A stretch of DNA of 64,000 bases from Halomarina ordinaria (lineage in GTDB: Archaea > Halobacteriota > Halobacteria > Halobacteriales > Haloarculaceae): positions 310,001 through 374,000 of the forward strand of contig NZ_JARRAH010000001.1 in assembly GCF_030553305.1 (NCBI RefSeq), read 5' to 3'. The position numbers and the translations under genes are program-made. Positions 1 to 64,000 of this stretch are shown here, piece after piece. Every line of letters begins with the position of its first letter. Positions within the stretch are counted from its first letter, which is position 1. The notes under the pieces were generated by a model, which was not told the origin of the DNA, did not search any database, and saw only the letters and a list, made by a program, of their open reading frames with translations.

Positions 1-46
1 GAGCGCGACGAAACCATTGATAGTTTCTAATCGGCAAGGAAGTAGC

Positions 47-54
47 CATATATG
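47..54 (+). promoter_or_regulatory. Possible TATA box for the DUF2061 gene
   Basis: An AT-rich CATATATG element lies about 35 bases before the ATG at 88, in otherwise GC-rich DNA. This fits a haloarchaeal TATA box serving a nearly leaderless transcript. It also contains the alternative ATG at 52, so the two readings exclude each other. Confidence 0.35.
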
Positions 55-87
55 ATTACTTTTGCGGCTGGTCCACCAACAGTGGAC

Positions 88-327
88 ATGGTCGGAGTCG
101 GTTCGCTCACGCGGCGGCCGCTGCAGGCGCGAGAGCGCGCACTGCTGAAGACGGCGCTGTACAGGGTGGTGATGGTGGTCGTCTCGGTGGCGGTGGCGTG
201 GCTCGTCGTCGGGGACGTGAGCGACGCGCTCAGCATCGGCCTCGCGACGAACGTCGTGAAGACGGCGACGTACTACTGCTACGAACGGGCCTGGGACCAC
301 GTGTCGTGGGGGGTCGCCACGGACTGA
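88..327 (+). CDS. DUF2061 family small membrane protein
   Basis: The 79-residue protein has two hydrophobic segments, RVVMVVVSVAVAWLVVG and a shorter SIGLATNVVKTATYYCYERAW stretch. The pattern 'RERALLKTALYR ... NVVKTATYYCYERAWD..SWG' is the DUF2061 signature of predicted inner membrane proteins with no established function. An in-frame ATG at 52 would add 12 residues (91 aa). I prefer 88 because the AT-rich element at 47-54 sits where a promoter would be and because the conserved region begins just after this Met. Nothing upstream is visible, so its operon context is unknown. Confidence 0.75.
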   Translation: MVGVGSLTRRPLQARERALLKTALYRVVMVVVSVAVAWLVVGDVSDALSIGLATNVVKTATYYCYERAWDHVSWGVATD

Positions 328-328
328 C

Positions 329-1558
329 TCACACTCGCCCGGTCCCGGCGACCGACTCGGCAGCGTCCGTCAGTCGCCGGCGCTCCGCGTCGTCGGCCGC
401 CCAGTCGTCGACGAGGGCGCGACAGAGGTCGAGCAGTTCCGGACTGTCGATGGGCGTCCGGTCGTCGTCGGGGCTGACGAGGCGTTCCTCGACGGGGCTC
501 CGGACGTACTTCCAGTCGCGGCCGCGGAGGACGCGCTGGGGGTGGTTCGTCCGTGCGCGAGCGTAGGGGGCGTCGTGCTCGCTCGCGGGGTCGGCGTCCG
601 GGTCGGTGGCGAGACGCGTGAGGAGGTCCGGCATGTCGAACAGCGAGAAGGGTGCCTCGACCCGGCCGGTCGGGCCGTTGGCGACGACGAGGGGGACGTG
701 CGCGATGGACTCGGGCAGGCCGTAGCCGTGGCCGTACCGGCCCTGCTCGCCGAAGGCCTCGCCGTGGTCGGCGTGGACGACCAGCAGGTCGTCGTCGACG
801 TCGCCGGCGAGGCGGTCGAGGAAGGCGTCGGTGTAGCGGACGGTGTCGTCGTAGGCGGTCACGAGCGCGTCGTGGACCCGCGAGTCGGGGTCGATGTCGC
901 GGCCGGCGTAGAGCCACGCGTTGGCGGCGTAGGTGCGCGCGAGCGACTGACTCCGGTACGCCTTCGGCGGGAGGTAGGGCATGTGCGGGTCGACGAGGAA
1001 GAGCCACAGGAAGTACGGTTCGGGGGCGTTCGCAAGCCACTCGCGGATGTCGTCGTAGAACGCCTCCCAGGCCATGAACATGTCCTGGCCCTGCCACCAG
1101 TTGAGCGCCTGGACGAGGACGGCCGCGACGGCGTTGCGCGGCGCGCCGTCCCGGATGAACGACTCGCTGGCGTCGTCGGACATGAAGTCCTCGAAGTGGT
1201 CGAACCCCTCGTCGAAGTCGAAGTAGCGGGAGGTCCACGGGTTGGCCGTGAACGCGGCCGTCGTGTACCCGCGCCGCGAGAGCCGCTGGGCGAGAGTCTC
1301 GCGCGCCCGAACGTGCGCGCGGAGCGAGTCGACGCGCGAGTCGGCGCTCGACCGGTCGAGCGGGTAGCTTCCCGTCAGGAAGGAGTAGGCGGACCCGTTG
1401 GTCGCGGCCGCGGGGGCGACGGCCCGCTCGAAGGTCAACCCCTCGCGCGCGAGGCGGGCGAGGGCGGGCATCGTCGTCCCGTCGTCGCCGCGAAGCCCGC
1501 AGCGGTCGGCGCGGAGGCTGTCTATCGTCACCAGGACGAGGTTACGCGCGTCACTCAT
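329..1558 (-). CDS. Sulfatase-like alkaline phosphatase superfamily hydrolase
   Basis: The 409-residue protein has the N-terminal metal motif VLVTIDSLRADR (Asp13, Asp18), a nucleophile region 'AATNGSAYSFLTGSYP' and a C-terminal HADHGE metal motif, which place it in the sulfatase/alkaline phosphatase superfamily. The formylglycine consensus C/S-x-P-x-R is absent. Thr53 or Ser56 would have to be the nucleophile, as in phosphoglycerol or phosphoethanolamine transferases and phosphodiesterases. True sulfate ester hydrolysis is therefore doubtful. No signal peptide or membrane anchor is visible, so it is probably cytoplasmic. The start is the ATG before SDARNLVLV; longer in-frame readings run into low-quality upstream sequence. 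It is divergent from the small gene at 1763. Confidence 0.8.
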   Translation of the reverse strand: MSDARNLVLVTIDSLRADRCGLRGDDGTTMPALARLAREGLTFERAVAPAAATNGSAYSFLTGSYPLDRSSADSRVDSLRAHVRARETLAQRLSRRGYTTAAFTANPWTSRYFDFDEGFDHFEDFMSDDASESFIRDGAPRNAVAAVLVQALNWWQGQDMFMAWEAFYDDIREWLANAPEPYFLWLFLVDPHMPYLPPKAYRSQSLARTYAANAWLYAGRDIDPDSRVHDALVTAYDDTVRYTDAFLDRLAGDVDDDLLVVHADHGEAFGEQGRYGHGYGLPESIAHVPLVVANGPTGRVEAPFSLFDMPDLLTRLATDPDADPASEHDAPYARARTNHPQRVLRGRDWKYVRSPVEERLVSPDDDRTPIDSPELLDLCRALVDDWAADDAERRRLTDAAESVAGTGRV

Positions 1559-1722
1559 GCCCCGGCGTACCCCCGTCGAGCGCTTCGTTAGTCGTATCGT
1601 TATCCTGACGGTCACGTTTCGATAGAACGTATTCGACCGACGGGAGGCGAATCCGGTCGCGACCTCGCACGGACCGCGACCGGGCCGCCGTCGTGACCGT
1701 CCCACGTTCGAGATGGATAACT

Positions 1723-1732
1723 GACATATAAC
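1723..1732 (+). promoter_or_regulatory. TATA box of the small gene at 1763
   Basis: GACATATAAC lies about 33 bases before the ATG at 1763 in the 204-base divergent region between the sulfatase-like gene and this small gene. The sequence and spacing fit a haloarchaeal core promoter. I found no operator-like repeat around it. Confidence 0.5.
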
Positions 1733-1762
1733 AATGCGTCTCCCCCCGGAAGCCGGCCGTAC

Positions 1763-2032
1763 ATGAGCCACTCGCGCGACGTCATCGACGAGCAAACTGG
1801 CGAGGGGGTCGGCCCGGAGAGCGACGGTCGAACGGTGACACTGCCCACCGACCTCTACGACCGGGTCGACCGGCGCGTCCCCGGGACGGAGTTCGAGACG
1901 GTCGACGCCTACGTCCGGTACGTGATGGAGGAGGTGTTGCTCCACGTCGAACGGGAAGGCGACCTCGCCCCCCGCGTCGACGAGGCCGAGGTCCGCAGTC
2001 GCCTCCGCTCGCTCGGCTACCTCGACGAGTAG
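1763..2032 (+). CDS. Small acidic protein with sulfatase-type C-terminal tail motif
   Basis: The 89-residue protein contains 'RTVTLPTDLYDRVDRRVPGTEFETVDAYVRYVMEEVL', which reads like the strand and helices of a ribbon-helix-helix (CopG/Arc-like) domain, then a charged linker. It ends in 'VRSRLRSLGYLDE'. A closing V..RL..LGYL(D/E) is common at the C-terminus of sulfatase-family enzymes but is absent from the sulfatase-like protein encoded divergently next door. It may be a DNA-binding or partner protein of that enzyme. The function is inferred from pattern only. Confidence 0.6.
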   Translation: MSHSRDVIDEQTGEGVGPESDGRTVTLPTDLYDRVDRRVPGTEFETVDAYVRYVMEEVLLHVEREGDLAPRVDEAEVRSRLRSLGYLDE

Positions 2033-2145
2033 TCGGCCGACGGGCCCGGTCGTCCCACGTCGGGTGGACGTCCGACGTTCGTTCCCGCTCGGGTTTCCGG
2101 TTCTCTTTTCGCCGCCGCGAGACGCCGTCGCGCGCGACGCCCGGG

Positions 2146-3009
2146 TTACACCCGACCGTCGCACCAGTCGACGGCCGCCTCGGAGACCACCGCCGGCCGC
2201 TCCCGGTGCAGGAAGTGTCCCGCGTCCCGGACGCGCAGGACGCGGCAGTCACCGGCGAACGCCTCGTCGGCGTCCGCGAACAGTTCCGGACCGATGCAGC
2301 CGTCGTCGGCCCCCGCGAGGAGGAGCGCGCTCGTCTCGAGCGGTCGCGGTTCGCGGGTCGCCTCCCGCGTCGCGAGGTCGCGTGCGAACTGCCGGTAGTA
2401 CGCGAGGGCGGCGCTCGTGGTCTCCGGCGCGTTGAGGGTGTTCTTCACCGTCTCGATGCGCTCCTCGGGGTAGTCCCAGCCGGGACTCCACGTCGACCAG
2501 AGGAACTCGACGAGCGCGAAGTCGCCGGCGCGGAGGAGCCGTTCGGCCCCCGGGAGCTGGAAGGCAGCCATGTACCAGCTCCGGAGCCACTGGCGGGGGT
2601 CGCGCCGTGCGACGGTCACGAAGTGCGGGGGGACCGCCATCCCGACGAGCGTGGCGAACGCATCCGGGTCGATGCGGGCGGCGACGTAGCCGGCGACGGC
2701 GCCCCAGTCGTGGCCGACGAGCACTGCGCGCCCGTCGCCGAGTTCGCCCGCGAGCGCGACGGCGTCGCGCCCGAGCGCCCCCGCCGAGTAGTCGCCGTCG
2801 GTCGCCAGGCCGGTCGGCGCGTACCCGCGCATGTAGGGCGCGACGGCGTGGTAGCCCGCGTCGGCGAAGGCGTCCAGTAACGGTTCCATCGTCGTCGCGT
2901 CGTCCGGGAAGCCGTGGAGACAGAGCGCGAGTGGGCCGTCGGGGTCGCCCGCCTGGAGGTACTCGAACGCGACGCCGTTGGCGGTGACGCGCCCTCGGTC
3001 GAAGCTCAT
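2146..3009 (-). CDS. Alpha/beta hydrolase, epoxide hydrolase/dehalogenase-like
   Basis: The 287-residue protein has the alpha/beta hydrolase fold landmarks: oxyanion-hole HGFP at 32-35, the nucleophile elbow VGHDWGA with Asp101, and a late DAGHF giving the catalytic His near 264. An Asp nucleophile in GHDWG is typical of soluble epoxide hydrolases and haloalkane dehalogenases rather than esterases. No signal peptide is present. It stands alone, divergent from the gene at 3084. The family assignment is firm; the substrate cannot be told from sequence. Confidence 0.85.
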   Translation of the reverse strand: MSFDRGRVTANGVAFEYLQAGDPDGPLALCLHGFPDDATTMEPLLDAFADAGYHAVAPYMRGYAPTGLATDGDYSAGALGRDAVALAGELGDGRAVLVGHDWGAVAGYVAARIDPDAFATLVGMAVPPHFVTVARRDPRQWLRSWYMAAFQLPGAERLLRAGDFALVEFLWSTWSPGWDYPEERIETVKNTLNAPETTSAALAYYRQFARDLATREATREPRPLETSALLLAGADDGCIGPELFADADEAFAGDCRVLRVRDAGHFLHRERPAVVSEAAVDWCDGRV

Positions 3010-3083
3010 GGCGGCGTGACAGCCCGCACGCCCATAAGGTCCACCGCCACGCTTTACCCCGTTCCGTGTGAACGGTTCACGCC

Positions 3084-3392
3084 ATGACCGTCATCGCACT
3101 GTTGAGCGTCGCACCGGTGAAGGAGGGGAGCATGGGCGAGGACGTGGCGGCGGCCGTCGCCGCGCTCGACGACTTCGACGTGGCGTACGAGACGAACCCG
3201 ATGGGGACCGTCGTCGAGGCCGCGTCGATAGACGAACTGCTCGACGCGGTGAAGGCCGCCCACACCGCCGTCGACGCCGACCGGGTGAGCACGGTCCTCA
3301 AGATAGACGACAAGCGCGCGAGCGACGAGCGCGCCAGCGAGAAGGTGGCGGCCGTCGAGGAGCACCTCGGTCGCCCCGCGCGGGGCGAGTAG
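3084..3392 (+). CDS. MTH1187-type thiamine-binding protein (DUF77)
   Basis: The 102-residue protein begins MTVIALLSVAPVKEGSMGEDVAAAV and carries 'YETNPMGTVVEA', matching the small ferredoxin-like-fold MTH1187/YkoF family. Members form tetramers and some bind thiamine or its pyrimidine. It is single-domain and cytosolic. It lies just upstream of aroC with an intergenic gap of about 77 bases, so cotranscription is possible. A link to thiamine metabolism is known for the family; nothing adjacent confirms it, though two tenA-like genes lie at the far end of the window. Confidence 0.8.
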   Translation: MTVIALLSVAPVKEGSMGEDVAAAVAALDDFDVAYETNPMGTVVEAASIDELLDAVKAAHTAVDADRVSTVLKIDDKRASDERASEKVAAVEEHLGRPARGE

Positions 3393-3469
3393 GTCGCGGG
3401 CGACCGGCGGGCACCGGACGCCGTTGCGTCTTCTGCAAACGCTAAATGCGAGCGTCCCAACCCGGAGGC

Positions 3470-4621
3470 ATGAACGGCAACCAGTTCGGTCGGCTCTTTC
3501 GCGTCACCACGTACGGGGAGAGCCACGGCGACGCGATGGGGGTCACCGTCTCGGGGTGTCCCGCCGGCCTCGAACTCGCCGTCGAGGACGTCCAGCGCGA
3601 ACTCGACCGCCGCAAGCCCGGCCAGTCGATGATAACGACGAGCCGCGACGAACCCGACGCCGTCGAGATTCACTCGGGGATTCAGGACGGCTACACCACG
3701 GGCACGCCCATCGGGATGGTCATCCAGAACAAGGACGCCCGCTCCGGCAAGTACGAACCCTTCGTGACGGCCCCGCGACCGAGCCACGGCGACTTCACCT
3801 ACTCGGCGAAGTTCGGGACGCGCAACTGGGGCGGCGGCGGTCGCTCCAGCGCCCGCGAGACGGTCAACTGGGTCGCCGCCGGCGCTATCGCCGGGAAGGT
3901 CCTCGACCACTTCGACGTGGAGGTGAAAGCCCACGTCAACCAGATCGGCGACGTGCGCGCCCCCGAGGTGAGCTTCGAGGAGATGCTCGAACACACGGAG
4001 GAGAACCCCGTCCGGTGTGCCGACCCCGACACCGCCGAGGAGATGCTCGACGTCATCGACCGCTACCAGAACGAGGGCGACTCCATCGGCGGGTCCATCT
4101 ACTTCGAGACGCGCGGCGTCCCTCGCGGCCTCGGTGCCCCGCGCTTCGACTCGTTCTCCGCCCGTCTCGGGCAAGCGATGATGGCCATCCCCGCCACCAC
4201 CGCCTTCGAGTTCGGTCTCGGACGGGAGGCACGTTCGGTGTCCGGCTACGACCGAAACGAGGACTGGACGTTCGGCGACGACGGTGAGCCGGTCCCCGTC
4301 GGGAACGACCACGGCGGCATCCAGGGCGGTATCACCACCGGCGAACCCGTCTACGGCGAGGTGACCTGGCACGCGCCGACGTCCATCCCGAAGGAACAGA
4401 CGACCGTCGACTGGGAGACCGGCGAGGAGAAGCGGGTGCAGGTCATCGGCCGGCACGACCCCGTCCTCCCGCCGCGGGCGGTACCGGTCGTCGAGGCGAT
4501 GCTCAACCTGACCGTCCTCGACTTCATGCTGCTCGGCGGGCGCGTCAACCCCGACCGACTGGACGCCGCGCCGGGCGAGTACGACACCGACTACCACCCG
4601 AGCAGTCCCGACGACGAGTAG
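3470..4621 (+). CDS. aroC: Chorismate synthase
   Basis: The 383-residue enzyme converts 5-enolpyruvylshikimate-3-phosphate to chorismate using reduced FMN, the last common step to aromatic amino acids. The sequence begins MNGNQFGRLFRVTTYGESHG, the family N-terminal signature. It also has 'RPSHGDFTYSAKFGTRNWGGGGRSSARETV' in two parts and the late 'HDPVLPPRAVPVVEAM', all near universal in AroC. The start ATG at 3470 follows a Shine-Dalgarno-like CGGAGG four to five bases upstream; an in-frame ATG at 3446 would add eight unconserved residues. The uracil-DNA glycosylase gene follows after 42 bases on the same strand. Confidence 0.97.
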   Translation: MNGNQFGRLFRVTTYGESHGDAMGVTVSGCPAGLELAVEDVQRELDRRKPGQSMITTSRDEPDAVEIHSGIQDGYTTGTPIGMVIQNKDARSGKYEPFVTAPRPSHGDFTYSAKFGTRNWGGGGRSSARETVNWVAAGAIAGKVLDHFDVEVKAHVNQIGDVRAPEVSFEEMLEHTEENPVRCADPDTAEEMLDVIDRYQNEGDSIGGSIYFETRGVPRGLGAPRFDSFSARLGQAMMAIPATTAFEFGLGREARSVSGYDRNEDWTFGDDGEPVPVGNDHGGIQGGITTGEPVYGEVTWHAPTSIPKEQTTVDWETGEEKRVQVIGRHDPVLPPRAVPVVEAMLNLTVLDFMLLGGRVNPDRLDAAPGEYDTDYHPSSPDDE

Positions 4622-4663
4622 CCGGACGCCGGCTTTACCCCCTTCCCGCCCGACTTCCCGTCG

Positions 4664-5269
4664 ATGGACGCCAACCAGGACACCCTCTTCAACCCGTTCG
4701 GGATGGACGAGGCGTGCACGAACTGCGGGCTGTGCGAGACGCGCGAGCGGGTCGTCCACGGGTACGGTCCCGTGGACGCGGAGTTCCTCGTCGTCGGCGA
4801 GAACCCCGACGCGGCGGCCGACGCTTCGGGGGTACCCTTCGAGGGGACGGCGGTCCTCGACGTCCTCGAACGGGTCGGCTTCGTCGACCGGTCGGGGGAC
4901 GAGGTCGTCCCCGAAAACGCCTTCCTCACCTACCTCACGCGCTGTCGGCATCCCGAGCGCGGGCCGACCGACGAGGAGGTGCTGGCCTGCGACGGCTACC
5001 TCACCGCGGAGATACGGATGATAAACCCCGAGATACTCGTGCCCGTCGGCGAACGGGTCTGCCGGGCGCTGGCGACGGAGTACACGACGCGACGGCCGGA
5101 GGACTTCGACATCGAGACGGACCACGCCACCACCGTCCGGGGCCGGGGGTTCGAACTCGTCCCGATGCACCCCGACCCGACGCCGGACCAGCAGACGGCG
5201 TTCGTCGACCACCTCGGCGCGCTCCTCGACCGGGATTACCGTCAGACGAAGGGGAGGCGCGGGCGATAG
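4664..5269 (+). CDS. Uracil-DNA glycosylase family protein, divergent, iron-sulfur type
   Basis: The 201-residue protein resembles family 4 uracil-DNA glycosylases, base-excision enzymes that carry a 4Fe-4S cluster. Visible parts are an N-terminal Cys cluster (C18, C21, C24), the active-site block VVGENPDAAADASGVPFEG, the TYLTRCRHPERGPTDEEV block with C94 and C109, and an HPDPTPDQ block in place of the usual HPS/HPA motif. The normal GE-x-PG turn reads GENPD, so activity or substrate range may differ. It lies 42 bases after aroC. The superfamily is confident; catalytic competence is inferred. Confidence 0.75.
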   Translation: MDANQDTLFNPFGMDEACTNCGLCETRERVVHGYGPVDAEFLVVGENPDAAADASGVPFEGTAVLDVLERVGFVDRSGDEVVPENAFLTYLTRCRHPERGPTDEEVLACDGYLTAEIRMINPEILVPVGERVCRALATEYTTRRPEDFDIETDHATTVRGRGFELVPMHPDPTPDQQTAFVDHLGALLDRDYRQTKGRRGR

Positions 5270-5338
5270 CCCCGTTCGGGCGGCGCGGTTCACATGTTAA
5301 CCTCGGCCATTATGGGGGTCCGACCGCCCTGTTAGGTC

Positions 5339-5866
5339 ATGCCACGGAACCGGTACATGGTCGGATTGGGGCTCCTCACGGTGGCGTTGCTCGTCGCCGC
5401 CGTCGCGGGCCAGTATCAGGTGTTCTCGTACCTCGCCGCGCTCCTCATCGTCGGCGTCGTCGGGGCGTCGTCGATAGAGCGCGGGCGACGCGAACTGGAC
5501 TTGCACCCCTACACGGGGTTACTGGGCGGTCTCCTCCTCCTGTTCCTGATAGGGCTGACCGGTATCTGGCTGCTCTGGACGCCGGGACAGACGGAGTACA
5601 CCTACGTCCTCGGGGTGCCGCGGTCGACGCTGTTCTACCTCGTGTTCATCTGGGTGCTCCCGCTGCTCGGCGCCGTCTACTACGCCGTGCTGTTCCCCGT
5701 CGTCGGGGGCGACGAGGTCGTCTCGGACATCATGACCGAGGTGCGCTCGCACCAGTCGCGCGAGGAGTTCCCCCTCGCGCCGGAGCGCGCGACGGTCGAC
5801 GCCGGGGGCGCAGGTCCCGGCGGCGCGGAGGGCGCCGGCCGGACCGACGGGGGTGACCGCGAATGA
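5339..5866 (+). CDS. Membrane protein cotranscribed with the sodium:solute symporter
   Basis: The 175-residue protein has about four hydrophobic helices (near residues 7-23, 27-43, 60-80 and 98-121) and a soluble C-terminal tail rich in Gly, Ala and acidic residues. The symporter gene starts inside its stop region (ATGA overlap), which indicates translational coupling. In bacteria, small membrane proteins are often encoded directly before acetate or other carboxylate symporters (for example yjcH-actP). By position it could be such an accessory subunit, but I see no recognisable DUF485 or DUF4212 pattern. Confidence 0.7.
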   Translation: MPRNRYMVGLGLLTVALLVAAVAGQYQVFSYLAALLIVGVVGASSIERGRRELDLHPYTGLLGGLLLLFLIGLTGIWLLWTPGQTEYTYVLGVPRSTLFYLVFIWVLPLLGAVYYAVLFPVVGGDEVVSDIMTEVRSHQSREEFPLAPERATVDAGGAGPGGAEGAGRTDGGDRE

Positions 5867-7437
5867 CGCTACCGCTCGCCCCGCTACAGGAGATTCCCAT
5901 CGCCGACAGCCCGTACGTGCTCATCTTCGGGTCGGCGTACATGCTGCTGGTGCTCGCCATCGGGGTGTGGGGCTACCTCCAGACCGAGAGCACGAGCGAC
6001 TTCCTCATCACCGGCAAGTCCATCGGGACGTGGGTGCTCGCGCTGACGGCGTTCTCCGTCATCCAGTCCGGGTTCGGCTTCGTCGGCGGCCCGGAGTTGA
6101 TATACGCCGGCGGGACGACCGCGCTGTGGATCTTCTTCAGCGCCCCCATCGGCTTCCTGCTGACGTGGGTGGTCCTCGCCAAGCGCATGCGCATCCTCGC
6201 GGACGTCCGCGACGTGTTGACGCTCGCCGACGGGATGTACGTCCGCTACGAGAGCGACACCGTCCGCGGGTTGACGGGCATCGCGGTCATCGTGGGCGTC
6301 ATCGCCTACCTCGCGACGAACCTCGCGGCGCTCCAGTACGTCATGCGCGCCATCTTCGGCATCGACGTGACGACGGGCCTGTTCGCGGGCGCGGTCATCC
6401 TGCTGTTCTACAGCATGCTCGGCGGGATGATAGCCGGCGTCTGGACGGACTTCGTCCAGGCCATCACGATGATCGTCGGTGCGGTGTTCGTCTTCTACTT
6501 CGCCATCGACTTCGGCGGCGGGATGGAGAACATCTCGCGGAACCTCGCCACGGCCGACCCGGCGCTCGTCTCGCCGTTCGGCGCGCTCGGCGACACCGCC
6601 TCGCTCGCCATCTTCAGCGCGCTCGGCTGGTGGATACTGTTCTCGGTCGGTTCGGCCGGCCAGCCCCACCTCATCACGAAGTTCTACATGAGCCGGAACC
6701 TGAAGATTCTGCGCTGGGGCGCGCCCATCGCGGCCATCTCCTACGCGGTGTCCAGCCTCCTCGCGTTCTCGACGGGCCTCTCGATGCGCTCGATGGTCGA
6801 GGCGGGTAACATCGCCGAACCCGCGAGCGCGTCCATCGTCGGTCCGCTGTTCGTCCTCGAACAGACGCCCGGTATCGTCGCGGGGCTCATCCTCGCGGCG
6901 CTGCTCGCGGCCATCATGTCCACGAGCGACTCGTTCCTCAACATCGGCGCCGCCGCCGTCTCCCGCGACCTGCCGCGGGCGTTCGGGACGCGTATCCAGG
7001 ACGACCGGGTCGAACTCCGCGTCACCCAGGCCGCGCTCGTCGGACTCACGGTCCTCTCGACGGTGGTCGTGTTCTACTCCACCGAACTCGTCGGCATCCT
7101 CGGGACCATCGGCTGGGGCTTCTTCGCGGCCGCCATCTTCCCCATCGCCGCCCTCGGGTTGAACTGGAAGGGCGCGACGCGGTGGGGCGCCATCGCCGCC
7201 GCCGTCGGCGGCATGGGCGTCAACCTGCTGTTCAGCGCCGCCCCGCGCATCCTCGACCCGCTCGGGTACGTCGGTGCCGCCGAGAGCGTCTCCGGTGCCT
7301 ACGGTTCGCTGTTCGCCGGCCTCCCCGTCGGCGTCGTCGCGCTGCTGGTCGCCATCGCGCTGTTCGTGTTCGTCTCGCTCGCCACCCAGAGCGATAACCG
7401 CGTGCCCGCGGACATCGCGGCGCTCATGGAGCGATGA
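5863..7437 (+). CDS. Sodium:solute symporter (SSS family)
   Basis: The 524-residue protein has about 13 transmembrane helices and the SSS hallmarks 'STSDFLITGKSIGTWVLALTAFS' (split across helix 1-2), 'QPHLITKFYMSRN' and the helix-8 region 'MSTSDSFLNIGAAAVSRDL', whose Ser/Thr residues help bind sodium. Members import proline, pantothenate, acetate or other carboxylates with Na+. It overlaps the upstream small membrane protein gene and the downstream gene at 7434 by four bases each. An acyl-CoA synthetase follows at 7962, which favours a monocarboxylate substrate; that is inference. Confidence 0.92.
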   Translation: MTLPLAPLQEIPIADSPYVLIFGSAYMLLVLAIGVWGYLQTESTSDFLITGKSIGTWVLALTAFSVIQSGFGFVGGPELIYAGGTTALWIFFSAPIGFLLTWVVLAKRMRILADVRDVLTLADGMYVRYESDTVRGLTGIAVIVGVIAYLATNLAALQYVMRAIFGIDVTTGLFAGAVILLFYSMLGGMIAGVWTDFVQAITMIVGAVFVFYFAIDFGGGMENISRNLATADPALVSPFGALGDTASLAIFSALGWWILFSVGSAGQPHLITKFYMSRNLKILRWGAPIAAISYAVSSLLAFSTGLSMRSMVEAGNIAEPASASIVGPLFVLEQTPGIVAGLILAALLAAIMSTSDSFLNIGAAAVSRDLPRAFGTRIQDDRVELRVTQAALVGLTVLSTVVVFYSTELVGILGTIGWGFFAAAIFPIAALGLNWKGATRWGAIAAAVGGMGVNLLFSAAPRILDPLGYVGAAESVSGAYGSLFAGLPVGVVALLVAIALFVFVSLATQSDNRVPADIAALMER

Positions 7438-7955
7438 CCCGGGGGCGACCCGCCGAGGAGGGGGCCGGGGAGGGGGCGTCGGGAGCCTCCCCGACCGACC
7501 CCGAACCGGACGAACCCCGGGTCGGCTGGTTCACACAGTGGCTCCGCCGCCGCCCGAACTCCTTCGAGTTCTGGGAGGTGCTGGTGACCGACGAGCGCCT
7601 CGTCTGGTGTTTCGCCGGCGAGTCGTTCCGGTCGATGCTCCTGCGGGCGGACATGGGCGAGGCGACCCGCGCGTTCCTCGAGGACGCGACGCCCGAGGCG
7701 GCGCTCGCACACTCCGAGCGCGGCTTCTCGGTCCCGCTCGCGTCTCTCCGCACGCTCCGCCTCCGTCAGGGGACGCGCACCCGCCGCGCCCGCCTCGTCG
7801 TCGAGTGGGAGGCGTCGGGCGAGCGCGTCGCGTGGGAGCTCTCGAACACCGCCGACGGCGACGAACAGGCCGACCTCCTCGAACGGCTCGCGAATCGGGA
7901 GTCGTTCTCGCACGTCGACTGCGAGGTCGAGACGCCGCGGTTCGCCTTCCTCTGA
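7434..7955 (+). CDS. Conserved haloarchaeal-type protein of unknown function
   Basis: I do not recognise a characterised family. The 173-residue soluble protein has a disordered, acidic N-terminus of about 30 residues. A beta-rich body follows: 'FEFWEVLVTDERLVWCFAGESFRSMLLRADM', then 'VPLASLRTLRLRQGTRTRRARLVVEW'. This alternation of strands ending in a helix is reminiscent of PH-like domains. Its ATG overlaps the symporter stop (ATGA) and the acyl-CoA synthetase starts six bases after its stop, so it is almost certainly expressed with both. Confidence 0.65.
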   Translation: MTRGRPAEEGAGEGASGASPTDPEPDEPRVGWFTQWLRRRPNSFEFWEVLVTDERLVWCFAGESFRSMLLRADMGEATRAFLEDATPEAALAHSERGFSVPLASLRTLRLRQGTRTRRARLVVEWEASGERVAWELSNTADGDEQADLLERLANRESFSHVDCEVETPRFAFL

Positions 7956-7961
7956 CCTGCC

Positions 7962-9632
7962 ATGCCCTTCCACGTTTCACTCGACTACGACACCTACGAC
8001 GACGCCCGCGACTCGTTCGCGTGGGACCTGCCCGACGACTACAACGCCGCCCACGACCTGGTGCGGAAACACGAGGACGGGAGTCGAATCGCGCTCTACC
8101 AGGGCTACCCGGACGGCCGCCGCGAGACGTACACCTTCGCGGACCTCGACCGCCTGTCGAACCGCCTCGCGCACGGCCTCCGTGACCTGGGCGTCGAGCG
8201 CGGCGACCGCGTCGCCGTCGTCCTCTCCCAGCGTCCCGAGAACGTCCTCACGCACCTCGCGTGCTGGAAGCTCGGCGCCGTCTCGCTCCCCCTCTCGGTC
8301 CTGTTCGGGGAGGACGCCCTCGCCTACCGCCTCGACGACAGCGGCGCGCGCGTCGTGGTCACGGACCCGAGTCGGATCGACGCCGTGCGCGCGGCCGCGG
8401 CCGACTGCGCCTCGCCACCGAGCGTCGTCGAGGCGGACGGCGACGGAGCGGTGGGCGAGGACGTCCGCGCCTTCGACGCGCTCCTCGCCGGACGCCCCGA
8501 CGAGTTCGACATCGTTCCGACCGATGCAGAGACGCCCGCCATCGTCATGTACACGAGCGGGTCGACCGGGCCGCCGAAGGGCGTCCTCCACGGTCACGGG
8601 GTCTGGGCCGGTCACTGCCCCGCGTTCTCGATGTACTTCGAGCGCGACGTGGAGGGGGTCTACTGGACGCCCGCGGACTGGGCGTGGATCGGCGCGCTCG
8701 GCGACCTCGTCTTCCCGGCGTGGCACTACGGGCAGGCGGTCGTCGGCTACCCGACCGGGAAGTTCGACCCCGAGACGGCGTTCGAGATACTCGAGGAGTT
8801 CGACGTGACCGGCTCGTTCGTCCCGCCGACGGCCATCCGGATGCTGATGGGCGTCGACGCACCCGCCGAACGCTACGACCTCTCGCTGCGGGCCGTCTGC
8901 TCGGGGGGCGAACCGCTCACGCCCGAGATTCTGGACTGGGCCGACGAGGAACTCGGAGGGACGGACGACGCCTCGGGCGTCGTCGTGAACGAACTGTACG
9001 GCCAGACGGAGGCGAACCTCCTGGTGTGTAACTGCCGGGACTGGTTCCCGGCCCGCCCCGGGAGCATGGGTAAACCCGTCCCCGGTCACGACGTGGCGGT
9101 CGTGGACCCGGAGACCGGCGACGTGGTCGAGGCGGGCGAGGTCGGCGAGGTGGCCGTGCGGCGCGCGGGCGACCCGGTCGTCTTCCGGGAGTACTGGAAC
9201 CTGCCCGAGAAGACCGAGGCCGCGCGGGTCGACGGCTGGCACCTCACGGGGGACCTCGCCTCCCGCGACGACGACGGCTACCTCTGGTTCAAGGCCCGCG
9301 ACGACGACGTCATCATCACCGCCGGCTACCGCGTCGGCCCCGGCGAGGTCGAGACGGCCCTCCTCGACCACGACGCCGTCGAGCAGGTCGGCGTCGTCGG
9401 CGTTCCCGACGAGACGCGCGGGGAGGTCGTCAAGGCGTTCGTCGAGCCGGTCGCGGGGACGACGACCGACGACGCCCTTCGCCGGGAACTCCAGGACCTC
9501 GTGCGCGAGCGCCTCGCGAAGTACGAGTACCCCCGCGAACTGGAGTTCGTCGAGGACCTCCCGCAGACGACGACCGGGAAGATACAGCGCCGAAAGCTCC
9601 GCGAGCGCGAGGCTGCGGACGACACATCCTGA
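7962..9632 (+). CDS. AMP-forming acyl-CoA synthetase
   Basis: The 556-residue enzyme activates a carboxylic acid with ATP to the acyl-adenylate and then to acyl-CoA. The motifs are 'IVMYTSGSTGPPKGVLH' (AMP binding), 'VNELYGQTEAN', 'WHLTGDLA', 'DDVIITAGYRVGPGEVE' and the C-terminal 'TTTGKIQRRKLRE' with the catalytic Lys. Its similarity is to the acetyl/medium-chain acyl-CoA synthetase branch. It is the last gene of the 5339-9632 operon with a symporter, suggesting import followed by activation of a short or medium carboxylate. The exact substrate is undetermined. Confidence 0.92.
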   Translation: MPFHVSLDYDTYDDARDSFAWDLPDDYNAAHDLVRKHEDGSRIALYQGYPDGRRETYTFADLDRLSNRLAHGLRDLGVERGDRVAVVLSQRPENVLTHLACWKLGAVSLPLSVLFGEDALAYRLDDSGARVVVTDPSRIDAVRAAAADCASPPSVVEADGDGAVGEDVRAFDALLAGRPDEFDIVPTDAETPAIVMYTSGSTGPPKGVLHGHGVWAGHCPAFSMYFERDVEGVYWTPADWAWIGALGDLVFPAWHYGQAVVGYPTGKFDPETAFEILEEFDVTGSFVPPTAIRMLMGVDAPAERYDLSLRAVCSGGEPLTPEILDWADEELGGTDDASGVVVNELYGQTEANLLVCNCRDWFPARPGSMGKPVPGHDVAVVDPETGDVVEAGEVGEVAVRRAGDPVVFREYWNLPEKTEAARVDGWHLTGDLASRDDDGYLWFKARDDDVIITAGYRVGPGEVETALLDHDAVEQVGVVGVPDETRGEVVKAFVEPVAGTTTDDALRRELQDLVRERLAKYEYPRELEFVEDLPQTTTGKIQRRKLREREAADDTS

Positions 9633-9712
9633 ACGCACGTCGGTCGTCCGGGGTGTGTGACGACCTCACCCGGTGGCAGTAGTCTGAAGCCCCGCGAGCG
9701 AAACCTCGGGGC

Positions 9713-10177
9713 ATGGACCTCGTCGAGGCCGGACCGGCCGACGTCGAGACGCTCGTCGACCTGTGGTTCTCGCTGGCGACGGAGATGGAGCGGTACTCGC
9801 GGTTCAACGAACTCTCCTACTCGAGTCGGGACGACGTCTCGGGTGACGGGTTCAGAGAACTCCTCGCGAGCGAGGACGTGAGGGTGGTGCTGATTCGGGA
9901 CGAGGCGACCGTCGGCTACCTCGTCCTCAGGGAGGGGACTCACCCGTCGCGGACGTGCGCCGAGTACGTTCGGCTCGTCGACCTGCTCGTACGGGAGGAG
10001 TACCGGGACCGCGGCTACGGCTCGGCGGCGGTCGAGGCGGTGAAAGTGATGGCCAGAGAGGAGGGCTACGACCTCCTGAAGGTCGCCTGCGAGTGGCGCA
10101 ACGAGGGCGCCAGGCGGTTCTATCGCGGACACGACTTCGAACCGAAACAGGTCGAGTTCGTCCACGACCTGGCGTAG
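9713..10177 (+). CDS. GNAT family N-acetyltransferase
   Basis: The 154-residue protein is a single GNAT domain. The acetyl-CoA binding motif A reads 'YVRLVDLLVREEYRDRGYGSAAVEAVKVMA', with R-x-x-G-x-G/A, followed by 'DLLKVACEWRNEGARRFYRGHDFE' in two parts, the usual motif B helix. The acceptor amine is unknown. It follows the acyl-CoA synthetase after 80 bases on the same strand but has its own upstream region, so it is probably a separate unit. It converges with the stress-protein gene at 10205. Confidence 0.85.
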   Translation: MDLVEAGPADVETLVDLWFSLATEMERYSRFNELSYSSRDDVSGDGFRELLASEDVRVVLIRDEATVGYLVLREGTHPSRTCAEYVRLVDLLVREEYRDRGYGSAAVEAVKVMAREEGYDLLKVACEWRNEGARRFYRGHDFEPKQVEFVHDLA

Positions 10178-10204
10178 CGGAGCGGCCTCGGCCCGGGGAG
10201 GTAC

Positions 10205-10669
10205 TCAGGCGTCGGTCGCTGCCGTCTCGTCGTCGCCCTCGCCCGTGTCCTCCTTCCGGCGAGTGACCAGCACCGAGACGTCCGCGAGTCGGATGACGCG
10301 CTCGGTGACGCTCCCCAGGAGGGCACGCCGGACGCCGCGCCGGCCGTGGGTACCGATGACGATGAGGTCGACGTCGTGGTCCGCGGCGTACTCGACGATG
10401 ACCTCGTGGGGCGAGCCCCGCTCGACGGCGGTGACGATGTCGATGCCGCGCTCGCGGCCGGCCGTCGCCACGTCCTCGGTCGCCCGCTCGCCCGCCGCCC
10501 GCAGTTGGTCGAGCAGTCGGCCGGGGTCGAAGTCGTAGGTGTAGACCAGTTCGACGACGTTGAGGGCGTGGACGGTCGCGTCGTACGTCTCCGCGAGGTC
10601 GAAGGCCTTCTCGACTGCGCTCTGCGCGCCCGGGCTACCGTCCGTCGGGACGAGTATCGTGTCGTACAT
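10205..10669 (-). CDS. Universal stress protein (UspA family)
   Basis: The 154-residue single Usp domain starts MYDTILVPTDGSPGA and ends with the nucleotide-binding pattern G-THGRRG-x8-GS ('GTHGRRGVRRALLGSVTERV'), so ATP binding is likely. The acidic C-terminal tail of about 15 residues is typical of haloarchaeal members. An upstream in-frame GTG at 10678 would add three residues; the ATG aligns with family N-termini. It is monocistronic. Confidence 0.93.
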   Translation of the reverse strand: MYDTILVPTDGSPGAQSAVEKAFDLAETYDATVHALNVVELVYTYDFDPGRLLDQLRAAGERATEDVATAGRERGIDIVTAVERGSPHEVIVEYAADHDVDLIVIGTHGRRGVRRALLGSVTERVIRLADVSVLVTRRKEDTGEGDDETAATDA

Positions 10670-10760
10670 CGTTCTCACCGACTAGTACGACGACGAGACG
10701 GGCAATAAAACGGCGAGCTGGTTCCATCGAATCGAGAACGACCGGAATTCGCGTCAGTCC

Positions 10761-10967
10761 TCACCAGTAGGGGTTCTCGCGGGTCGGCGCCGCGCGCCGC
10801 CCGACGACGGTGGCGACGAGGACGGCGGCGACGACGAGCGCGAGGACGGCGAGACCGGCGGTGGCGAACTCGCTCGCCGCGAGGCCCGTGAGCGACCAGA
10901 CGGCGCCGAGGGCGGTCCCGACGACGGCGAGCAGTGCGAGCGACGTGAGCGGACGCGTCCCGTACAT
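10761..10967 (-). CDS. Small two-helix membrane protein
   Basis: The 68-residue protein consists of two hydrophobic helices (about residues 8-28 and 32-58) and a short basic end, RRAAPTRENPYW. No family is recognised. I chose the ATG at 10967 because a TATA-like CTTTATGT, read on this strand at 10992-10999, lies 28 bases upstream, giving a leaderless transcript. An in-frame ATG at 10994 would add nine residues but would overlap that promoter. It is divergent from the gene at 11023 and appears to share its promoter. Confidence 0.6.
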   Translation of the reverse strand: MYGTRPLTSLALLAVVGTALGAVWSLTGLAASEFATAGLAVLALVVAAVLVATVVGRRAAPTRENPYW

Positions 10968-10990
10968 GCCCTCCCGGTCCCGACCCACGG

Positions 10991-10999
10991 ACATAAAGT
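10991..10999. promoter_or_regulatory. Shared bidirectional TATA element
   Basis: ACATAAAGT lies in a 55-base gap between two divergent starts. Its centre is 28 bases from the GTG at 11023 on the plus strand and 28 bases from the ATG at 10967 on the minus strand. Both distances are ideal for leaderless transcripts, so one AT-rich element may serve both genes. Confidence 0.45.
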
Positions 11000-11022
11000 C
11001 GCCGGGTGCCCGTGTACGACAC

Positions 11023-11781
11023 GTGACCACCGTCGCCGTCCTCTGTGACCCGCCCCGTCCCGGTCTCGTGTTGCCCTCGCTCGTCGAGAGCTCGCCGCTC
11101 ACCGAGCAGGAGGTGAGCGACCTCTACGCCGCGATGCTCCGCGACGTCGTCGCCGCCGTCGAGGCGAGCGGTGCGGAGTTGCTCGTCAACTACCGCCCGG
11201 ACGAGGCGCTCCCCGAGGGAGGCGCGAGCGGGGCGGAGGGGGCGACCGCCGAGGCGGAGGTACGTGCCGTCGTCCGCGACGCCCTGCGCGACCCGGACGC
11301 GGCGCGCTTCGAGGTCCAGGTCGGGGAGACGTTCGCCGGTCGGGTCAGGAACACGCTGACACACCTGCTCGACGGCGAGGGCGTCACCACTGCCGCGGCC
11401 GTCGAACCGACGGTCCCCCTCCTCCAGCGCTCGCACGTCGACAACGCGGCGATGAAGCTCCGGAGCAGCGCCACCGTCCTCGGCCCTGCGACGGGCGGAC
11501 GGGTCTACTACGCCGGCTTCGCCGACCCCGTCGACTACGCCGACGCCTACGCGCCGCCGGCCGTCGAGACGCTCACCGACCGGGCGCTCGACGTCGACCA
11601 CGACGTCGACTACCTCCCGATGCTCCCGGTCGTCGAGACGGGCGCGGACCTCGCCGAGGTGCTGACGCTGCTCCGCGCCCGTCGGCGCGCCGGCCGCCTC
11701 GTCCCCGAACACACGACCGGGTGTCTGGACGACCTCGGCCTCGCCGTGGTCGTGGAAGACGGGTTACAACTGACGCGATAA
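11023..11781 (+). CDS. DUF2064-like (GT-A fold glycosyltransferase-related) protein
   Basis: The 252-residue protein begins with a GTG giving 'VTTVAVLCDPPRPGLVLPSLV', then 'LYAAMLRDVVAAVEASGAELLVNYRPD'. It has 'VGETFAGRVRNTLTHLL' and 'AMKLRSSATVLGPATGGRVYYAGFADPVDY', which together resemble the nucleotidyl/glycosyl-transferase-like DUF2064 layout, where the middle motif is usually 'LGP..DGGYYLIG'. Here the Asp of the DGG turn is replaced by TGG, so the metal-sugar site may be altered. The start fits a leaderless transcript from the element at 10991. It lies 40 bases before tRNA-Ser. Confidence 0.6.
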   Translation: MTTVAVLCDPPRPGLVLPSLVESSPLTEQEVSDLYAAMLRDVVAAVEASGAELLVNYRPDEALPEGGASGAEGATAEAEVRAVVRDALRDPDAARFEVQVGETFAGRVRNTLTHLLDGEGVTTAAAVEPTVPLLQRSHVDNAAMKLRSSATVLGPATGGRVYYAGFADPVDYADAYAPPAVETLTDRALDVDHDVDYLPMLPVVETGADLAEVLTLLRARRRAGRLVPEHTTGCLDDLGLAVVVEDGLQLTR

Positions 11782-11821
11782 CCGACAAGTCTTAAGACGG
11801 AGCCATCGAACCCACGTTCGA

Positions 11822-11904
11822 GGTGGGGTGGCGGAGTGGACTAACGCGCCTGTCTTGAAAACAGGTGGCCTATGGCCTCATGGGTTCGAATCCCATCCCC
11901 ACCG
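11822..11904 (+). tRNA. tRNA-Ser (anticodon UGA)
   Basis: The acceptor stem GGTGGGG (11822-11828) pairs with CCCCACC (11897-11903), with discriminator G at 11904 and no encoded CCA. The anticodon stem is CCTGT/ACAGG around loop CTTGAAA, giving anticodon TGA at 11856-11858. A long variable arm (TGGCC TAT GGCC) and a T arm ATGGG-TTCGAAT-CCCAT identify a class II serine tRNA reading UCA codons. No intron is present. A short pyrimidine run (CTTTCCTC) just after the gene may terminate it. The low-GC segment starts about 150 bases downstream. Confidence 0.97.
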
Positions 11905-12055
11905 CTTTCCTCGTACTGGGTGCGCGTCACCACACCTGGGGAACGAGACCGACTTAATCCTATGTGACGGTGGCCCGTGGCCAATCGTAGCTGGGTTGAA
12001 TATGCGTGGGCTCATGCCCTGCGACCGTCTGGTGCGTCGGTCCTAAATATTGATA

Positions 12056-13078
12056 TCAGGAACGTCTCCAGAAGGTTCCAATGCCGATGTGTTGCCGACT
12101 GACCCCTTCTGCTTGTTCGAGAGCAGCGACTGCTTCTTCGAGTGTAGGATGCTCGTAGACCTCCCGGACTTCTGCGGTTGCGACTGGTTGGTGCTCCGCG
12201 ACGAACTCATCCACCGACCGACGAGCAGTCGCCGCTACACCCCTCGTTGCCAGCAGTACCCGCAATTCGGCGTATCTCAGCGGACCCGTCTTGGGCGCGG
12301 GAACGTCTGTCGCCACGTTCGTGACCGGGAGTTCGGGACACGCACCAGTCGGTAGGTCGACATCGTCCATGTCCGCATCGAACTGCTTCACGTCGAGATC
12401 CAGGTCCTCTGCAGTGGTCCGGAGAGTCGTCTGATCTGGAGCAATGCCTTCTGCGAAGACGGTTATCCAGGTCCGTCGGAGATACTCATCACCACATCCC
12501 TGACGCATTGCTGCAATCCAAGCACGAGTAGCCATCTCCGTCGTCTCAGGGAGATCAGACCAGACAGACGGATCCAATGGCATTCCGTTTCGAGCGGCAG
12601 GAGGTTCCTCCGGGATCTCACGGACGGGTGCCGGAACGAACTCGATATCGACCTGCTCATCGTAGTTCTCAGCGACCCGTTTCATCACTGGCTGCATATC
12701 GAACGAAACGAAGCTCAGCGGGTCGACGACCTGTGTGATAGTGACGGTGTCGTCCTCTTCCTCGTCGTCTTCGTCCTCGTCGACGTCCTTCTCCGGTTGC
12801 TCTCCTTCATCGGACTCGTTGTCATGGAACTCCTCGTCAGGAACTTCATCATTGACGGGATGTTCCTCGTCATGCTCGCCCTGCTCCTGTCCGACGAGCG
12901 ATGAGCTCCCAGCGATTGCTCCTGCACCGGCTCCGGGCCCAACAGGTCCACTCTGATTCGTCGACACCTCGTCGCTGTCCGAGAACGTAGTGACATCCGT
13001 TTGGGCGGGTTCGTCCGTCGGTTCGGGTTGCTCTTCTGTTCGGGACCAGGATGATCCTCGGGTGGAGTTGTTTCCCAT
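12056..13078 (-). CDS. DsbA-fold protein lacking catalytic cysteines, with acidic N-terminal tail
   Basis: The 340-residue protein begins with about 110 residues of low-complexity, strongly acidic sequence. A thioredoxin-like region follows, 'TVTITQVVDPLSFVSFDMQPVMKRVAENY', then a helical 'ATRAWIAAMRQGCGDEYLRRTW', the layout of the DsbA/FrnE family. The expected C-x-x-C after Asp-Pro reads S122-F-V-S125, so disulfide exchange is unlikely. The C-terminal 60 residues look like a winged helix ending 'GIGTFWR'. No signal peptide is visible. Its ATG is one base after the stop of the gene at 13080, so the two form an operon. The fold is a moderate-confidence call; the role is unknown. Confidence 0.6.
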   Translation of the reverse strand: MGNNSTRGSSWSRTEEQPEPTDEPAQTDVTTFSDSDEVSTNQSGPVGPGAGAGAIAGSSSLVGQEQGEHDEEHPVNDEVPDEEFHDNESDEGEQPEKDVDEDEDDEEEDDTVTITQVVDPLSFVSFDMQPVMKRVAENYDEQVDIEFVPAPVREIPEEPPAARNGMPLDPSVWSDLPETTEMATRAWIAAMRQGCGDEYLRRTWITVFAEGIAPDQTTLRTTAEDLDLDVKQFDADMDDVDLPTGACPELPVTNVATDVPAPKTGPLRYAELRVLLATRGVAATARRSVDEFVAEHQPVATAEVREVYEHPTLEEAVAALEQAEGVSRQHIGIGTFWRRS

Positions 13079-13079
13079 G

Positions 13080-13940
13080 TTAGTAAATCCTCAAGTTGCT
13101 CTGTTTCGCTTCGTGGTTCCATTTGAGCGCCTGATCGATTTCAGCGTCCAGCTCGCGATACTGTCTGTAGGAGTATCCGGAGGACGTCTGACATCGTGTG
13201 CGCCAGTAGTTTAGCCCAGCAGCCGACGTGACACGGGGCTCGAACTGTCGGAGTTCGTCAGGCGACATCCGACCGATTAGCATCACGTTCTCGGGGTCAA
13301 CAGTCGTAATGAAGGTCCGTGCCTCCCTTCGGTCTTTGTGGAGCGCATTTCCAGCGTGTCCACCGATAGACTGCCCACAATAGAACGCATAGTCGGTAAT
13401 CCCGTAGTCCTCTCGAAGTCGGCGATAAGGCTCGAAGTGGTCCGTGGTCCACCCCTTCTGCGTGGGCATAAGACGGATATCGTAGTCGCGATCGTTGATT
13501 TCGCGAGAGAGTTCAACGACGTATTCGACATACGCGTCAGCGACTTCAGCGATCGTGAGATCGTCCATATACCCATATGCGAAACTGACATCTGGGACAT
13601 GAATCGCTGGCTGAATCACTTCGAGGATACGGAGGACCTCGTCCATACTCCGGCCGGTGGTGATCCCGTCTTTCTCCGTTGCTGTTGTTATTGGGATGTG
13701 GTAGTCTGTGAGGACCTCTGACCACTCGTTTCGGTTGATAGCCCGCCGGGCATCGTCCAGACTGATGAGCACCGAGCGTGAACAGTGATGGGTCTCGATG
13801 AACGCTTCACACTCCACGTCAGGCAACTCAACACGGGGGACTGCACCTACGACCGGTTCGTGTATCAACCGCGACTTTATGGCCTCGTCAAGTGTCTGCT
13901 GGCCTCTATCGGTCGCGGCTCTCTGTCGGCGTGAACTCAT
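13080..13940 (-). CDS. Unknown protein, possibly related to the tRNA-guanine transglycosylase fold
   Basis: I do not recognise a firm family for this 286-residue soluble protein. Features of interest are 'TGRSMDEVLRILEVIQPAIHVPD', 'RLMPTQKGWTTDHFEPYRRL', 'YAFYCGQSIGGHAGNALHKDR' and 'MLIGRMSPDELRQFEP'. An Asp near a strand end, a Q-x-GW-x-x-D-x-x-x-x-Y segment and a G-x-S-IGG turn followed by a helix resemble the TIM-barrel of tRNA-guanine transglycosylases and the phage-type DpdA proteins that put deazaguanines into DNA. The zinc-binding C-terminus of classical TGT is absent. It is first in a two-gene operon in the low-GC segment. Confidence 0.4.
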   Translation of the reverse strand: MSSRRQRAATDRGQQTLDEAIKSRLIHEPVVGAVPRVELPDVECEAFIETHHCSRSVLISLDDARRAINRNEWSEVLTDYHIPITTATEKDGITTGRSMDEVLRILEVIQPAIHVPDVSFAYGYMDDLTIAEVADAYVEYVVELSREINDRDYDIRLMPTQKGWTTDHFEPYRRLREDYGITDYAFYCGQSIGGHAGNALHKDRREARTFITTVDPENVMLIGRMSPDELRQFEPRVTSAAGLNYWRTRCQTSSGYSYRQYRELDAEIDQALKWNHEAKQSNLRIY

Positions 13941-14272
13941 CCGGTTTGCTCGTTCCCTGTTGGTGTCAAGGGGGAACTATTCCCATCTTAGACGTCTATT
14001 AACTTAAGAGTATCGGCGATTTGCCGTTTTAGATTGGCCTAGAACATCTACATCGGGCGTGTTGGACTACTTGGCCAGCAGCTATATCATATACATCCTG
14101 TCCAGCAGCAATAACTGCCGTTACCAAATTTATTTATATACTTTTATTTCCCCCTACTGTCTCCCTTCGTTCTCGATGCCCGAGCACCACTAGTGTAACC
14201 GTAACCGACCACGCTAGCGTGACCCGTCGCCGCGGCGAAACGTATTTCTATCACCCCTACAACGATGTTCCC
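13941..14272. other. Gene-free AT-rich spacer between the low-GC operon and tupA
   Basis: This 332-base stretch contains no convincing reading frame. It holds AT-rich blocks near 13995-14010 (TTAACTTAAG, suited to a promoter for the leftward operon) and 14133-14140 (TTTATATA), and the tupA promoter near its right end. Composition changes from about half GC to high GC around 14160-14230, marking the right edge of the accessory segment. No direct repeat of the tRNA end was seen. Confidence 0.5.
14239..14250 (+). promoter_or_regulatory. Core promoter of tupABC
   Basis: AACGTATTTCTA, preceded by a purine-rich GCGAA that could act as BRE, is centred 27-28 bases before the ATG at 14273. That is the spacing expected for a leaderless haloarchaeal transcript. 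A second AT-rich element, TTTATATA at 14133-14140, is farther away and could be an alternative start for a longer leader. Confidence 0.45.
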
Positions 14273-15292
14273 ATGCAGATACAACGCCGAGCGTTCCTCG
14301 CCGCGGCGGCGAGCGGGGCGCTGGCAGGGCTCGCCGGGTGTACGGAACAGCTCGCTGGCGGCAGCGGCGACGGCGCCGACGTGGCCGGCGAGACGCTGAC
14401 GCTGACGACGACGACCAGCACGTACGACACGGGCCTCCTCGACGAGTTGAACGTCCCGTTCGAGGAGATGTACGGCGTGACCGTCGACTCGGTGTCCCAG
14501 GGGACCGGCGAGGCCATCGAGACCGCCAGCAACGGCGATTCTGACGTGGTGATGGTCCACGCGCGTTCCCAGGAGGACGAGTTCATGGAGGAGGGGTACG
14601 GCGTCAACCGCCGTGACATCATGTTCAACGACTTCGTCGTCGTCGGTCCCGAGGACGACCCGGCGGGCATCGAGGGGACGGAGTCCGCCGAGGAGGCGTT
14701 CGCGACCATCGCCGAGGAGGAGGCGACGTTCGTCTCCCGCGGTGACAACTCCGGGACGCACACCAAGGAACTCGCCATCTGGGAGGAGGCGGGGGTCGAC
14801 CCGGGCGGCGACTGGTACAACGAGACCGGCCAGGGGATGGGCGAGGTGCTCAACGTCACCAACGAACAGGAGGGCTACACCCTCGCGGACCGGGGGACGT
14901 ACCTCTCGCAGCGCTCGGAGATCGACCTCGTCATCCTCGTCCAGGGACCGATAGAGGGCGGACCGGAGTTGCTCTCGAACCCCTACGGCATCATGGCGGT
15001 GAACCCCGCTGTGCACGACAACGTCAACTACGACCTCGCGATGGCGTACATCGGCTACATCACCAGCCCGGAGGCCCAGCAGCTCATCGAGGACTTCGAG
15101 GCCAACGGCGAACAGCTCTTCTTCCCGCGGGCGCTCTCGGAGGAGCCCGACTTCCAGCAGTACGTGCCCGAGGGGTGGAGCAGCGAGTCGGCGAACGGCA
15201 CCGCGACGAACGGTACCACGAACGGTAGTAATACGACGGGGGGCAACGCGACGGGCGGTAACGCGACGGAGAACAACGCGTCGAGCGAGTGA
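14273..15292 (+). CDS. tupA: Tungstate ABC transporter substrate-binding lipoprotein
   Basis: The 339-residue exported lipoprotein binds tungstate (or molybdate) for the TupBC transporter. A Tat-like twin arginine (R5, R6) precedes a hydrophobic stretch and a lipobox LAGC with Cys23 as lipid anchor. The mature part has the TupA pattern '[12 protein letters not shown]', '[21 protein letters not shown]', '[15 protein letters not shown]' and '[12 protein letters not shown]'. The last 34 residues are a low-complexity tail with seven N-x-S/T sequons. An in-frame ATG at 14219 would precede the twin arginine by 18 extra residues and is unlikely. The permease gene overlaps its stop codon (GTGA). Confidence 0.93.
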
Positions 15293-16008
15293 CCGTGTCT
15301 CCCGTTGCGAGTCCCGCTCCGCTCGCGTTCGTCGAGTTCCCGTTCGAACCCGTGTACGTCCTGAGCACCATCGAGGTGTCGCTGTACGTGAGCGTCATCG
15401 CGGTCCTGTTGAGTTCGCTCGTGAGCCTCCCCGTCGCGCTGGCGCTCGGGTTCACGGAGTTCCCGGGCAAGCGCTTCGCCGTGTCGGTCATCAACACCGG
15501 GATGGGCTTCCCGAGCGTCGTCGTCGGCCTCGTCGTGCTGTTCGCCGTCTCGAACCAGGGGCCGCTCGGCGAACTGGACCTGATGTTCACGAAGCGGGCG
15601 ATGATCATCTCGCAGTTCGTGCTGGCGACGCCCGCCATCACGGCCATCAGCCTCGCGGCCGTCGCCGGCGTCGAGCAGAACGTCCGCGACGCCGCCCGCG
15701 TCCTCGGCGGCACCAGGACCGACGTCGCCCTCGTCACCCTCAAGGAGGCGCGGTACGGCATCGCCACCGCCGTCCTCGCCGGGTTCGGCCGGGCGATAAG
15801 CGAGGTGGGGTCCGTCCTCATCGTCGGGGGGAACATCGCGGGCGCGGACGGCATCTCGAAGACGCGCACGCTGACGACCGCCATCCAGCTCGAGGCGCGA
15901 CAGGGGCGCTACGAGACGGCGATGGTGCTCGGTGCCGTCCTCGTCGGCGTCGTGCTGGTGGTGAACGCCATCGTCGTCCGCCTCGGCGACGAGGGGGTGG
16001 TGCGGTGA
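15289..16008 (+). CDS. tupB: Tungstate ABC transporter permease
   Basis: The 239-residue membrane protein has about five to six transmembrane helices. The inner-membrane coupling loop reads '[30 protein letters not shown]', matching the EAA motif of binding-protein-dependent permeases. '[24 protein letters not shown]' is typical of TupB. The GTG start overlaps the tupA stop; a second GTG six bases on is also possible. Transport is driven by TupC, whose gene overlaps this one by four bases. Confidence 0.93.
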
Positions 16009-16772
16009 CGCTCCGCGCTCGCGACGTCTCGCTCGCCTACGACGGGACGACCGTCCTCGACGGCCTCTCGCTCACCGTCGAGGGGGGCGAGGTGGTCGCG
16101 GTCATCGGCCCGTCCGGTGTCGGGAAGACGACGCTGCTGCGACTGTTGGCGCTGTTCGAGCGTCCCGACGACGGGACCGTCGAGTTCGACGGCGTCGACG
16201 TCTGGGCCGCCGGCGAGAGCGAGCGCCTCGCGCTCCGTCGACGTATCGGGATGGTGTTCCAGGACGCCGGGCTGTTCGACGCCAGCGTGGCCCGGAACGT
16301 CGAGTACGGCCTCCGGATACGGCGCTCGTGGCGCGACCGGGTCGGCGAGGAACTCCGCTCACTCGTCCGGTCGAACGGCCACCCCGCCGCCGTCGAGGAG
16401 GCGCTGACGGTCGTCGGGCTCGCCGACAGCCGCGAGCAGACGGCGCGGTCGCTCTCCGGCGGCGAGGCCCAGCGCGTCTCGTTCGCCCGGGCGCTCGCGT
16501 ACGACCCCGACGTCCTCCTGCTCGACGAACCGACCTCGGACCTCGACCCGCGCAACACCGCCGTCATCGAGGAGGCCATCACCGAGGCGCGCGACCGGGG
16601 CATCGGCGTCGTCGTCGCCACCCACGACATGCACCAGGCCCAGCGCGTCGCGGACCGGGTCGCCGTCCTGCTCGACGCCGACGTCAGCGAGTGTGGGCCG
16701 ACGGAGGCCGTCTTCGAGAACCCGACCGACGCTCGCACCCGAAAGTTCATCTCCGGGGAACTGGTCTACTGA
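16005..16772 (+). CDS. tupC: Tungstate ABC transporter ATP-binding protein
   Basis: The 255-residue ATPase powers tungstate import on the cytoplasmic side. It has Walker [10 protein letters not shown] near residue 37, signature [15 protein letters not shown], Walker [13 protein letters not shown] and switch His in ATHDM. There is no C-terminal TOBE regulatory domain, unlike ModC; a TOBE domain is instead on the downstream regulator. The GTG start overlaps the tupB stop (GTGA), completing a tightly coupled tupABC operon. Confidence 0.93.
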
Positions 16773-16823
16773 GCGAACCGGGGACGCTTTCTCCCCTCGC
16801 CGCACACCCACATCGAACGACCC

Positions 16824-17513
16824 ATGACGACGAGAAAGGGGTTCGAGCCCCACCTCGCGACCGACGACGTCACCGTCACCCGGCGGGACGTCGAGATGCT
16901 CCGGGCCATCGCCGAGCACGGGTCGATGCACGCCGCGGCGACGGAACTGGGGCGGTCGTATCCACACCTCCAGCGGCGGGTCGTCGAACTGGAGGAGGCC
17001 CTCGGCCCGCTGACGACCCGCGTCCGGGGGGGCAAGGGCGGCGGCGGGACGGAACTCACGCCCGCGGCGGTCGACCTCGTCGGGCGGTTCGAGCGCCTCC
17101 GCGTCGAACTCGCGGGCGTGGCGACCGTCACCGAGTCCGTGATTCCGGGGACGGTCGTCGACCGCGACGGCGAACTGGCGACCGTCAGCACCCCGGCTGG
17201 CGACCTCACGGCCCGGACGCCGGTGGAGGCGACCGACGTCGAAATCGCCGTCCGGTCGGACGCGGTGGTCCTCGTGGCGCCGGGGGCCACCTCGGGGACG
17301 AGCCTGCGCAACCGGCTCACCGGGACGGTGGCCGCCATCGACGCCGGCGACGCCATCGCGACGGTCACGGTCGGCGTCGCCGAGGGCGTCGACCTCGCGG
17401 CCGTCGTGACCTGCGAGAGCGTCGACCGTCTCGACCTCGCGGTGGGCGACGAGGTGGTCGCCGCGTTCAAGACGACGGCGGCGCGGGCCATCGACCCACC
17501 GCTGGGTGACTAG
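16824..17513 (+). CDS. ModE-like molybdate/tungstate-responsive regulator
   Basis: The 229-residue protein has an N-terminal LysR/ModE-type winged helix ('VEMLRAIAEHGSMHAAATELGRSYPHLQRRVVELE', shown here as one helix-turn-helix region around residues 22-60). Two TOBE/molbindin segments follow, the second beginning 'TSLRNRLTGTVAAIDAG' and ending 'VAAFKTTAARAI'. ModE-type proteins bind oxyanions through molbindin domains and repress uptake genes. It lies 51 bases after tupC on the same strand and converges with purF; their stop codons overlap (CTAG). The likely target is the tup promoter; this is inference. Confidence 0.88.
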   Translation: MTTRKGFEPHLATDDVTVTRRDVEMLRAIAEHGSMHAAATELGRSYPHLQRRVVELEEALGPLTTRVRGGKGGGGTELTPAAVDLVGRFERLRVELAGVATVTESVIPGTVVDRDGELATVSTPAGDLTARTPVEATDVEIAVRSDAVVLVAPGATSGTSLRNRLTGTVAAIDAGDAIATVTVGVAEGVDLAAVVTCESVDRLDLAVGDEVVAAFKTTAARAIDPPLGD

Positions 17514-19006
17514 TCGTCCGCACTCGCCGGCCGGCCGCCGATGGCGGGCCGCGAGACGTCCCGGTCGGTCGCCTCGCCGTCGATGTCGAAGGGGTACTCG
17601 CCGGTGACACAGCCGAGACAGAGGTCGGCGCGCGCGGTGTCGAGCGCCCGCGCCACCGCGTCGATGGAGAGGTACGCGAGGCTGTCGGCGCCGATGACCT
17701 CGCGTATCTCCTCGGTCGTCCGGTCGGAGGCGATGAGTTCCTCGCGGGTGGCCATGTCGATGCCCATGTAGCAGGGGGCGACGATGGGCGGCGCGCCGAT
17801 GCGCATGTGGACCGCCGTCGCGCCCGCCTCGTAGAGCAGCGAGACGAGCTGGTTGGAGGTGGTCCCCCGGACGATGGAGTCGTCGACGAGCGTCACCGAC
17901 CGCCCCTCGACGGTCGAGCGGATGGGGTTCAGTTTGAGCTTCACGGCGCGTTCGCGGGCGTCCTGCGTCGGCATGATGAACGTGCGCCCGACGTACCGGT
18001 TCTTCATCAGCCCTTCCGCGAACTCGACGTCACCGCCGCTCTCGGAGGTGTCTTCGGAGGTGTCACGGGCCTCGCTCGCGGCCTCGGCGTACCCCGAGGC
18101 GAACGCCCGCCCGGAGTCGGGGACGGGCATCACCACGTCCGTCTCGATGCCCGACTCCGCCCACAGTTCGCGCCCGAGTTCGCGGCGCACCTCGTAGACG
18201 AGTTCGTCGTCGATGACGGAGTCCGGCCGGGCGAAGTAGACGTGTTCGAAGAAGCAGTGCGCCGTGTTCTCGCGCTCGACGAGCTGGTAGGTCTCGTAGC
18301 CCGAGCCGTCCCCCTCGAGGACGACGAGTTCGCCTGGGCGGACGTCGCGGATGAGGTCGCCGTCGAGGACGTCGATGGCCGCCGACTCGGAGGCGAGGAC
18401 GTAGCCGCCGTCGAGTTCGCCAAGACAGAGCGGTCGGTTCCCCGCCGGGTCGCGCAGGCCGACGACGGTGTCGTCGTGCATCACGGTGAGCGCGTACGAG
18501 CCGTGGATGCGTCCCATCGTACGCCGGACCGCCCGGATGAGGTCGCCGTCGAGGAGGTTGCGCGCGAGGTCGTGGGCGATGACCTCGGTGTCGCCGTCGC
18601 TGGTGAAGGCGTGGCCGAGTCCCTCCAGGTCCTCCCTGACCTCTTCGGCGTTGACGAGGTTCCCGTTGTGCGAGAGGCCGAGCGACCCGCTCTTGAACGA
18701 GACGGAGAAGGGCTGGGCGCAGGAGCTGTCGACGCTCCCCGCCGTCGGGTAGCGGACGTGGCCGATGCCGACCCGGCCGTTGAGGCCGTCGAGGTCGGCC
18801 TCGGTGAAGGCGTCGCCGACGAGTCCCATCCCGACGTGGTCGTACTGCTGGAACCCGTCGTGGGTGACGATGCCGGCGGACTCCTGGCCGCGGTGCTGGA
18901 GCGCGTAGAGCGCGTAGTAGAGCGGTCGGGCGGCGTCTCGGTCGGCGAGGGCGACCCCCACGACGCCGCACTTCTCCGTCGGGCCCGCCGTCCACCCAGC
19001 TGTCAT
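17510..19006 (-). CDS. purF: Amidophosphoribosyltransferase
   Basis: The 498-residue enzyme makes 5-phosphoribosylamine from PRPP and glutamine, the first committed purine step. A 12-residue leader precedes the Ntn-type nucleophile in KCGVVGV (Cys13), so the leader is probably removed. The PRPP-binding loop 'VTLVDDSIVRGTTSNQL' and a closing 'CLGCVTGEYPFD' are present. An insertion rich in Glu/Ser/Thr near residues 318-335 is a halophilic addition. The start is the ATG before TAGWTAG; 12 upstream in-frame residues are not family-like. It lies downstream of lsm and rpl37e on the same strand, a conserved haloarchaeal order. Confidence 0.96.
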   Translation of the reverse strand: MTAGWTAGPTEKCGVVGVALADRDAARPLYYALYALQHRGQESAGIVTHDGFQQYDHVGMGLVGDAFTEADLDGLNGRVGIGHVRYPTAGSVDSSCAQPFSVSFKSGSLGLSHNGNLVNAEEVREDLEGLGHAFTSDGDTEVIAHDLARNLLDGDLIRAVRRTMGRIHGSYALTVMHDDTVVGLRDPAGNRPLCLGELDGGYVLASESAAIDVLDGDLIRDVRPGELVVLEGDGSGYETYQLVERENTAHCFFEHVYFARPDSVIDDELVYEVRRELGRELWAESGIETDVVMPVPDSGRAFASGYAEAASEARDTSEDTSESGGDVEFAEGLMKNRYVGRTFIMPTQDARERAVKLKLNPIRSTVEGRSVTLVDDSIVRGTTSNQLVSLLYEAGATAVHMRIGAPPIVAPCYMGIDMATREELIASDRTTEEIREVIGADSLAYLSIDAVARALDTARADLCLGCVTGEYPFDIDGEATDRDVSRPAIGGRPASADD

Positions 19007-19199
19007 GTGTCGTCCTCGGACGGCGGAGAGTAAAAACCCCACCGACCTGCGTTTCGTTTCCCTACTCGACGGGGGTTGTATGCACGAACGTGCAACGGAC
19101 GGGACGGTCGGGCGACACGGACCGTCGGCTGGTCGGGGAGGTGGGGACGGACCCGCGGCGCGACCGCTCGCGGGTGGAGAGGACCGCAGAACGAAACGA

Positions 19200-19373
19200 T
19201 TACTCGCCCTTCTTCGACTGCCAGGCGTACTCGCGACGCTTGGCGGACTTGCCGAAGCCGCACGACGAGCAGACCTTCTTTTTCACGTGGTAGGACTTGT
19301 TCCCACAGCGACGGCACTTCACGTGCGTCGTCTTGTTCTTCTTCCCTTGGGAGGGGGTTCCTGCACCAGTCAT
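19200..19373 (-). CDS. rpl37e: 50S ribosomal protein L37e
   Basis: This 57-residue basic zinc-ribbon protein reads [20 protein letters not shown], continues with CRRCG and CSSCG pairs, and ends in AWQSKKGE. The two C-x-x-C knuckles bind zinc and the protein packs against 23S rRNA in the large subunit. It is unusually basic for a halophile, as expected for an rRNA-bound protein. Its ATG overlaps the lsm stop codon (ATGA), so translation is coupled. It is easily missed because of its length. Confidence 0.96.
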
Positions 19374-19555
19374 GGAGTTATCGAGACGACGTTATCGCCG
19401 CGTATAATCGTTATGTCTTCCCCCTCGTCGATGACGAGGTTCATGTGCTGGTCGTAGCCGGTCAGCTCGCCGGTGAACACCTCGCCGCCCTTCAGGTGAA
19501 CGGTGACGTCGGTGCCGAGCGACTCTTCGAGTACGTCGAGAGGTCTGCCAGTCAT
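19370..19555 (-). CDS. lsm: Sm-like RNA-binding protein (Lsm)
   Basis: The 61-residue protein is one Sm fold. Sm1 reads '[29 protein letters not shown]', split around the D-x-H-M-N RNA-binding residues, and Sm2 reads '[10 protein letters not shown]'. Archaeal Lsm proteins form heptameric rings that bind U-rich RNA and small RNAs. Overlap with rpl37e is known from Haloferax volcanii. A TATA-like element 28 bases upstream of the ATG suggests a leaderless transcript. Confidence 0.95.
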
Positions 19556-19577
19556 AGGCGGAGTCGCACGCGCAGGG

Positions 19578-19588
19578 CTATTAATACC
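19578..19588 (-). promoter_or_regulatory. TATA box of the lsm-rpl37e(-purF) operon
   Basis: Read on the minus strand, GGTATTAATAG is centred about 28 bases before the lsm ATG at 19555. This is the expected distance for a leaderless transcript and it is the only AT-rich block in the vicinity on that strand. Confidence 0.5.
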
Positions 19589-19706
19589 ACCGGCACGCCG
19601 TCAGCGCCTCAGGGTACTTAAATGCCCTACGCAGGATGGAGCAAGCTACTCTTACTCGACCGACGCCTGTTAGCACAGCTCGACGGTGTCGGGCGGATGA
19701 GTCACC

Positions 19707-20924
19707 ATGGTTGATGTGCGCACACGAGAGGGTCCGCTCGACGGACTCCGAGTCGTCGACTGTTCCGGGATGATAAGCGGCGGGTTCGCCACCACGCAAC
19801 TCGCGGACCACGGCGCGGACGTCGTGTTCGTCGAACACCCGGAGTACCGCGACCCGCTGCGGGAGTGGCCGCCCTTCGAGGACGGCACCTCGCTGTGGTG
19901 GAAGTCGATCGGCCGCAACAAGCGCTGCATCACGCTCGACCTGAGCGACGAGGACGGGCGGGAGCTCCTCCTCGACCTCGTCGACGACGCCGACGTGTTC
20001 TTCGAGAACTTCCGCCCCGGCACCATCGAGAAGTGGGACCTCTCGCCGGAGACGCTCCACGAGCGCAACCCCGAACTGGTCGTCGTCCGTCTCTCGGGGT
20101 ACGGCCAGACCGGCCCCCGGGCCGAGAAACCGGGCTTCGGGACGGTCGCGGAGGGCATCTCGGGGTGGGCGCACGCCAACGGCTTCCCCGACCGCGAACC
20201 GCTCCTCCCGCCCATCTCGCTCGCGGACCTCACGGCCGCCAACTTCGCCGTCCAGGCGACGATGTTCGCCCTCTACGAACGCGACCTCGGCCGCGGGGGC
20301 AGCGGCGAGGGGCAGGTCGTCGACGTGAGCCTCTACGAACCGCTCTTTCGGCTGTTCGTCGGCGACGTCGAGGCCTACGACAAGCAGGGGCACGTCGCCG
20401 ACCGCACCGGCAACCGCCACCCGAGCGCCGCCCCGCGCAACGTCTACGAGACGCGCGACGGCTACATGACCCTCTCCGCCTCGAACCAGCGCATCTTCGA
20501 GCGCGTCGCCGAGGCCATCGGTCGCCCGGACATCGTCGAGGAGGACCGCTTCGCGGACAACGACCGCCGCGTGGAGAACGTCGAGGCACTCGACGAAATA
20601 ATCGAGTCCTGGACGCGCGAGCACACCACCGAGGAGGCCATCGAGCGCATGGAGGCCGTCGACGCCATCGTCGGCCCCGTCTACGACATCGCGGACATCT
20701 TCGAGGACGAACAGTACGCGGCCCGGAACGACATCGTGGAGGTCGAGGACCCCGACCTCGGGTCGCTGAAGACGGCCGCGACGATACCGAAGTTCTCGCG
20801 CACGCCCGGCGCCGTCGAACACGCCGGCGCGGGCCACGGCGAACACACGGAGGCCGTCTTCCGCGAGGAACTCGGCCTCTCCGAGGAGGAGTTCGCTGAA
20901 CTGCGCGAGCGAGGGGTGCTCTGA
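19707..20924 (+). CDS. CaiB/BaiF type III CoA-transferase
   Basis: The 405-residue enzyme moves CoA between an acyl-CoA and a free acid. It shows the class III pattern: 'LDGLRVVDCSGMISGGFATTQLADHGADVVFVE', 'FENFRPGTIEKWDL', 'VVRLSGYGQTGP' and catalytic Asp in 'PISLADLTAANFAVQATMFALYERD'. Haloarchaea use a member of this family for mesaconyl/succinyl-CoA exchange, but the neighbours here are catabolic. Its TGA overlaps the ATG of the DRE-TIM gene (TGATG). A TACTTAAAT element at 19615-19623 may be its promoter. Family certain, substrate unknown. Confidence 0.9.
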   Translation: MVDVRTREGPLDGLRVVDCSGMISGGFATTQLADHGADVVFVEHPEYRDPLREWPPFEDGTSLWWKSIGRNKRCITLDLSDEDGRELLLDLVDDADVFFENFRPGTIEKWDLSPETLHERNPELVVVRLSGYGQTGPRAEKPGFGTVAEGISGWAHANGFPDREPLLPPISLADLTAANFAVQATMFALYERDLGRGGSGEGQVVDVSLYEPLFRLFVGDVEAYDKQGHVADRTGNRHPSAAPRNVYETRDGYMTLSASNQRIFERVAEAIGRPDIVEEDRFADNDRRVENVEALDEIIESWTREHTTEEAIERMEAVDAIVGPVYDIADIFEDEQYAARNDIVEVEDPDLGSLKTAATIPKFSRTPGAVEHAGAGHGEHTEAVFREELGLSEEEFAELRERGVL

Positions 20925-22015
20925 TGTACCTCTGCGACGTCACGCTCCGCGAGGGCGACCAGATGCCCGGGCGGAACTACACCGAGGCACAGAAAGTGGC
21001 GGCCGGCCGCGCGCTCGACCGCCTCGGCGTCGACGCCATCCAGCCCGGCTTCCCCGTCACCGGCGAGAAGGACGTCCGCGTGACTCGGACGCTCGCCGAC
21101 GAGTGCGAGGCGGACGTCGTCGCGCTCGCCCGCGCGGTCTCCGGCGACGTCGACGCCGCACTCGACGCGGAGGCGGACGTCGTCGAGGTGTTCGGCGCGC
21201 TCTCGTCGCTCCAGCTGGAGCACGCCCTCGGGACGGACCGCGAGACGATGTTCGAGCGCTTCGACGCGGCCATCGAACGCGTCCGCGACGGCGGGGCGAC
21301 CCCGCACCTCACGCTCGTCGACGCCTTCCGGACCGAGCGCGAACACCTCGTCGCCGCCTTCGAGCGCTACCCGGACCTCCCGATGGTGACGCTCGCGGAC
21401 ACGGTCGGCGTCCGGACGCCCGCCTCGCTCCGTCACGACCTGACCGCCCTCGGCGAGGGCGTCGACCTGGCGCGCGTGGGCGTCCACCTCCACGACGACC
21501 TCGGCTGCGCGACGGCGAACGCGCTCGTCGCCCACGAGGTGGGGGTGGGGAAGGCGGACGTCTCGGTCGCCTCGCTCGGCGAGCGCGCCGGCAACCCCGC
21601 CGTCGAGGAGGTGGTCATCGCGGGCGTCCTCGAGTACGGCGAGTCGTTCGGCGTCACCGCCGCCGACCTCGTCCCGGCCTGCCGGACCGTCCTCGCCGCT
21701 CTCGAGGAGTCGGTCCCGCCGCGCAAGGCGATTCTCGGGAGCGAGGTGATGGAACACGAGTCGGGCATCCACACCGCCGCGATGCTCAGGGAACCGCGCA
21801 CGTTCGAACCGTTCGACCCCGGCGCGTTCGGCGCCGAGCGTCGCCTCGTCTTCGGGGCCGGCACGGGCCGCTCGGGCGCCCGCCAACTCCTGGAGCGCGC
21901 GGGGGCCGACGCCGACGAGGAGACGGTGGCCGCCTACCTCGACCGGCTGGCCGCCGAGGGGCCGCTCGACACCGAGGAGGCGGTCGACCTGGCGCGCCGG
22001 GAGTTCGCCTCGTAG
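20924..22015 (+). CDS. DRE-TIM metallolyase / isopropylmalate-homocitrate synthase-like acyltransferase
   Basis: The 363-residue TIM-barrel protein opens with 'CDVTLREGDQMPGRNYT', the metal-binding DRE-type motif (here D-x-x-L-R-E-G). It has 'GVHLHDDLGCATANAL' with the H-x-H metal ligands and 'HESGIHTAAML', a feature of 2-isopropylmalate, citramalate and homocitrate synthases. No C-terminal allosteric domain is present, so it resembles NifV-length enzymes or may act as a lyase. It is translationally coupled to the CoA-transferase (TGATG), pointing to a shared substrate. The specific reaction cannot be assigned. Confidence 0.82.
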   Translation: MYLCDVTLREGDQMPGRNYTEAQKVAAGRALDRLGVDAIQPGFPVTGEKDVRVTRTLADECEADVVALARAVSGDVDAALDAEADVVEVFGALSSLQLEHALGTDRETMFERFDAAIERVRDGGATPHLTLVDAFRTEREHLVAAFERYPDLPMVTLADTVGVRTPASLRHDLTALGEGVDLARVGVHLHDDLGCATANALVAHEVGVGKADVSVASLGERAGNPAVEEVVIAGVLEYGESFGVTAADLVPACRTVLAALEESVPPRKAILGSEVMEHESGIHTAAMLREPRTFEPFDPGAFGAERRLVFGAGTGRSGARQLLERAGADADEETVAAYLDRLAAEGPLDTEEAVDLARREFAS

Positions 22016-22187
22016 CACCGCCACGCCGTGAGACGCCTCGTCGTCCGTCTCCCGGGCGAACCACTCCGGACCGTGCGGACCTGTCGAGCCTGTCGAGGTG
22101 GGAACCGCTCCGACAGCCGGAGTGAGGACGTGCCGTCACTCTCGCGTAGTCGTGCCGGTCGTGTGCGCCGAGCGGTCGCGTAACAAA

Positions 22188-22197
22188 CACTTATACC
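22188..22197 (+). promoter_or_regulatory. TATA box of the Bat-type regulator gene
   Basis: CACTTATACC stands about 27 bases before the Shine-Dalgarno region of the gene at 22237. The transcript would start near 22220 and carry a short leader containing GGAGGGG. Confidence 0.45.
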
Positions 22198-22222
22198 CGT
22201 CCGACCGACTCTGTTCGCTTGT

Positions 22223-22230
22223 CCGGAGGG
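22223..22230 (+). promoter_or_regulatory. Shine-Dalgarno site that decides the regulator start
   Basis: CGGAGGGG ends six bases before the GTG at 22237. It supports that GTG over the in-frame TTG at 22219, which would lie upstream of the site. Confidence 0.6.
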
Positions 22231-22236
22231 GACGTC

Positions 22237-22863
22237 GTGTACCAGGCTGAGCTACACCTGCAACAGGAGAAGGCGTGCGTGTTGACCGCCCTCGCCGACG
22301 AGAACGAGGGGCCACTCGACATCGACATCGAGGAACTCCACGACCACAACGTGACCTTCGTCCTGCACGCGAACGGGCACGCCGACGACTGGGAGGACCA
22401 CCTCCGCGCGGCCGAGGAGGTCCACCACGTCGACCGCCTCGACGACGAGACGCTCCTCGTGACGAAGCGCTCCTGTGGCGCCTACGGCGCCATCCTGAAG
22501 AACCACGGCGTCCTCCGACGCACGACGAGCATCGGCTCCCGGGAGCGCGTCTACCACGTCCTCGTCTTCGACCGAGAGGACCTGAAGGCCATCGTCGAGG
22601 ACTTCCGGAAGGTGGGGTCGGTGACGCTGGGGAGCCTCTCGGAGTTCGGCGAGGGGTCCTCCTCGCTCACGCCCCGCCAGCGCGAGGTGGTCGAGACGGC
22701 GCTCGACGCCGGCTACTTCGAGTGGCCACGCGAGGTGACGAGCGAGGAACTCGCGGCCCGCCTCGACATCAGCCGCCCGACCTTTCTCGAACACCTCCGG
22801 AAGGCCGAGGGGACGCTCCTCTCGCAGATGCTCAGGGAGTCCGACGGCCGCGCGCGCTGGTGA
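22237..22863 (+). CDS. Bacterioopsin-activator (Bat)-type HTH transcriptional regulator
   Basis: The 208-residue protein is of the haloarchaeal Bat/HTH_10 class. An N-terminal alpha/beta sensor-like region (about residues 1-140) is followed by 'LTPRQREVVETALDAGYFEWPREVTSEELAARLDISRPTFLEHLRKAE' in two parts, the diagnostic C-terminal helix-turn-helix around residues 148-200. It starts at a GTG with a good ribosome site. Position between the CoA-transferase pair and the hydantoinase genes, all on one strand, suggests it controls this catabolic block. The signal sensed is unknown. Confidence 0.9.
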   Translation: MYQAELHLQQEKACVLTALADENEGPLDIDIEELHDHNVTFVLHANGHADDWEDHLRAAEEVHHVDRLDDETLLVTKRSCGAYGAILKNHGVLRRTTSIGSRERVYHVLVFDREDLKAIVEDFRKVGSVTLGSLSEFGEGSSSLTPRQREVVETALDAGYFEWPREVTSEELAARLDISRPTFLEHLRKAEGTLLSQMLRESDGRARW

Positions 22864-22875
22864 TTTCCCGAGGCA

Positions 22876-22884
22876 GATATAAAC
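22876..22884 (+). promoter_or_regulatory. TATA box of the hyuAB-amidase operon
   Basis: GATATAAAC lies in the 87-base gap after the regulator gene, about 70 bases before the hyuA ATG. Transcription would begin near 22907, leaving a leader of roughly 45 bases. Confidence 0.45.
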
Positions 22885-22950
22885 GGCCAACCTGCGGAGG
22901 GGTAACTATTAGCCCGCGATAGTCGGTTGAGTGTCTGTGGTAGTGAGATA

Positions 22951-25008
22951 ATGACATACAACCTCGGCGTCGACGTCGGTGGGACCTTCACCGACGTACT
23001 CGTGTTCGACGAGGACACGAAGGCGCTCACCATCGACAAGGTCCTCTCGACGCCCGACAACCCCTCACGGGGGGTGGTGACGGGCGTCGGGGCCGCCATG
23101 GAGAAAGCGGACGCGCGGATGGACGAACTCGGCCTCGTCTTCCACGGGACGACGGTCGTCACGAACATGCTCCTGGAGGAGACGGGCGCGCGCGTCGGCC
23201 TGCTGACGACCGCGGGCCACGAGCAGATACTCCACCTCGCGCGGGCGTGGACGCCCGGCCCGCTGTACGGCTGGATGGCGATGGAGAAACCCGAACCGCT
23301 CGCGGACCTCGTCGACACGCGAGGGGTGAGCGCGCGCGTCGGGTCGCCCGACGGCGAGGTACTCGCGCCCGTCGACGAGGCGGAGGTACGAGAGGCCGCC
23401 GCCGCCCTCGTCGACGACGGCGTCGAGGCGCTCACCGTCGCCCTCCTGAACTCCTATCTCAACCCCGAACAGGAGCGGGCGGTCCGTGAGATACTCGAAG
23501 CGGAGTACCCCGACCTCCCCGTCTCCATCTCCTCGGAAATCGTCCCCGAGTACGGCGAGTACGAGCGCACCCTCACGACCGTCATCAACGACTACGCCCG
23601 CCCGCAGGTCATCCGCTACCTCGACGACCTCGACGACGAACTGCAGGCCGCCGGCTCGTCGGCCGCGCTCAACGTCGTCCGCTCGGACGGGGGTATCATG
23701 TCCACGGACGCGGCCAAGCGCCGGCCCGTCGAACTCGCGCTCTCGGGGCCGAGCGGTGGCGTCGTCGGCGCCGCCGCCATCGCCGAGCGCAAGGGCATCC
23801 CGAACGTCCTCACCCTCGACATGGGCGGCACCTCGACGGACGTGAGCCTCGTCGAGGACGGCCAGGCGTCGACGACTCGCCAGACGAAAGTGGGGTATCG
23901 GGAGTTCAAGTCCCGCGCGGTGGACGTCAACACCGTCGGTGCGGGCGGCGGCTCCATCGCCCGCGTCCAGATCAACGGCTCGCTCGTCGTCGGCCCCGAG
24001 AGTTCGGGCGCCGACCCCGGCCCGGCCTGTTACGGCCGCGGCGGCACCGACCCCACGGTGACGGACGCGAACGTCGTCCTCGGTCGCATCCCGCCGTCGG
24101 TGAAACTCGGCGGCGACCTCGACCTCGACCGCGAGGCGGCCCGCGACGCCATCCAGGGTATCGCCGACGAGCGCGGGTCGAGCGTCGAGGAGGCCGCACA
24201 GGCCGTCCTCGACATCGTCAACGAGAACATGTACGGCGCGCTGCGCGTCGTGAGCGTCGAGCGGGGGTACGACCCCCGCGAGTTCGGCCTCGTCGCCTTC
24301 GGCGGTGCCGGGCCGATGCACGCCAACGCGCTGGCCGACCTCATCGGTGCCGACCCGCTCGTCATCCCGCCCGCACCGGGGGTCATGTCCGCGTTCGGCT
24401 TCCTCACCAGCGACATCCAGAACGAGTTCGCGGAGACGTACCTCCGGACCGACGAGGAGGTCGACGGGCGCGAGGTCCGCGACGCCCTGGAGACGCTGGA
24501 GGCGGACGCGGCCGACTGGCTCCGCTCGGAGGGCGTCGCGGACGACGCCCACCGATTCGACTACTTCGCCGACTGCCGCTACTTCCGTCAGGACATCCAG
24601 ATGTCCATCCCGGTCGACACGGACGACCTGGTGGACGGCGACGGCCTCGACGGCCTGAAGGCGGCCTTCGAGGCGCGCCACGAGCGCCAGTTCGACTTCT
24701 CGCTCGACGCACCGCTCGAAATCGCCACCCTGCGGGTCATCGGTCGCGGCACCATCGAGGGCGTCGAACTCGAGGCGCGCGAGGCGGGCGGCGAGGACGC
24801 CGCCGGCGCCGTCACCGGCCACCACGACGTCTACTTCGACGGGGAGTACCACGACACGCCGGTCTACGACCGGTCGCAACTGCGACCGGGGAACGTCGTC
24901 GCCGGCCCGGCCGTCGTCGTCGAGGACGACTCGACGGTGGTCATCCAGCCGGACCACACCGCGACGGTCGACCGCTTCGAATCGCTCGTCGTCACCCGAG
25001 GTGAGTGA
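22951..25008 (+). CDS. hyuA: Hydantoinase/oxoprolinase subunit A
   Basis: The 685-residue protein has the ATP-binding actin-like fold of the family: 'LGVDVGGTFTDVLVFD' at the N-terminus, 'FHGTTVVTNMLLEETGARVGLLTT' in the next block, and 'LDMGGTSTDVSLVEDG' in the middle. HyuA/HyuB pairs open hydantoins, 5-oxoproline or N-methylhydantoin with ATP, or act in acetone/acetophenone carboxylases. An in-frame GTG at 22927 would add eight non-family residues; the ATG gives the usual MTYNLGVDVGG start. HyuB starts two bases after its stop. The downstream amidase favours cyclic ureide hydrolysis. Confidence 0.92.
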   Translation: MTYNLGVDVGGTFTDVLVFDEDTKALTIDKVLSTPDNPSRGVVTGVGAAMEKADARMDELGLVFHGTTVVTNMLLEETGARVGLLTTAGHEQILHLARAWTPGPLYGWMAMEKPEPLADLVDTRGVSARVGSPDGEVLAPVDEAEVREAAAALVDDGVEALTVALLNSYLNPEQERAVREILEAEYPDLPVSISSEIVPEYGEYERTLTTVINDYARPQVIRYLDDLDDELQAAGSSAALNVVRSDGGIMSTDAAKRRPVELALSGPSGGVVGAAAIAERKGIPNVLTLDMGGTSTDVSLVEDGQASTTRQTKVGYREFKSRAVDVNTVGAGGGSIARVQINGSLVVGPESSGADPGPACYGRGGTDPTVTDANVVLGRIPPSVKLGGDLDLDREAARDAIQGIADERGSSVEEAAQAVLDIVNENMYGALRVVSVERGYDPREFGLVAFGGAGPMHANALADLIGADPLVIPPAPGVMSAFGFLTSDIQNEFAETYLRTDEEVDGREVRDALETLEADAADWLRSEGVADDAHRFDYFADCRYFRQDIQMSIPVDTDDLVDGDGLDGLKAAFEARHERQFDFSLDAPLEIATLRVIGRGTIEGVELEAREAGGEDAAGAVTGHHDVYFDGEYHDTPVYDRSQLRPGNVVAGPAVVVEDDSTVVIQPDHTATVDRFESLVVTRGE

Positions 25009-25010
25009 AC

Positions 25011-26864
25011 ATGCGTACCCAACCAGACTTCGTCGGAGACCACGACATCGACCAGACCACCCTCGACATCGTCGAGAGCACGCTCGCGAACACCCGCTAC
25101 GAGATGGACCGCGTCGTCGAGACGACGGCCATCTCGCCGGTCATCCGCGAGCAGTCCGACCAGTTCCCGATGATGGCCGACCGGAAGGGGCGGATGGTGA
25201 TGGGCCAGTTCGGCAGCGCCATCGACGACATCATCGAGAACGCGTCGTTCGGGTGGGAGGACCTCCGCGACGGCGACGTCGTCGCGACGAACGACCCCTA
25301 CATGTGCGAGGGGGCGGTGTCGCACACGCCGGACATGCTCCTGTTGCGACCCATCTTCTACGACGACGACCTCGTCGGCTTCTCCAGCCAGTGGGGGAAC
25401 CTGATGGACGTCGGCGGGAAGACGCCGGGGAGCATCCCCATCGACGCCTCGACCATCTTCGAGGAGGGAGTGCGTCTCCCGCCGACGAAACTGTACAAGG
25501 AGGGCGTCTTCGACGAGGGACTCCTGGAGACGTTCAAGCACAACACCCGCCTGCCCGCCCACGCCGAGGCGGACATCAAGGCGCTCGCCGCCGGCACCGC
25601 GACCGCCGAGGCGCGCATCCAGGAACTCTGCGAGCGATTCGGCAAGGAGACGTACCTCACAGCCTGCGACGCCATCCTCGACCGCACCCGCGAGGGCGTC
25701 ACCCGTCTCATCCGCGACCTGCTCCCGGAGGGCGAGACGTTCACCTTCGAGGACTTCGCCGACGACGACGGCCGGGGCAACGGCCCCATCAAACTCCACA
25801 TGGAACTCACCCGCGAGGGCGACCGCCTCGTCATCGACTGGACGGGGACGGACCCGCAGGTGCCCGGCACGGTGAACTTCCTCCTGAACGAGAACATGTT
25901 CAAGATGTTCACCGGGGTGTTCCTCATCATGGCGTTCGACCCGCAGTTGACGTTCAACGACGGGTTCTACGACCGCATCGACGTCACCATCCCGGAGGGG
26001 AGCGTGCTGAAACCGGAGTTCCCGGCCGCCCTCGGCAACCGTCTGACGCTGATGGCCCGGCACTTCGACATCCTGCAGGCGGTGTTCTCGGACGCGCTGG
26101 GCGAGCAGTTCTCCGTCGCGGGGAGCTACGGGACGAGCCCCAACCTCGTCTACGCCGGCACCGACTCGGAGGGCAACGACTTCCAGTTGCTCGAAATCCT
26201 CTACGGCGGCATTCCGGCCCGCCCCGGCGGCGACGGCCTCGACGGCCACTCGTGGTGGCCGATGTTCAAGACCGTCCCCGCCGAGTACCAGGAGGCGTAC
26301 TACCCCCTCACCATCGACGAGTACTCCGCGCGGGCGGACACCGGCGGCGCGGGCGAGTTCCGCGGCGGCCACGGCGTCCGGAAGGTGTACACCTTCGAGG
26401 AGGACGGCGCCATCACCTTCCAGGACGACCGGGCGCTCACCTACCCCTACGGCGTCGACGGGGGGGCCCACGCCCAGCCATCCCGGAAGACGCTCGTCCG
26501 CACCGACGGCACCGAGGAGGACCTCCCCTCGAAGGTCGAGAACGTCGCGGTGAGCGCGGGCGACAAACTCGTCTTCGAGACGGCCGGCGGCGGCGGCCTC
26601 GGCGACCCGCTCGCGCGCGACCCCCACCTCGTCGCCAGAGAGGTCGAACGCGGCCTCGTGAGCGCGGACGCCGCCCGCGAGGCGTACGGCGTCGCGCTCG
26701 CCGACGGCGCGGTGGACGAGGCGGAGACGGAGTCGCTCCGGTCCAGGCTCCGGGGGAACCGCGAGGACCTCCCACAGTTCGACTTCGGCCCGCTCCCCGA
26801 CGAGGCGGCGCTCGCCGAACAGATCGCCGAGGAGCGTCGCGCGTTCGACGCGCGTCACGACTGA
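25011..26864 (+). CDS. hyuB: Hydantoinase/oxoprolinase subunit B
   Basis: The 617-residue partner of HyuA shows 'ESTLANTRYEMDRVVETTAISPVIREQSD', 'NDPYMCEGAVSHTPDMLLL', 'DWTGTDPQVPGTVNF' and the glycine-rich 'TAGGGGLGDPLARDP' end, all standard for HyuB. A family-typical GGHGV-x-K segment lies near residue 452. The ATG at 25011 follows GAGGTGAG, a good ribosome site; a GTG six bases earlier overlaps the hyuA stop and is less likely. The complex with HyuA would be cytoplasmic and ATP-dependent. An amidase gene starts four bases downstream. Confidence 0.92.
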   Translation: MRTQPDFVGDHDIDQTTLDIVESTLANTRYEMDRVVETTAISPVIREQSDQFPMMADRKGRMVMGQFGSAIDDIIENASFGWEDLRDGDVVATNDPYMCEGAVSHTPDMLLLRPIFYDDDLVGFSSQWGNLMDVGGKTPGSIPIDASTIFEEGVRLPPTKLYKEGVFDEGLLETFKHNTRLPAHAEADIKALAAGTATAEARIQELCERFGKETYLTACDAILDRTREGVTRLIRDLLPEGETFTFEDFADDDGRGNGPIKLHMELTREGDRLVIDWTGTDPQVPGTVNFLLNENMFKMFTGVFLIMAFDPQLTFNDGFYDRIDVTIPEGSVLKPEFPAALGNRLTLMARHFDILQAVFSDALGEQFSVAGSYGTSPNLVYAGTDSEGNDFQLLEILYGGIPARPGGDGLDGHSWWPMFKTVPAEYQEAYYPLTIDEYSARADTGGAGEFRGGHGVRKVYTFEEDGAITFQDDRALTYPYGVDGGAHAQPSRKTLVRTDGTEEDLPSKVENVAVSAGDKLVFETAGGGGLGDPLARDPHLVAREVERGLVSADAAREAYGVALADGAVDEAETESLRSRLRGNREDLPQFDFGPLPDEAALAEQIAEERRAFDARHD

Positions 26865-26867
26865 CCG

Positions 26868-27494
26868 ATGTCGGGCGACCCCGACGCACCCTTCGCGGCC
26901 TACGACGAGCGCGACTTCGGCCGCGACGTCGGCTTCGGCGACCGACCGGCGCTCGTCGTCATCGACCTCGTCGAGGCGTTCACCGACCCCGACTCGGCGC
27001 TCGGCTCCGACGTGGAGAGCGTGGTCGAGCGTACCCGAGAACTCCTCGACGCGTTCCGCGAGCGCGACCTCCCGCGGTACTTCACGACGGTCGCCTACGA
27101 GGAGAGCTACGGCGACGCCGGCGTGTTCGTCGAGAAGGTGCCCGCGCTGCGCGACCTCCGCCTCGGTACCGACGCCGTGCGGGTGGACGACCGTCTCGAA
27201 CCCCGAGAGGGCGAGCGCGTCGTCCTCAAGAAGTACGCGAGCGCCTTCTTCGGGACTGACCTCGCGACGGAACTGACGACCCACCGCGTCGACACGCTCG
27301 TCCTCGCGGGCGTGACGACCAGCGGCTGCGTCCGCGCGACGGCCGTCGACAGCCTCCAGCACGGCTACCGGACCATCGTCCCCCGCGACGCCGTCGGCGA
27401 CCGGGCCGAGGGCCCACACCGCGCCAACCTGTTCGACATCGACGCGAAGTACGGCGACGTCGTGACGACCGACGACGTCCTCTCGGAACTCTAG
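26868..27494 (+). CDS. Isochorismatase-family amidohydrolase, N-carbamoylsarcosine amidase-like
   Basis: The 208-residue cysteine hydrolase has the full triad: Asp33 in 'LVVIDLVEAFTDP', Lys in 'VVLKKYASAFFGT' (121/122) and Cys154 in 'GVTTSGCVRATAVD', with 'HRANLFDIDAKYGDV' near the end. The LKKYxSAFFGT and TTSGCVRA strings are typical of N-carbamoylsarcosine amidohydrolase, which releases CO2 and ammonia to leave sarcosine. Encoded right after hyuAB, it would hydrolyse the carbamoyl product of ring opening. Maleamate amidase is an alternative. Its TAG overlaps the stop of the convergent M42 gene. Confidence 0.85.
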   Translation: MSGDPDAPFAAYDERDFGRDVGFGDRPALVVIDLVEAFTDPDSALGSDVESVVERTRELLDAFRERDLPRYFTTVAYEESYGDAGVFVEKVPALRDLRLGTDAVRVDDRLEPREGERVVLKKYASAFFGTDLATELTTHRVDTLVLAGVTTSGCVRATAVDSLQHGYRTIVPRDAVGDRAEGPHRANLFDIDAKYGDVVTTDDVLSEL

Positions 27495-28540
27495 AGGCCG
27501 GCCGTCAGGTCGAACGCGTCGACGCTCGCACCGACCGCGCCGAGCAGGTCGGCGACGGCGTCGAGGTCGGCCGTGTCGACCACCTCGACCGGCGTGTGCA
27601 TGTAGCGGTTGGGGACGCCGACGTTCAGCGACGGGATACCGCCGCGCGAGACGAAGACGGCGTCGGCGTCGGTGCCGGTGTAACTGCCGGCCGCCTCCAG
27701 CTGGACGTCGATGCCCTCGCGCTCGGCCACCTCGCGGACGCCCCTGACGAGGCCGGGGTGGTTCGTGCTCCCGCGCGCGACGGTGGGGCCGCCCCCGAGG
27801 TCGACGCTCGTCGACTTCTCTTTCGGCGTCTTCGGCGCGTCCGTCGCGTGGGTGACGTCGACGGCGACGAACGCGTCCGGCGCGAGGTCGAAGCCGACCA
27901 TCTTCGCGCCGTTGAGGCCCACCTCCTCCTGGACCGTCGCGACGGCGTGGACGGTGGCGTCGGCGTCGCGTTCGACGGCGCGCCGGAGACCCTCGGCGGC
28001 CGCCCAGATGCCGACGCGGTTGTCCATCCCGCGGGCGGCGAGGCGGGACCCCTGCAGGTTCTCGACCCGGCTGGCGAACGTGACGGGGTCGCCCACCTCG
28101 ACGAGTTCCTCCGCCTCCTCCTTCGAGGTGGCCCCGACGTCGACGTAGTTCTCGTTTATGTCCGGAATCTCGTCGTCGCCCTCGCGCAGGTGGATGGCCG
28201 TCTGACCGACCACGCCGGGGACCGGGTCGTCGGCGTGGACGACGACGTGCTGCCCGCGGACGACGGTCTTGTCGGACCCGCCGACCCTCGTGAGCGCGAG
28301 GAAGCCGTCGTCGTCGACGTCGCGGACCATGAACCCGATCTCGTCCGCGTGCCCGCCGAACGCGACCGAGCGCTCGTCCCCCTCGGAGGTGGCGACGGCG
28401 TTGCCGTAGGCGTCGACGGTCACGTCGTCGGCGAACTCGCTCACGTAGTCGACCCAGGCGCTGAGAGCGGGCGACTCGAAACCGGACGGGCTGTGCGTCG
28501 CGAGGAGTTCGTCGAGGAACTCTCTGTGAGCTTCGTCCAT
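27491..28540 (-). CDS. M42 family metallo-aminopeptidase
   Basis: The 349-residue protein carries the dinuclear metal ligands of M42 (TET-like) peptidases in order: His in 'GGHADEIGF', Asp in 'ARGMDNRVG', the Glu pair in 'QEEVGLNGA', Asp in 'VDVTHATD' and His in 'RYMHTPVE'. M42 enzymes form large tetrahedral cytosolic particles that trim peptides left by the proteasome. No signal peptide is present. It is convergent with the amidase gene and stands alone. Confidence 0.93.
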   Translation of the reverse strand: MDEAHREFLDELLATHSPSGFESPALSAWVDYVSEFADDVTVDAYGNAVATSEGDERSVAFGGHADEIGFMVRDVDDDGFLALTRVGGSDKTVVRGQHVVVHADDPVPGVVGQTAIHLREGDDEIPDINENYVDVGATSKEEAEELVEVGDPVTFASRVENLQGSRLAARGMDNRVGIWAAAEGLRRAVERDADATVHAVATVQEEVGLNGAKMVGFDLAPDAFVAVDVTHATDAPKTPKEKSTSVDLGGGPTVARGSTNHPGLVRGVREVAEREGIDVQLEAAGSYTGTDADAVFVSRGGIPSLNVGVPNRYMHTPVEVVDTADLDAVADLLGAVGASVDAFDLTAGL

Positions 28541-28740
28541 ACGTACCCCTCTCTCCCGTGAGGTATCAACGCCCCGATAGCAACCCGCCCGATGTCACAG
28601 TCACCGGCAAGGGACGCTGGTATCGGTGAGACGAGTGCTCGTCGCTACCCCGTTCCCTCGAACGGGCGGCACTCACGGGAGCGCGGGGTGACCACGACAC
28701 CCTGCCAAACTCTAAATCCCCGCGCCACGATGGTCGCACC

Positions 28741-29193
28741 ATGCCCGACATCACCGTGTTCGAGGCGGATTTCAAGGGGGCGACGTTCAACGCCCCGTTC
28801 TCGAAGCAGTCGACCGGGAGCGAGGACGACGAGGAGGGCGGCGGCCGCGGGAAACTGTTCGTCCTCGTCGGCTTCCTCGCCGGCCTCGCGCTCCCCGTCG
28901 GCGGGTTCCTCGCGTTCCGGAAGTTCCGTGGCGGCGACGAGGAGGACGCGGAGGAGTTCGACGAGTTCGAGTCGGAGTACGAGTACGAGGAGTTCGACCC
29001 CGAGCGCTTCGAGAGCGAGGAGGACGAGTCGAACCGGAAACTCGCCGTGGGCGCCGTCGTCGGCCTGCTGTTCGTGGTGGCGCTCGCGGCCGTCGTGAAG
29101 CTCCGCGGGGGCGACGAGGAGGAGGCGGAGGAACCGGAGGTCACCGTCACGCTGGACGCGCCGGCGTCCGAGTCTGTCCGGGAAGCCGAGTAG
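28741..29193 (+). CDS. Acidic membrane protein with two transmembrane helices
   Basis: No known family. The 150-residue protein has two hydrophobic segments (about residues 41-59 and 101-120), both followed by a short basic cluster and then RGGDEE. They are separated by an extremely acidic linker of Glu, Asp, Phe and Tyr repeats. The near-duplicate pattern 'F/VVKL-RGGDEEE' after each helix suggests an internal duplication. The N-terminus begins MPDITVFEADFKGATFNAPF. It is followed by the DUF2342 gene after 37 bases. Confidence 0.65.
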   Translation: MPDITVFEADFKGATFNAPFSKQSTGSEDDEEGGGRGKLFVLVGFLAGLALPVGGFLAFRKFRGGDEEDAEEFDEFESEYEYEEFDPERFESEEDESNRKLAVGAVVGLLFVVALAAVVKLRGGDEEEAEEPEVTVTLDAPASESVREAE

Positions 29194-29230
29194 TCGGAAG
29201 GGCTTTGAGTCGCACGGACCTCCCTTCGAT

Positions 29231-30178
29231 ATGAACTTCTATCGCGCGGTTCGTGCGGTCACGGACGCCTCTGGAGAGGGGCCGGTGGACTGGGTCGCCG
29301 TCGGCGACGCCGCGAAGGCAGTGACGGCACCCGGCGACCTCGACCTCTCGGCGACCGACCGGCAGGCGTACGCCGCCGACGTGCGCGCGGCGCGCGACCG
29401 CATCCGCGCGGAGGCGGGCGTCGACTTCGACCTCCCGGCGACCGTCGAGGTGCAGAACCGCCACCACTGGGTCGACGCCAACGTCGCCACCTTCGAGCGC
29501 ATCCTCGACCTGCTCGACGCCGACCAGGGGTTCATCCCCGGCATCGCCCGCACCGTCAACACCGGGTCGATGGCGTTCGCCATCGGCTTCCTCGCGAACA
29601 ACGTCCTCGGCCAGTACGACCCGCGCCTCCTGAGCGGGAGCGACGACCACGCGCTCTACTTCGTCCACCCCAACATCTCGCGGGTCGCCCGGCAACTCGA
29701 CGCCGACGAGGACCGCTTCCGGCGCTGGATCGCCTTCCACGAGGTGACCCACGCCGCGGAGTTCGGCGCGGCGCCGTGGCTCTCCGACCACCTCGAGGGC
29801 CTCATCGAGTCGACGCTGCGCGACCTCTCGGCGGCGCGCTTCGACCGCGACGACTTCCGGGCCATCGACACGACGATGACCGCCGTCGAGGGCTACGCCG
29901 AGTTGCTGATGGACCGGACGTTCGACGACGAGTACGCGGACCTCCGCGCGAAACTCGACGCCCGGCGTCAGGGCGGCGGGCCGATCGCGCAGTTGTTCCG
30001 ACGCCTGCTCGGTCTCGGGCGCAAGCGCCGCCAGTACGAGCGCGGCAAGGACTTCTTCGAGGCGGTCGTGAGCGCCCGCGACCTCCAGACGGCCAGCCTG
30101 GTGTGGGAGCGCCCGGAGAACCTCCCCTCCGACGACGAACTGGGCAACCCGACCGCCTGGCTCACCCGCGTCGCCTGA
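29231..30178 (+). CDS. DUF2342 zinc-dependent metalloprotease-like protein
   Basis: The 315-residue protein belongs to the DUF2342 group, sometimes annotated as 'F420 biosynthesis associated'. It has a clear HEXXH zinc motif in 'RRWIAFHEVTHAAEFGAAPWL', with a downstream Glu in 'EGYAELLMDRTFDDEY' as candidate third ligand. The ending 'SLVWERPENLPSDDEL..PTAWL' is typical. Actinobacterial and haloarchaeal homologues are conserved but not biochemically defined. It is soluble; a basic loop occurs near residues 258-275. It may be cotranscribed with the membrane protein upstream. Confidence 0.85.
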   Translation: MNFYRAVRAVTDASGEGPVDWVAVGDAAKAVTAPGDLDLSATDRQAYAADVRAARDRIRAEAGVDFDLPATVEVQNRHHWVDANVATFERILDLLDADQGFIPGIARTVNTGSMAFAIGFLANNVLGQYDPRLLSGSDDHALYFVHPNISRVARQLDADEDRFRRWIAFHEVTHAAEFGAAPWLSDHLEGLIESTLRDLSAARFDRDDFRAIDTTMTAVEGYAELLMDRTFDDEYADLRAKLDARRQGGGPIAQLFRRLLGLGRKRRQYERGKDFFEAVVSARDLQTASLVWERPENLPSDDELGNPTAWLTRVA

Positions 30179-30268
30179 GGTGGCCGCGTCGTAGCTCTCG
30201 GCCAGCGTTACCGCCGTTGACGGGTATATCATCCCGGCGTGTGTATCCCGGCCAGGAGCACTCAGTAG

Positions 30269-31195
30269 ATGGCCACCGACTCCCCGACGCTCGACGCCGG
30301 AACGTTCCTCGACAACCTCCTCGCGCTTCACTACCGCGAGGTCCTGATGACGTTCGCGACCGCGGTCGTCGTCCTCGGTGCCGTCGCGCTCTACCCCGGC
30401 AGCGGACGCGTCACCGCTGGGTTCTCCGGCGACGTGACGACGACCACGCTCGCGTTCGTGTTCGCCGTCGCCGTGGTCGCCGGCGCGGTGAAGGGGGCCG
30501 TCGGGTTCGGCTACGCGCTCATCGCCACGCCCGTCCTCTCGTCGGTCATCGACCCGGTCGTCGCCGTCGTCGTCCTCGCCATCCCCCCGTGGATGATAAA
30601 CGTCTTCCAGGTAGGCGAGACGAACACCGGCCTCACCTACGTCAGGCGGGAGTGGCCGCTCGTCGTCCTCGCCGCCGTCGGCACCGTCGTCGGCGTCACC
30701 TTCCTCTCCCGGTACCAGGCGGGCCCGCTCGTGCCGATGCTCATCGCGCTGCTCATCCTCGCGTACGTCGCCTTCCAGGTGGTGCAGAACTTCGTCGTCG
30801 TCGAGGAGGCCCACCACCCGGTCGCGCTCGGCGGCGTCGGCCTCGCCACCGGGTTCCTGCTCGGCGCGGCCAACCTCGGCCCCCTGCTCCCGGCGTACCT
30901 CCACACGTTCGAGCGCGACCGCGAGCGCTACGTCGGCGGGGTGTCGATGGTGTTCGCGGTCGTCTTCACCATCAAAATCGTCCAGACCGCGGCCGTCGGC
31001 CTGCTGACGCCGTACCTCCTGTGGCTCGGCTGTGCCATCTCCGTCGTCACGCTCGTCGGCCTGTTCCTCGGGACGTACCTCCGGCGCGTCGGCGTCGACG
31101 AGCGGTGGTTCAACCGGGCGGTCGTCGCCCTGCTGCTCGTCATCGGGCTGAACATCCTCCGGAACACCGTCCCCGCCGTGGTCGGCGGGCTCTAA
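30269..31195 (+). CDS. TSUP (TauE/SafE) family membrane exporter
   Basis: The 308-residue protein has about eight transmembrane helices and the two TSUP repeats, visible as 'AVKGAVGFGYALIATPVLS' and 'GLATGFLLGAANLGPLLPAYL'. The conserved G-x-x-GFG-(x)-x-P element is present in the first. Members move sulfite, sulfoacetate or other small organic anions across the cell membrane. It has its own upstream region and converges with the DUF35 gene, leaving six bases between stops. The transported anion is unknown. Confidence 0.88.
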   Translation: MATDSPTLDAGTFLDNLLALHYREVLMTFATAVVVLGAVALYPGSGRVTAGFSGDVTTTTLAFVFAVAVVAGAVKGAVGFGYALIATPVLSSVIDPVVAVVVLAIPPWMINVFQVGETNTGLTYVRREWPLVVLAAVGTVVGVTFLSRYQAGPLVPMLIALLILAYVAFQVVQNFVVVEEAHHPVALGGVGLATGFLLGAANLGPLLPAYLHTFERDRERYVGGVSMVFAVVFTIKIVQTAAVGLLTPYLLWLGCAISVVTLVGLFLGTYLRRVGVDERWFNRAVVALLLVIGLNILRNTVPAVVGGL

Positions 31196-31201
31196 GGGTG
31201 A

Positions 31202-31564
31202 CTACGCCCGGCGGAACACCGGCGCGGGGTGGCCGTCGTCGGCCTCCATCGCCCCGTCGAGGACGACGCCGTCTCCGATGTCCACCTCGTCATCGTCGGC
31301 GATACGGGCGGTGACGCGCGCCGGGCCGACCTGCACGAGCGCCACCTGATACGGTCCCTCGAAGCCCACCGGCGGGACGTTCACCGTCGTCACCGAGTAG
31401 ACCTCGCCGTCCTCGGGGAGGTCGGTGGCGTCGAGGTCGCGGCCGCCGCACTCGTTACAGACCGAGAAGGGCGTGCCGTACGTCGTCCCGCAGTCGGCGC
31501 AGGTGACGCCGAGGAGCGTCCCCTCCCGGAGCGACGCCGCCCACTCGTCGTAGGAGAGGCTCAC
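31202..31564 (-). CDS. DUF35 zinc-ribbon/OB-fold protein paired with thiolase
   Basis: The 120-residue protein has an N-terminal rubredoxin-like zinc ribbon (CADC at 22-25, CNEC at 36-39) followed by an OB-fold ('GEVYSVTTVNVPPVGFEGPYQVALVQV'). In archaea, DUF35 proteins bridge acetoacetyl-CoA thiolase and HMG-CoA synthase and channel the intermediate, so this is probably a thiolase partner. Its ATG overlaps the thiolase stop (ATGA) on the same strand. No HMG-CoA synthase gene is adjacent. Confidence 0.9.
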   Translation of the reverse strand: MSLSYDEWAASLREGTLLGVTCADCGTTYGTPFSVCNECGGRDLDATDLPEDGEVYSVTTVNVPPVGFEGPYQVALVQVGPARVTARIADDDEVDIGDGVVLDGAMEADDGHPAPVFRRA

Positions 31565-32727
31565 GAGCGCACCTCCACGACCGACACCACGGTGGTGCCG
31601 GCGTCGCCGCCGAGGTTGTGCGCGACGGCGCGCTCTGCGCCCTCGACCTGCCGGTCGCCGGCGTCGCCCCTGAGCTGTTCGGTGAGTTCGACGATTTGCG
31701 CGGCGCCCGTCGCGCCGATGGGGTGACCCTTCGCCTTCAACCCGCCGGAGGGGTTGATGGGCCGGTCGCCGTCGAGCGCGGAGCGCCCCTCGGCGGCGGC
31801 GGGGCCCCCCTCGCCGTCCTCGAAGAAGCCGATGGCCTCGCTCGCCATCACCTCGGCGCCGGTGAAGCAGTCGTGGACCTCCGCGAAGTCCATCGCGTCG
31901 GCGGTCACGTCGGCCTGCTCGTACGCCCCCGCCGCGGCGTCGCGGGCGGCCTGCGTGGCGTGCGGGACGGGTTTCGCCGAGAGGGGGACGATGTCGGTGG
32001 CGTGGCCGACGCCCGTCACGTCAACCGGGTCGTCGTAGGAGTCGGCGCGCTCGTCGCTCGTGACGACCAGCGCGCTCGCGCCGTCGGAGAACGGACAGCA
32101 GTCCATGAGGTGGAACGGGTCGGCGACGACGGGCGACTCGAGGACGTCCTCGACCGTCAGTTCCCGTCCGAAGTGCGCGCGAGGGTTGCGCTGGCCGTTC
32201 GCGTGGTTCTTGACGGCGACGTGCGCGAGCTGCTCTTCGGTGGTGCCGTACTCGTGCATGTGGCGTTTCGTGAGCAGCGCGAACACGCCCGGGAAGGTGA
32301 GCCCTGTCGGTTGCTCGTACTGGCGGTGGGAGGCGCTGGCGAAGATGCGGGTCATCTCGCCGGTCCCGAGGCCCGTCTCGGGCGTACACCGTTCGACGCC
32401 GCCGACGAGGACGGTGTCGTGGATACCCGCCTCGACCGCCTGGACGGCGTTCTTGAACGCGGTGGCCGAGGTGGCGCAGGCGTCCTCGAAGCGCTGGGCG
32501 GGGACGCCCGCGATGCCCACCTCCGAGGCCAGCTTCGGCGCCAGGTGCGTGTCGTTCTCCGTCTGGCCGCCCATCGCGTTGCCGAAGTAGAACGCGTCGA
32601 CGTCGTCGGGCCCGACGCCGGCGTCGTCGTACGCGTCGAGGGCCGCGGTGGCGAACAACTCCGCGAGGGTCGACTCGTGGACTCCGAAGGTCGTCATCCC
32701 GGCGCCTACGACGCTCGCTCGTGTCAT
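31561..32727 (-). CDS. Thiolase family protein (acetyl-CoA C-acetyltransferase type)
   Basis: The 388-residue protein has the thiolase fold with nucleophile Cys in 'EDACATSATAFKNAV' (about residue 84), His in 'AEVHDCFTGAE' and the closing 'GGLKAKGHPIGATGAAQ'. It is the SCP-x/archaeal type that works with a DUF35 partner. It probably joins or cleaves acetyl-CoA and acyl-CoA in isoprenoid supply or in beta-oxidation. It is cotranscribed with the overlapping DUF35 gene. A TATA-like element near 32874-32881 could serve it from 120 bases upstream. Confidence 0.9.
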   Translation of the reverse strand: MTRASVVGAGMTTFGVHESTLAELFATAALDAYDDAGVGPDDVDAFYFGNAMGGQTENDTHLAPKLASEVGIAGVPAQRFEDACATSATAFKNAVQAVEAGIHDTVLVGGVERCTPETGLGTGEMTRIFASASHRQYEQPTGLTFPGVFALLTKRHMHEYGTTEEQLAHVAVKNHANGQRNPRAHFGRELTVEDVLESPVVADPFHLMDCCPFSDGASALVVTSDERADSYDDPVDVTGVGHATDIVPLSAKPVPHATQAARDAAAGAYEQADVTADAMDFAEVHDCFTGAEVMASEAIGFFEDGEGGPAAAEGRSALDGDRPINPSGGLKAKGHPIGATGAAQIVELTEQLRGDAGDRQVEGAERAVAHNLGGDAGTTVVSVVEVRS

Positions 32728-33269
32728 GGTACACCGTCCGAGGGCCGCGCACTAAGGTGTGGCGCGCGCGGGTGACGGCTTCCCCGGACGGCGAACGGGC
32801 TCTCCGGTCGAGGTGCTCGTAGCGGCGCTCTATCGAACGATTTCGCTCTCGGGGCTCGCGGACTCGGAACGGGGTATAAAATAGACCCTACACTATCAGG
32901 CGCAACTCTGACTTGTCCTATCGTCATAGCGGAAGATGACCTCTCCCGAGGGGGTCACACTCGACTCCCGGCGCGTCAGCGCGGGGGCGTCGACCGACCA
33001 TCGAGCACGTCACCACCCACGGCACGCGAACATCCCCACGATGCGTCATCCGTTCGGTCGTCGCCCCCACGGGAGAACCCGGCCGACCGCCATCCGCGGG
33101 CCGGCGCCCCGACGGCGCCGGAGAGACCACCAGGAGCACCGTCGTACCGTCGACGGCCATCGGACGCTGTCAGAGGCACCACCGTACCGGTCTCGACACC
33201 GCGACGCGACGGCCAGGGGGAGCCTGCGAGGCCCGACGGGCCGGAGGGGTCGAACGCTTCCTACGAACG
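32728..33269. other. 540-base region without a credible protein gene
   Basis: Frames here give only arginine-, histidine- and proline-rich translations unlike haloarchaeal proteins, so I call none. The stretch contains a strong TATA-like GGTATAAAATAG at 32872-32883 and a perfect 8-bp stem (33101-33108 with 33114-33121, loop of five). It lies between the thiolase start and the 3' end of the gene at 33270. A structured noncoding RNA or a decayed gene are both possible. I could not match it to SRP RNA or RNase P RNA. Confidence 0.4.
32872..32883 (+). promoter_or_regulatory. Strong TATA-like element in a gene-free stretch
   Basis: GGTATAAAATAG is one of the most TATA-like elements in the window. 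Read rightwards it would start a transcript near 32908 into the gene-free region. Read leftwards it could serve the thiolase gene with a leader of about 115 bases. Confidence 0.45.
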
Positions 33270-33491
33270 TCAGCGACCGTTGCGTCCAGTACCACCAGTT
33301 TCGGGGAACACCACCCAGACGACGAGCGCGCCGAACGCCAGACCGACGACGGTGATGAGGAGCGCCTCGAGCGCCGTCGCCTCGCCCTGTGAGGTGATGA
33401 GTCCCGCGGAGGCGCCGATGAGGACGACGAACCCCACCTTCAGCCGGCGGGCGAGACTGTTCCGGTCGTCGTCCGACATCGGCCCGACCAT
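33270..33491 (-). CDS. Small membrane protein, two helices
   Basis: The 73-residue protein has a charged N-terminus (MVGPMSDDDRNSLARRLK) and two hydrophobic segments (about residues 18-31 and 39-60). No family is recognised. Its ATG at 33491 overlaps the stop of the upstream SnoaL-like gene (ATGA), which supports this start over the Met four residues later. It is the end of a two-gene unit. Confidence 0.65.
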   Translation of the reverse strand: MVGPMSDDDRNSLARRLKVGFVVLIGASAGLITSQGEATALEALLITVVGLAFGALVVWVVFPETGGTGRNGR

Positions 33492-33868
33492 CAGAGCCCC
33501 TCCTGGGTCGTGCTGACGTGCATCCCCGCGACGCGCCACTCGCCCTCGACGCGGAGGAGCGTCCCGCTCCAGCGCGTGTCGAACTCGTACCTGATTCCCC
33601 GTTCGGTGTCCGTCCACGCCATGAACACGTCGTCGGAGAACCACCCGGCGTCGCCGCGCGTCTCGACGACGAGCGCGGCGCTCTCGACGACCCAGTCGGT
33701 CGTCGTCCGGGTCTGCTCGTGGAGTCCATCAGCGACCGCGTCGTAGCCCGCGAGGCGCTCGGAGAGCCCGAACTTCACGACGCCGTCGGCTTCGAGGAAG
33801 AAGGGCGCGAGCGGGTCGCCGTCGCGGAGGGCGGCGTAGTACTCCCGGACGGTCGTCTCGGCGTCCAT
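33491..33868 (-). CDS. SnoaL-like / NTF2-fold protein
   Basis: The 125-residue protein has the cone-shaped NTF2 pattern: an N-terminal helix 'TTVREYYAALRDGDPLAPFF', a middle 'VVKFGLSERLAGYDAVADGL' and C-terminal strands ending 'RVEGEWRVAGMHVS'. Such proteins are small ligand-binding or isomerase folds (SnoaL, ketosteroid isomerase, DUF4440). No clear catalytic dyad is seen. It overlaps the downstream membrane protein gene. Confidence 0.75.
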   Translation of the reverse strand: MDAETTVREYYAALRDGDPLAPFFLEADGVVKFGLSERLAGYDAVADGLHEQTRTTTDWVVESAALVVETRGDAGWFSDDVFMAWTDTERGIRYEFDTRWSGTLLRVEGEWRVAGMHVSTTQEGL

Positions 33869-33898
33869 GGTCGACCAACCGGCGCCGGCGACTTACCC

Positions 33899-34450
33899 CT
33901 ACTGGAACCCGCGGCCCACGTCGTCGGTCACGAGGTCGTCGAACTCGGCGTCGAGGAGGCGTTCGGCCTCCTCGAACGTCTCGGCGAGCGCGTCGAGCGC
34001 CTCCGTGCGCCCCCCTGCGAACCCCCCGTAGTCCATCGGCCCGTAGGCGGGGCTGTCGACGGCGTCCATCACGTCCTCGAAGAAGGCGTCGGGCGTCGTC
34101 GGCGCGTCGAGGTGCGTCTCGACGACCGCCCCGAGGCGGGTCGCCGCCGACTCGGCGGCCGACTCGTCCTCCGGCGGGGACTGGACCCCGAAGCGACCAC
34201 CGACGTCACGCGGGAAGAGGGGGTCGATGTCGTCGTCGACCCGGCGTGCGACCTCGGCGCCGACGCCGCGCACCTCGTAGGGGTTCTTCGCGTAGGTCTT
34301 CAGCTGGTAGACGCCCGCCCGGGGGTGTGAGAGGTACAGGTCCTCGCCGAGGCCGCGCCGCCGGTCGCCGGCCACGGCCCGCCACTCGCCGGGGTCCGCC
34401 TTCGACTCGACGACGTCCCGGAGGACGTCCTGCCAGTCACGTACGCGCAT
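33899..34450 (-). CDS. Conserved protein of unknown function
   Basis: I do not recognise this 183-residue soluble protein. It starts MRVRDWQDVLRDVVESKADPGEWRAV and has a beta-type segment 'GEDLYLSHPRAGVYQLKTYAKNPYEVRGVG', with helical acidic sequence in the second half ('TEALDALAETFEEAERLLDAEF'). The ATG at 34450 is preferred; longer readings add 28 residues without acidic halophilic character. It is divergent from the enoyl-CoA hydratase gene, 84 bases apart. Confidence 0.65.
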   Translation of the reverse strand: MRVRDWQDVLRDVVESKADPGEWRAVAGDRRRGLGEDLYLSHPRAGVYQLKTYAKNPYEVRGVGAEVARRVDDDIDPLFPRDVGGRFGVQSPPEDESAAESAATRLGAVVETHLDAPTTPDAFFEDVMDAVDSPAYGPMDYGGFAGGRTEALDALAETFEEAERLLDAEFDDLVTDDVGRGFQ

Positions 34451-34534
34451 CGTCTCACCCGTTGGTATCGAATCGCATGAACGTGTCGACGTCGGGGGCA
34501 GAACTATACCGTCGCTCGGCATCACCTCGCACAC

Positions 34535-35311
34535 ATGTCCGAGTCAGCCCCGGTCCTCGCGGACCGCGACGGCGCCGTCGTGACGCTCACCGTCAACCGC
34601 CCCGACCGACTGAACGCGCTCGACACCGACGTCCTCGACGCGTTGCTCGACGCGCTGGCGACGGCCCGGGAGGAGGACACCCGGGTGCTCGTCCTCACGG
34701 GTGCGGGCGAGGATGCGTTCGTCGCCGGCGCCGACATCGAGTACATGTCGCAGTTGTCGGTGGCGGAGGCGCAGGCGTACGCCGAGGTCGGCCACCGCGT
34801 CACCGACGCCATCGAGGGGTTCCCCGCGCCGGTCATCGCCGCGGTGAACGGCTACGCCTTCGGCGGCGGCTGCGAACTCGCGCTCGCCGCCGACTTCCGG
34901 GTGGCGAGCGTCGACGCCGTCCTCGGCCAGACGGAGGTCGACCTTGGTATCGTCCCCGGCTGGGGCGGCACCCAGCGTCTCTCGCGTATCGTGGGCGACT
35001 CGATGGCCCGAAAGCTCGTCTTCTTCGGCGAACGCGTCGACGCGCAGGACGCCCAGCAGATGGGCCTCGTCGACGAGGTGGTCGCGCCCGAGGAGTTCGA
35101 CGAGTACGTCGCGGGGATGGCCGCCGACCTCGCCGAGAAGCCCGCCTTCGCGCTCCAGGCCGCGAAGGAGGCGCTCAATCAGGTCCACGAGACGCACCTC
35201 TCGGCCGGCCTCACCTACGAGCGCCGCCTCTGGAGCGGCCTCTTCGGGACCCACGACCAGCGCGAGGGGATGGAGGCGTTCGTCGAGAAGCGCGACGCCG
35301 ACTTCGAGTAG
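34535..35311 (+). CDS. Enoyl-CoA hydratase/isomerase (crotonase family)
   Basis: The 258-residue enzyme hydrates 2-enoyl-CoA in fatty or branched acid oxidation. The oxyanion-hole segment 'AFVAGADIEYM' is present, as are both catalytic Glu positions of true hydratases: Glu in 'GYAFGGGCELALAADFR' and Glu in 'LGQTEVDLGIVPGWGGTQRL'. The C-terminal helix is typical in length. It is not in a beta-oxidation operon, although thiolase and MaoC-like genes are within 3 kb. Confidence 0.93.
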   Translation: MSESAPVLADRDGAVVTLTVNRPDRLNALDTDVLDALLDALATAREEDTRVLVLTGAGEDAFVAGADIEYMSQLSVAEAQAYAEVGHRVTDAIEGFPAPVIAAVNGYAFGGGCELALAADFRVASVDAVLGQTEVDLGIVPGWGGTQRLSRIVGDSMARKLVFFGERVDAQDAQQMGLVDEVVAPEEFDEYVAGMAADLAEKPAFALQAAKEALNQVHETHLSAGLTYERRLWSGLFGTHDQREGMEAFVEKRDADFE

Positions 35312-35517
35312 CTCGCCGCCCGTCCGGTTCGCCGTCCGTCCGGTCGGCGCGCTCTCGAACGCGTCGACGCTCCCCGCTTGTACACCCGTCACCTGCAACC
35401 CCGTCGCTTAGTGACTGCTCCGTGGTACGAGTCGGCACGTCCCGACGCGACCCGTATGGGGACTCCGTGCCGTCGAGGAACGCCCGATGCCGACGAGCGT
35501 CTGCCAAGACTCCACAA

Positions 35518-35572
35518 TTTATGAAGAAATAGTGTTATAGTCCATATTATTGTGCGTTCATAAACTTATATG
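35518..35572 (+). promoter_or_regulatory. Catalase promoter region with an inverted repeat
   Basis: An AT-rich block precedes the manganese catalase gene. TTTATGAA at 35518-35525 is mirrored exactly by TTCATAAA at 35557-35564, followed at once by CTTATATGG, a TATA-like sequence 36-43 bases before the catalase ATG. The repeat halves are 39 bases apart centre to centre, about four helical turns, so they could bind one regulator dimer each or support looping. Confidence 0.4.
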
Positions 35573-35607
35573 GCCCCGCCGACCGTCGTCCGTGACGAGG
35601 TAACGAG

Positions 35608-36417
35608 ATGTTCTTCCACGAAAACGAACTCCAGTACGAGGTCGAAGTCACCGAACCGGACCCCTACTTCGCGAAGATGCTCCAGCAGGCCATCGGCGGG
35701 GCGGAGGGCGAGATGCGCGTCGCGCTACAGTACATGTTCCAGGCGTTCGCGGTGCCGAGCGAGAAGCAGGAGTACCGCCGCCTGCTGATGGAGACGGCCG
35801 TCGAGGAACTCGGGCACATCGAGATGCTCGCGACGGCCGTCACGAAGAACCTGGAGGGGGCCTCCAGGGAGGTGCGCGAGGAGGCGGCCGAGGACCCCGT
35901 CATCGCGGCGATGATGGAGGGCGGCCAGCCCCGGCAGGCGCTCTCGGCGGGCCTGCACGCGATGCCGGTCGACAGCAACGGCGTGCCGTTCAGCGGCGGC
36001 TACGTCGTCGCCAGCGGCAACCTCGCCGCGGACATGTACGCGAACGTGATGGCCGAGTCGACGGGCCGCCTGCTCGCGGCGCGCCTCTACGAGATGACCG
36101 ACGACCCCGGCATGAAGGACATGCTGTCCTACCTCATCGCGCGCGACACGATGCACCAGAACCAGTGGCACGCGGCCATCGAGGACCTCGGCGACGTCGT
36201 GCCGGTGCCCAACAGCTTCCCCCAGGAGAAGGAGAACCAGGACGTCAACTACCAGTTCATGTCCACGTTCCGCGAGCGCCACGAGGACCCCGAGGAGGCG
36301 TGGACGCAGGGCGCCTCGCCCGACGGGAAGGGCGAGTTCTCCTTCGGCTACCAGCCGGGAGGCGGCGCCCCCGACGTCGACGAGATGCTCGACGAGATGT
36401 ACAACGACGTCGAGTGA
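35608..36417 (+). CDS. Manganese catalase
   Basis: The 269-residue non-haem catalase splits hydrogen peroxide at a dimanganese centre. The ferritin-like bundle carries the expected ligands at Glu35 (GGAEGEMR), Glu66 or 67 with His70 (AVEELGHIEM), Glu150 (VMAESTGRL) and His183 (DTMHQNQW), nearly the same spacing as the Lactobacillus plantarum enzyme. The acidic, Gly-rich C-terminal arm wraps the oligomer in known structures. GAGGTAA lies just before the ATG. It is monocistronic, with an AT-rich upstream region carrying an inverted repeat. Confidence 0.95.
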   Translation: MFFHENELQYEVEVTEPDPYFAKMLQQAIGGAEGEMRVALQYMFQAFAVPSEKQEYRRLLMETAVEELGHIEMLATAVTKNLEGASREVREEAAEDPVIAAMMEGGQPRQALSAGLHAMPVDSNGVPFSGGYVVASGNLAADMYANVMAESTGRLLAARLYEMTDDPGMKDMLSYLIARDTMHQNQWHAAIEDLGDVVPVPNSFPQEKENQDVNYQFMSTFRERHEDPEEAWTQGASPDGKGEFSFGYQPGGGAPDVDEMLDEMYNDVE

Positions 36418-36423
36418 GGCGCG

Positions 36424-36804
36424 TCACTCGAAGACGACGCCCTCGAACTCGCCGGTCATCACCACCGTCCCCGCCTCGTTGGTGCAGATGGCCTCGGAGG
36501 TGAGGTCGACGCGCCCCTCGCGCGGGACGACGTCGAGGACGGTGAGTTCACAGCGTATCTCCTCGCCCGTGTAGACGGGCCGCCGGAACTCGAAGACCAT
36601 GTCGCGTGCGAGGTAGTCGAGGTCGCCCCCGAGCTTCGTCGGGAGCGTCGCCGTCAGGAGACCGTGGACGACGAGGCGACCCTCCTCGTCCGGTTCGAGG
36701 TGGTGCGTGCCCGCGTCGTTCGAGAGTTCGACGAACCGCTCGACGTCCTCGCGGGTGAACGTCCGCGAGTAGGTGTACGTGTCGCCCGGGGAGAGGTCGA
36801 CCAT
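36424..36804 (-). CDS. MaoC-like hotdog dehydratase
   Basis: The 126-residue single hotdog domain has the R-specific hydratase 2 pattern: 'FTREDVERFVELSNDAGTHH' with Asp30 and His35, then 'GRLVVHGLLTATLPTKL' and 'RRPVYTGEEI'. These enzymes hydrate trans-2-enoyl-CoA to R-3-hydroxyacyl-CoA. The ATG at 36804 has a TATA-like TTTTTGTAT about 28 bases upstream, giving a leaderless start. It converges with the catalase gene and is divergent from the Dna2-type gene. Confidence 0.88.
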   Translation of the reverse strand: MVDLSPGDTYTYSRTFTREDVERFVELSNDAGTHHLEPDEEGRLVVHGLLTATLPTKLGGDLDYLARDMVFEFRRPVYTGEEIRCELTVLDVVPREGRVDLTSEAICTNEAGTVVMTGEFEGVVFE

Positions 36805-36828
36805 ATCGCCCCGTCCACCGCCCCGATA

Positions 36829-36837
36829 CAAAAAGGG
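36829..36837 (-). promoter_or_regulatory. TATA box of the MaoC-like gene
   Basis: Read on the minus strand, TTTTTGTAT is centred 28-29 bases before the ATG at 36804. It lies in the 100-base divergent gap shared with the Dna2-type gene. Confidence 0.4.
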
Positions 36838-36904
36838 TGGTCCGGTCCCGTCACTCTCCCCGCGACCGACACCCTCATTCTCCCCGACGCGTCATGACGG
36901 GGTA

Positions 36905-39583
36905 GTGACGCTCCGCGGCCCCGTCGTCGAGGTGGACGAGCCCCGAACCGTCGAGACGCGCTCCGGCGAGCGCGAGCTGGCGGAAGTGCGACTCCGGCCC
37001 GAGGGGGAGGCGGAGCCGGTGACGGTGACGCTCTGGGGGAAGTGGACCGAGACGGCCGCGGTGCTCTCGCCCGGGATGGAACTGCTCGTCACCGACCCGG
37101 AGACGCGCGAGTGGAACGGCGAGACCCAGTACAGCACCTCGCGGTCGTCGCTCGTCGTCGTCGAACCCGACTTCCTCGTCGACGTGACGGCCATCCGCTC
37201 GTGGGTGCAGTGCCCCCGGCTCTACTACCTGAACAAGCTCTCCGGCGTGCCGCTCAACTACCCCGTCGTGATGGGGACGCTCGTCCACGAGGTGTTCGGC
37301 GACCTCCTGCGGGGCCGGGACCTCGAGGCGGCCATCGAGGACCACGTCGCGGACGCGGGCCTCGAACTCGGCCTGCTCGGGCGGGACGCGACGGAGGTGG
37401 CGGACGACGTGCGGCGCAACGCCCGCGCCATCGAGGGGTGGCTCCAGCAGGGGCGACTCACCGAGGAGGACGACTGGCGCTCCGAGCAGACGCTCATCGG
37501 CGAGACGGTCGGCATCAAGGGCCGCGCCGACGCGATTCGCCGCGGCGCCCCGGTCGAACTGAAGACGGGCAAGAACCTCCGGTCGGACCCCCGCTTCCAG
37601 GACAAGGTGCAGGCGGCCTGTTACGCCCTGTTGCTGGCCGAGCGCGACGCCCAGGCGGCCACCGACGGCGGCCGCACCCTCCCCGACACCGGAACGCTCC
37701 TCTACACCAAGAACAGCGTCCTCGACCGCAACGAGGAGACGGGCGACCTCACGCCCGCGAAGGACTTCTCCATCGGCGCCGGCCTCGTCCAGTACGTCCT
37801 GCGCCAGCGCAACGCCCTCGTCGCAGGGGAGGTCCGGGGCGACGTTCCCACGGGGTACGAGGCGAACGCGAAGTGCGAGTACTGCTTCGAGCAGGACACC
37901 TGCATGGTCGTCTCGGGACGCCTCGACCAGGAGTCGAAGGCGGGCGCCATCGGCCGGCCGCTGCCCGAGGAGGAGCGCACCTACTTCGAGCGGTTCTACC
38001 GCGCCATCGAGGAGGAGCGCCGGGAGGTCCACCGCGAGTACGCCAAACTGTGGAAACAGACCGGCGAGGAACGCGCGGCCGACGACCGGGCGCTCGTCGA
38101 CCTCGAACCCCTCGGCCAGCGCCGGCGCGAGGACGGCCGCTGGGAACTCCGGGCGGCGAGCACGGAGGCCGTCTCGAAGATACGCGCCGGCGACGTCGTC
38201 CTCGCGAGCGACGGCCACCCGACGCGGGGGACCGCGGAACTCGCCCGGGTCGAGCAGTTGCGCCCGGATATCGTCGTCTCGACGGACGAACCGGTCGAGT
38301 TGCGCCGCCTCGACGTCTACCCCTCCGAGTTCTCGGTCGACCGGATGCTGACGGCGCTCCACGACGCCGTGCTGAAGGGGTCCGAGGCACGAAGGGACGT
38401 CCTGTTCGGCCGGCGCGACCCCGAGTTCGGGCGCGTCGACGAGACGTTCATCGACAACAACGAGGCGCAGAACCGGGCGGTCGAACTCGCCGTCACGGCC
38501 GATGACTGCGCGCTCGTCCAGGGGCCGCCGGGGACGGGGAAGACCTACACCCTCGCCCGCACGGTGCGCGCGATGGTCGAGCGCGGCGAGCGCGTCCTGC
38601 TGTCGGCGTTCACGAACCGCGCGGTCGACAACGCCCTCGAGGCCCTCCGCGACCAGGGGTTCGACGCGTTCGTCCGCGTCGGCACCGAATCCGGCGTCCG
38701 CGCGGACATGCTCGACGCCCGCCTCGACCCTCGCGGCGACCCGGACGACCGCGTCCGCGAACTGCGCTCTGCACCGGTCGTCGCCGCCACCACCGCCTCC
38801 TGCGGGTCGCGCGTCCTCCGCGAGTGCGAGTTCGACGTCTGCGTGGTCGACGAGGCCGGCCAGCTGACTGAACCGGCGACGCTCGCCGCCGCCAACCTCG
38901 CAGAGCGGTTCGTCCTCGTCGGCGACCACCAGCAGCTCCCGCCGGTCGTCAGGAGCGAGAACGACCTCGGGACCTCCCTGTTCGAGCGCCTCGCCGAACG
39001 CTACCCCGACGCCGCCGTGCTGCTCGACCGCCAGTACCGGATGAACCAGCGCATCCAGTACTTCTCCTCGGCGTCGTTCTACGACGGTCGACTGCGCCCC
39101 GCGACGCCGGAGGTGGCGGGGCGCCGGCTCTCCGACCTCGACGGCGTCCGTTCGGACGCCCTCCCCGCGGACCTGCGCGACGCCGTGGCGTTCGTCGACC
39201 CCGACGGTGCGGCCGTCGGCAACACCAACCCGCGGGAGGCCGAGCGCGTCCGCGAGGTGGTCGAGGCGTACCTCGACGCCGGCGTCGACCCCGGGGACGT
39301 GGGCGTCATCGCCCCGTTCCGGGCACAGGTGGCGGAGTTGACGCGGCGCGTCCCCGAGGGGGTCGCCGTCGACACCGTCGACCGCTTCCAGGGCTCCGCG
39401 AAGGAGGTCATCGTCGTCTCGTTCGTCGCCACGGGCCGCCTCGACGGCCCCATCTTCGAGGACCACCGCCGCGTGAACGTCGCGCTCACGCGGGCGAAGC
39501 GGGCGCTCTGTCTCGTCGGCGATGCGGCGGCGCTGGAGAGCGACCCCTTCTACGCGGAGATGCTCACCTGGGCGCGGTCGTGA
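36905..39583 (+). CDS. Dna2-type nuclease-helicase (Cas4-like nuclease fused to superfamily 1 helicase)
   Basis: The 892-residue protein joins three parts. An N-terminal beta-barrel region (to about 90) is followed by a RecB/Cas4-type nuclease with Fe-S cysteines: Cys in 'WVQCPRLYYLNKL' near residue 103 and the cluster 'CEYCFEQDTC' near 323-332. The C-terminal helicase has Walker A 'VQGPPGTGKTYTLAR' near 537, 'VVDEAGQL' and the late 'TRAKRALCLVGD'. Dna2 enzymes process flaps and resect DNA ends. The chosen start is a GTG (VTLRGPVVEV); upstream in-frame Pro/Arg-rich sequence is not family-like. Confidence 0.88.
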   Translation: MTLRGPVVEVDEPRTVETRSGERELAEVRLRPEGEAEPVTVTLWGKWTETAAVLSPGMELLVTDPETREWNGETQYSTSRSSLVVVEPDFLVDVTAIRSWVQCPRLYYLNKLSGVPLNYPVVMGTLVHEVFGDLLRGRDLEAAIEDHVADAGLELGLLGRDATEVADDVRRNARAIEGWLQQGRLTEEDDWRSEQTLIGETVGIKGRADAIRRGAPVELKTGKNLRSDPRFQDKVQAACYALLLAERDAQAATDGGRTLPDTGTLLYTKNSVLDRNEETGDLTPAKDFSIGAGLVQYVLRQRNALVAGEVRGDVPTGYEANAKCEYCFEQDTCMVVSGRLDQESKAGAIGRPLPEEERTYFERFYRAIEEERREVHREYAKLWKQTGEERAADDRALVDLEPLGQRRREDGRWELRAASTEAVSKIRAGDVVLASDGHPTRGTAELARVEQLRPDIVVSTDEPVELRRLDVYPSEFSVDRMLTALHDAVLKGSEARRDVLFGRRDPEFGRVDETFIDNNEAQNRAVELAVTADDCALVQGPPGTGKTYTLARTVRAMVERGERVLLSAFTNRAVDNALEALRDQGFDAFVRVGTESGVRADMLDARLDPRGDPDDRVRELRSAPVVAATTASCGSRVLRECEFDVCVVDEAGQLTEPATLAAANLAERFVLVGDHQQLPPVVRSENDLGTSLFERLAERYPDAAVLLDRQYRMNQRIQYFSSASFYDGRLRPATPEVAGRRLSDLDGVRSDALPADLRDAVAFVDPDGAAVGNTNPREAERVREVVEAYLDAGVDPGDVGVIAPFRAQVAELTRRVPEGVAVDTVDRFQGSAKEVIVVSFVATGRLDGPIFEDHRRVNVALTRAKRALCLVGDAAALESDPFYAEMLTWARS

Positions 39584-39634
39584 CCGCGGACGCGCCGGCG
39601 CGGCTTTTTGTCGCACGCGCACGTATCGCGTGGT

Positions 39635-40150
39635 ATGTCGACCGACGAGTCCGACACGAAGACGGTTGCCGACCCGACCGACCCGGCCGACTCGCTGAAG
39701 GGCGTCATCGTCGACGGCGTCGTCGGCGCCGCCGGCGGGTTCGTCGGCACCGCGCTGATGACGGTGGTCCTGCTCATCGCGCAGGGGCTCGGCGCGTTCG
39801 AGACGGCGTCGTTCGCCGACCTCGCACGGCTCATCGCCCTGCAGGACGTCCTCGGTGAGGGGCCGCTGCAGGCCGCCGGCTACCTCATCTTCCTCGCCGG
39901 CGGGATGACGACGTGGCCGCTCCTGTTCGCGTCCGTCGAGGCGTACCTCCCCGGCGGGACGATGGCCCAGCGCGGCATCTCCTTCGGGACGGTGCTGTGG
40001 ACGGGGTTCGTCATCGCCTTCTACGCCGGCCAGACGGGGACGGCCCTCTACCTCTACGTCGCGCTGACGCTCGTCGCCCACTGGGTGTACGGCTTCGGTC
40101 TGGGCCTCGTCTTCACCTACTTCAGCACGCGCCCCGACACGCTCGTCTGA
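39635..40150 (+). CDS. Four-helix membrane protein, DUF6789-like
   Basis: The 171-residue protein has a charged N-terminus of about 28 residues and four hydrophobic helices, starting with 'GVVGAAGGFVGTALMTVVLLI' and including 'LIFLAGGMTTWPLLFASV' and 'WVYGFGLGLVFTYF'. The layout resembles the DUF6789 proteins common in haloarchaea, of unknown role. The ATG at 39635 is preferred, with a CTTTTTG element about 28 bases upstream. The FAD-monooxygenase gene follows two bases after its stop, so they form an operon. Confidence 0.7.
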   Translation: MSTDESDTKTVADPTDPADSLKGVIVDGVVGAAGGFVGTALMTVVLLIAQGLGAFETASFADLARLIALQDVLGEGPLQAAGYLIFLAGGMTTWPLLFASVEAYLPGGTMAQRGISFGTVLWTGFVIAFYAGQTGTALYLYVALTLVAHWVYGFGLGLVFTYFSTRPDTLV

Positions 40151-40152
40151 CG

Positions 40153-41421
40153 ATGGACGAGCACGCGTCCGAGACGGACGTGGCGGTCGTGGGCGCCGGC
40201 CCCGCCGGCTGCGTCCTGAGCTACCTGCTCGCGCGGAGCGGGGTGGACGTCACGCTGCTCGAACGGGGCGCGGACCTCGACCGTGCGTTCCGGGGGTACT
40301 TCTGGCAACCCGTCGCGCTCCGCCTGTTCGACCAGATGGGCCTGCTCGCGGACGTCCTCGCCCTCGACCACGTCGAGGTGAGCCGCCCGAGCGTCGACGT
40401 GTACGGGCGCGCGTTCGACCTCTTCGACCTCTCCGCGTCCCCCGGTCCGTACAACTACGGCGTCCTGATGGAGCAGCCGGCCCTGTTGCGCCTGCTCGTC
40501 GAGCGCGCCGCGACGTACGACGGGTTCGAGTTCCGGCCGCACACGCCGGTCCGGGACCTCCTGTCCGAGGACGGTCGCGTCGTCGGCGTCCGCGCGCGAA
40601 ACGCCGACGGCGAGAGCGTGACCGTCCGGGCGCGCTGCGTCGTCGGCGCCGACGGCCGGTACTCGACGGTCCGGGCGGCGGCGGGCATCGACCCCGGGCT
40701 GTTCGACTCCCGGCTCGAACTGCTCTGGTTCAAGCTCCCGGCCGACGCCGTCGGGGAGGACGCACAGGCCCGGTTCGACGCCGCCGGGACGCTGCTCTAC
40801 TTCGGCCTCGGCGAGGAGGAGGCGCAACTCGGCTGGTTCGTCGAGGCGGGGACGTATCCCGACCTCCGAGAGGCGGGCATCGAGGCGTTCCGCGACCGGG
40901 TGCGCGCCGTCGACCCGGCGCTCGGCCCGGCGCTCGACGACCACCTCACCGACTTCGAGGCGTGTTCGCTGCTCCACATCGACCCCGGCGTGAGCGAGCG
41001 CTGGGTCGACGACGGCCTCCTCCTCGTTGGCGACGCGGCCCACGTCGCCTCCCCCGTCGGCGGGCAGGGGAACGGCCTCGCCGTCGAGGACGCCGTCCTC
41101 GCCCACCGCGTCATCTGTGAGGCGCTCGACGGGAGCGACGGCGTCCTCCCCGCGCGGGCGCTCGCCCGGTTCGAGGCGGAGCGTCGCCCGGCCATCGAGC
41201 GCGTCGTCCGCGCCCAGCGCCGCGGGGAGGCGGCGCTCACGGCGCTAGTGCTCTCGCAGGGGCGCGTTCCCGACCCCGTCCGCCGGGCGGCGCTCACCGC
41301 CGGGGTGGGGGTCGCCGCCCACCTCCCGGGCACCCGCCGGACCGTCGAACTGTTCGCGTGGGGGGCGACGTCGGTCACCGTCGCGCGCGAACACCTCGTC
41401 GACGCGCCGACGTGGGCGTAG
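40153..41421 (+). CDS. FAD-dependent monooxygenase-type oxidoreductase
   Basis: The 422-residue flavoprotein has the p-hydroxybenzoate hydroxylase fold. Its dinucleotide motif is 'DVAVVGAGPAGCVLSYLLARSG', with 'VVGADGRYSTVRAAAGI' (the DG motif) and 'LLLVGDAAHVASPVGGQGNGLAVEDA' (the GD motif). Enzymes of this class hydroxylate aromatics or reduce isoprenoid chains. It is encoded two bases after the four-helix membrane protein. No NADPH-binding domain beyond the fold itself is expected. Substrate unknown. Confidence 0.9.
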   Translation: MDEHASETDVAVVGAGPAGCVLSYLLARSGVDVTLLERGADLDRAFRGYFWQPVALRLFDQMGLLADVLALDHVEVSRPSVDVYGRAFDLFDLSASPGPYNYGVLMEQPALLRLLVERAATYDGFEFRPHTPVRDLLSEDGRVVGVRARNADGESVTVRARCVVGADGRYSTVRAAAGIDPGLFDSRLELLWFKLPADAVGEDAQARFDAAGTLLYFGLGEEEAQLGWFVEAGTYPDLREAGIEAFRDRVRAVDPALGPALDDHLTDFEACSLLHIDPGVSERWVDDGLLLVGDAAHVASPVGGQGNGLAVEDAVLAHRVICEALDGSDGVLPARALARFEAERRPAIERVVRAQRRGEAALTALVLSQGRVPDPVRRAALTAGVGVAAHLPGTRRTVELFAWGATSVTVAREHLVDAPTWA

Positions 41422-41436
41422 CAGTCGCGCGTCGTC

Positions 41437-44178
41437 TCAGTCGGTCTCGCCGAGCGTGGGACGGGCGCTCTCCTCGCCGAGTTCGCTGAGGACGCGCTCG
41501 TGGAACTCCCGGAGGACCGCGCTCTCGTCCTCGGCGAGGACGACGTCGCTCGCGGCGAGGGCGGCGAGGCCGAACGCCCGCGGCGAGGGGGAGTCGACGC
41601 GGTGGTGGGTCACCCGGAGGTCGCCGCGCGAGACGGCCGCAACCGCCCGCTCGACCGCCTCGACGTTCAGTTTGTCCTCCAGTATCTCGCGGTAGGTCTC
41701 CTCCAGGACGGCGAAGTCCTCCAGGTCCGCCGCGAACCCGAGGAGCATCTCGCTCGACACCTGCTGCTGGCTCGCGGACTTCTCGTACCCCTTGTACCGC
41801 TTCAGTATCATCAGCGAGCGCGTCGCGTTGATGCGGAAGTAGCGCTTGAGGAGGTCCGTTCCCGACAGCGCCGCGCGGAGGTCGGCGCGCACGTCCCCGG
41901 GGTCGATGCCCTCGACGAGTTCGACGAGGTCGACCTTCCGGTTGAGCGGCATCGAGAGCGCGAAGCCGTGGTCCGCGACGGCGACGGTGACGTTCGCGTT
42001 CGCCGCCTGCGCGCACCGGTGGGCGACGAGCCGCGAGAACCCGTCGTTGAACCGCCGGCCGTAGTTCGCGTGGACGTAGTAGTGACGCCGGTAGGTCGCG
42101 CGGTCGAGTTCCACCTCGACGGCGAGGCGGTCGTGGGTGCTCACCCCCTCGGCGCCGACGTAGCGCACCTGGCGGTCGTACATCCGGGTCAGCGCGCGGA
42201 CGCTGTGCTCGTCGAGCGGGAACTCGCGGAGCCAGCGGCGGACCGCCGCGGGACCTCCCTCCTCGAGTCGGTCGAGGAGGTCCGCCTGGAAGGTGAGCAC
42301 CTCCAGAGCGAGGTCGTACGAGAGGGGGAGGCGCTCGGAGAACCACGAGGGGACGGTCGGTCGGGCACCCGTGGGGTCGGCGTACACCTTCGACCCGCGG
42401 CGGTAGCGGTACTCGTAGTTCGACCCGCCGAGGACGAAGACGTCGCCCGCGTCGAGGGTGTCGAGGTACGCCTCGTCGAGCTGGCCCACCCACTCGTCGG
42501 CCCCGCGGACGAAGACGTCACAGGAGAACGAGTCCGGGATGGTGCCGACGTTCGTCATGTAGATGACGCGCGCGAGGCGGCCGCGCTTGCCGATGAGTGG
42601 CATACCCACCGGGAACTCGGGGTAGTGGTACTCCCCGTCTGGGGGGTCGTTCTCGTCGCGCCACACCTTCGGGTAGACGTTGCGCGACTCGAGGCCCGGG
42701 TAGTCGGCGGTGAGGTAGCGAAGCAGCGTCTCCCACCGCTCGTCGTCGTAGTCCCGGAAGGGGTAGGACCGCCGGAGAATCGCGCGCACCTCTGCCTCGG
42801 GTCGGACCGCGTTGATGGCCATCCCGTAGACGTGCTGGGCGGCGACGTCGTGGGCGTTCTCGGGGACGAACACCCGGTCGACGAACCCCTCCTCGGCCTT
42901 GCGCAGCATCACCGCGCACTCGACCAGGTCGTCCCGGTCGAGCGCGACCACCCGGCCGGTCACCGTCCGGCCGAGGCGGTGGCCGGCGCGCCCGACGCGC
43001 TGGAGGAGCGCCGCGACCGACTTCGGCGAACCGACCTGGACGACGAGGTCGATGTGCGGCATGTCGATGCCGAGTTCGAGGCTCATCGAGGTGGTCACCA
43101 CGTCGAGGGTGCCGGCCTTCAGCCCCTCCTCGACCGCCCGGCGGCGTTCCTTCGAGAGCGACCCGTGGTGACAGCCGGAGTTCGTCCCGTCGTAGGCGTC
43201 GTAGCGCTCCCGCAGGTTGTGGAGGACGCGCTCGGCGCCCGACCGCGTGTTGGTGAACACGAGCGTGTTCGTGTGCTCGCCCACCCACTCGTGGAGGGTG
43301 TCGTAGAAGCGGTCGGTGACCACCTCGGTCGGCGTGTTGACCAGGTCGTCCGCCGGACAGGTGAGTTCGACGTCGAACTCGCGGACGAAGCGCGCGTCGA
43401 CCACCTCGTACTCGCGAGGGGTGCCGTCGTCCTCGCGCCCGACGAGGAACTCCGCGACCGTCGAGAGCGGTTCGACCGTCGCCGAACAGCCGATGCGCGT
43501 CGGCGACCCCTCGCAGAGCGCCTCGAGGCGTTCGAGCGAGACGGCGAGGTGCGTGCCGCGCTTGTTCTCCGCGAGGCTGTGTATCTCGTCGACGACGACG
43601 TATTCCACGGTGCGAAGCTTCTCGCGGAACTTCGGGGAGTTGAGCAGGATGGCGAGCGTCTCCGGCGTCGTGTTGAGGATGTGCGGCGTCTCTGCGAGCA
43701 TCCGCCGGCGCTCGCTGTCGGGCGTGTCGCCGTGACGGATGGCGTGGCGTATCTCGACGTCCGCGTCCGAGCGCTCGGCGATGCCCGAGAGGGGGACGTC
43801 GAGGTTGCGGTGGATGTCGTTGGCGAGCGACTTCAGCGGCGAGACGTAGAGGCAGTAGACCGAGTTCTCCAGCCCCGCCTCCCGCTCCCGACGATAGAGG
43901 TCGTCGATGATGGCGGTGAACGACGAGAGCGTCTTGCCCGACCCCGTCGGCGCGCAGACCAGCGCGTTGCGCCGGTCGTGGATGAGCGGGATGGCCTCCT
44001 TCTGGGGCGGGGTGAAGAAGCCGCCGTTCTGGGGGACGTGTTCGCCGAACGCGTCGACCCACCAGCGCGCGACGGTCGGGTCGAGCAGGTCGAGGACCCC
44101 CTCGTCGTCGATGGGGACGTCGGCCGGCGAGAAGTCGACGTCGAACTCGTCGGCCGCGAGTAACTCCCGTCCCCTCAT
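41437..44178 (-). CDS. lhr: Lhr-family ATP-dependent helicase
   Basis: The 913-residue superfamily 2 helicase has motif I 'ALVCAPTGSGKTLSSF', motif II 'VVVDEIHSL', 'NTTPETLAI', 'IGCSATVEPL' and 'LLQRVGRAGHRLG'. A winged-helix plus Lhr-core region fills the C-terminal half. Archaeal Lhr proteins unwind RNA:DNA hybrids and branched DNA, and some are cold- or stress-linked. It is the Lhr-core length, without the long bacterial extension. It is convergent with the monooxygenase gene and divergent from the RNase Z-like gene. Confidence 0.93.
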   Translation of the reverse strand: MRGRELLAADEFDVDFSPADVPIDDEGVLDLLDPTVARWWVDAFGEHVPQNGGFFTPPQKEAIPLIHDRRNALVCAPTGSGKTLSSFTAIIDDLYRREREAGLENSVYCLYVSPLKSLANDIHRNLDVPLSGIAERSDADVEIRHAIRHGDTPDSERRRMLAETPHILNTTPETLAILLNSPKFREKLRTVEYVVVDEIHSLAENKRGTHLAVSLERLEALCEGSPTRIGCSATVEPLSTVAEFLVGREDDGTPREYEVVDARFVREFDVELTCPADDLVNTPTEVVTDRFYDTLHEWVGEHTNTLVFTNTRSGAERVLHNLRERYDAYDGTNSGCHHGSLSKERRRAVEEGLKAGTLDVVTTSMSLELGIDMPHIDLVVQVGSPKSVAALLQRVGRAGHRLGRTVTGRVVALDRDDLVECAVMLRKAEEGFVDRVFVPENAHDVAAQHVYGMAINAVRPEAEVRAILRRSYPFRDYDDERWETLLRYLTADYPGLESRNVYPKVWRDENDPPDGEYHYPEFPVGMPLIGKRGRLARVIYMTNVGTIPDSFSCDVFVRGADEWVGQLDEAYLDTLDAGDVFVLGGSNYEYRYRRGSKVYADPTGARPTVPSWFSERLPLSYDLALEVLTFQADLLDRLEEGGPAAVRRWLREFPLDEHSVRALTRMYDRQVRYVGAEGVSTHDRLAVEVELDRATYRRHYYVHANYGRRFNDGFSRLVAHRCAQAANANVTVAVADHGFALSMPLNRKVDLVELVEGIDPGDVRADLRAALSGTDLLKRYFRINATRSLMILKRYKGYEKSASQQQVSSEMLLGFAADLEDFAVLEETYREILEDKLNVEAVERAVAAVSRGDLRVTHHRVDSPSPRAFGLAALAASDVVLAEDESAVLREFHERVLSELGEESARPTLGETD

Positions 44179-44285
44179 TCGGGCGAGGTTGGGCCCGCGC
44201 GGGTAAGTCGATTCGCCCCGGAGTGAATCTGAAACCCGCAGTCGACGGCACGGGAACTTTGGGTATCGACCCCGATACTCCGCCC

Positions 44286-45029
44286 ATGCACCTCACGTTC
44301 CTCGGGACCGGGAGCGCGATGCCGACCGGCGAGCGCGCCCAGACGGGGCTGTTGCTCACCGCCGACGAGGCGGCCCCGCTGCTCGTCGACTGCGGCAGCG
44401 GCGTCCTCTCGGCGCTCGCGAACACCGACGTCGGGTACGAGGGCGTCCCGACCGTGTTGCTCACCCACCACCACCTCGACCACGTGAGCGACCTCATGGC
44501 GCTGTTCAAGGCGCGCTGGCTCTCCGGAGCGACCGACCTCGAACTCGTCGGTCCGTCGGGGACGGCCGCGCTCGTCGAGGGGCTGCTGGACGTCCACGAC
44601 TACATGCAGGGACGCCTCGACCTCGTCGTCCGCGAGGTCGAACCCGGCGCGTTCTCGGTGGCGGGCTACGACGTCGAGGCCGTCGAGACGGTCCACTCGA
44701 TGCCGTGTCTCGCCTACCGGTTCGAGGCCGACGGCGCGACGCTCACCGTCAGCGGCGACACCGAAGCCACCGACGACGTCGCCGCCCTCGCCGACGGGTC
44801 GGACGTCCTCGTCCACGACTGCTCCTTCCCCGACGAGGTGGACGTGGACAACCACCCCACCCCGAGCCAGCTGGGGCGGACGCTCTCGGGGCGCCAGTAC
44901 GGCCGGGTCTTCCTCACCCACCTCTACCCCCACACCGAGGGACGCCACGGGGCGATGCTCGACTCGCTTCGCGAGCACTACACCGGCGACGTCACGTTCG
45001 CCCGCGACGGCCTCTCCGTCGAGGTCTGA
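44286..45029 (+). CDS. RNase Z/arylsulfatase-type metallo-beta-lactamase protein
   Basis: The 247-residue protein starts MHLTFLGTGSAMPTGERAQTGLL, the usual start of RNase Z-like MBL enzymes, and has the complete metal motif 'LLTHHHLDHVSD', a later 'TVSGDTEATDDV' and a C-terminal 'FLTHLYPH'. The RNase Z exosite arm is not evident and the protein is shorter than true tRNase Z, so it is more likely an RNase Z-like phosphodiesterase. The ATG at 44286 is preferred over one 63 bases upstream that adds non-family residues. Confidence 0.82.
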   Translation: MHLTFLGTGSAMPTGERAQTGLLLTADEAAPLLVDCGSGVLSALANTDVGYEGVPTVLLTHHHLDHVSDLMALFKARWLSGATDLELVGPSGTAALVEGLLDVHDYMQGRLDLVVREVEPGAFSVAGYDVEAVETVHSMPCLAYRFEADGATLTVSGDTEATDDVAALADGSDVLVHDCSFPDEVDVDNHPTPSQLGRTLSGRQYGRVFLTHLYPHTEGRHGAMLDSLREHYTGDVTFARDGLSVEV

Positions 45030-45235
45030 ATGCCGACCGGTCGGTGAAAGTGCCCCCTGCCGCCTCGAACCCCTCGAAATACCCCGCGCTGCACCCCCGA
45101 CAACTATTTTCACCCCGCCTCTGGGTCGCGTCGACGGTTCCATCGCGCGCAGGACGTGTATACCACGCGCGTCCCACCTGTCCGGTTCGCCAGCCGCCTC
45201 GACCACACCTCACCACGGCCGCACCGCTCGGCTAG

Positions 45236-46303
45236 CTAGTCGAGCCGGTAGCGGAGGATGGCCGCGACGCCGCCGAGGTTCGAGAGCTGTTCGCCGGGGG
45301 CGAACTCCGAGGAGAAGACGACCACGTCGCCGCCCTTCTGGTCGACCGTCTCCAGCAACTCGTTGGCGTCGACTGACCAGTCGCCCTTCCCGCCGCGCTC
45401 CTCGCGCAGGCGGTCGTCGACCACGATGAGGGTCTCGACGGCGCCGTACTCGGCGGCCTCGGCGACCGATTCCACGCCGTAGGCCGCCTTCGCCCCCTCG
45501 GCTATCTCCTTCATCAGGCGGTCGATGAGTTCCGCCTCGCGGGCGATGCGCGTCTCCGCCTGCACGTCCTCGACGGCGCCGCGCTTCAGCACCTCGTGGA
45601 CGCCCCGGTCGCCGACGGCGCTCGTGTCGACCATCGTCAGCTTCTCGGCGATCTCGGGGGCGTTCTCCTCGATGTACTTCGCCGCGTCCTGCTTCGTGAA
45701 GCCCGGGCCGGCGAGGATGATTGCGTCCGCGTCCATCGTCTCCAGCACCGTCGTCAACTCGGCGAACAGCTCCGTGCGCGAGCGGGCGTACTCGCCCTTG
45801 CCGGTCGCGCCCGACAGCGAGGTGCGCTCCTCGGCGCCGTACTGCGCGACGGTGTGGACGTGCGCGGCCCCCTCCTCGACGGTGGCGATGGCGACGTCCG
45901 GGTTGTCAGCCGCCTCCTCGGCCTCCTTCAGCCGGTCGAGCTGGTCCGGCTTCCAGTGCTTGGTTATCTCCAGTTCCGAGTTGGTCTCGACGTTGAACGT
46001 GTGGTGGAAGCCCAGCTGGTCCTCGCGCGAGCAGTCCTCGATGACGCCGGAGACGCGCAGGCGGTTCGCGAAGCGCGCGAACTCCGTCTCCTCCACCTCG
46101 ATGGTGGCGTACATGTGCTCGCGCTCGCCCCCGGTGTCGCGCAGGTTCTCGTCGTCGCGGCGGACCCGGCGGGTCGTGTCGCTCCCGACGCTGTCGCCGG
46201 GTTCGAGCACGTAGCTCAGGTGCCAGAGGTCGTCGAGCGTCTCCGGGACGACGGTGATTCGCTCGCGGCCCCCCTCGACGCGATGCCGGTCGGCGATACG
46301 CAT
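45236..46303 (-). CDS. pelA: mRNA surveillance protein pelota
   Basis: The 355-residue protein (Dom34/pelota) binds stalled ribosomes with the archaeal Hbs1-role GTPase (aEF1A) and helps ABCE1 split them. It begins '[29 protein letters not shown]' in the Sm-like N-domain and has '[18 protein letters not shown]', then the central and C-terminal eRF1-like domains ('[18 protein letters not shown]', '[19 protein letters not shown]'). No GGQ motif is present, as expected. The ATG at 46303 matches the family N-terminus. The gene is monocistronic. Confidence 0.96.
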
Positions 46304-46410
46304 GGACGACACTGCGCGACGCCGTGGTAAGTGCCCTGCTATCCGCCCTCGACGCGTGGTGGTTCTCCGACCGTTCGTACTCGGAGTGAGAACTGTCTCG
46401 ACGGCCCGGG

Positions 46411-46421
46411 ATACGTTTATG
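46411..46421 (+). promoter_or_regulatory. TATA box of the zinc alcohol dehydrogenase gene
   Basis: ATACGTTTATG is centred about 30 bases before the ATG at 46448, in the 144-base divergent gap with pelota, consistent with an almost leaderless transcript. Confidence 0.5.
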
Positions 46422-46447
46422 CCATACGTAACCAACTACCGTGTGTA

Positions 46448-47509
46448 ATGCGCGCAGCAGTCCTGAAAGAGCACGGCGAACCGCTCGAAGTAGAAGACGT
46501 GGACAACCCAGAGGCCTCTCCCGACGGGGCCGTCATCGAGATGGAGGCGTGTGGCATCTGCCGCTCCGACTGGCACGGCTGGCAGGGCGACTGGGACTGG
46601 CTCGGCATCCAGCCCCAGAAGGGCCAGATACTGGGTCACGAGCCCGCCGGAAGGGTGATAGCCGTCGGGGAGAACGTCACCCGGTTCAGCGAGGGCGACC
46701 ACGTCGCCGTCCCGTTCAACCTCGGCGACGGCACCTGTATCGAGTGCCGGACCGGCCACGGCAACACCTGCGAGAACGTGATGCCGCTCGGCTTCGTCGA
46801 GGCGGTCCCCGGCGCCTTCGCCGAGGAGATGCACGTCCCCGCCGCCGACCAGAACCTCGTCCACCTCCCGGACGGGGTCTCCTCGGTCGACATGGCGGGC
46901 CTCGGCTGCCGGTTCATGACCGCGTTCCACGGCCTCGCCCACCGCGCCGACGTCGGCGCGGGGGACTGGGTGGCCATCCACGGCTGTGGCGGCGTCGGCC
47001 TCTCGGCGGTCCACATCGCGAACGCCCTCGGCGCGAACGTCATCGCCGTCGACCTCATCGGCGAGAAACTGGAGAAGGCGAAGGACCTCGGCGCGAGCGA
47101 GACGGTCAACGCGGGCGACGTCGAGGACGTCCCCGGCGAGGTGCAGGCCATCGCCGACGGCGGCGCGAGCGTCTCCGTCGACGCCCTCGGTATCGCCACC
47201 ACCTGCCAGAACTCCGTCCTGAGCCTCGGGCGGCGCGGCCAGCACATCCAGATCGGCCTCACGACGCAGGACGAACAGGGGATGGTGTCGCTCCCGACGG
47301 ACGCGATGACGATGCAGGAGATCGAGTTCATCGGCTCGCTCGGCATGCCCCCGACGCGCTACGACGAGATCTTCCGCATGGTCGCCACCGGGAAACTCAA
47401 CCCCAGCGCCGTCGTCAGCGAGACGGTCGGCCTCGACGACGTCTCGGACAAACTCGAGGCGATGACCGACTTCGACACCGTCGGTATCCCCGTCATCGAC
47501 GCGTTCTGA
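46448..47509 (+). CDS. Zinc-dependent alcohol dehydrogenase (MDR superfamily)
   Basis: The 353-residue enzyme oxidises an alcohol or polyol with NAD(P)+. Catalytic zinc ligands are Cys in 'EACGICRSDWH' and His-Glu in 'ILGHEPAG'. The structural zinc loop reads 'LGDGTCIECRTGHGNTCEN', where Asp replaces the first of four Cys. The Rossmann motif is 'HGCGGVGLSAVHIANALGANVIAVD', whose final Asp favours NAD+. The ATG at 46448 aligns with MDR N-termini. It is monocistronic and followed by a T-run. Confidence 0.92.
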   Translation: MRAAVLKEHGEPLEVEDVDNPEASPDGAVIEMEACGICRSDWHGWQGDWDWLGIQPQKGQILGHEPAGRVIAVGENVTRFSEGDHVAVPFNLGDGTCIECRTGHGNTCENVMPLGFVEAVPGAFAEEMHVPAADQNLVHLPDGVSSVDMAGLGCRFMTAFHGLAHRADVGAGDWVAIHGCGGVGLSAVHIANALGANVIAVDLIGEKLEKAKDLGASETVNAGDVEDVPGEVQAIADGGASVSVDALGIATTCQNSVLSLGRRGQHIQIGLTTQDEQGMVSLPTDAMTMQEIEFIGSLGMPPTRYDEIFRMVATGKLNPSAVVSETVGLDDVSDKLEAMTDFDTVGIPVIDAF

Positions 47510-47517
47510 GACCACAG

Positions 47518-47534
47518 CTTCCTCCCGTTTTTCG
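47518..47534 (+). terminator. Possible T-rich terminator after the alcohol dehydrogenase gene
   Basis: CTTCCTCCCGTTTTTCG begins nine bases after the stop codon, in a 51-base convergent gap. Runs of T are the usual archaeal termination signal; no strong hairpin is needed or seen. Confidence 0.35.
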
Positions 47535-47560
47535 CGGTACAGAGCGACGGCACCGGTCGG

Positions 47561-48544
47561 TCACTCACCGCGTCGCCTGCGGAACTCCTCCGCGGCGGGG
47601 TCGTCCTCGGCGACGTCGGACCCCACCTCGCTCGGGCGCGGGCGGGTCGCGCGCCAGTCGGCCTCCGCGGCGGCCCGCGCGGAGGCGGTGTCGTCGAGCG
47701 AGACGCGTTCCCCGCGCTCCGGCCGTTCGGCCGGTGTGTCGTCCCCGGACTCGGACCCGGAGGGCTCGTCGTAGCCGAGCGCGGCGCTCGCCGAGCGGGC
47801 GAGCAGGTAGCGCGCGGTGACGTTCAGGTGGAAGTGCAGCAGGACGCCGACGAGAAAGAAGAAGTAGAACGGGAGGGTGATGGGGACGAGGACGACGACG
47901 ACGCCGGCGGCGATGGCCCAGCCGACGACGTAGTCCTCGCTGAACGTCGCGTCCACGACCGTCCGGAGGTCGAAGCCCGCGGAGACGCTCCCCTCGTGGG
48001 CGAACCGGACGGTCGCGGCCGGGACGAGGTAGGCGGCGACGACCAGCGCGAGCAGGCCGACGAGCAACGAGAGCGCCCCGACCGTGTCGACGAGCGGGGC
48101 GAACGGTTCGTTGACGGCGAGCGAACCGACGAGGGCCGCGAGGCCGACGAGGACGAGCCCGGGAAGGAGGTAGCCGAGGAGGACGGCCCACCCACCGAGC
48201 GCGTCGCGGGCGCGGACGAACGAGGTGGCGGGGGGTGCGACGGGGTCGGTCGCCCCGGCGACCGACCGGCCGACGGCCACGGCGTGCGAGCGGAAGGCGA
48301 CTCGCGCGACCAGCGAGAGACCGAGGCCGAACGCGAGCACACCGCCGAGCGCCGCGAGCGAGGGGAGGTCACCGGACCCGTCGACCGTCGGCGTGGTGCC
48401 GGTCAGTTCGACCGCGAGGACGACGGCCGTCGTGAACCAGACGAGGTCGCCGACCGTCGCGACGAAGCGGAGGACGATGCCGAGGAGGTAGGCTCCGGCG
48501 GCGCGGCCGCCGGAGAGCGGGTAGAGCAGGGCGTCGCGGAACAC
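47561..48544 (-). CDS. DUF4013 family membrane protein with acidic C-terminal tail
   Basis: The 327-residue protein has about seven hydrophobic segments between residues 13 and 245. A hydrophilic Asp/Glu/Arg-rich tail of about 75 residues follows. 'LLVGLLALVVAAYLVPAATVRFAHEGSVSAGFDLRTV' in the middle resembles the DUF4013 repeat, where a Pro-containing helix is followed by a basic-acidic FDL/FEF turn. The downstream gene on the same strand (48581, transcribed earlier) is a shorter relative. Function unknown. Confidence 0.75.
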   Translation of the reverse strand: MFRDALLYPLSGGRAAGAYLLGIVLRFVATVGDLVWFTTAVVLAVELTGTTPTVDGSGDLPSLAALGGVLAFGLGLSLVARVAFRSHAVAVGRSVAGATDPVAPPATSFVRARDALGGWAVLLGYLLPGLVLVGLAALVGSLAVNEPFAPLVDTVGALSLLVGLLALVVAAYLVPAATVRFAHEGSVSAGFDLRTVVDATFSEDYVVGWAIAAGVVVVLVPITLPFYFFFLVGVLLHFHLNVTARYLLARSASAALGYDEPSGSESGDDTPAERPERGERVSLDDTASARAAAEADWRATRPRPSEVGSDVAEDDPAAEEFRRRRGE

Positions 48545-48580
48545 GTCGGAAAAACGAAGTAGCGGGTGATAAACCCCCGC

Positions 48581-49276
48581 CTAGATAGCGGCTCTGCCGG
48601 CCGGTTCCTCGGGGGCGCGCTCCTCGCCGCGGGCGAGGGCGACGCCGCGTCCGTAGAGGTACGCCGTCACGACGCCGCCGTAGAAGCTCACCAGCGCCGC
48701 GCCGATGAAGCCGAGCAACGGGACGCCGAGGACGACGCCGTTGACGACGCCGGCGGCGACGCCCACGACGAGCGCGAGCAGCCACGCGACGGCGTACGTC
48801 CCGTTCGTGAGGACCGGGGTGAACGACCGGAACTCGAAGGCGCTCCCCAGGCGGTCCGTCTCGGCGAACCGGACGAGACCGACGGGGAAGACGTAGAGGA
48901 ACGCGAGCCCGACGACCAGCGCGAGCAGGCCGACGAGCAGGCTCACGCCACCCGCGAGAATCGTGCCGAGACCCGACCCGGCGTTGACGCTCACTCCGCC
49001 GGCGACGGCCGCTATCGCCAGGATGGCCAGGGGAATGACGAAGTACACGACGCCGATGACGAACGCCTTCACGCCGTCCACCAGCAGGTCGGCCCACTCG
49101 TCGAAGGCCGGGGGGTCGCGGTCGGTCAGCGCCGCACGGAGCACCCGGACGGTGTAGCCCACGAGGAGGAAGACGGGCACGAGCAGGAAGCTGAACAGGG
49201 TCAGCGCGGTCCCGACGAGGAGGGTCTTCCCCACCTCGTCGCTGCGCTGGATGTAGGTGAGTGCTTCAGTTATCAT
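48581..49276 (-). CDS. DUF4013 family membrane protein
   Basis: The 231-residue protein is a compact DUF4013 member with about six helices. It starts MITEALTYIQRSDEVGKTLLVG, has 'LFSFLLVPVFLLVGYTVRVLRAAL', and its 'FLYVFPVGLVRFAETDRLGSAFEFRSF' closely matches the same region of the neighbouring gene at 47561. The ATG at 49276 is preferred to a GTG nine bases upstream. The two genes are 36 bases apart, probably cotranscribed paralogues. No characterised role. Confidence 0.82.
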   Translation of the reverse strand: MITEALTYIQRSDEVGKTLLVGTALTLFSFLLVPVFLLVGYTVRVLRAALTDRDPPAFDEWADLLVDGVKAFVIGVVYFVIPLAILAIAAVAGGVSVNAGSGLGTILAGGVSLLVGLLALVVGLAFLYVFPVGLVRFAETDRLGSAFEFRSFTPVLTNGTYAVAWLLALVVGVAAGVVNGVVLGVPLLGFIGAALVSFYGGVVTAYLYGRGVALARGEERAPEEPAGRAAI

Positions 49277-49419
49277 TGGAATCACCGTTGTGACGCACCC
49301 GTCGGGCCAGTCCCGTCACTCCGGGGCGAAATCAACGCCACCGGTAGGACATTCGAGGAGATAAACAGCACTGCTCGACCGCCGGAAGGTCCGGTTTCCG
49401 GACCTGACGGACGTCCCGC

Positions 49420-51546
49420 TCAGTCGTCCGCGAGACGGCTCCCCCCCGGCGGGAGGAACTCCGCGATGCGGTCGGGACTCGCCACCTTGCGGACGAAGGA
49501 GGTGTCCGCGAAGCGCTCGCGGAACTCCCGGTAGAGGAGCTTTGCGGCGTCGTTCTGGGCGTACCGTCCCGGTTCGACGCGGATGCTCGTCGCCGCCCGC
49601 GGTTCGACGGCGCTCGGCGGGCCGCCGACGACCTGCGTCTGCGGTTCGCAGGTGATTCCGACGCTCACGCCGACGGGGGTGTCCTCGAAGTAGGTCCGCT
49701 CGCCGCGAATCACGAACGACCCCTTCTCGACGTACTCGCCGGACTCGGGGGTCTTCGACACCTGGTCGGGACCGACCATGTAGACGTCCGCTGCGTAGAG
49801 GCCCTCCTTCCACACGGAGGAGTAGGAGACGGCGAACTGGGCGGCCTCCTCCAGGCTCCGCTCGGGGAGGTCTCTCTCGCGGGTCGGCTCGCTCGGCTCG
49901 CTGGCCTTCAACAGCGTGACCGGCGCGCCCGGCGACTGGGTGTGGAAGAAGCGGTCGCCGCGCTCCATGTACTTCTTGACGAGTTCCTCGTTCTGGTCGG
50001 CGTTGCGCCCCCCGAGGACGAGGAAGCCGTCGCTCGTCCGGAACCAGCGAAAGCGTTCGTACCACTGCTCGTCGCGCCGGACGGGAATCGACCGCCGGGA
50101 GAGCCAGTCGACCTCCTCGTCCTCCCCCTCGCCCTCGCCGTCGTCCTCCTCGGGCGCCTCCCACTGCTCGCGGCGGCGCTTCACCGCCGCGAGTTGCTCG
50201 CGGGTGTCCTCGACGGCCTCCAGCGCGCCCTGCTTCTTCTCCTCGACGCGCTTGGCCTCCTGGTAGAGGCGGTCCGCGTTCTTCTCGACGCCCGTGGTCG
50301 CGTCGACGGTGACGCTCGTCCCGTCCAGGTCGAGCGTGACGCGGGCGTTCGCGCCGTCGACGTTCTCGACGGCCTCCGCGGCCTCGATACCCTGCTCGCG
50401 TCCCTCCGCGAACCGCGCCTCGATGTCGTCCCAGGGGACGTCCTCGGCGCGGGCCGACTGGACGGCGTCGAGCACCTCCGCGACGAGGTCGTAACGGGCG
50501 TACAGCGTCTCCGCCTTCTCGCGCTCGGCGTCGGCCTGCTCGTCGAAGTCCTCGATGGCACCCTCCTGCTGGGCGATGATGCGCTCGTACTTCGCCACCT
50601 CCTCGTCGAAGTCGGGGCGCGCGCTCTCGACGCCGCCGCCGTCGCCCGTCTCCGCCTCAAAGTGGTAGAAGTAGTCGTCGAGGGCGGCGTTGAAGTTGGG
50701 GAACTGTTCCACGTGCTGGCCCTCCCGGTCCTCCATCGCGAGGGGCGTCGCGTCGACGCGCACCGGGTCGGCGTCCTCGTCGCCGTCGTCGGGGTCGGCG
50801 TAGTAGACGCGGGGGTCGAACGCCCCGGTCCGGAGCGTCGTCTCCAGTCGCTCCGCGGCGTCGAACAGGCGCTCGTAGTCCGCCTCGGTCGCGTCGGCGA
50901 TGTCCTTCGTCTTCTCGACGCCCGCTCTCGTGCACAGTTCCTCGGCCCAGAGGCCGCCGAAGTTGAGCTGGGTGGCGAGCGTCCGCACGACGTCGGTGTC
51001 GGAGTCCTCCATGCGTTCGACGAACCCCTCGAAGGGGACGTCGAAGGGGTCCAGCCGTGCGGAGGGGTACTCGTAGAGCGCGCCGGGGGCGACGGTGCGC
51101 GACTTCAGACGAATCGTCTCCAGACAGCCCATCACCTCCCTGTTCTCGTCGAGGACGGCGATGTTGCCGTCACCGAACAGTTCCGCGACGACGTAGGTGT
51201 CGCCGTCCTCGCGCTCGAAGTGGAAGGTGAGGATGCGGTCGAAGCCGAACTGTTCGACGCCGGCGAAGTCCGCCCCGGAGACGCGGTTCCTGAGCATCAT
51301 CGCGAAGTTCGGCGGGCGTCCCGGGGCGTCGGGGACGCGCTCGGGGGCCGAGAGGTGCGCGCGCTTCACGTCGTCGCTCACCTCGACGAGCAGTTCGAGG
51401 CGTCCCTCGTCGTAATCGCGCAACTTGAGCCGCAGGAGGTCCTCCCCGTAGAGGTAGGCCTTGTCGACCTTCGCGCCCTCGTACGCCCCCAACTCCGTGA
51501 CGAGGGCCGCGCAGTCGACGCTCGTGAGCTCTCGCTTTCGCTCCAT
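49420..51546 (-). CDS. rqcH: Ribosome quality control protein RqcH (NEMF/FbpA family)
   Basis: The 708-residue protein binds split large ribosomal subunits carrying blocked nascent chains and recruits tRNA for tailing. It starts 'MERKRELTSVDCAALVTEL' and has the NFACT-N domain ('NFAMMLRNRVSGADFAGVEQFGFDRI', in residues 80-110). A long acidic coiled coil (about 330-500) and the NFACT-R domain near 505-620 ('YERFRWFRTSDGFLVLGGRNADQN') follow, with 'HTQSPGAPVTLLK'. The usual family DR motif reads FDRI. An insertion of Glu/Asp/Gly near 488-500 is halophilic. The ATG at 51546 is chosen by family alignment. Confidence 0.95.
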   Translation of the reverse strand: MERKRELTSVDCAALVTELGAYEGAKVDKAYLYGEDLLRLKLRDYDEGRLELLVEVSDDVKRAHLSAPERVPDAPGRPPNFAMMLRNRVSGADFAGVEQFGFDRILTFHFEREDGDTYVVAELFGDGNIAVLDENREVMGCLETIRLKSRTVAPGALYEYPSARLDPFDVPFEGFVERMEDSDTDVVRTLATQLNFGGLWAEELCTRAGVEKTKDIADATEADYERLFDAAERLETTLRTGAFDPRVYYADPDDGDEDADPVRVDATPLAMEDREGQHVEQFPNFNAALDDYFYHFEAETGDGGGVESARPDFDEEVAKYERIIAQQEGAIEDFDEQADAEREKAETLYARYDLVAEVLDAVQSARAEDVPWDDIEARFAEGREQGIEAAEAVENVDGANARVTLDLDGTSVTVDATTGVEKNADRLYQEAKRVEEKKQGALEAVEDTREQLAAVKRRREQWEAPEEDDGEGEGEDEEVDWLSRRSIPVRRDEQWYERFRWFRTSDGFLVLGGRNADQNEELVKKYMERGDRFFHTQSPGAPVTLLKASEPSEPTRERDLPERSLEEAAQFAVSYSSVWKEGLYAADVYMVGPDQVSKTPESGEYVEKGSFVIRGERTYFEDTPVGVSVGITCEPQTQVVGGPPSAVEPRAATSIRVEPGRYAQNDAAKLLYREFRERFADTSFVRKVASPDRIAEFLPPGGSRLADD

Positions 51547-51693
51547 ACCCCTCCCTGCACGGGGGACGCGAAAAGGCGTGTCGTTCTCCGCGGTCGCACC
51601 CGTCGACGTGACGCTCTCGACGGTGTCAGCGTCTCGCGCGACGATATCCGGTCCGCAACTGTTATGAGTCCTCGCGGGGGAGAGTCGGACGTA

Positions 51694-51888
51694 ATGGCAA
51701 CTGGTACGGTCGCCTTCTTCAACGACACGGGCGGCTACGGTTTCATCGAGAGCGACGACGCGGACGAGGACGTGTTCTTCCACATGGAGGACGTCGGTGG
51801 CCCCGACCTGGAAGAGGGTCAGGAGGTCGAATTCGACATCGAACAGGCGGACAAGGGTCCGCGCGCGAAGAACCTGCAGCGCCTGTAA
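51694..51888 (+). CDS. cspA: Cold-shock domain protein
   Basis: The 64-residue protein is one OB-fold cold-shock domain with RNP1-like 'GGYGFIES' and RNP2-like 'DVFFHMED'. The N-terminus MATGTVAFFNDTGGYG replaces the usual W of bacterial Csp with F. It is acidic overall. It binds single-stranded nucleic acid and is expected to act as an RNA chaperone. It is divergent from rqcH and followed by a pyrimidine-rich run at 51915-51923. Confidence 0.95.
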   Translation: MATGTVAFFNDTGGYGFIESDDADEDVFFHMEDVGGPDLEEGQEVEFDIEQADKGPRAKNLQRL

Positions 51889-51912
51889 GGCGCCCGCAGC
51901 ACCGAACGAACG

Positions 51913-51925
51913 ACGCTTTCTTTCG
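51913..51925 (+). terminator. Possible T-rich terminator after cspA
   Basis: CGCTTTCTTTCGA lies 25 bases after the cspA stop codon and before the next gene. T-rich tracts of this kind fit archaeal termination. The assignment is from composition only. Confidence 0.3.
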
Positions 51926-51983
51926 AGACGACGCGAGCACGCGGCCGAAGGCCTTAGCGCCCCGCCCGCGAAGAACCGCGGGT

Positions 51984-52610
51984 ATGCCGACCGAACTCGT
52001 CCCCGACGTGTACGACCTCACGCTCCGGACCCGCGGCGCGGCGCGCTACCGCGCGTTCCTCGTCGACGGCGACACACCGACGCTGTTCGACTGTGGCTTT
52101 CCCGATACGACCGACGTCCTCAGAGAGGAGGTAGACGCCACCGGCGTGACGCCCGAACGTCTCGTCGTCACACACGCCGACGGCGACCACGTCGGCGGCC
52201 TCGAGGCCGTCGTCGAGGCGTACGGCGCGGAGACGTACCTCCCCGAGGGGGGTTCGTCCGACGTCGACGGCGTCGACCACCGCTACGGGGACGGCGACCG
52301 CATCGGCGAGTTCGTCGCCGTCGCCACGCCCGGCCACCGCGACGACCACCACGCCCTCGTCGACGAGGGGCGCTCGCTGGCCGTCCTCGGCGACGCGGTT
52401 AGCGGGTCGGACCAGCGCGGCATCCCGCCGGGGTACTTCGTCCTCCCGCCGGCCGTCTACTCGGAGGACCTCCACGAGGCGGAGGCGTCGCTCGAACGCC
52501 TGCTCGACTACGACTTCGACGCCGCGCTCCTGTATCACGGCTCGTCGGTGCTCGAGGACGCGAGCGAGAGACTCCGCGCGTTCGTCGAGTTCGTCGGCCG
52601 GCCTACCTGA
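51984..52610 (+). CDS. Metallo-beta-lactamase-fold hydrolase
   Basis: The 208-residue protein has the MBL core: 'TLFDCGFPDTTDVL', 'VVTHADGDHVGGLEAV', 'VATPGHRDDHHALV' and 'AVLGDAVSGS', ending in a helical segment. The metal motif reads H-x-D-x-D-H, with Asp in place of the second His, which may change metal binding. The substrate is unknown; glyoxalase II-like thioesters or lactones are possible. Its 3' end overlaps the convergent flavoprotein gene by eight bases. Confidence 0.85.
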   Translation: MPTELVPDVYDLTLRTRGAARYRAFLVDGDTPTLFDCGFPDTTDVLREEVDATGVTPERLVVTHADGDHVGGLEAVVEAYGAETYLPEGGSSDVDGVDHRYGDGDRIGEFVAVATPGHRDDHHALVDEGRSLAVLGDAVSGSDQRGIPPGYFVLPPAVYSEDLHEAEASLERLLDYDFDAALLYHGSSVLEDASERLRAFVEFVGRPT

Positions 52611-53622
52611 GGCGTTCGCCCACGTCGAGGCCGCAGGCGAGCGCCCGGCCGACGCGCCCCTCGCCCACGACCCAGTCCCCGGCGACGTACAGGCCGTGGC
52701 CCGCACAGCGCCGGTGGGCGTCGCCCTCGAGACCGCCCTCGGGGAGCGCGTAGCGCCACCCCTGGCGGTCGGTCCAGTCGGGGGTGGCGAGGCGTTCGTC
52801 ACCGAGGAGGGCGGTGACGACGTCGGCGACGTCCTCTTTGACGACCTCAGGGTCGTCGTCGTACCGCTCGCGCGACCACTCGGGGGCCATCTGCGCGACG
52901 AGCAGCGACTCGCCGGCCGGCACGTGGCCGGGCTTGCACTCCTCGCGCGAGAGCCACCCGAGGTCGTGTTCCTTGTCCGTGTTGACCAGCGCGTACCACG
53001 GCCGGTCGAGTTCGAAGTCGTAGTGCAGGAGGACGCTGTAGACGGTCCGGTAGTCGACGGCCTCGACCGCCTCGCGGAGTTCGTTCCGGAGGTCGTGGTC
53101 CCACGCCGTCGCGTCGAGCAACGCCGCCGTCTGCGGGGCCGGCGGCGTGAGGACGAGGCGGTCGAACGTCCCGAGGTCGGCGCCGTCGACGTCGGCCAGC
53201 GTCCACCCCTCCCCCTCGCGCTCGATTGCCCCCACACGGGTCTCCAGTTCGACGGTCGCGTCGGTGTGTGCGAACAGACGTTTCGCCAGCTGGGTGATGC
53301 CCGCCTCGTAGGTCCACTTGTGCTCGTCGCTCTCGCGGCCCTCCTCGATGGTCCCCGAGGCGTCGAACGTCCAGACGGGTTCCTCGACGTCGACGAGGCC
53401 GTCGGTCCCGAGCGTCGAGCCGACGAGGTCGGTCACACGGTCCTCGTTCGCCTTGACGTAGTTCGCCCCGTGGTCGTACCGGCAGCCGTGTTTCCGACGG
53501 GTCGCGGCCCGCCCGCCCACGCCCCGGGACTTCTCGAAGACGGTGACGGTGGCGTCCGCCTCGCGCAACGCGTAGGCGACACCGGCGCCCGCGGCACCCG
53601 CGCCGACGATGGCGATGTCCAT
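52603..53622 (-). CDS. Renalase-like NAD(P)/FAD-dependent oxidoreductase
   Basis: The 339-residue flavoprotein opens with 'MDIAIVGAGAAGAGVAYALREADATVTVFEKS' (Rossmann GxGxxG with Glu at the strand end), followed by 'GVGGRAATRR' and 'YDHGANYV'. It closes with 'GLYVAGDWVVGEGRVGRAL', the FAD-binding C-terminal motif. The pattern matches the renalase/amine-oxidase-like group that oxidises dihydro-nicotinamide isomers or amines. It converges with and overlaps the MBL gene and stands alone. Confidence 0.88.
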   Translation of the reverse strand: MDIAIVGAGAAGAGVAYALREADATVTVFEKSRGVGGRAATRRKHGCRYDHGANYVKANEDRVTDLVGSTLGTDGLVDVEEPVWTFDASGTIEEGRESDEHKWTYEAGITQLAKRLFAHTDATVELETRVGAIEREGEGWTLADVDGADLGTFDRLVLTPPAPQTAALLDATAWDHDLRNELREAVEAVDYRTVYSVLLHYDFELDRPWYALVNTDKEHDLGWLSREECKPGHVPAGESLLVAQMAPEWSRERYDDDPEVVKEDVADVVTALLGDERLATPDWTDRQGWRYALPEGGLEGDAHRRCAGHGLYVAGDWVVGEGRVGRALACGLDVGERLR

Positions 53623-53679
53623 ACCGTTACGAGGGACGCACCGAGCAAAAACCCCCGTCCGGCGGACGGCGTCGGCGAG

Positions 53680-54183
53680 TCACTCGGACTCGCGCTCCCG
53701 TTCGGCTTCGCGCTCGCGCTCGCGCTTCAGGCGACGCGCACGGTCGTCCTCGGCGTTCTCCAGCGTGTCGGTCGAGAGCAGGCGGTCGAGCTTCCGCTCG
53801 AACTGGGCGTCGGTGAGTTCGCCGGCCGCGTAGCGCCGCCGGAGCGTCTCGAGCGGCGTCTCGTCGTCCGGTACTGAGGCGTCCCGCGTCGACGCGTCGA
53901 CGTGGTCCTCGTCGGTGCGCTCGTCGCCGCGTCCCGTGCCGAACCAGTCGCCGACGCCTCCCCACCAGTCAGTGTCCTCCTCGTCCCACCACTCTGCTCG
54001 GTCCTCCTCGTCGCCGAACAGCATCGCGACGATGGGGATTACGACGACGTAGCCGACGATGAGCGCGGCGAGCCACCACTCCTGGCCCGTGAAGAGGCCG
54101 GCGAGCCACAGCCCCGTCACCAGCGTCGTGGCGACGCCCGTCGCGTTCTCGCGGAGGCGCGCCAGTGGCCCGTCGTCGTCCAT
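53680..54183 (-). CDS. SHOCT-domain membrane protein
   Basis: The 167-residue protein has two hydrophobic helices (about residues 15-33 and 36-54). An acidic, Trp-rich linker follows ('EEDRAEWWDEEDTDWWGGVG'). It ends with a SHOCT segment, 'PLETLRRRYAAGELTDAQFERKLDRLL', and a tail of alternating Arg and Glu. SHOCT domains are short oligomerisation or binding helices often found at the end of membrane proteins. No function is known. It is separated by 45 bases from the downstream MBL gene on the same strand. Confidence 0.88.
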   Translation of the reverse strand: MDDDGPLARLRENATGVATTLVTGLWLAGLFTGQEWWLAALIVGYVVVIPIVAMLFGDEEDRAEWWDEEDTDWWGGVGDWFGTGRGDERTDEDHVDASTRDASVPDDETPLETLRRRYAAGELTDAQFERKLDRLLSTDTLENAEDDRARRLKREREREAERERESE

Positions 54184-54228
54184 ACCTCGGGATACTCCGC
54201 CGCCGGGATAAAACCGTTCGCAGTGCCC

Positions 54229-54933
54229 TCACGCCAGCCCCGCGGCGAACGCCCGGAGACGCTCCCCGCCGCCCCGGACGAACGGGACGCCGTGCCCCAC
54301 GCAGACGACGTCGAAGGGGGCGGCGCGCGCGACGAGCGCGCGGACGCTCGCGCGCATCGCCGCGCGGTCGTAGGAGTCGCCCCAGAAGGGGAGTTCGAGG
54401 GCGCCGTCGGTCTCCCACAGCAGGTCGCCGACGAAGCCGACGCCCGCTTCGTGGACGTACGCCGTGTGTCCGGGGTTGTGTCCCGGCGTGTGGTGGGCCG
54501 TGAACCCGCCGATGCGGTCGCCGTCCTCGACGGGCGTGAGCGCCACGTCGCGCAGGTCGAACGCCTCGCGGGCGAGGCGGTGGAACGCCCCCTTGTGGTG
54601 GAACCACGGCGGGTCGGTATCGCCGCGGACCAGCGCGACGTCCGCCGCGCCGAGGTACACCTCGGCGTCGAAGCGCGGGCCGCCCAGCCGACGCGCGAGC
54701 GCCGTCAGCCCGCCGACGTGGTCGAGGTCGTAGTGCGTCAGGAGCACGCGGTCGACGTCCGCGGGGTCGTAGCCGGCGGCGGCGAGTTCCCCGCGCAGCG
54801 ACCGGCGGTTGGCCGGCATCCCGGTGTCGACGAGCGTCACCGTCCCCCCGTCGTCGACGACGTAGGCGTTGACGACGAACGGCTCGACCCAGCCCAGCTG
54901 GAGGCGGTGGACGTCCCCCCTGACTCGTTCCAT
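54229..54933 (-). CDS. Metallo-beta-lactamase-fold hydrolase
   Basis: The 234-residue protein has 'TVTLVDTGMPANRRSL', 'VLLTHYDLDHVGGLTAL', 'HHTPGHNPGHTAYV', 'GFVGDLLWE' and 'VCVGHGVPF', all MBL landmarks. As in the gene at 51984, the metal motif is H-x-D-x-D-H rather than H-x-H-x-D-H. The ATG at 54933 (MERVRGDVHRLQLG) is chosen because it aligns with the fold start; longer readings run over the elp3 gene. Substrate unknown. Confidence 0.87.
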   Translation of the reverse strand: MERVRGDVHRLQLGWVEPFVVNAYVVDDGGTVTLVDTGMPANRRSLRGELAAAGYDPADVDRVLLTHYDLDHVGGLTALARRLGGPRFDAEVYLGAADVALVRGDTDPPWFHHKGAFHRLAREAFDLRDVALTPVEDGDRIGGFTAHHTPGHNPGHTAYVHEAGVGFVGDLLWETDGALELPFWGDSYDRAAMRASVRALVARAAPFDVVCVGHGVPFVRGGGERLRAFAAGLA

Positions 54934-54995
54934 AGTCGAGAGAAGCGCCCCGGAGGGAAAAGGAAGTCCGCGACCGCCGTCGAGTAGGGTGACGG

Positions 54996-56648
54996 TCAGT
55001 CCAGGCGCGTGCTCACGTACGGGCCGTCCTGGACGTAGCCGAGCTTCTCGCGGTAGTACTGCCGGACGCCGATGCCGGAGATGACGGCGAGTTTCCCGTA
55101 GCCCGCGTCGGCGGCCCGCCGCTCGGCCTCCCGGAGCAGTCGTCGGCCGAACCCCTTGTGCTGGAACCCGTCGTCGGAGTCGAGACCGACGCCGACCTCG
55201 TTCCCGTAGACGTGGAGTTCGCGCACGAGCGCGGCGTCCGCGAGTTCCCGCCGGACCGGGTCGTTCGGGAACCGCAGGCGACAGAACCCGACGAGGAGGT
55301 CGTTGTCGGGGTCCTCGAAGGAGATGAACTGCTCGGTGCCGCCGCAGACCTCGTAGGTGAGGGTGTCGAGTTCGACCGACTCCGGTTCGGCGTCGTTCAT
55401 GCCGACCTCCCGACACCGGATGCAGTCGCACGTCCAGCCGTGCTCCTCCATGCGCTCGCGCGCCAGTTGCCGGAGGTTCGACTTCCACACCCCGGCGTCG
55501 ATGAAGTCCGCGGGGATGTCGCGCTGGACGCGCTGGAGGCGCGTGTACGTCGGTATCATCGACTTCACCTCCGCGACCAGCTCCGCGGCCTCCTCGTTCG
55601 TCAGCGGGTCGTACTCGCCGGTGTGCCACATGTCGTAGGTGCGCGTCCCGCGGACGACGAGCGTCGGGTATATCTTCAGGTAGTCGGGCCGCCAGTCGGT
55701 GTTCTCGAACAGCTCGCGGAAGTCCTCCAGACACATGTCGAGGGACATGCCGGGCTGGCCGGGCATCATGTGGAAGCCGACCTTGAACCCCGCGTCGCGC
55801 AGGCGGCGGTTGGCGTCGATGGACGCCTGGATGCCGTGGCCGCGGTGCATCTCGCGGTTGATGCGCTCGTAGGTGGTCTGGACGCCGAGTTCGACCTTCG
55901 TCCCGCCGAGGTCGAGCATCCGGTGTATCTGCTCGGGGTCGCACCAGTCGGGCTTCGTCTCGAAGGTCGTCCCGATGTTGCGCACGTCCGCCGTCTCGTT
56001 CTCGGCGACGACGTCCTCCAGGTAGCGGAAGTCGACGTCCTCGGGGGCCTGTGCGAAGCTCTCGCCCTCGGCGGGTTCGGGCTCCTTCGTCACGTCGTAG
56101 TCGTTCATCGCCTCCAGCGCGCGCTTGACGAACCACTCCTGGTAGTCGTGGCTCCGCGCCGTCATCGTCCCGCCCATCAGGATGAGTTCGACCTTGTCGA
56201 CGGGGTGGCCGATCTCCCGGAGCTGTTCGAGGCGCAGCGTCACCTGCCCGTAGGGGTCGTAGTCGTTCTGGACGCCGCGGGCGGCGGCGGGTTCGTGGCC
56301 CGTGTAGCTCTGCGACGAGGTGAACTCGCTGGCCGGCCCGCCGGGGCAGTAGAGACACTTCCCGTGGGGGCACATGTGCGGACTGGTCATGATGGCCACC
56401 GGCGAGACGCCCGAGGCGGTCCGGACCGGTTTGCGCCGGAGGACGGGTTCGAGTTCGTCTCTGTGTTCCTCGCCCGCGAAGTCGAGGAGCTCGGAGTTCT
56501 TCGGCACCTTCGGTGCGGAGTGCTCCGAACACGCCTCCAGTTTCGCCCGTTCGAGCCCCTCGCGGTCGACCTCGCCGTCGAGGATACGCCGGACGAGCGC
56601 CTCACAGGTGCGCTCGAACGCGTCCGTCTCGGTCGGCTGGGTGCTCAT
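54996..56648 (-). CDS. elp3: tRNA uridine(34) modification radical SAM/acetyltransferase Elp3
   Basis: The 550-residue enzyme adds the carboxymethyl group at C5 of wobble uridine using acetyl-CoA and radical SAM chemistry. It has the Elp3 cysteine motif 'CPHGKCLYCPGGP' (C-x4-C-x2-C) near residues 92-104, 'KPDWCDPEQIHRMLDLGGTKVELGVQTTYE' and a second Cys motif 'CDCIRCREVG'. A C-terminal GNAT domain ends 'GIGVRQYYREKLGY'. Archaea encode this subunit without other Elongator proteins, as here. It stands alone upstream of the MBL gene. Confidence 0.96.
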   Translation of the reverse strand: MSTQPTETDAFERTCEALVRRILDGEVDREGLERAKLEACSEHSAPKVPKNSELLDFAGEEHRDELEPVLRRKPVRTASGVSPVAIMTSPHMCPHGKCLYCPGGPASEFTSSQSYTGHEPAAARGVQNDYDPYGQVTLRLEQLREIGHPVDKVELILMGGTMTARSHDYQEWFVKRALEAMNDYDVTKEPEPAEGESFAQAPEDVDFRYLEDVVAENETADVRNIGTTFETKPDWCDPEQIHRMLDLGGTKVELGVQTTYERINREMHRGHGIQASIDANRRLRDAGFKVGFHMMPGQPGMSLDMCLEDFRELFENTDWRPDYLKIYPTLVVRGTRTYDMWHTGEYDPLTNEEAAELVAEVKSMIPTYTRLQRVQRDIPADFIDAGVWKSNLRQLARERMEEHGWTCDCIRCREVGMNDAEPESVELDTLTYEVCGGTEQFISFEDPDNDLLVGFCRLRFPNDPVRRELADAALVRELHVYGNEVGVGLDSDDGFQHKGFGRRLLREAERRAADAGYGKLAVISGIGVRQYYREKLGYVQDGPYVSTRLD

Positions 56649-56704
56649 TCGTTGCCGATGGGAGGGCGGCGACCGACAAGAGTCTGCGGTTTCGCCGCGT
56701 GTGA

Positions 56705-58480
56705 CTACGAGACGGTCATCCGGTTGCGGGTCACGTGGAGGTAACGTATCGCGTCCTCTTCGTCGTCCGTCGGCAGGCTATCGGTCTCGGTCAGTGCGCG
56801 GTCGTAGTGGACCGCCCCACCCTGTTCGATGGTGGTCTGGCCCGCCACGATACCCCCGTACACCTCCGCGTGGCGCAGCGCGACGCTCGATTCGCCGACC
56901 GGCCCCGCGGGTGCGTACACCACACCCGTGAAGCGAGGGACCCCGCCCTGCGAGCCGTCGAAGCGCACGTTGGTCCGGGAGGTCCCGTAGAGCCAGAACC
57001 CGGACGCCCGGTCGCCCTCGACGGTCACCTGCGGCCCCGCCCCGCCCTCTCTCTCGACCAGGACGTGCGCCGGCGCGTTCGGGTCGGTCCAGTTCCAGCC
57101 GTCGGTCGGCGTCCCGTCGGTGGCGTGGGCGCTCCCCGTGTACACGCGCGCGCTCCCCGGCCCCTCGACGGCTATCTCGGCGTCCCCCGAGAGGTGAACC
57201 GAGTCCCGGACGGCGAGCGTGACGTCGCCGTCGGTCGTATCGAGCGTCAGGCGGTCGCCGCTCGACAGCGTGAGGTCGGTGAGCGCGTACCGACCCGCGT
57301 CGAGCGTCGCCGACCCGTCGACGAGTCGCTCGCCGTCGATGGCGTCGGTGTCGCCGTTGTCGTTGTACCCCGCGTGGTAGGCGCGGTCGACCGCCGACTC
57401 GACCTGCCCGTCGATGCTCTCGACGGTCTCGACGCCGTCTATCCGCTCGCCGCCGTCGTACCCGCCGTCGTGTTTGAGGTCGGAGTCGTCCGTCCAGTAC
57501 ACGTCGCCGTCGACGCCAGCCGCGTTGCTCCTGATTTCGAGGTCGCCGCCCGAGCGGACGTCCCCGCGGACGTGGGCGTTTCCGCGGACGTCCGCGTCGC
57601 CGGCCACGCGGACGTCCCCGCCGTTCCGTTTGCTGTCGTCGTACGCCCCGACACGGGAGTCGTAGGCGTCCGTCTTGGCGCCGTTGCCGGCGATGACGAA
57701 GTCGCCGTTGCGGGCCGTCGAACGGACCGCGTCCCCGACCGGCGGGCGCGTCTCGGGCGCCACGAGCGTCACGGTCGCGGTTCGCGCGTCGTCGTCGACG
57801 CTCGTCTGTCCCTCCGTCCGCTCGTCGAAGTAGCGGTCCCAGCCGCGGTAGTAGTCGCTCCGGACGGTCACCTCGACGGTCGCGCCGTCGAGGGGGTTCG
57901 CCCCGGCGAGCGAGACGCGTTCGGTCGCCTCCCGGCGGACGGTCAGCGTCCCGTCCCCGTCGTCGTCCCCCTCGACGGTGAGTATCGGGAGCGTGAGGGT
58001 GTCGTCCCGGTAGTGGAACTCGGGGGAGGACACCAATGTCGTCCCGCCGTCCTGGGCCCGCCAGACCCCCCCACCCTGGTAGGCGACGACGGTGTCGCCC
58101 TCGCTGTAGGTCACCGCGCCGAGCGTCTCGTTGACCACCTGCCGCTCCCCGTCCTCGTCGGTCACCGTCACGCGTAGCCACCCCGCGTCCTCCGCGACGG
58201 CCACGTCGCCGTCGGCCCCTCCGAGCCCGGTGTCGACACGCGCGACGTCGTCGTCGCCGAGTGCGACGCCGCTCGCACGCGCGTCGAACTGCGAGAACGC
58301 GTTCTCCGCCTGGCCGAGCGACGCGCGCTCCTCGACTTCCGTGAGCGCCCCCGCACCCAGGAACAGCACCGACGCGATGCCGAGCATCGAGAGACCCACC
58401 ACCAGGACGAACCCCACGACCGCCGACTGCCCGCGCGCTTCCCCGTCCGTCACCCGCCCTCGGTTCGCTCGCATCACCAT
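56705..58480 (-). CDS. Pilin-like secreted/surface protein (DUF7289-like)
   Basis: The 591-residue protein starts with a short basic, glycine-containing leader and 'RGQSAVVGFVLVVGLSMLGIASVLFLGAGAL', a class III signal-like helix as in archaeal type IV pilins. The exported body is beta-rich and Asp-rich. Around residues 290-330 there is a ladder of short repeats, 'GDVRVAGDADVRGNAHVRGD', like polymer-forming (bactofilin-type) beta-helix turns. It resembles the DUF7289 proteins of haloarchaea. Start is ATG at 58480 or, two codons later, 58474. Probably cell-surface; function unknown. Confidence 0.75.
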   Translation of the reverse strand: MVMRANRGRVTDGEARGQSAVVGFVLVVGLSMLGIASVLFLGAGALTEVEERASLGQAENAFSQFDARASGVALGDDDVARVDTGLGGADGDVAVAEDAGWLRVTVTDEDGERQVVNETLGAVTYSEGDTVVAYQGGGVWRAQDGGTTLVSSPEFHYRDDTLTLPILTVEGDDDGDGTLTVRREATERVSLAGANPLDGATVEVTVRSDYYRGWDRYFDERTEGQTSVDDDARTATVTLVAPETRPPVGDAVRSTARNGDFVIAGNGAKTDAYDSRVGAYDDSKRNGGDVRVAGDADVRGNAHVRGDVRSGGDLEIRSNAAGVDGDVYWTDDSDLKHDGGYDGGERIDGVETVESIDGQVESAVDRAYHAGYNDNGDTDAIDGERLVDGSATLDAGRYALTDLTLSSGDRLTLDTTDGDVTLAVRDSVHLSGDAEIAVEGPGSARVYTGSAHATDGTPTDGWNWTDPNAPAHVLVEREGGAGPQVTVEGDRASGFWLYGTSRTNVRFDGSQGGVPRFTGVVYAPAGPVGESSVALRHAEVYGGIVAGQTTIEQGGAVHYDRALTETDSLPTDDEEDAIRYLHVTRNRMTVS

Positions 58481-58597
58481 CCGCTCGGGACACCGGACGG
58501 TTAGCTACCCGTCGGATAACGTGAGTGTAACGAACAGTTGAACGTGGGAGAAGGCGGTTAACGGGCGATTACCGCGTGTACGGGGGTGACCGAACGG

Positions 58598-60748
58598 TTA
58601 CGCCGTCCGCGCGATGGCGTCGACGACGGCGTCGACGACGGCGTCGCGCTCGCCGGCGACGAACTCGATGCGGTTGCGCCCGCCGCGGGCGGCGACCCCG
58701 GCGTCGTCGACCTCCTCGGCGACGGCCTCGGCGACCGCGCGCACGTCGATGTCGAACGTGCTCCGGAGGTGCAGTTCGTCGGTCCCGACGCCGAGGGTGA
58801 CGAACGAGCCGTCGCGGTTGCGCCGGTGGACCGCGTCGAGCAGGACGTCCGTCGAGGGGAAGTCGAAGCGGTGGGTGTAGGCGTCGGTGTCGAGGACGGC
58901 GAACGCGATACCGCCCTCCGAGCGCCGTTCGAGGTTCGCCTCGGCGGTCTCGACTTCCGACGTGAGCTTCTCGCGGAACTGCTCGCTCACCTGCTCGACG
59001 AGGCGCTCGTTCGCCTCGGCCTCGAACAGCAGGTCGATGACGAGTTCGCGCTTGTCCTGGTAGGACTGGTAGTACGCCTCGAGGGCGATGGCCTCCTGGA
59101 GGCGCTCGATGTCCTTCGTCCGGTAGCCGGCGTCGCCCGCGAGGTCGAGGTACGACTCGGGGGTGTCCTCCCAGAAGCTCGCGGCGGGGAGGTGACGCAG
59201 GTCGTCCGCGACGGACTCGTTGACGTGCTGGGCGACGGCGACGGCGAGCGCGGTGGCGCTCGTGTCGGCGTCGCTCCCCGCGAACGCGGGGTTGACGAGC
59301 GTCGAGACGGCGTCGGCCACCTCCTCGTCGGCCGCGCTGCCGTCGATGACGACGCGCTCGACGTCGTACACCGAGAGGAGGTCGAACCCGTCGAGGGAGT
59401 CGCGGGTCGCGCCGGCCGCGGCGAAGACGACGAGGGGGAGTTCCTCGCCGTGACGCTCGCGGTTCGAGAGCATCATCGTCGCGTCCTTCGTCGCGTCGTC
59501 CATGTCGTAGACGCCGTCCTCGAGCGGGCGGCGGTCGAAGTAGTGGTACGGCGCGTCGGTGTTGCTGTACTCCTCGCGGACCAGCGGGAGGACGGCGCGC
59601 TCGATGGCCGCGCCGGCGAGGTAGCCGTCGACCGTCGCGTCGTGGCGCACGACGACCGGGCGCCCCTGGATGACCGCGCGGCGGATGGCCGTCGCGGCGT
59701 CGCGCACGTCGTCGAGCGCCGCCTCGACGGCGTCGTCGGCCGCGAGGGGGTCGAGGTCCGTGGGGCGCGCGCGCTCGTCCAGCGCGTCGGCCATGCGACC
59801 GGTGACGGCCGCCGCGTCCTCGCCGTCGAGGACCGACAGCGTCTCCGTCTCCACCTGGAGTTCGCCGCGGCGACGGCGCACCTCGCCGTCGAGGCGGACG
59901 AGGTCACCGCGTTCGACGTCGGGGTAGGCGCGCACGCCGGCCTCCTCGAACGCCGCGCAGTCGACCGCGCCGGTCTCGTCCTGGAGTTCGAACACCGTCG
60001 GACCGCTCGTCTGGCGGACGCTCGCGATGCGCCCCTCCAGCCCGACGTCCTCGCCGACGTGGTCGTCGAGGTCGGCGACGGCCACGCGCGGCAGGTCGGC
60101 GTCGACATTGGCGTCGGCGTCGACATTGGCGTCGGTGTCGGTGTCGGTGTCGTCGGTCACCTCGGTCGCGGCGGCCGCGCCACCGCCGGCGACGGCGGCA
60201 GCGGGCCCCGCGTTCGAGTCCGAATCCACGCGCTCGCTCTCGCTCCCGCCGTCGGAGGTCGGCTCCGCGTCGTCGCCGCTCTCCGCGTCGTCTTCGCCCG
60301 CCGAATCGGGTTCCGGCGTCCGGACGGTCGGCGTCGAGTCCTCCTCGTCCTCGTCGTCGTCCTCGGGGAGGAACGTCGAGGGGTCGGCGCTCGGGTCGTG
60401 GACGAGCGCGCCGCGGAACTCGCGGTCGGCCTGCCGGATGGACCAGCCGAGGTCGACGTTGCCGTTGTCGCGCACGTTCTTCACGCGCACGTAGACGGGG
60501 TCGCCCACGTCCCAGGCGAGGCTCTCCAGCCGGCGGGTCAGTTCGCTGCGGTGGAGCAGGCCCGTGACGCTGTCGCCGATGTTGACGAACACGCCGAAGT
60601 CGGCGTAGCCGTCGACGCTCCCGCGGTAGAAGCGACCGGGGACGAGCTGGTTCGGGTGGTTGCCTCGGAACTCGAAGACGACGTCCTCTTGGTGGCTCTC
60701 ACAGATGCGGCCATCGACGGAGGTGCCGCAGATGATACAGGTACCCAT
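58598..60748 (-). CDS. DHH-family phosphoesterase-like protein with zinc ribbon, S1 and OB domains
   Basis: The 716-residue protein has an N-terminal zinc ribbon (C-x2-C...C-x2-H in 'CIICGTSVDGRICESH') and an S1 RNA-binding domain (about 35-100). A long acidic low-complexity linker (125-220) leads to an OB-fold (230-300) and a RecJ/DHH-type core with 'VVVRHDATVDGYLAGAAIERAV', 'VVIDGSAADEE' and a DHHA1-like end. The catalytic DHH triplet is replaced by DGS and the D-x-D motif is altered, so nuclease action is doubtful. Nucleic acid binding is likely. It overlaps by one base the stop of the Yip1-like gene. Confidence 0.82.
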   Translation of the reverse strand: MGTCIICGTSVDGRICESHQEDVVFEFRGNHPNQLVPGRFYRGSVDGYADFGVFVNIGDSVTGLLHRSELTRRLESLAWDVGDPVYVRVKNVRDNGNVDLGWSIRQADREFRGALVHDPSADPSTFLPEDDDEDEEDSTPTVRTPEPDSAGEDDAESGDDAEPTSDGGSESERVDSDSNAGPAAAVAGGGAAAATEVTDDTDTDTDANVDADANVDADLPRVAVADLDDHVGEDVGLEGRIASVRQTSGPTVFELQDETGAVDCAAFEEAGVRAYPDVERGDLVRLDGEVRRRRGELQVETETLSVLDGEDAAAVTGRMADALDERARPTDLDPLAADDAVEAALDDVRDAATAIRRAVIQGRPVVVRHDATVDGYLAGAAIERAVLPLVREEYSNTDAPYHYFDRRPLEDGVYDMDDATKDATMMLSNRERHGEELPLVVFAAAGATRDSLDGFDLLSVYDVERVVIDGSAADEEVADAVSTLVNPAFAGSDADTSATALAVAVAQHVNESVADDLRHLPAASFWEDTPESYLDLAGDAGYRTKDIERLQEAIALEAYYQSYQDKRELVIDLLFEAEANERLVEQVSEQFREKLTSEVETAEANLERRSEGGIAFAVLDTDAYTHRFDFPSTDVLLDAVHRRNRDGSFVTLGVGTDELHLRSTFDIDVRAVAEAVAEEVDDAGVAARGGRNRIEFVAGERDAVVDAVVDAIARTA
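60100..60152. repeat. Short tandem repeat inside the DHH-family gene
   Basis: A repeating unit of GTCGACATTGGCGTCGGC type occurs twice, followed by several GTGTCG hexamers. On the coding (minus) strand it makes an Asp-Thr, Asp-Ala and Asn-Val-Asp-Ala run within the acidic linker. Copy number probably varies between strains through slippage in steps of six, without frameshift. Confidence 0.6.
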
Positions 60749-61470
60749 TACTCGAAGCTATCTGTCGGGGTTGAAACGGTTGTCGGAATCGACCGCTCAG
60801 TACGCCCCCCTCGCGACCCGACCAGCGCCACGCTACCTGTCAGCGGTCCCGCCGCTTCGGGGTCGGCCGGTCCGACCAGGTCGAGGCCGGTGAGCGTCTC
60901 GACGGCCGTCACGCCGCCGTAGGCGAGGCCGAAGACGAACAGCGCCGGGAGCGCGCCGACGAGCGCCGCCCGCGCGAGCGACACGTCGTGGACGACCGAC
61001 AGCCCGAGGACGAACAGGAGGACGCCGTAGCCGGCCGCGAGCAGGCGGAGCGCGGGCACCGGCGCGCCCGAGAGCGCGCACGGCGCCGTCGCGTAGGCGG
61101 CGACCTGGACGGTCTGGCTGATGCCGGCGCGCTCGGGGACGAACGCCGCGAGCAGGACGGTCTGGACCGCCGCCGTGAGGTGGAGCGCGAGCGGTGCAAC
61201 CACGAGCGCCACCACCAGGAGGACGAACGCCGCCGAGGCGAGCGGGCGGCCACCGATGGTCGGCACCGCACTCGGGTCGAGCGCGAAGCGGCCCGCGAGG
61301 TGACAGAGCGCCACCGCGACGGCGAAGACGAGGCCAGGTGCCTGGTCGCCGGGGGCGATGCCGCGCTCGAAGAACGCCCGGGGGCGGGTGAGGACCGCCA
61401 CCCACGCGCGGACCAGGCCGCCGACCCCGCGCTCGCGCCCGCCCTCGACCGACTCGACCCACTGCGTCAC
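60748..61470 (-). CDS. Yip1-like five-helix membrane protein
   Basis: The 240-residue protein starts with a soluble segment 'VLTRPRAFFERGIAPGDQAPGLVFAV', the usual opening of Yip1-domain proteins. Five hydrophobic helices follow up to about residue 200, and a Ser/Thr-rich tail ends it. Archaeal Yip1-like proteins are of unknown function. Its TAA shares one base with the ATG of the DHH-family gene, so the two are cotranscribed. Confidence 0.82.
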   Translation of the reverse strand: MTQWVESVEGGRERGVGGLVRAWVAVLTRPRAFFERGIAPGDQAPGLVFAVAVALCHLAGRFALDPSAVPTIGGRPLASAAFVLLVVALVVAPLALHLTAAVQTVLLAAFVPERAGISQTVQVAAYATAPCALSGAPVPALRLLAAGYGVLLFVLGLSVVHDVSLARAALVGALPALFVFGLAYGGVTAVETLTGLDLVGPADPEAAGPLTGSVALVGSRGGRTERSIPTTVSTPTDSFE

Positions 61471-61528
61471 GGGCGGAGCGCGGGGGGTCGGTTCGCGTGG
61501 TGAGCGCGCGCCCGCGGGGTCAGTCGCA

Positions 61529-62107
61529 TCAGTCGTCGCCCCCGACGTTCTCGATGCTCTCGACGGTGTTCGGGTCGGGTTCGATGTGGGCGTACTCGAC
61601 GAGGCGGCGCCCGAGCGTCCCGACGCGCTCCTCTATCTTCTCGTCGAGGAAGGCGTCGCCGTCGAACTGCGAGCGCGCGCTCGGGATGGCCGCCTGGTGG
61701 GGGATGACCCACGCGTTCAGCGCGCGACAGACCGACCGGAGGTGTTCGAGCGTCGTGACGGGGAACGCGCCGCCGCCGACGGCGAGCAGGCCGACCGTGG
61801 TGTGCTCGAAGTGGTCGAACCCGCAGTAGTCGAGGGCGTTCTTCAGCGCGCCCGTGTACGAGCCGTGGTAGACCGGCGAGCCGAGGATGACGCTGTCGGC
61901 GGCCGTCACCCGCTCGCGCAGTTCGTCGGCGTCGCCCGCGTCGCGGTCGTCCGGGTCGAAGACCGGGAGGTCCAGGTCACGGAGGTCGACGTGGTCGGTG
62001 CTCGCGCCGAGGTCCGCCGCGACCGACAGCGCGTGGTCGAGCGCGATGCGGGTGAAACTCGCGTCGCGGAGGCTCCCGCAGATGGCCACGACGTGCGTGT
62101 CGTTCAT
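61529..62107 (-). CDS. NADPH-dependent FMN reductase-like flavodoxin
   Basis: The 192-residue protein shows the family patterns 'VVAICGSLRDASFTRIALDHAL' (FMN phosphate loop) and 'SVILGSPVYHGSYTGALKNALDYCG', plus a glycine-rich 'LLAVGGGAFPVTTLEHLR'. Members reduce FMN, quinones or azo/chromate compounds with NAD(P)H as dimers. It is preceded by MutY on the same strand with a 52-base gap. Substrate unknown. Confidence 0.9.
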   Translation of the reverse strand: MNDTHVVAICGSLRDASFTRIALDHALSVAADLGASTDHVDLRDLDLPVFDPDDRDAGDADELRERVTAADSVILGSPVYHGSYTGALKNALDYCGFDHFEHTTVGLLAVGGGAFPVTTLEHLRSVCRALNAWVIPHQAAIPSARSQFDGDAFLDEKIEERVGTLGRRLVEYAHIEPDPNTVESIENVGGDD

Positions 62108-62159
62108 GGTGGAGAGTGTCGCCTGCGGGGCAAAACGACTGCGAATCGCGTTCCGGCCG

Positions 62160-63071
62160 TCAGCGACTGAGCCGGGCGACGTCGTCGTCGACGCTCACCA
62201 GGCCGTCCGATTCGAGGTCCGACAGGAGGTCGGTCAGCCACTCCCGGCCGTGGGTCCCCTCGGGGGTGTAGTCAACCCGGACGCGGTGGCCGAGCGCGTC
62301 CAGTTCGAGCGCGCCGTGCTGGCGGAGCGCGCGGACGACCCGCCCGCGCATCTGGCGCCTGCTCCCGTCGAAACTCGGTTGCGTCGGGACGTCGGGGGCG
62401 GTGAAGTCGCCCGTCTCGTAGGCGCGACACCACGCCCGCCAGGGACACCCCGCCTCGTCGCAGCGCGGCGTCTTCCCGCACGCCACCCCGCCCAGTTCCA
62501 TGACCGCGTTGTTCCAGACGCGGGACTCCCCCGCGGGCAGCAGTTCGTTCGCGGCCGCCTCGAACGCCGCGTCGTCGTCGGGGACGTCGAACGCGCGGTA
62601 GAGGACGCGCTTGACGTTCGTGTCCACCACGGCGTTCCCGTTGTCGAACGCGAAGCTCGCCACCGCGTTGGCGGTGTACGGCCCGACGCCGTGGAGGTCC
62701 TGCAGGCCGTCGGGCGTCGTCGGGAACTCGCCGTCGTGGTCCTCGACGACCTGGCCAGCGGCGGTGTGGAGGTACGTCGCGCGGTTGTTGTAGCCGAGGC
62801 GGTGGTCGGTCCAGAAGCCCACCACCTCGGAGCGGTCGGCGGCCGCGAGGTCCTCGACGGTCGGCCACTCATCGAGGAACTCGCGGTAGGCCGCCTCGAC
62901 CCGCCCGAGCTGGGTCTGCTGGCTCATCACCTCCGAGACGAGGATGCGGTACGGGTCGGTCGTCTCGCGCCAGGGGAACGAGCGGTGGTCGGCCTCGTAC
63001 CACTCGACGAGCGCCGCGCGCACCGTATCGGTGTCGTCGGGGAGCGAGAACGAGGCCGCGGGGTCGGTCAT
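62160..63071 (-). CDS. mutY: A/G-specific adenine glycosylase MutY
   Basis: The 303-residue base-excision enzyme removes adenine opposite 8-oxoguanine. Landmarks are 'RSFPWRETTDPYRILVSEVMSQQTQ' (catalytic Glu), the helix-hairpin-helix 'LHGVGPYTANAVASFAFD', catalytic Asp in 'VVDTNVKRVLYRAF' and an Fe-S loop of four Cys with spacing 5-4-5 ('CGKTPRCDEAGCPWRAWC'), slightly different from the textbook 6-2-5. The C-terminal MutT-like domain of bacterial MutY is absent; a short winged-helix-like end is present. The ATG at 63071 fits family alignment. Confidence 0.93.
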   Translation of the reverse strand: MTDPAASFSLPDDTDTVRAALVEWYEADHRSFPWRETTDPYRILVSEVMSQQTQLGRVEAAYREFLDEWPTVEDLAAADRSEVVGFWTDHRLGYNNRATYLHTAAGQVVEDHDGEFPTTPDGLQDLHGVGPYTANAVASFAFDNGNAVVDTNVKRVLYRAFDVPDDDAAFEAAANELLPAGESRVWNNAVMELGGVACGKTPRCDEAGCPWRAWCRAYETGDFTAPDVPTQPSFDGSRRQMRGRVVRALRQHGALELDALGHRVRVDYTPEGTHGREWLTDLLSDLESDGLVSVDDDVARLSR

Positions 63072-63189
63072 CGTCGACCCCTCGCCCGGGAGGCGTTTAG
63101 CGGTGGTGGTTTCCCGCTGTCGACCTCGTTGAAACGCCGTGGTACAAGCCGGTGGTAACGCTTTACTCCCTCCTCTCCCGACTCCCCGC

Positions 63190-63852
63190 ATGGCCTTCAC
63201 GGACGAGTTGCGCGAGGTGGCCGAACCCATCTGGGCGGCGACGATGGACCACCCGATGGTTCGGGGTATCGGCGACGGGACGCTGTCCGAAGAACCGTTC
63301 CGGCAGTGGGTGTGCCAGGACTACGTCTACCTCGTCGAGTACGGCCGGGTGTTCGCGCTCGGGGCGGCCCACGCGCCCGACCTCGACCGGATGGGCCGGT
63401 TCGCCACGCTCCTCCACGAGACGCTCGACACCGAGATGGACCTCCACCGGTCGTACGCCGCCGAGTTCGGCATCTCGGAGGCCGACCTCGAGGCGACCGA
63501 ACCCACCCCCACCACGCGGGCGTACACCGACTTCCTCGTGCGCTCGGGCTACGAGGGCTTCGGCGAGACGGTGGCCGCGCTCCTGCCGTGCATGTGGGGG
63601 TTCAACGAGACGGGACGACGGCTGGCGGCCGACGGCCTCCCCGACCACGAGGGGTACGCCGAGTGGATACGCACCTACTCCGACGAGGAGTTCACCGAAC
63701 TCGCGGCGTGGTGTCGCGAACTGATGGACGACGTGGCCGCCGACGCCTCACCCGAGGCGCGCGAGGAGTATCGGGAGCTGTTCCTCACGTCCTCGCGGTA
63801 CGAGTACCTGTTCTGGGACGCCGCCTACCGCCGGGAGGAGTGGCCGCTATGA
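63190..63852 (+). CDS. tenA: TenA family protein (thiaminase II-like)
   Basis: The 220-residue all-helical protein matches TenA: 'PIWAATMDHPMVRGIGDGTLSEEPFRQWVCQDYVYLVEYGRVFA' across residues 15-60, a central 'LLPCMWGFNETG' and 'EYAEWIRTYSDEEFTEL'-type end ('GYAEWIRTYSDEEF'). The catalytic Cys of TenA_C is expected in the late 'ELAAWCRELMDD' segment. TenA hydrolyses aminopyrimidines to salvage thiamine. An in-frame ATG at 63139 would add 17 residues. Its stop overlaps the next, related gene. Confidence 0.9.
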   Translation: MAFTDELREVAEPIWAATMDHPMVRGIGDGTLSEEPFRQWVCQDYVYLVEYGRVFALGAAHAPDLDRMGRFATLLHETLDTEMDLHRSYAAEFGISEADLEATEPTPTTRAYTDFLVRSGYEGFGETVAALLPCMWGFNETGRRLAADGLPDHEGYAEWIRTYSDEEFTELAAWCRELMDDVAADASPEAREEYRELFLTSSRYEYLFWDAAYRREEWPL

Positions 63853-64000
63853 CCGACGACCGCCTCACCGACCGCCTGCGCGCGGCGACGGGCGACGACT
63901 GGACGGCGGCCACCGACCACCGCTTCGCGCGCGAACTCCACGCGGGGACGCTCGACGACGCCGTCTTCCGCCACTACCTCGTCCAGGACTTCGCGTTCGT
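63849..64000 (+). CDS. Second TenA-family protein, cut by the window end
   Basis: The first 50 residues begin MTDDRLTDRLRAATGDDWTA and contain 'TDHRFARELHAGTLDDAVFRHYLVQDFAF', which parallels the TenA start in the preceding gene (HPMVRGIGDGTL...FRQWVCQDYVYL). Here Leu replaces the Cys in the VCQDY position. The ATG overlaps the tenA stop (ATGA), so the two are a translationally coupled tandem pair. The rest of the gene lies outside the window. Confidence 0.85.
   Translation, partial: MTDDRLTDRLRAATGDDWTAATDHRFARELHAGTLDDAVFRHYLVQDFAF

Follow-up and report, generated by a model that had tools for sequence, protein, structure and literature searches.

In the archaeon Halomarina ordinaria, a short segment next to a tRNA-Ser(UGA) gene holds two genes, here called A and B, both of which lie on the minus strand with A first and with a single base separating the TAA of A from the ATG of B. 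The segment was analysed within a stretch of 64,000 nucleotides (C1:310001-374000), which we call the window and to which coordinates refer unless another locus is named. The features are as follows.

11822-11905, plus strand: tRNA-Ser(UGA), identified by ARAGORN, the left edge of a variable interval and syntenic in seven congeners
12056-13078, minus strand: gene B, the second in the operon, whose 340-aa product begins with Met-Gly; about 20 loci have an ortholog immediately downstream of A
12059-12760, minus strand: B residues 107-340, YjbH/SpxH-like (DsbA-type thioredoxin fold plus C-terminal domain), from fold and profile
12755-13078, minus strand: B residues 1-108, disordered Met-Gly tail with acidic linker, from pLDDT and the MGNNSTRG start
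12983-13003, minus strand: PIP-box-like QTDVTTF in the tail of B, from a motif count, with Q26 nearly invariant
13080-13940, minus strand: gene A, the first in the operon, whose 286-aa product is Cap10-like with a TGT fold, from PADLOC PDLC00912 and the AlphaFold2 fold
13083-13103, minus strand: PIP-box-like QSNLRIY at the C-terminus of A, from a motif count
13215-13217, minus strand: codon of Gly242, an invariant column where TGTs have the nucleophile Asp, placed by motif and spacing
13941-14252, minus strand: AT-rich leader (48% GC) upstream of gene A, a probable promoter region judged by composition

A reading made beforehand from the letters of the window, the sequence-only reading, had described a low-GC segment after the tRNA with two genes one base apart, and both the GC profile and the ORF coordinates show that this segment is real. 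The GC content was said to fall to about half, which is right if it means that about half of the bases are G or C and wrong if it means half of the former value, as GC goes from about 0.70 before the segment to 0.57 over 12056-13940; it is 0.57 over 11906-12055 and 0.48 over 13941-14252. The deviating codon use was borne out as well, with A and B the top two outliers among the 53 predicted genes of the window in codon-usage distance (0.203 and 0.189, against a median of 0.066) and the lowest two in GC3 (0.61 and 0.64, against a median of 0.935).

All seven congeners examined share the order of upstream genes, tRNA-Ser and purF, but their interval from tRNA-Ser to purF consists of 0.7-3.9 kb of unrelated sequence. 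The genes named by eye in it are subtilase-like in four congeners and threonine-synthase-like in two. We checked whether A and B occupy the same site in most relatives and found them absent in 7/7, with no match to the A/B segment anywhere in this interval. An att-type direct repeat of the tRNA end was sought at the locus and none was found, as the sequence-only reading had noted, and no integrase was found with the pair. The interval varies among the congeners, the segment is missing there and no att repeat was found; the pair has therefore arrived in this variable interval recently and, as far as is visible, is not a tRNA-integrase island. The link to the tRNA that had been put forward is positional only, the interval being variable across the whole genus. 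Between the pair and purF, positions 14253-17513 hold an apparent tungstate/molybdate-type transporter operon with a regulator, which is without a syntenic copy in the same interval of the congeners.

Folds and families of the two proteins

Searches of Pfam, PHROGs and NCBIfam with A gave nothing useful, and neither the sequence of A nor its profile retrieved a TGT from the PDB, so that the fold search alone found this relationship. The AlphaFold2 model of A (pLDDT 85, pTM 0.85) matches archaeal and bacterial TGTs at Z of about 18 over about 250 residues, the match to archaeal TGT 1iq8 having Z 18.1 over 253 residues with an rmsd of 3.8, while sequence identity to TGTs is only 10%. A thus shares the TIM-barrel fold of TgtA and the bacterial TGTs, but it lacks their CxCxxC...H zinc site and their RNA-binding domains, and it has a glycine at the nucleophile position. 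This residue, Gly242, sits 21 residues past the Leu of an LIG/LFG strand, like Asp237 of haloarchaeal TgtA, and is one of two invariant residues among 29 aligned A homologs, none of which has Asp at this position. The position was assigned by strand motif and spacing rather than by superposition, because a profile-profile comparison (hhalign) of A with haloarchaeal TgtA gave no alignment. The near-invariant residues of A, among them Asp91, Lys162 and Gln190, are specific to its family.

The PADLOC model PDLC00912, named 'TGT', matches A at E 3.3e-25 over residues 21-273. The same model scores 4.7e-140 on a protein encoded beside a SMODS CD-NTase at another locus (L026), and as a control it gave no match to the genome's own archaeosine TGT (TgtA). 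Judged by these profile matches, A is a member of the Cap10 (PADLOC TGT) family, a CBASS accessory of type IV CBASS. The PADLOC DpdA profile does not match A and gives a weak match to TgtA. Brig1 was considered as kin of A and dropped, as it has a uracil-DNA-glycosylase fold (PMC11078745).

In B, residues 1-110 have pLDDT mostly of 40-59 and are without predicted secondary structure, and Gly2, which follows Met1, is an invariant column in 18 aligned orthologs. The remainder of the protein has the whole fold of YjbH/SpxH, a ClpXP adaptor of Firmicutes (6ghb, 6gho), with a full-length match to 6gho at Z 25.7 and an rmsd of 2.4 over 233 aa (25% identity) and a profile match to 6ghb at E 4.6e-31. 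YjbH is a protease adaptor for Spx (PMC7253607). B differs from YjbH/SpxH in being archaeal and coupled to a TGT-fold gene, in its added Gly-headed acidic tail and in having no catalytic-type cysteines: the thioredoxin CxxC is replaced by SxxS (SFVS in the window), the orthologs have SAMS, SALS, DNVG and similar sequences at this position, and the cysteines are gone in every aligned ortholog, whereas chromosomal relatives of B retain CTWC or STWC.

Five B orthologs (L068, L069, L070, L074, L078) start with MFVFLG, where a Leu (CTT) precedes the Gly, so in these the Gly that follows the upstream MFVF start is not N-terminal without processing. MFVFMG also precedes unrelated partner bodies (L019, L083), with the stretch ATGTTCGTATTC kept at the DNA level.

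Both proteins carry motifs that resemble a PIP-box. Of 23 non-redundant A proteins, 16 have the pattern Q..[LIVMF]..[FYW] within their last 35 aa, against 0.96 expected from shuffles; of 31 partners, 15 have the same strict pattern within their first 70 aa, against 0.37 expected. The PIP-box consensus is QxxI/L/MxxFF/Y near a terminus (PMC2737543), which the motifs of A and B resemble but with one aromatic residue instead of two. As a hint only, these motifs suggest that a complex of A and B may be held at PCNA near replicating DNA.

Distribution, neighbours and partners

Relatives of A are present in 54 of 392 genomes of the order, and a gene of the B type adjoins A in the same order in about 20 fetched loci besides the window. 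The best match, at 57% identity, comes from a different family, and close ones are missing from all congeners. A third gene common to the A/B loci was sought and not found, so the 'minimal cargo unit' with a 'little-described two-protein system' of the sequence-only reading is well described as a conserved two-gene operon with about 20 further loci and no third gene shared. All 11 plasmid matches are haloarchaeal and have A annotated as 'hypothetical protein', and B is annotated 'DsbA family protein' in two inspected records. The A/B loci have among their neighbours type IIG restriction-modification, Lamassu LmuB and a CBASS cyclase with Cap15 (the PADLOC matches among them include generic models), along with DUF499/phosphatase/methyltransferase genes, integrases and transposases. 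Single-protein scans of viral contigs and phage records and a viral scan with the B profile found no relative, and neither did single-protein scans of genome contigs. Where a joint occurrence of both proteins in other haloarchaea, viruses and defence islands had been envisaged, it was found in other haloarchaea, on plasmids and in defence-rich regions, but not in viral contigs or phage records. A and B form an intact, conserved, horizontally moving two-gene operon that occurs on plasmids and in defence-rich regions. An HFX_2341-like regulator gene, not present in the window, recurs near various types of A homolog, in nine loci including L022 (7581-8642).

The gene that immediately follows A starts with Met-Gly or M(F/V/I)xF[M/L]-Gly in 54 of 65 archaeal loci, counted by hand, against a Gly2 background of 2/39 neighbouring CDS. 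Outside the B type, these Met-Gly partners are SMODS CD-NTases in seven loci (L022, L025, L026, L165, L169, L174, L184), another type of CD-NTase in two (L024, L030) and a ThsB-type TIR in L166 (2362-2874; ThsB_TIR E 1.4e-17), and the remainder include small Met-Gly-headed proteins without an assigned family. In L200 and L203, from the same phylum and outside the order, a TGT-like gene is followed by a partner that starts with MGGG and was read by eye as TIR-like. The TIR loci (L166, L200, L203) have their layout in common with the window pair but a TIR body in place of the YjbH-like one, and a TGT-like gene with a Met-Gly-headed TIR is likely a separate system of the same layout. The A homolog in L167 is immediately followed, at 2-2629, by a gene for a Met-Gly-headed protein at least 876 aa long, to which Pfam has no match.

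Six loci with a divergent A (L029, L031, L168, L179, L181, L183) have partners headed by MPRK or MTRK, which belong to one small family with Met-Gly-headed relatives in L019, L083, L084 and L085. Lys162 and Gln190 are lost in L029, the one divergent A that was aligned, and this loss would fit a lost ability to bind the tail.

Proposed role and alternatives

Type IV CBASS and qatABCD are among the closest systems with which the pair can be compared. Cap10 of type IV CBASS binds the nucleobase-modified N-terminus of the CD-NTase and is needed for defence (PMC11996544). Disordered tails carry the MGGS N-terminus of the type IV CBASS CD-NTase and the MGTS of QatB, which is essential (PMC13279940), so that an N-terminal glycine is a modified or essential residue in both systems. 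Like type IV CBASS, the window has a protein of the Cap10 family encoded beside a Met-Gly partner with a disordered tail, but the partner is YjbH-like, and with both the CD-NTase and a linked Cap9 absent the pair is not type IV CBASS. B likewise shares with QatB a long disordered tail with a conserved N-terminal Met-Gly motif, but Qat has the QueC-like QatC, whereas the window pair has a protein with the TGT fold and is not linked to a QueC-like gene.

Our preferred reading, in which we place an even measure of confidence, is that the pair is a compact, mobile, Cap10-like antiviral module, akin to the modification arm of type IV CBASS, with a redox-dead adaptor in place of the CD-NTase. It starts from what is observed here, namely the folds and the family, the missing catalytic features, the conserved pairing, Gly2 and the mobility of the genes. 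Removal of Met1 would expose the Gly of B, which would carry a nucleobase conjugate (7-deazaguanine in type IV CBASS), and, since the pair has no linked Cap9-like gene, this conjugate would be produced in trans. The base-binding pocket of A would hold the modified tail and in this way sequester, position or license B. Upon infection the complex would change state, releasing or activating B, and the adaptor-like domain of B would then bind a target. The complex may be tethered at PCNA through the PIP-box-like motifs.

The nature of the conjugate was approached through QueC. The window species has one canonical full-length QueC match, at C1:645445, about 322 kb from the pair, and no Cap9/QueC-like gene is linked to the pair. 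When QueC was compared with 35 A loci, only two gave matches, L026 with a canonical-looking queC 4 kb away and L072 with 3'-end fragments of queC. QueC is undetectable in four genomes that carry A and a partner (G009, G349, G178, G273), which are nearly complete and have TgtA, and a QueD-type protein is undetectable as well in G009 and G178. A 7-deazaguanine conjugate made by QueC therefore cannot be general; a QueC-made deazaguanine on Gly2 is possible in the species of the window and is not to be assumed for the whole set. Fragments of the queC 3' end lie at L072:5649-5873 and 7152-7313, G177:C10:62503, G220:C2:1053 and G379:C63:32264, and they suggest that integration in haloarchaea targets queC. 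A CBASS-like locus in G087 lies 4 kb from the only queC of that genome.

A wider proposal, which we offer tentatively, is that Cap10-like TGT-fold proteins may form a hub of archaeal immunity in general, beyond CBASS, in which one tail-handling protein works with interchangeable Gly-headed bodies (CD-NTase, TIR, YjbH-like and others) and the complex is located at the replication clamp. Where QueC is missing, another conjugate or another logic would apply, for example salvaged 7-deazaguanine or another base.

Four other explanations have to be weighed. The pair may work without any nucleobase chemistry on B, A being a chaperone or antitoxin that binds the tail and neutralises a toxic or signalling effector B until infection frees it. 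Such an arrangement would suit genes that overlap or nearly do so, a first gene that is conserved while the effector domain varies by locus, TIR and CD-NTase partners that are effector- or signal-type domains, and a layout that persists in genomes without QueC. We nevertheless think it unlikely, as it leaves the conserved Gly2 and the nucleobase-pocket fold to be accounted for in some other way, and the YjbH-like domain is without known toxic activity. That the pair has nothing to do with defence and is instead an acquired stress-regulation pair, in which B would serve protein turnover as a YjbH/SpxH-like adaptor under the regulation of A, draws on the full-length structural match of B to the Spx protease adaptor YjbH. 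This strikes us as quite improbable given that B has lost the CxxC, the loci lie among defence genes and on plasmids, A is akin to a CBASS accessory, and exchange of partner domains is typical of immune modules.

There is little to recommend A as an active base-exchange enzyme (DpdA-like or of tRNA type) on DNA or tRNA, with B as its DsbA-type redox partner. A does have the TGT fold, as has DpdA, which reportedly serves in DNA-modification systems, and relatives of B are annotated 'DsbA family protein', but the 29 A proteins have an invariant Gly where the nucleophile Asp would be and no CxCxxC zinc site, A has no match to the PADLOC DpdA profile, and the CxxC kept in chromosomal relatives is gone in B. 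An island remnant, as the sequence-only reading had suggested, or a decayed provirus left by an integrase beside the tRNA-Ser is scarcely credible despite the tRNA adjacency and the low GC. The two genes are intact and are conserved across about 20 loci, neither an integrase nor an att repeat was found, phage records and viral contigs gave no match, and the variable interval of the congeners has unrelated contents.

Conjugation of a nucleobase to a protein was reportedly described in 2025 for type IV CBASS. If the antiviral reading of the pair is true, an N-terminal-glycine device would be common to many archaeal immune modules with differing output domains, and the window pair would be a minimal two-gene version of it without cyclic-nucleotide signalling. 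The reading predicts a specific post-translational modification and would give a role to proteins whose annotation now reads only 'hypothetical' or 'DsbA family'. The genomes without QueC provide a natural test of which chemistry is used.
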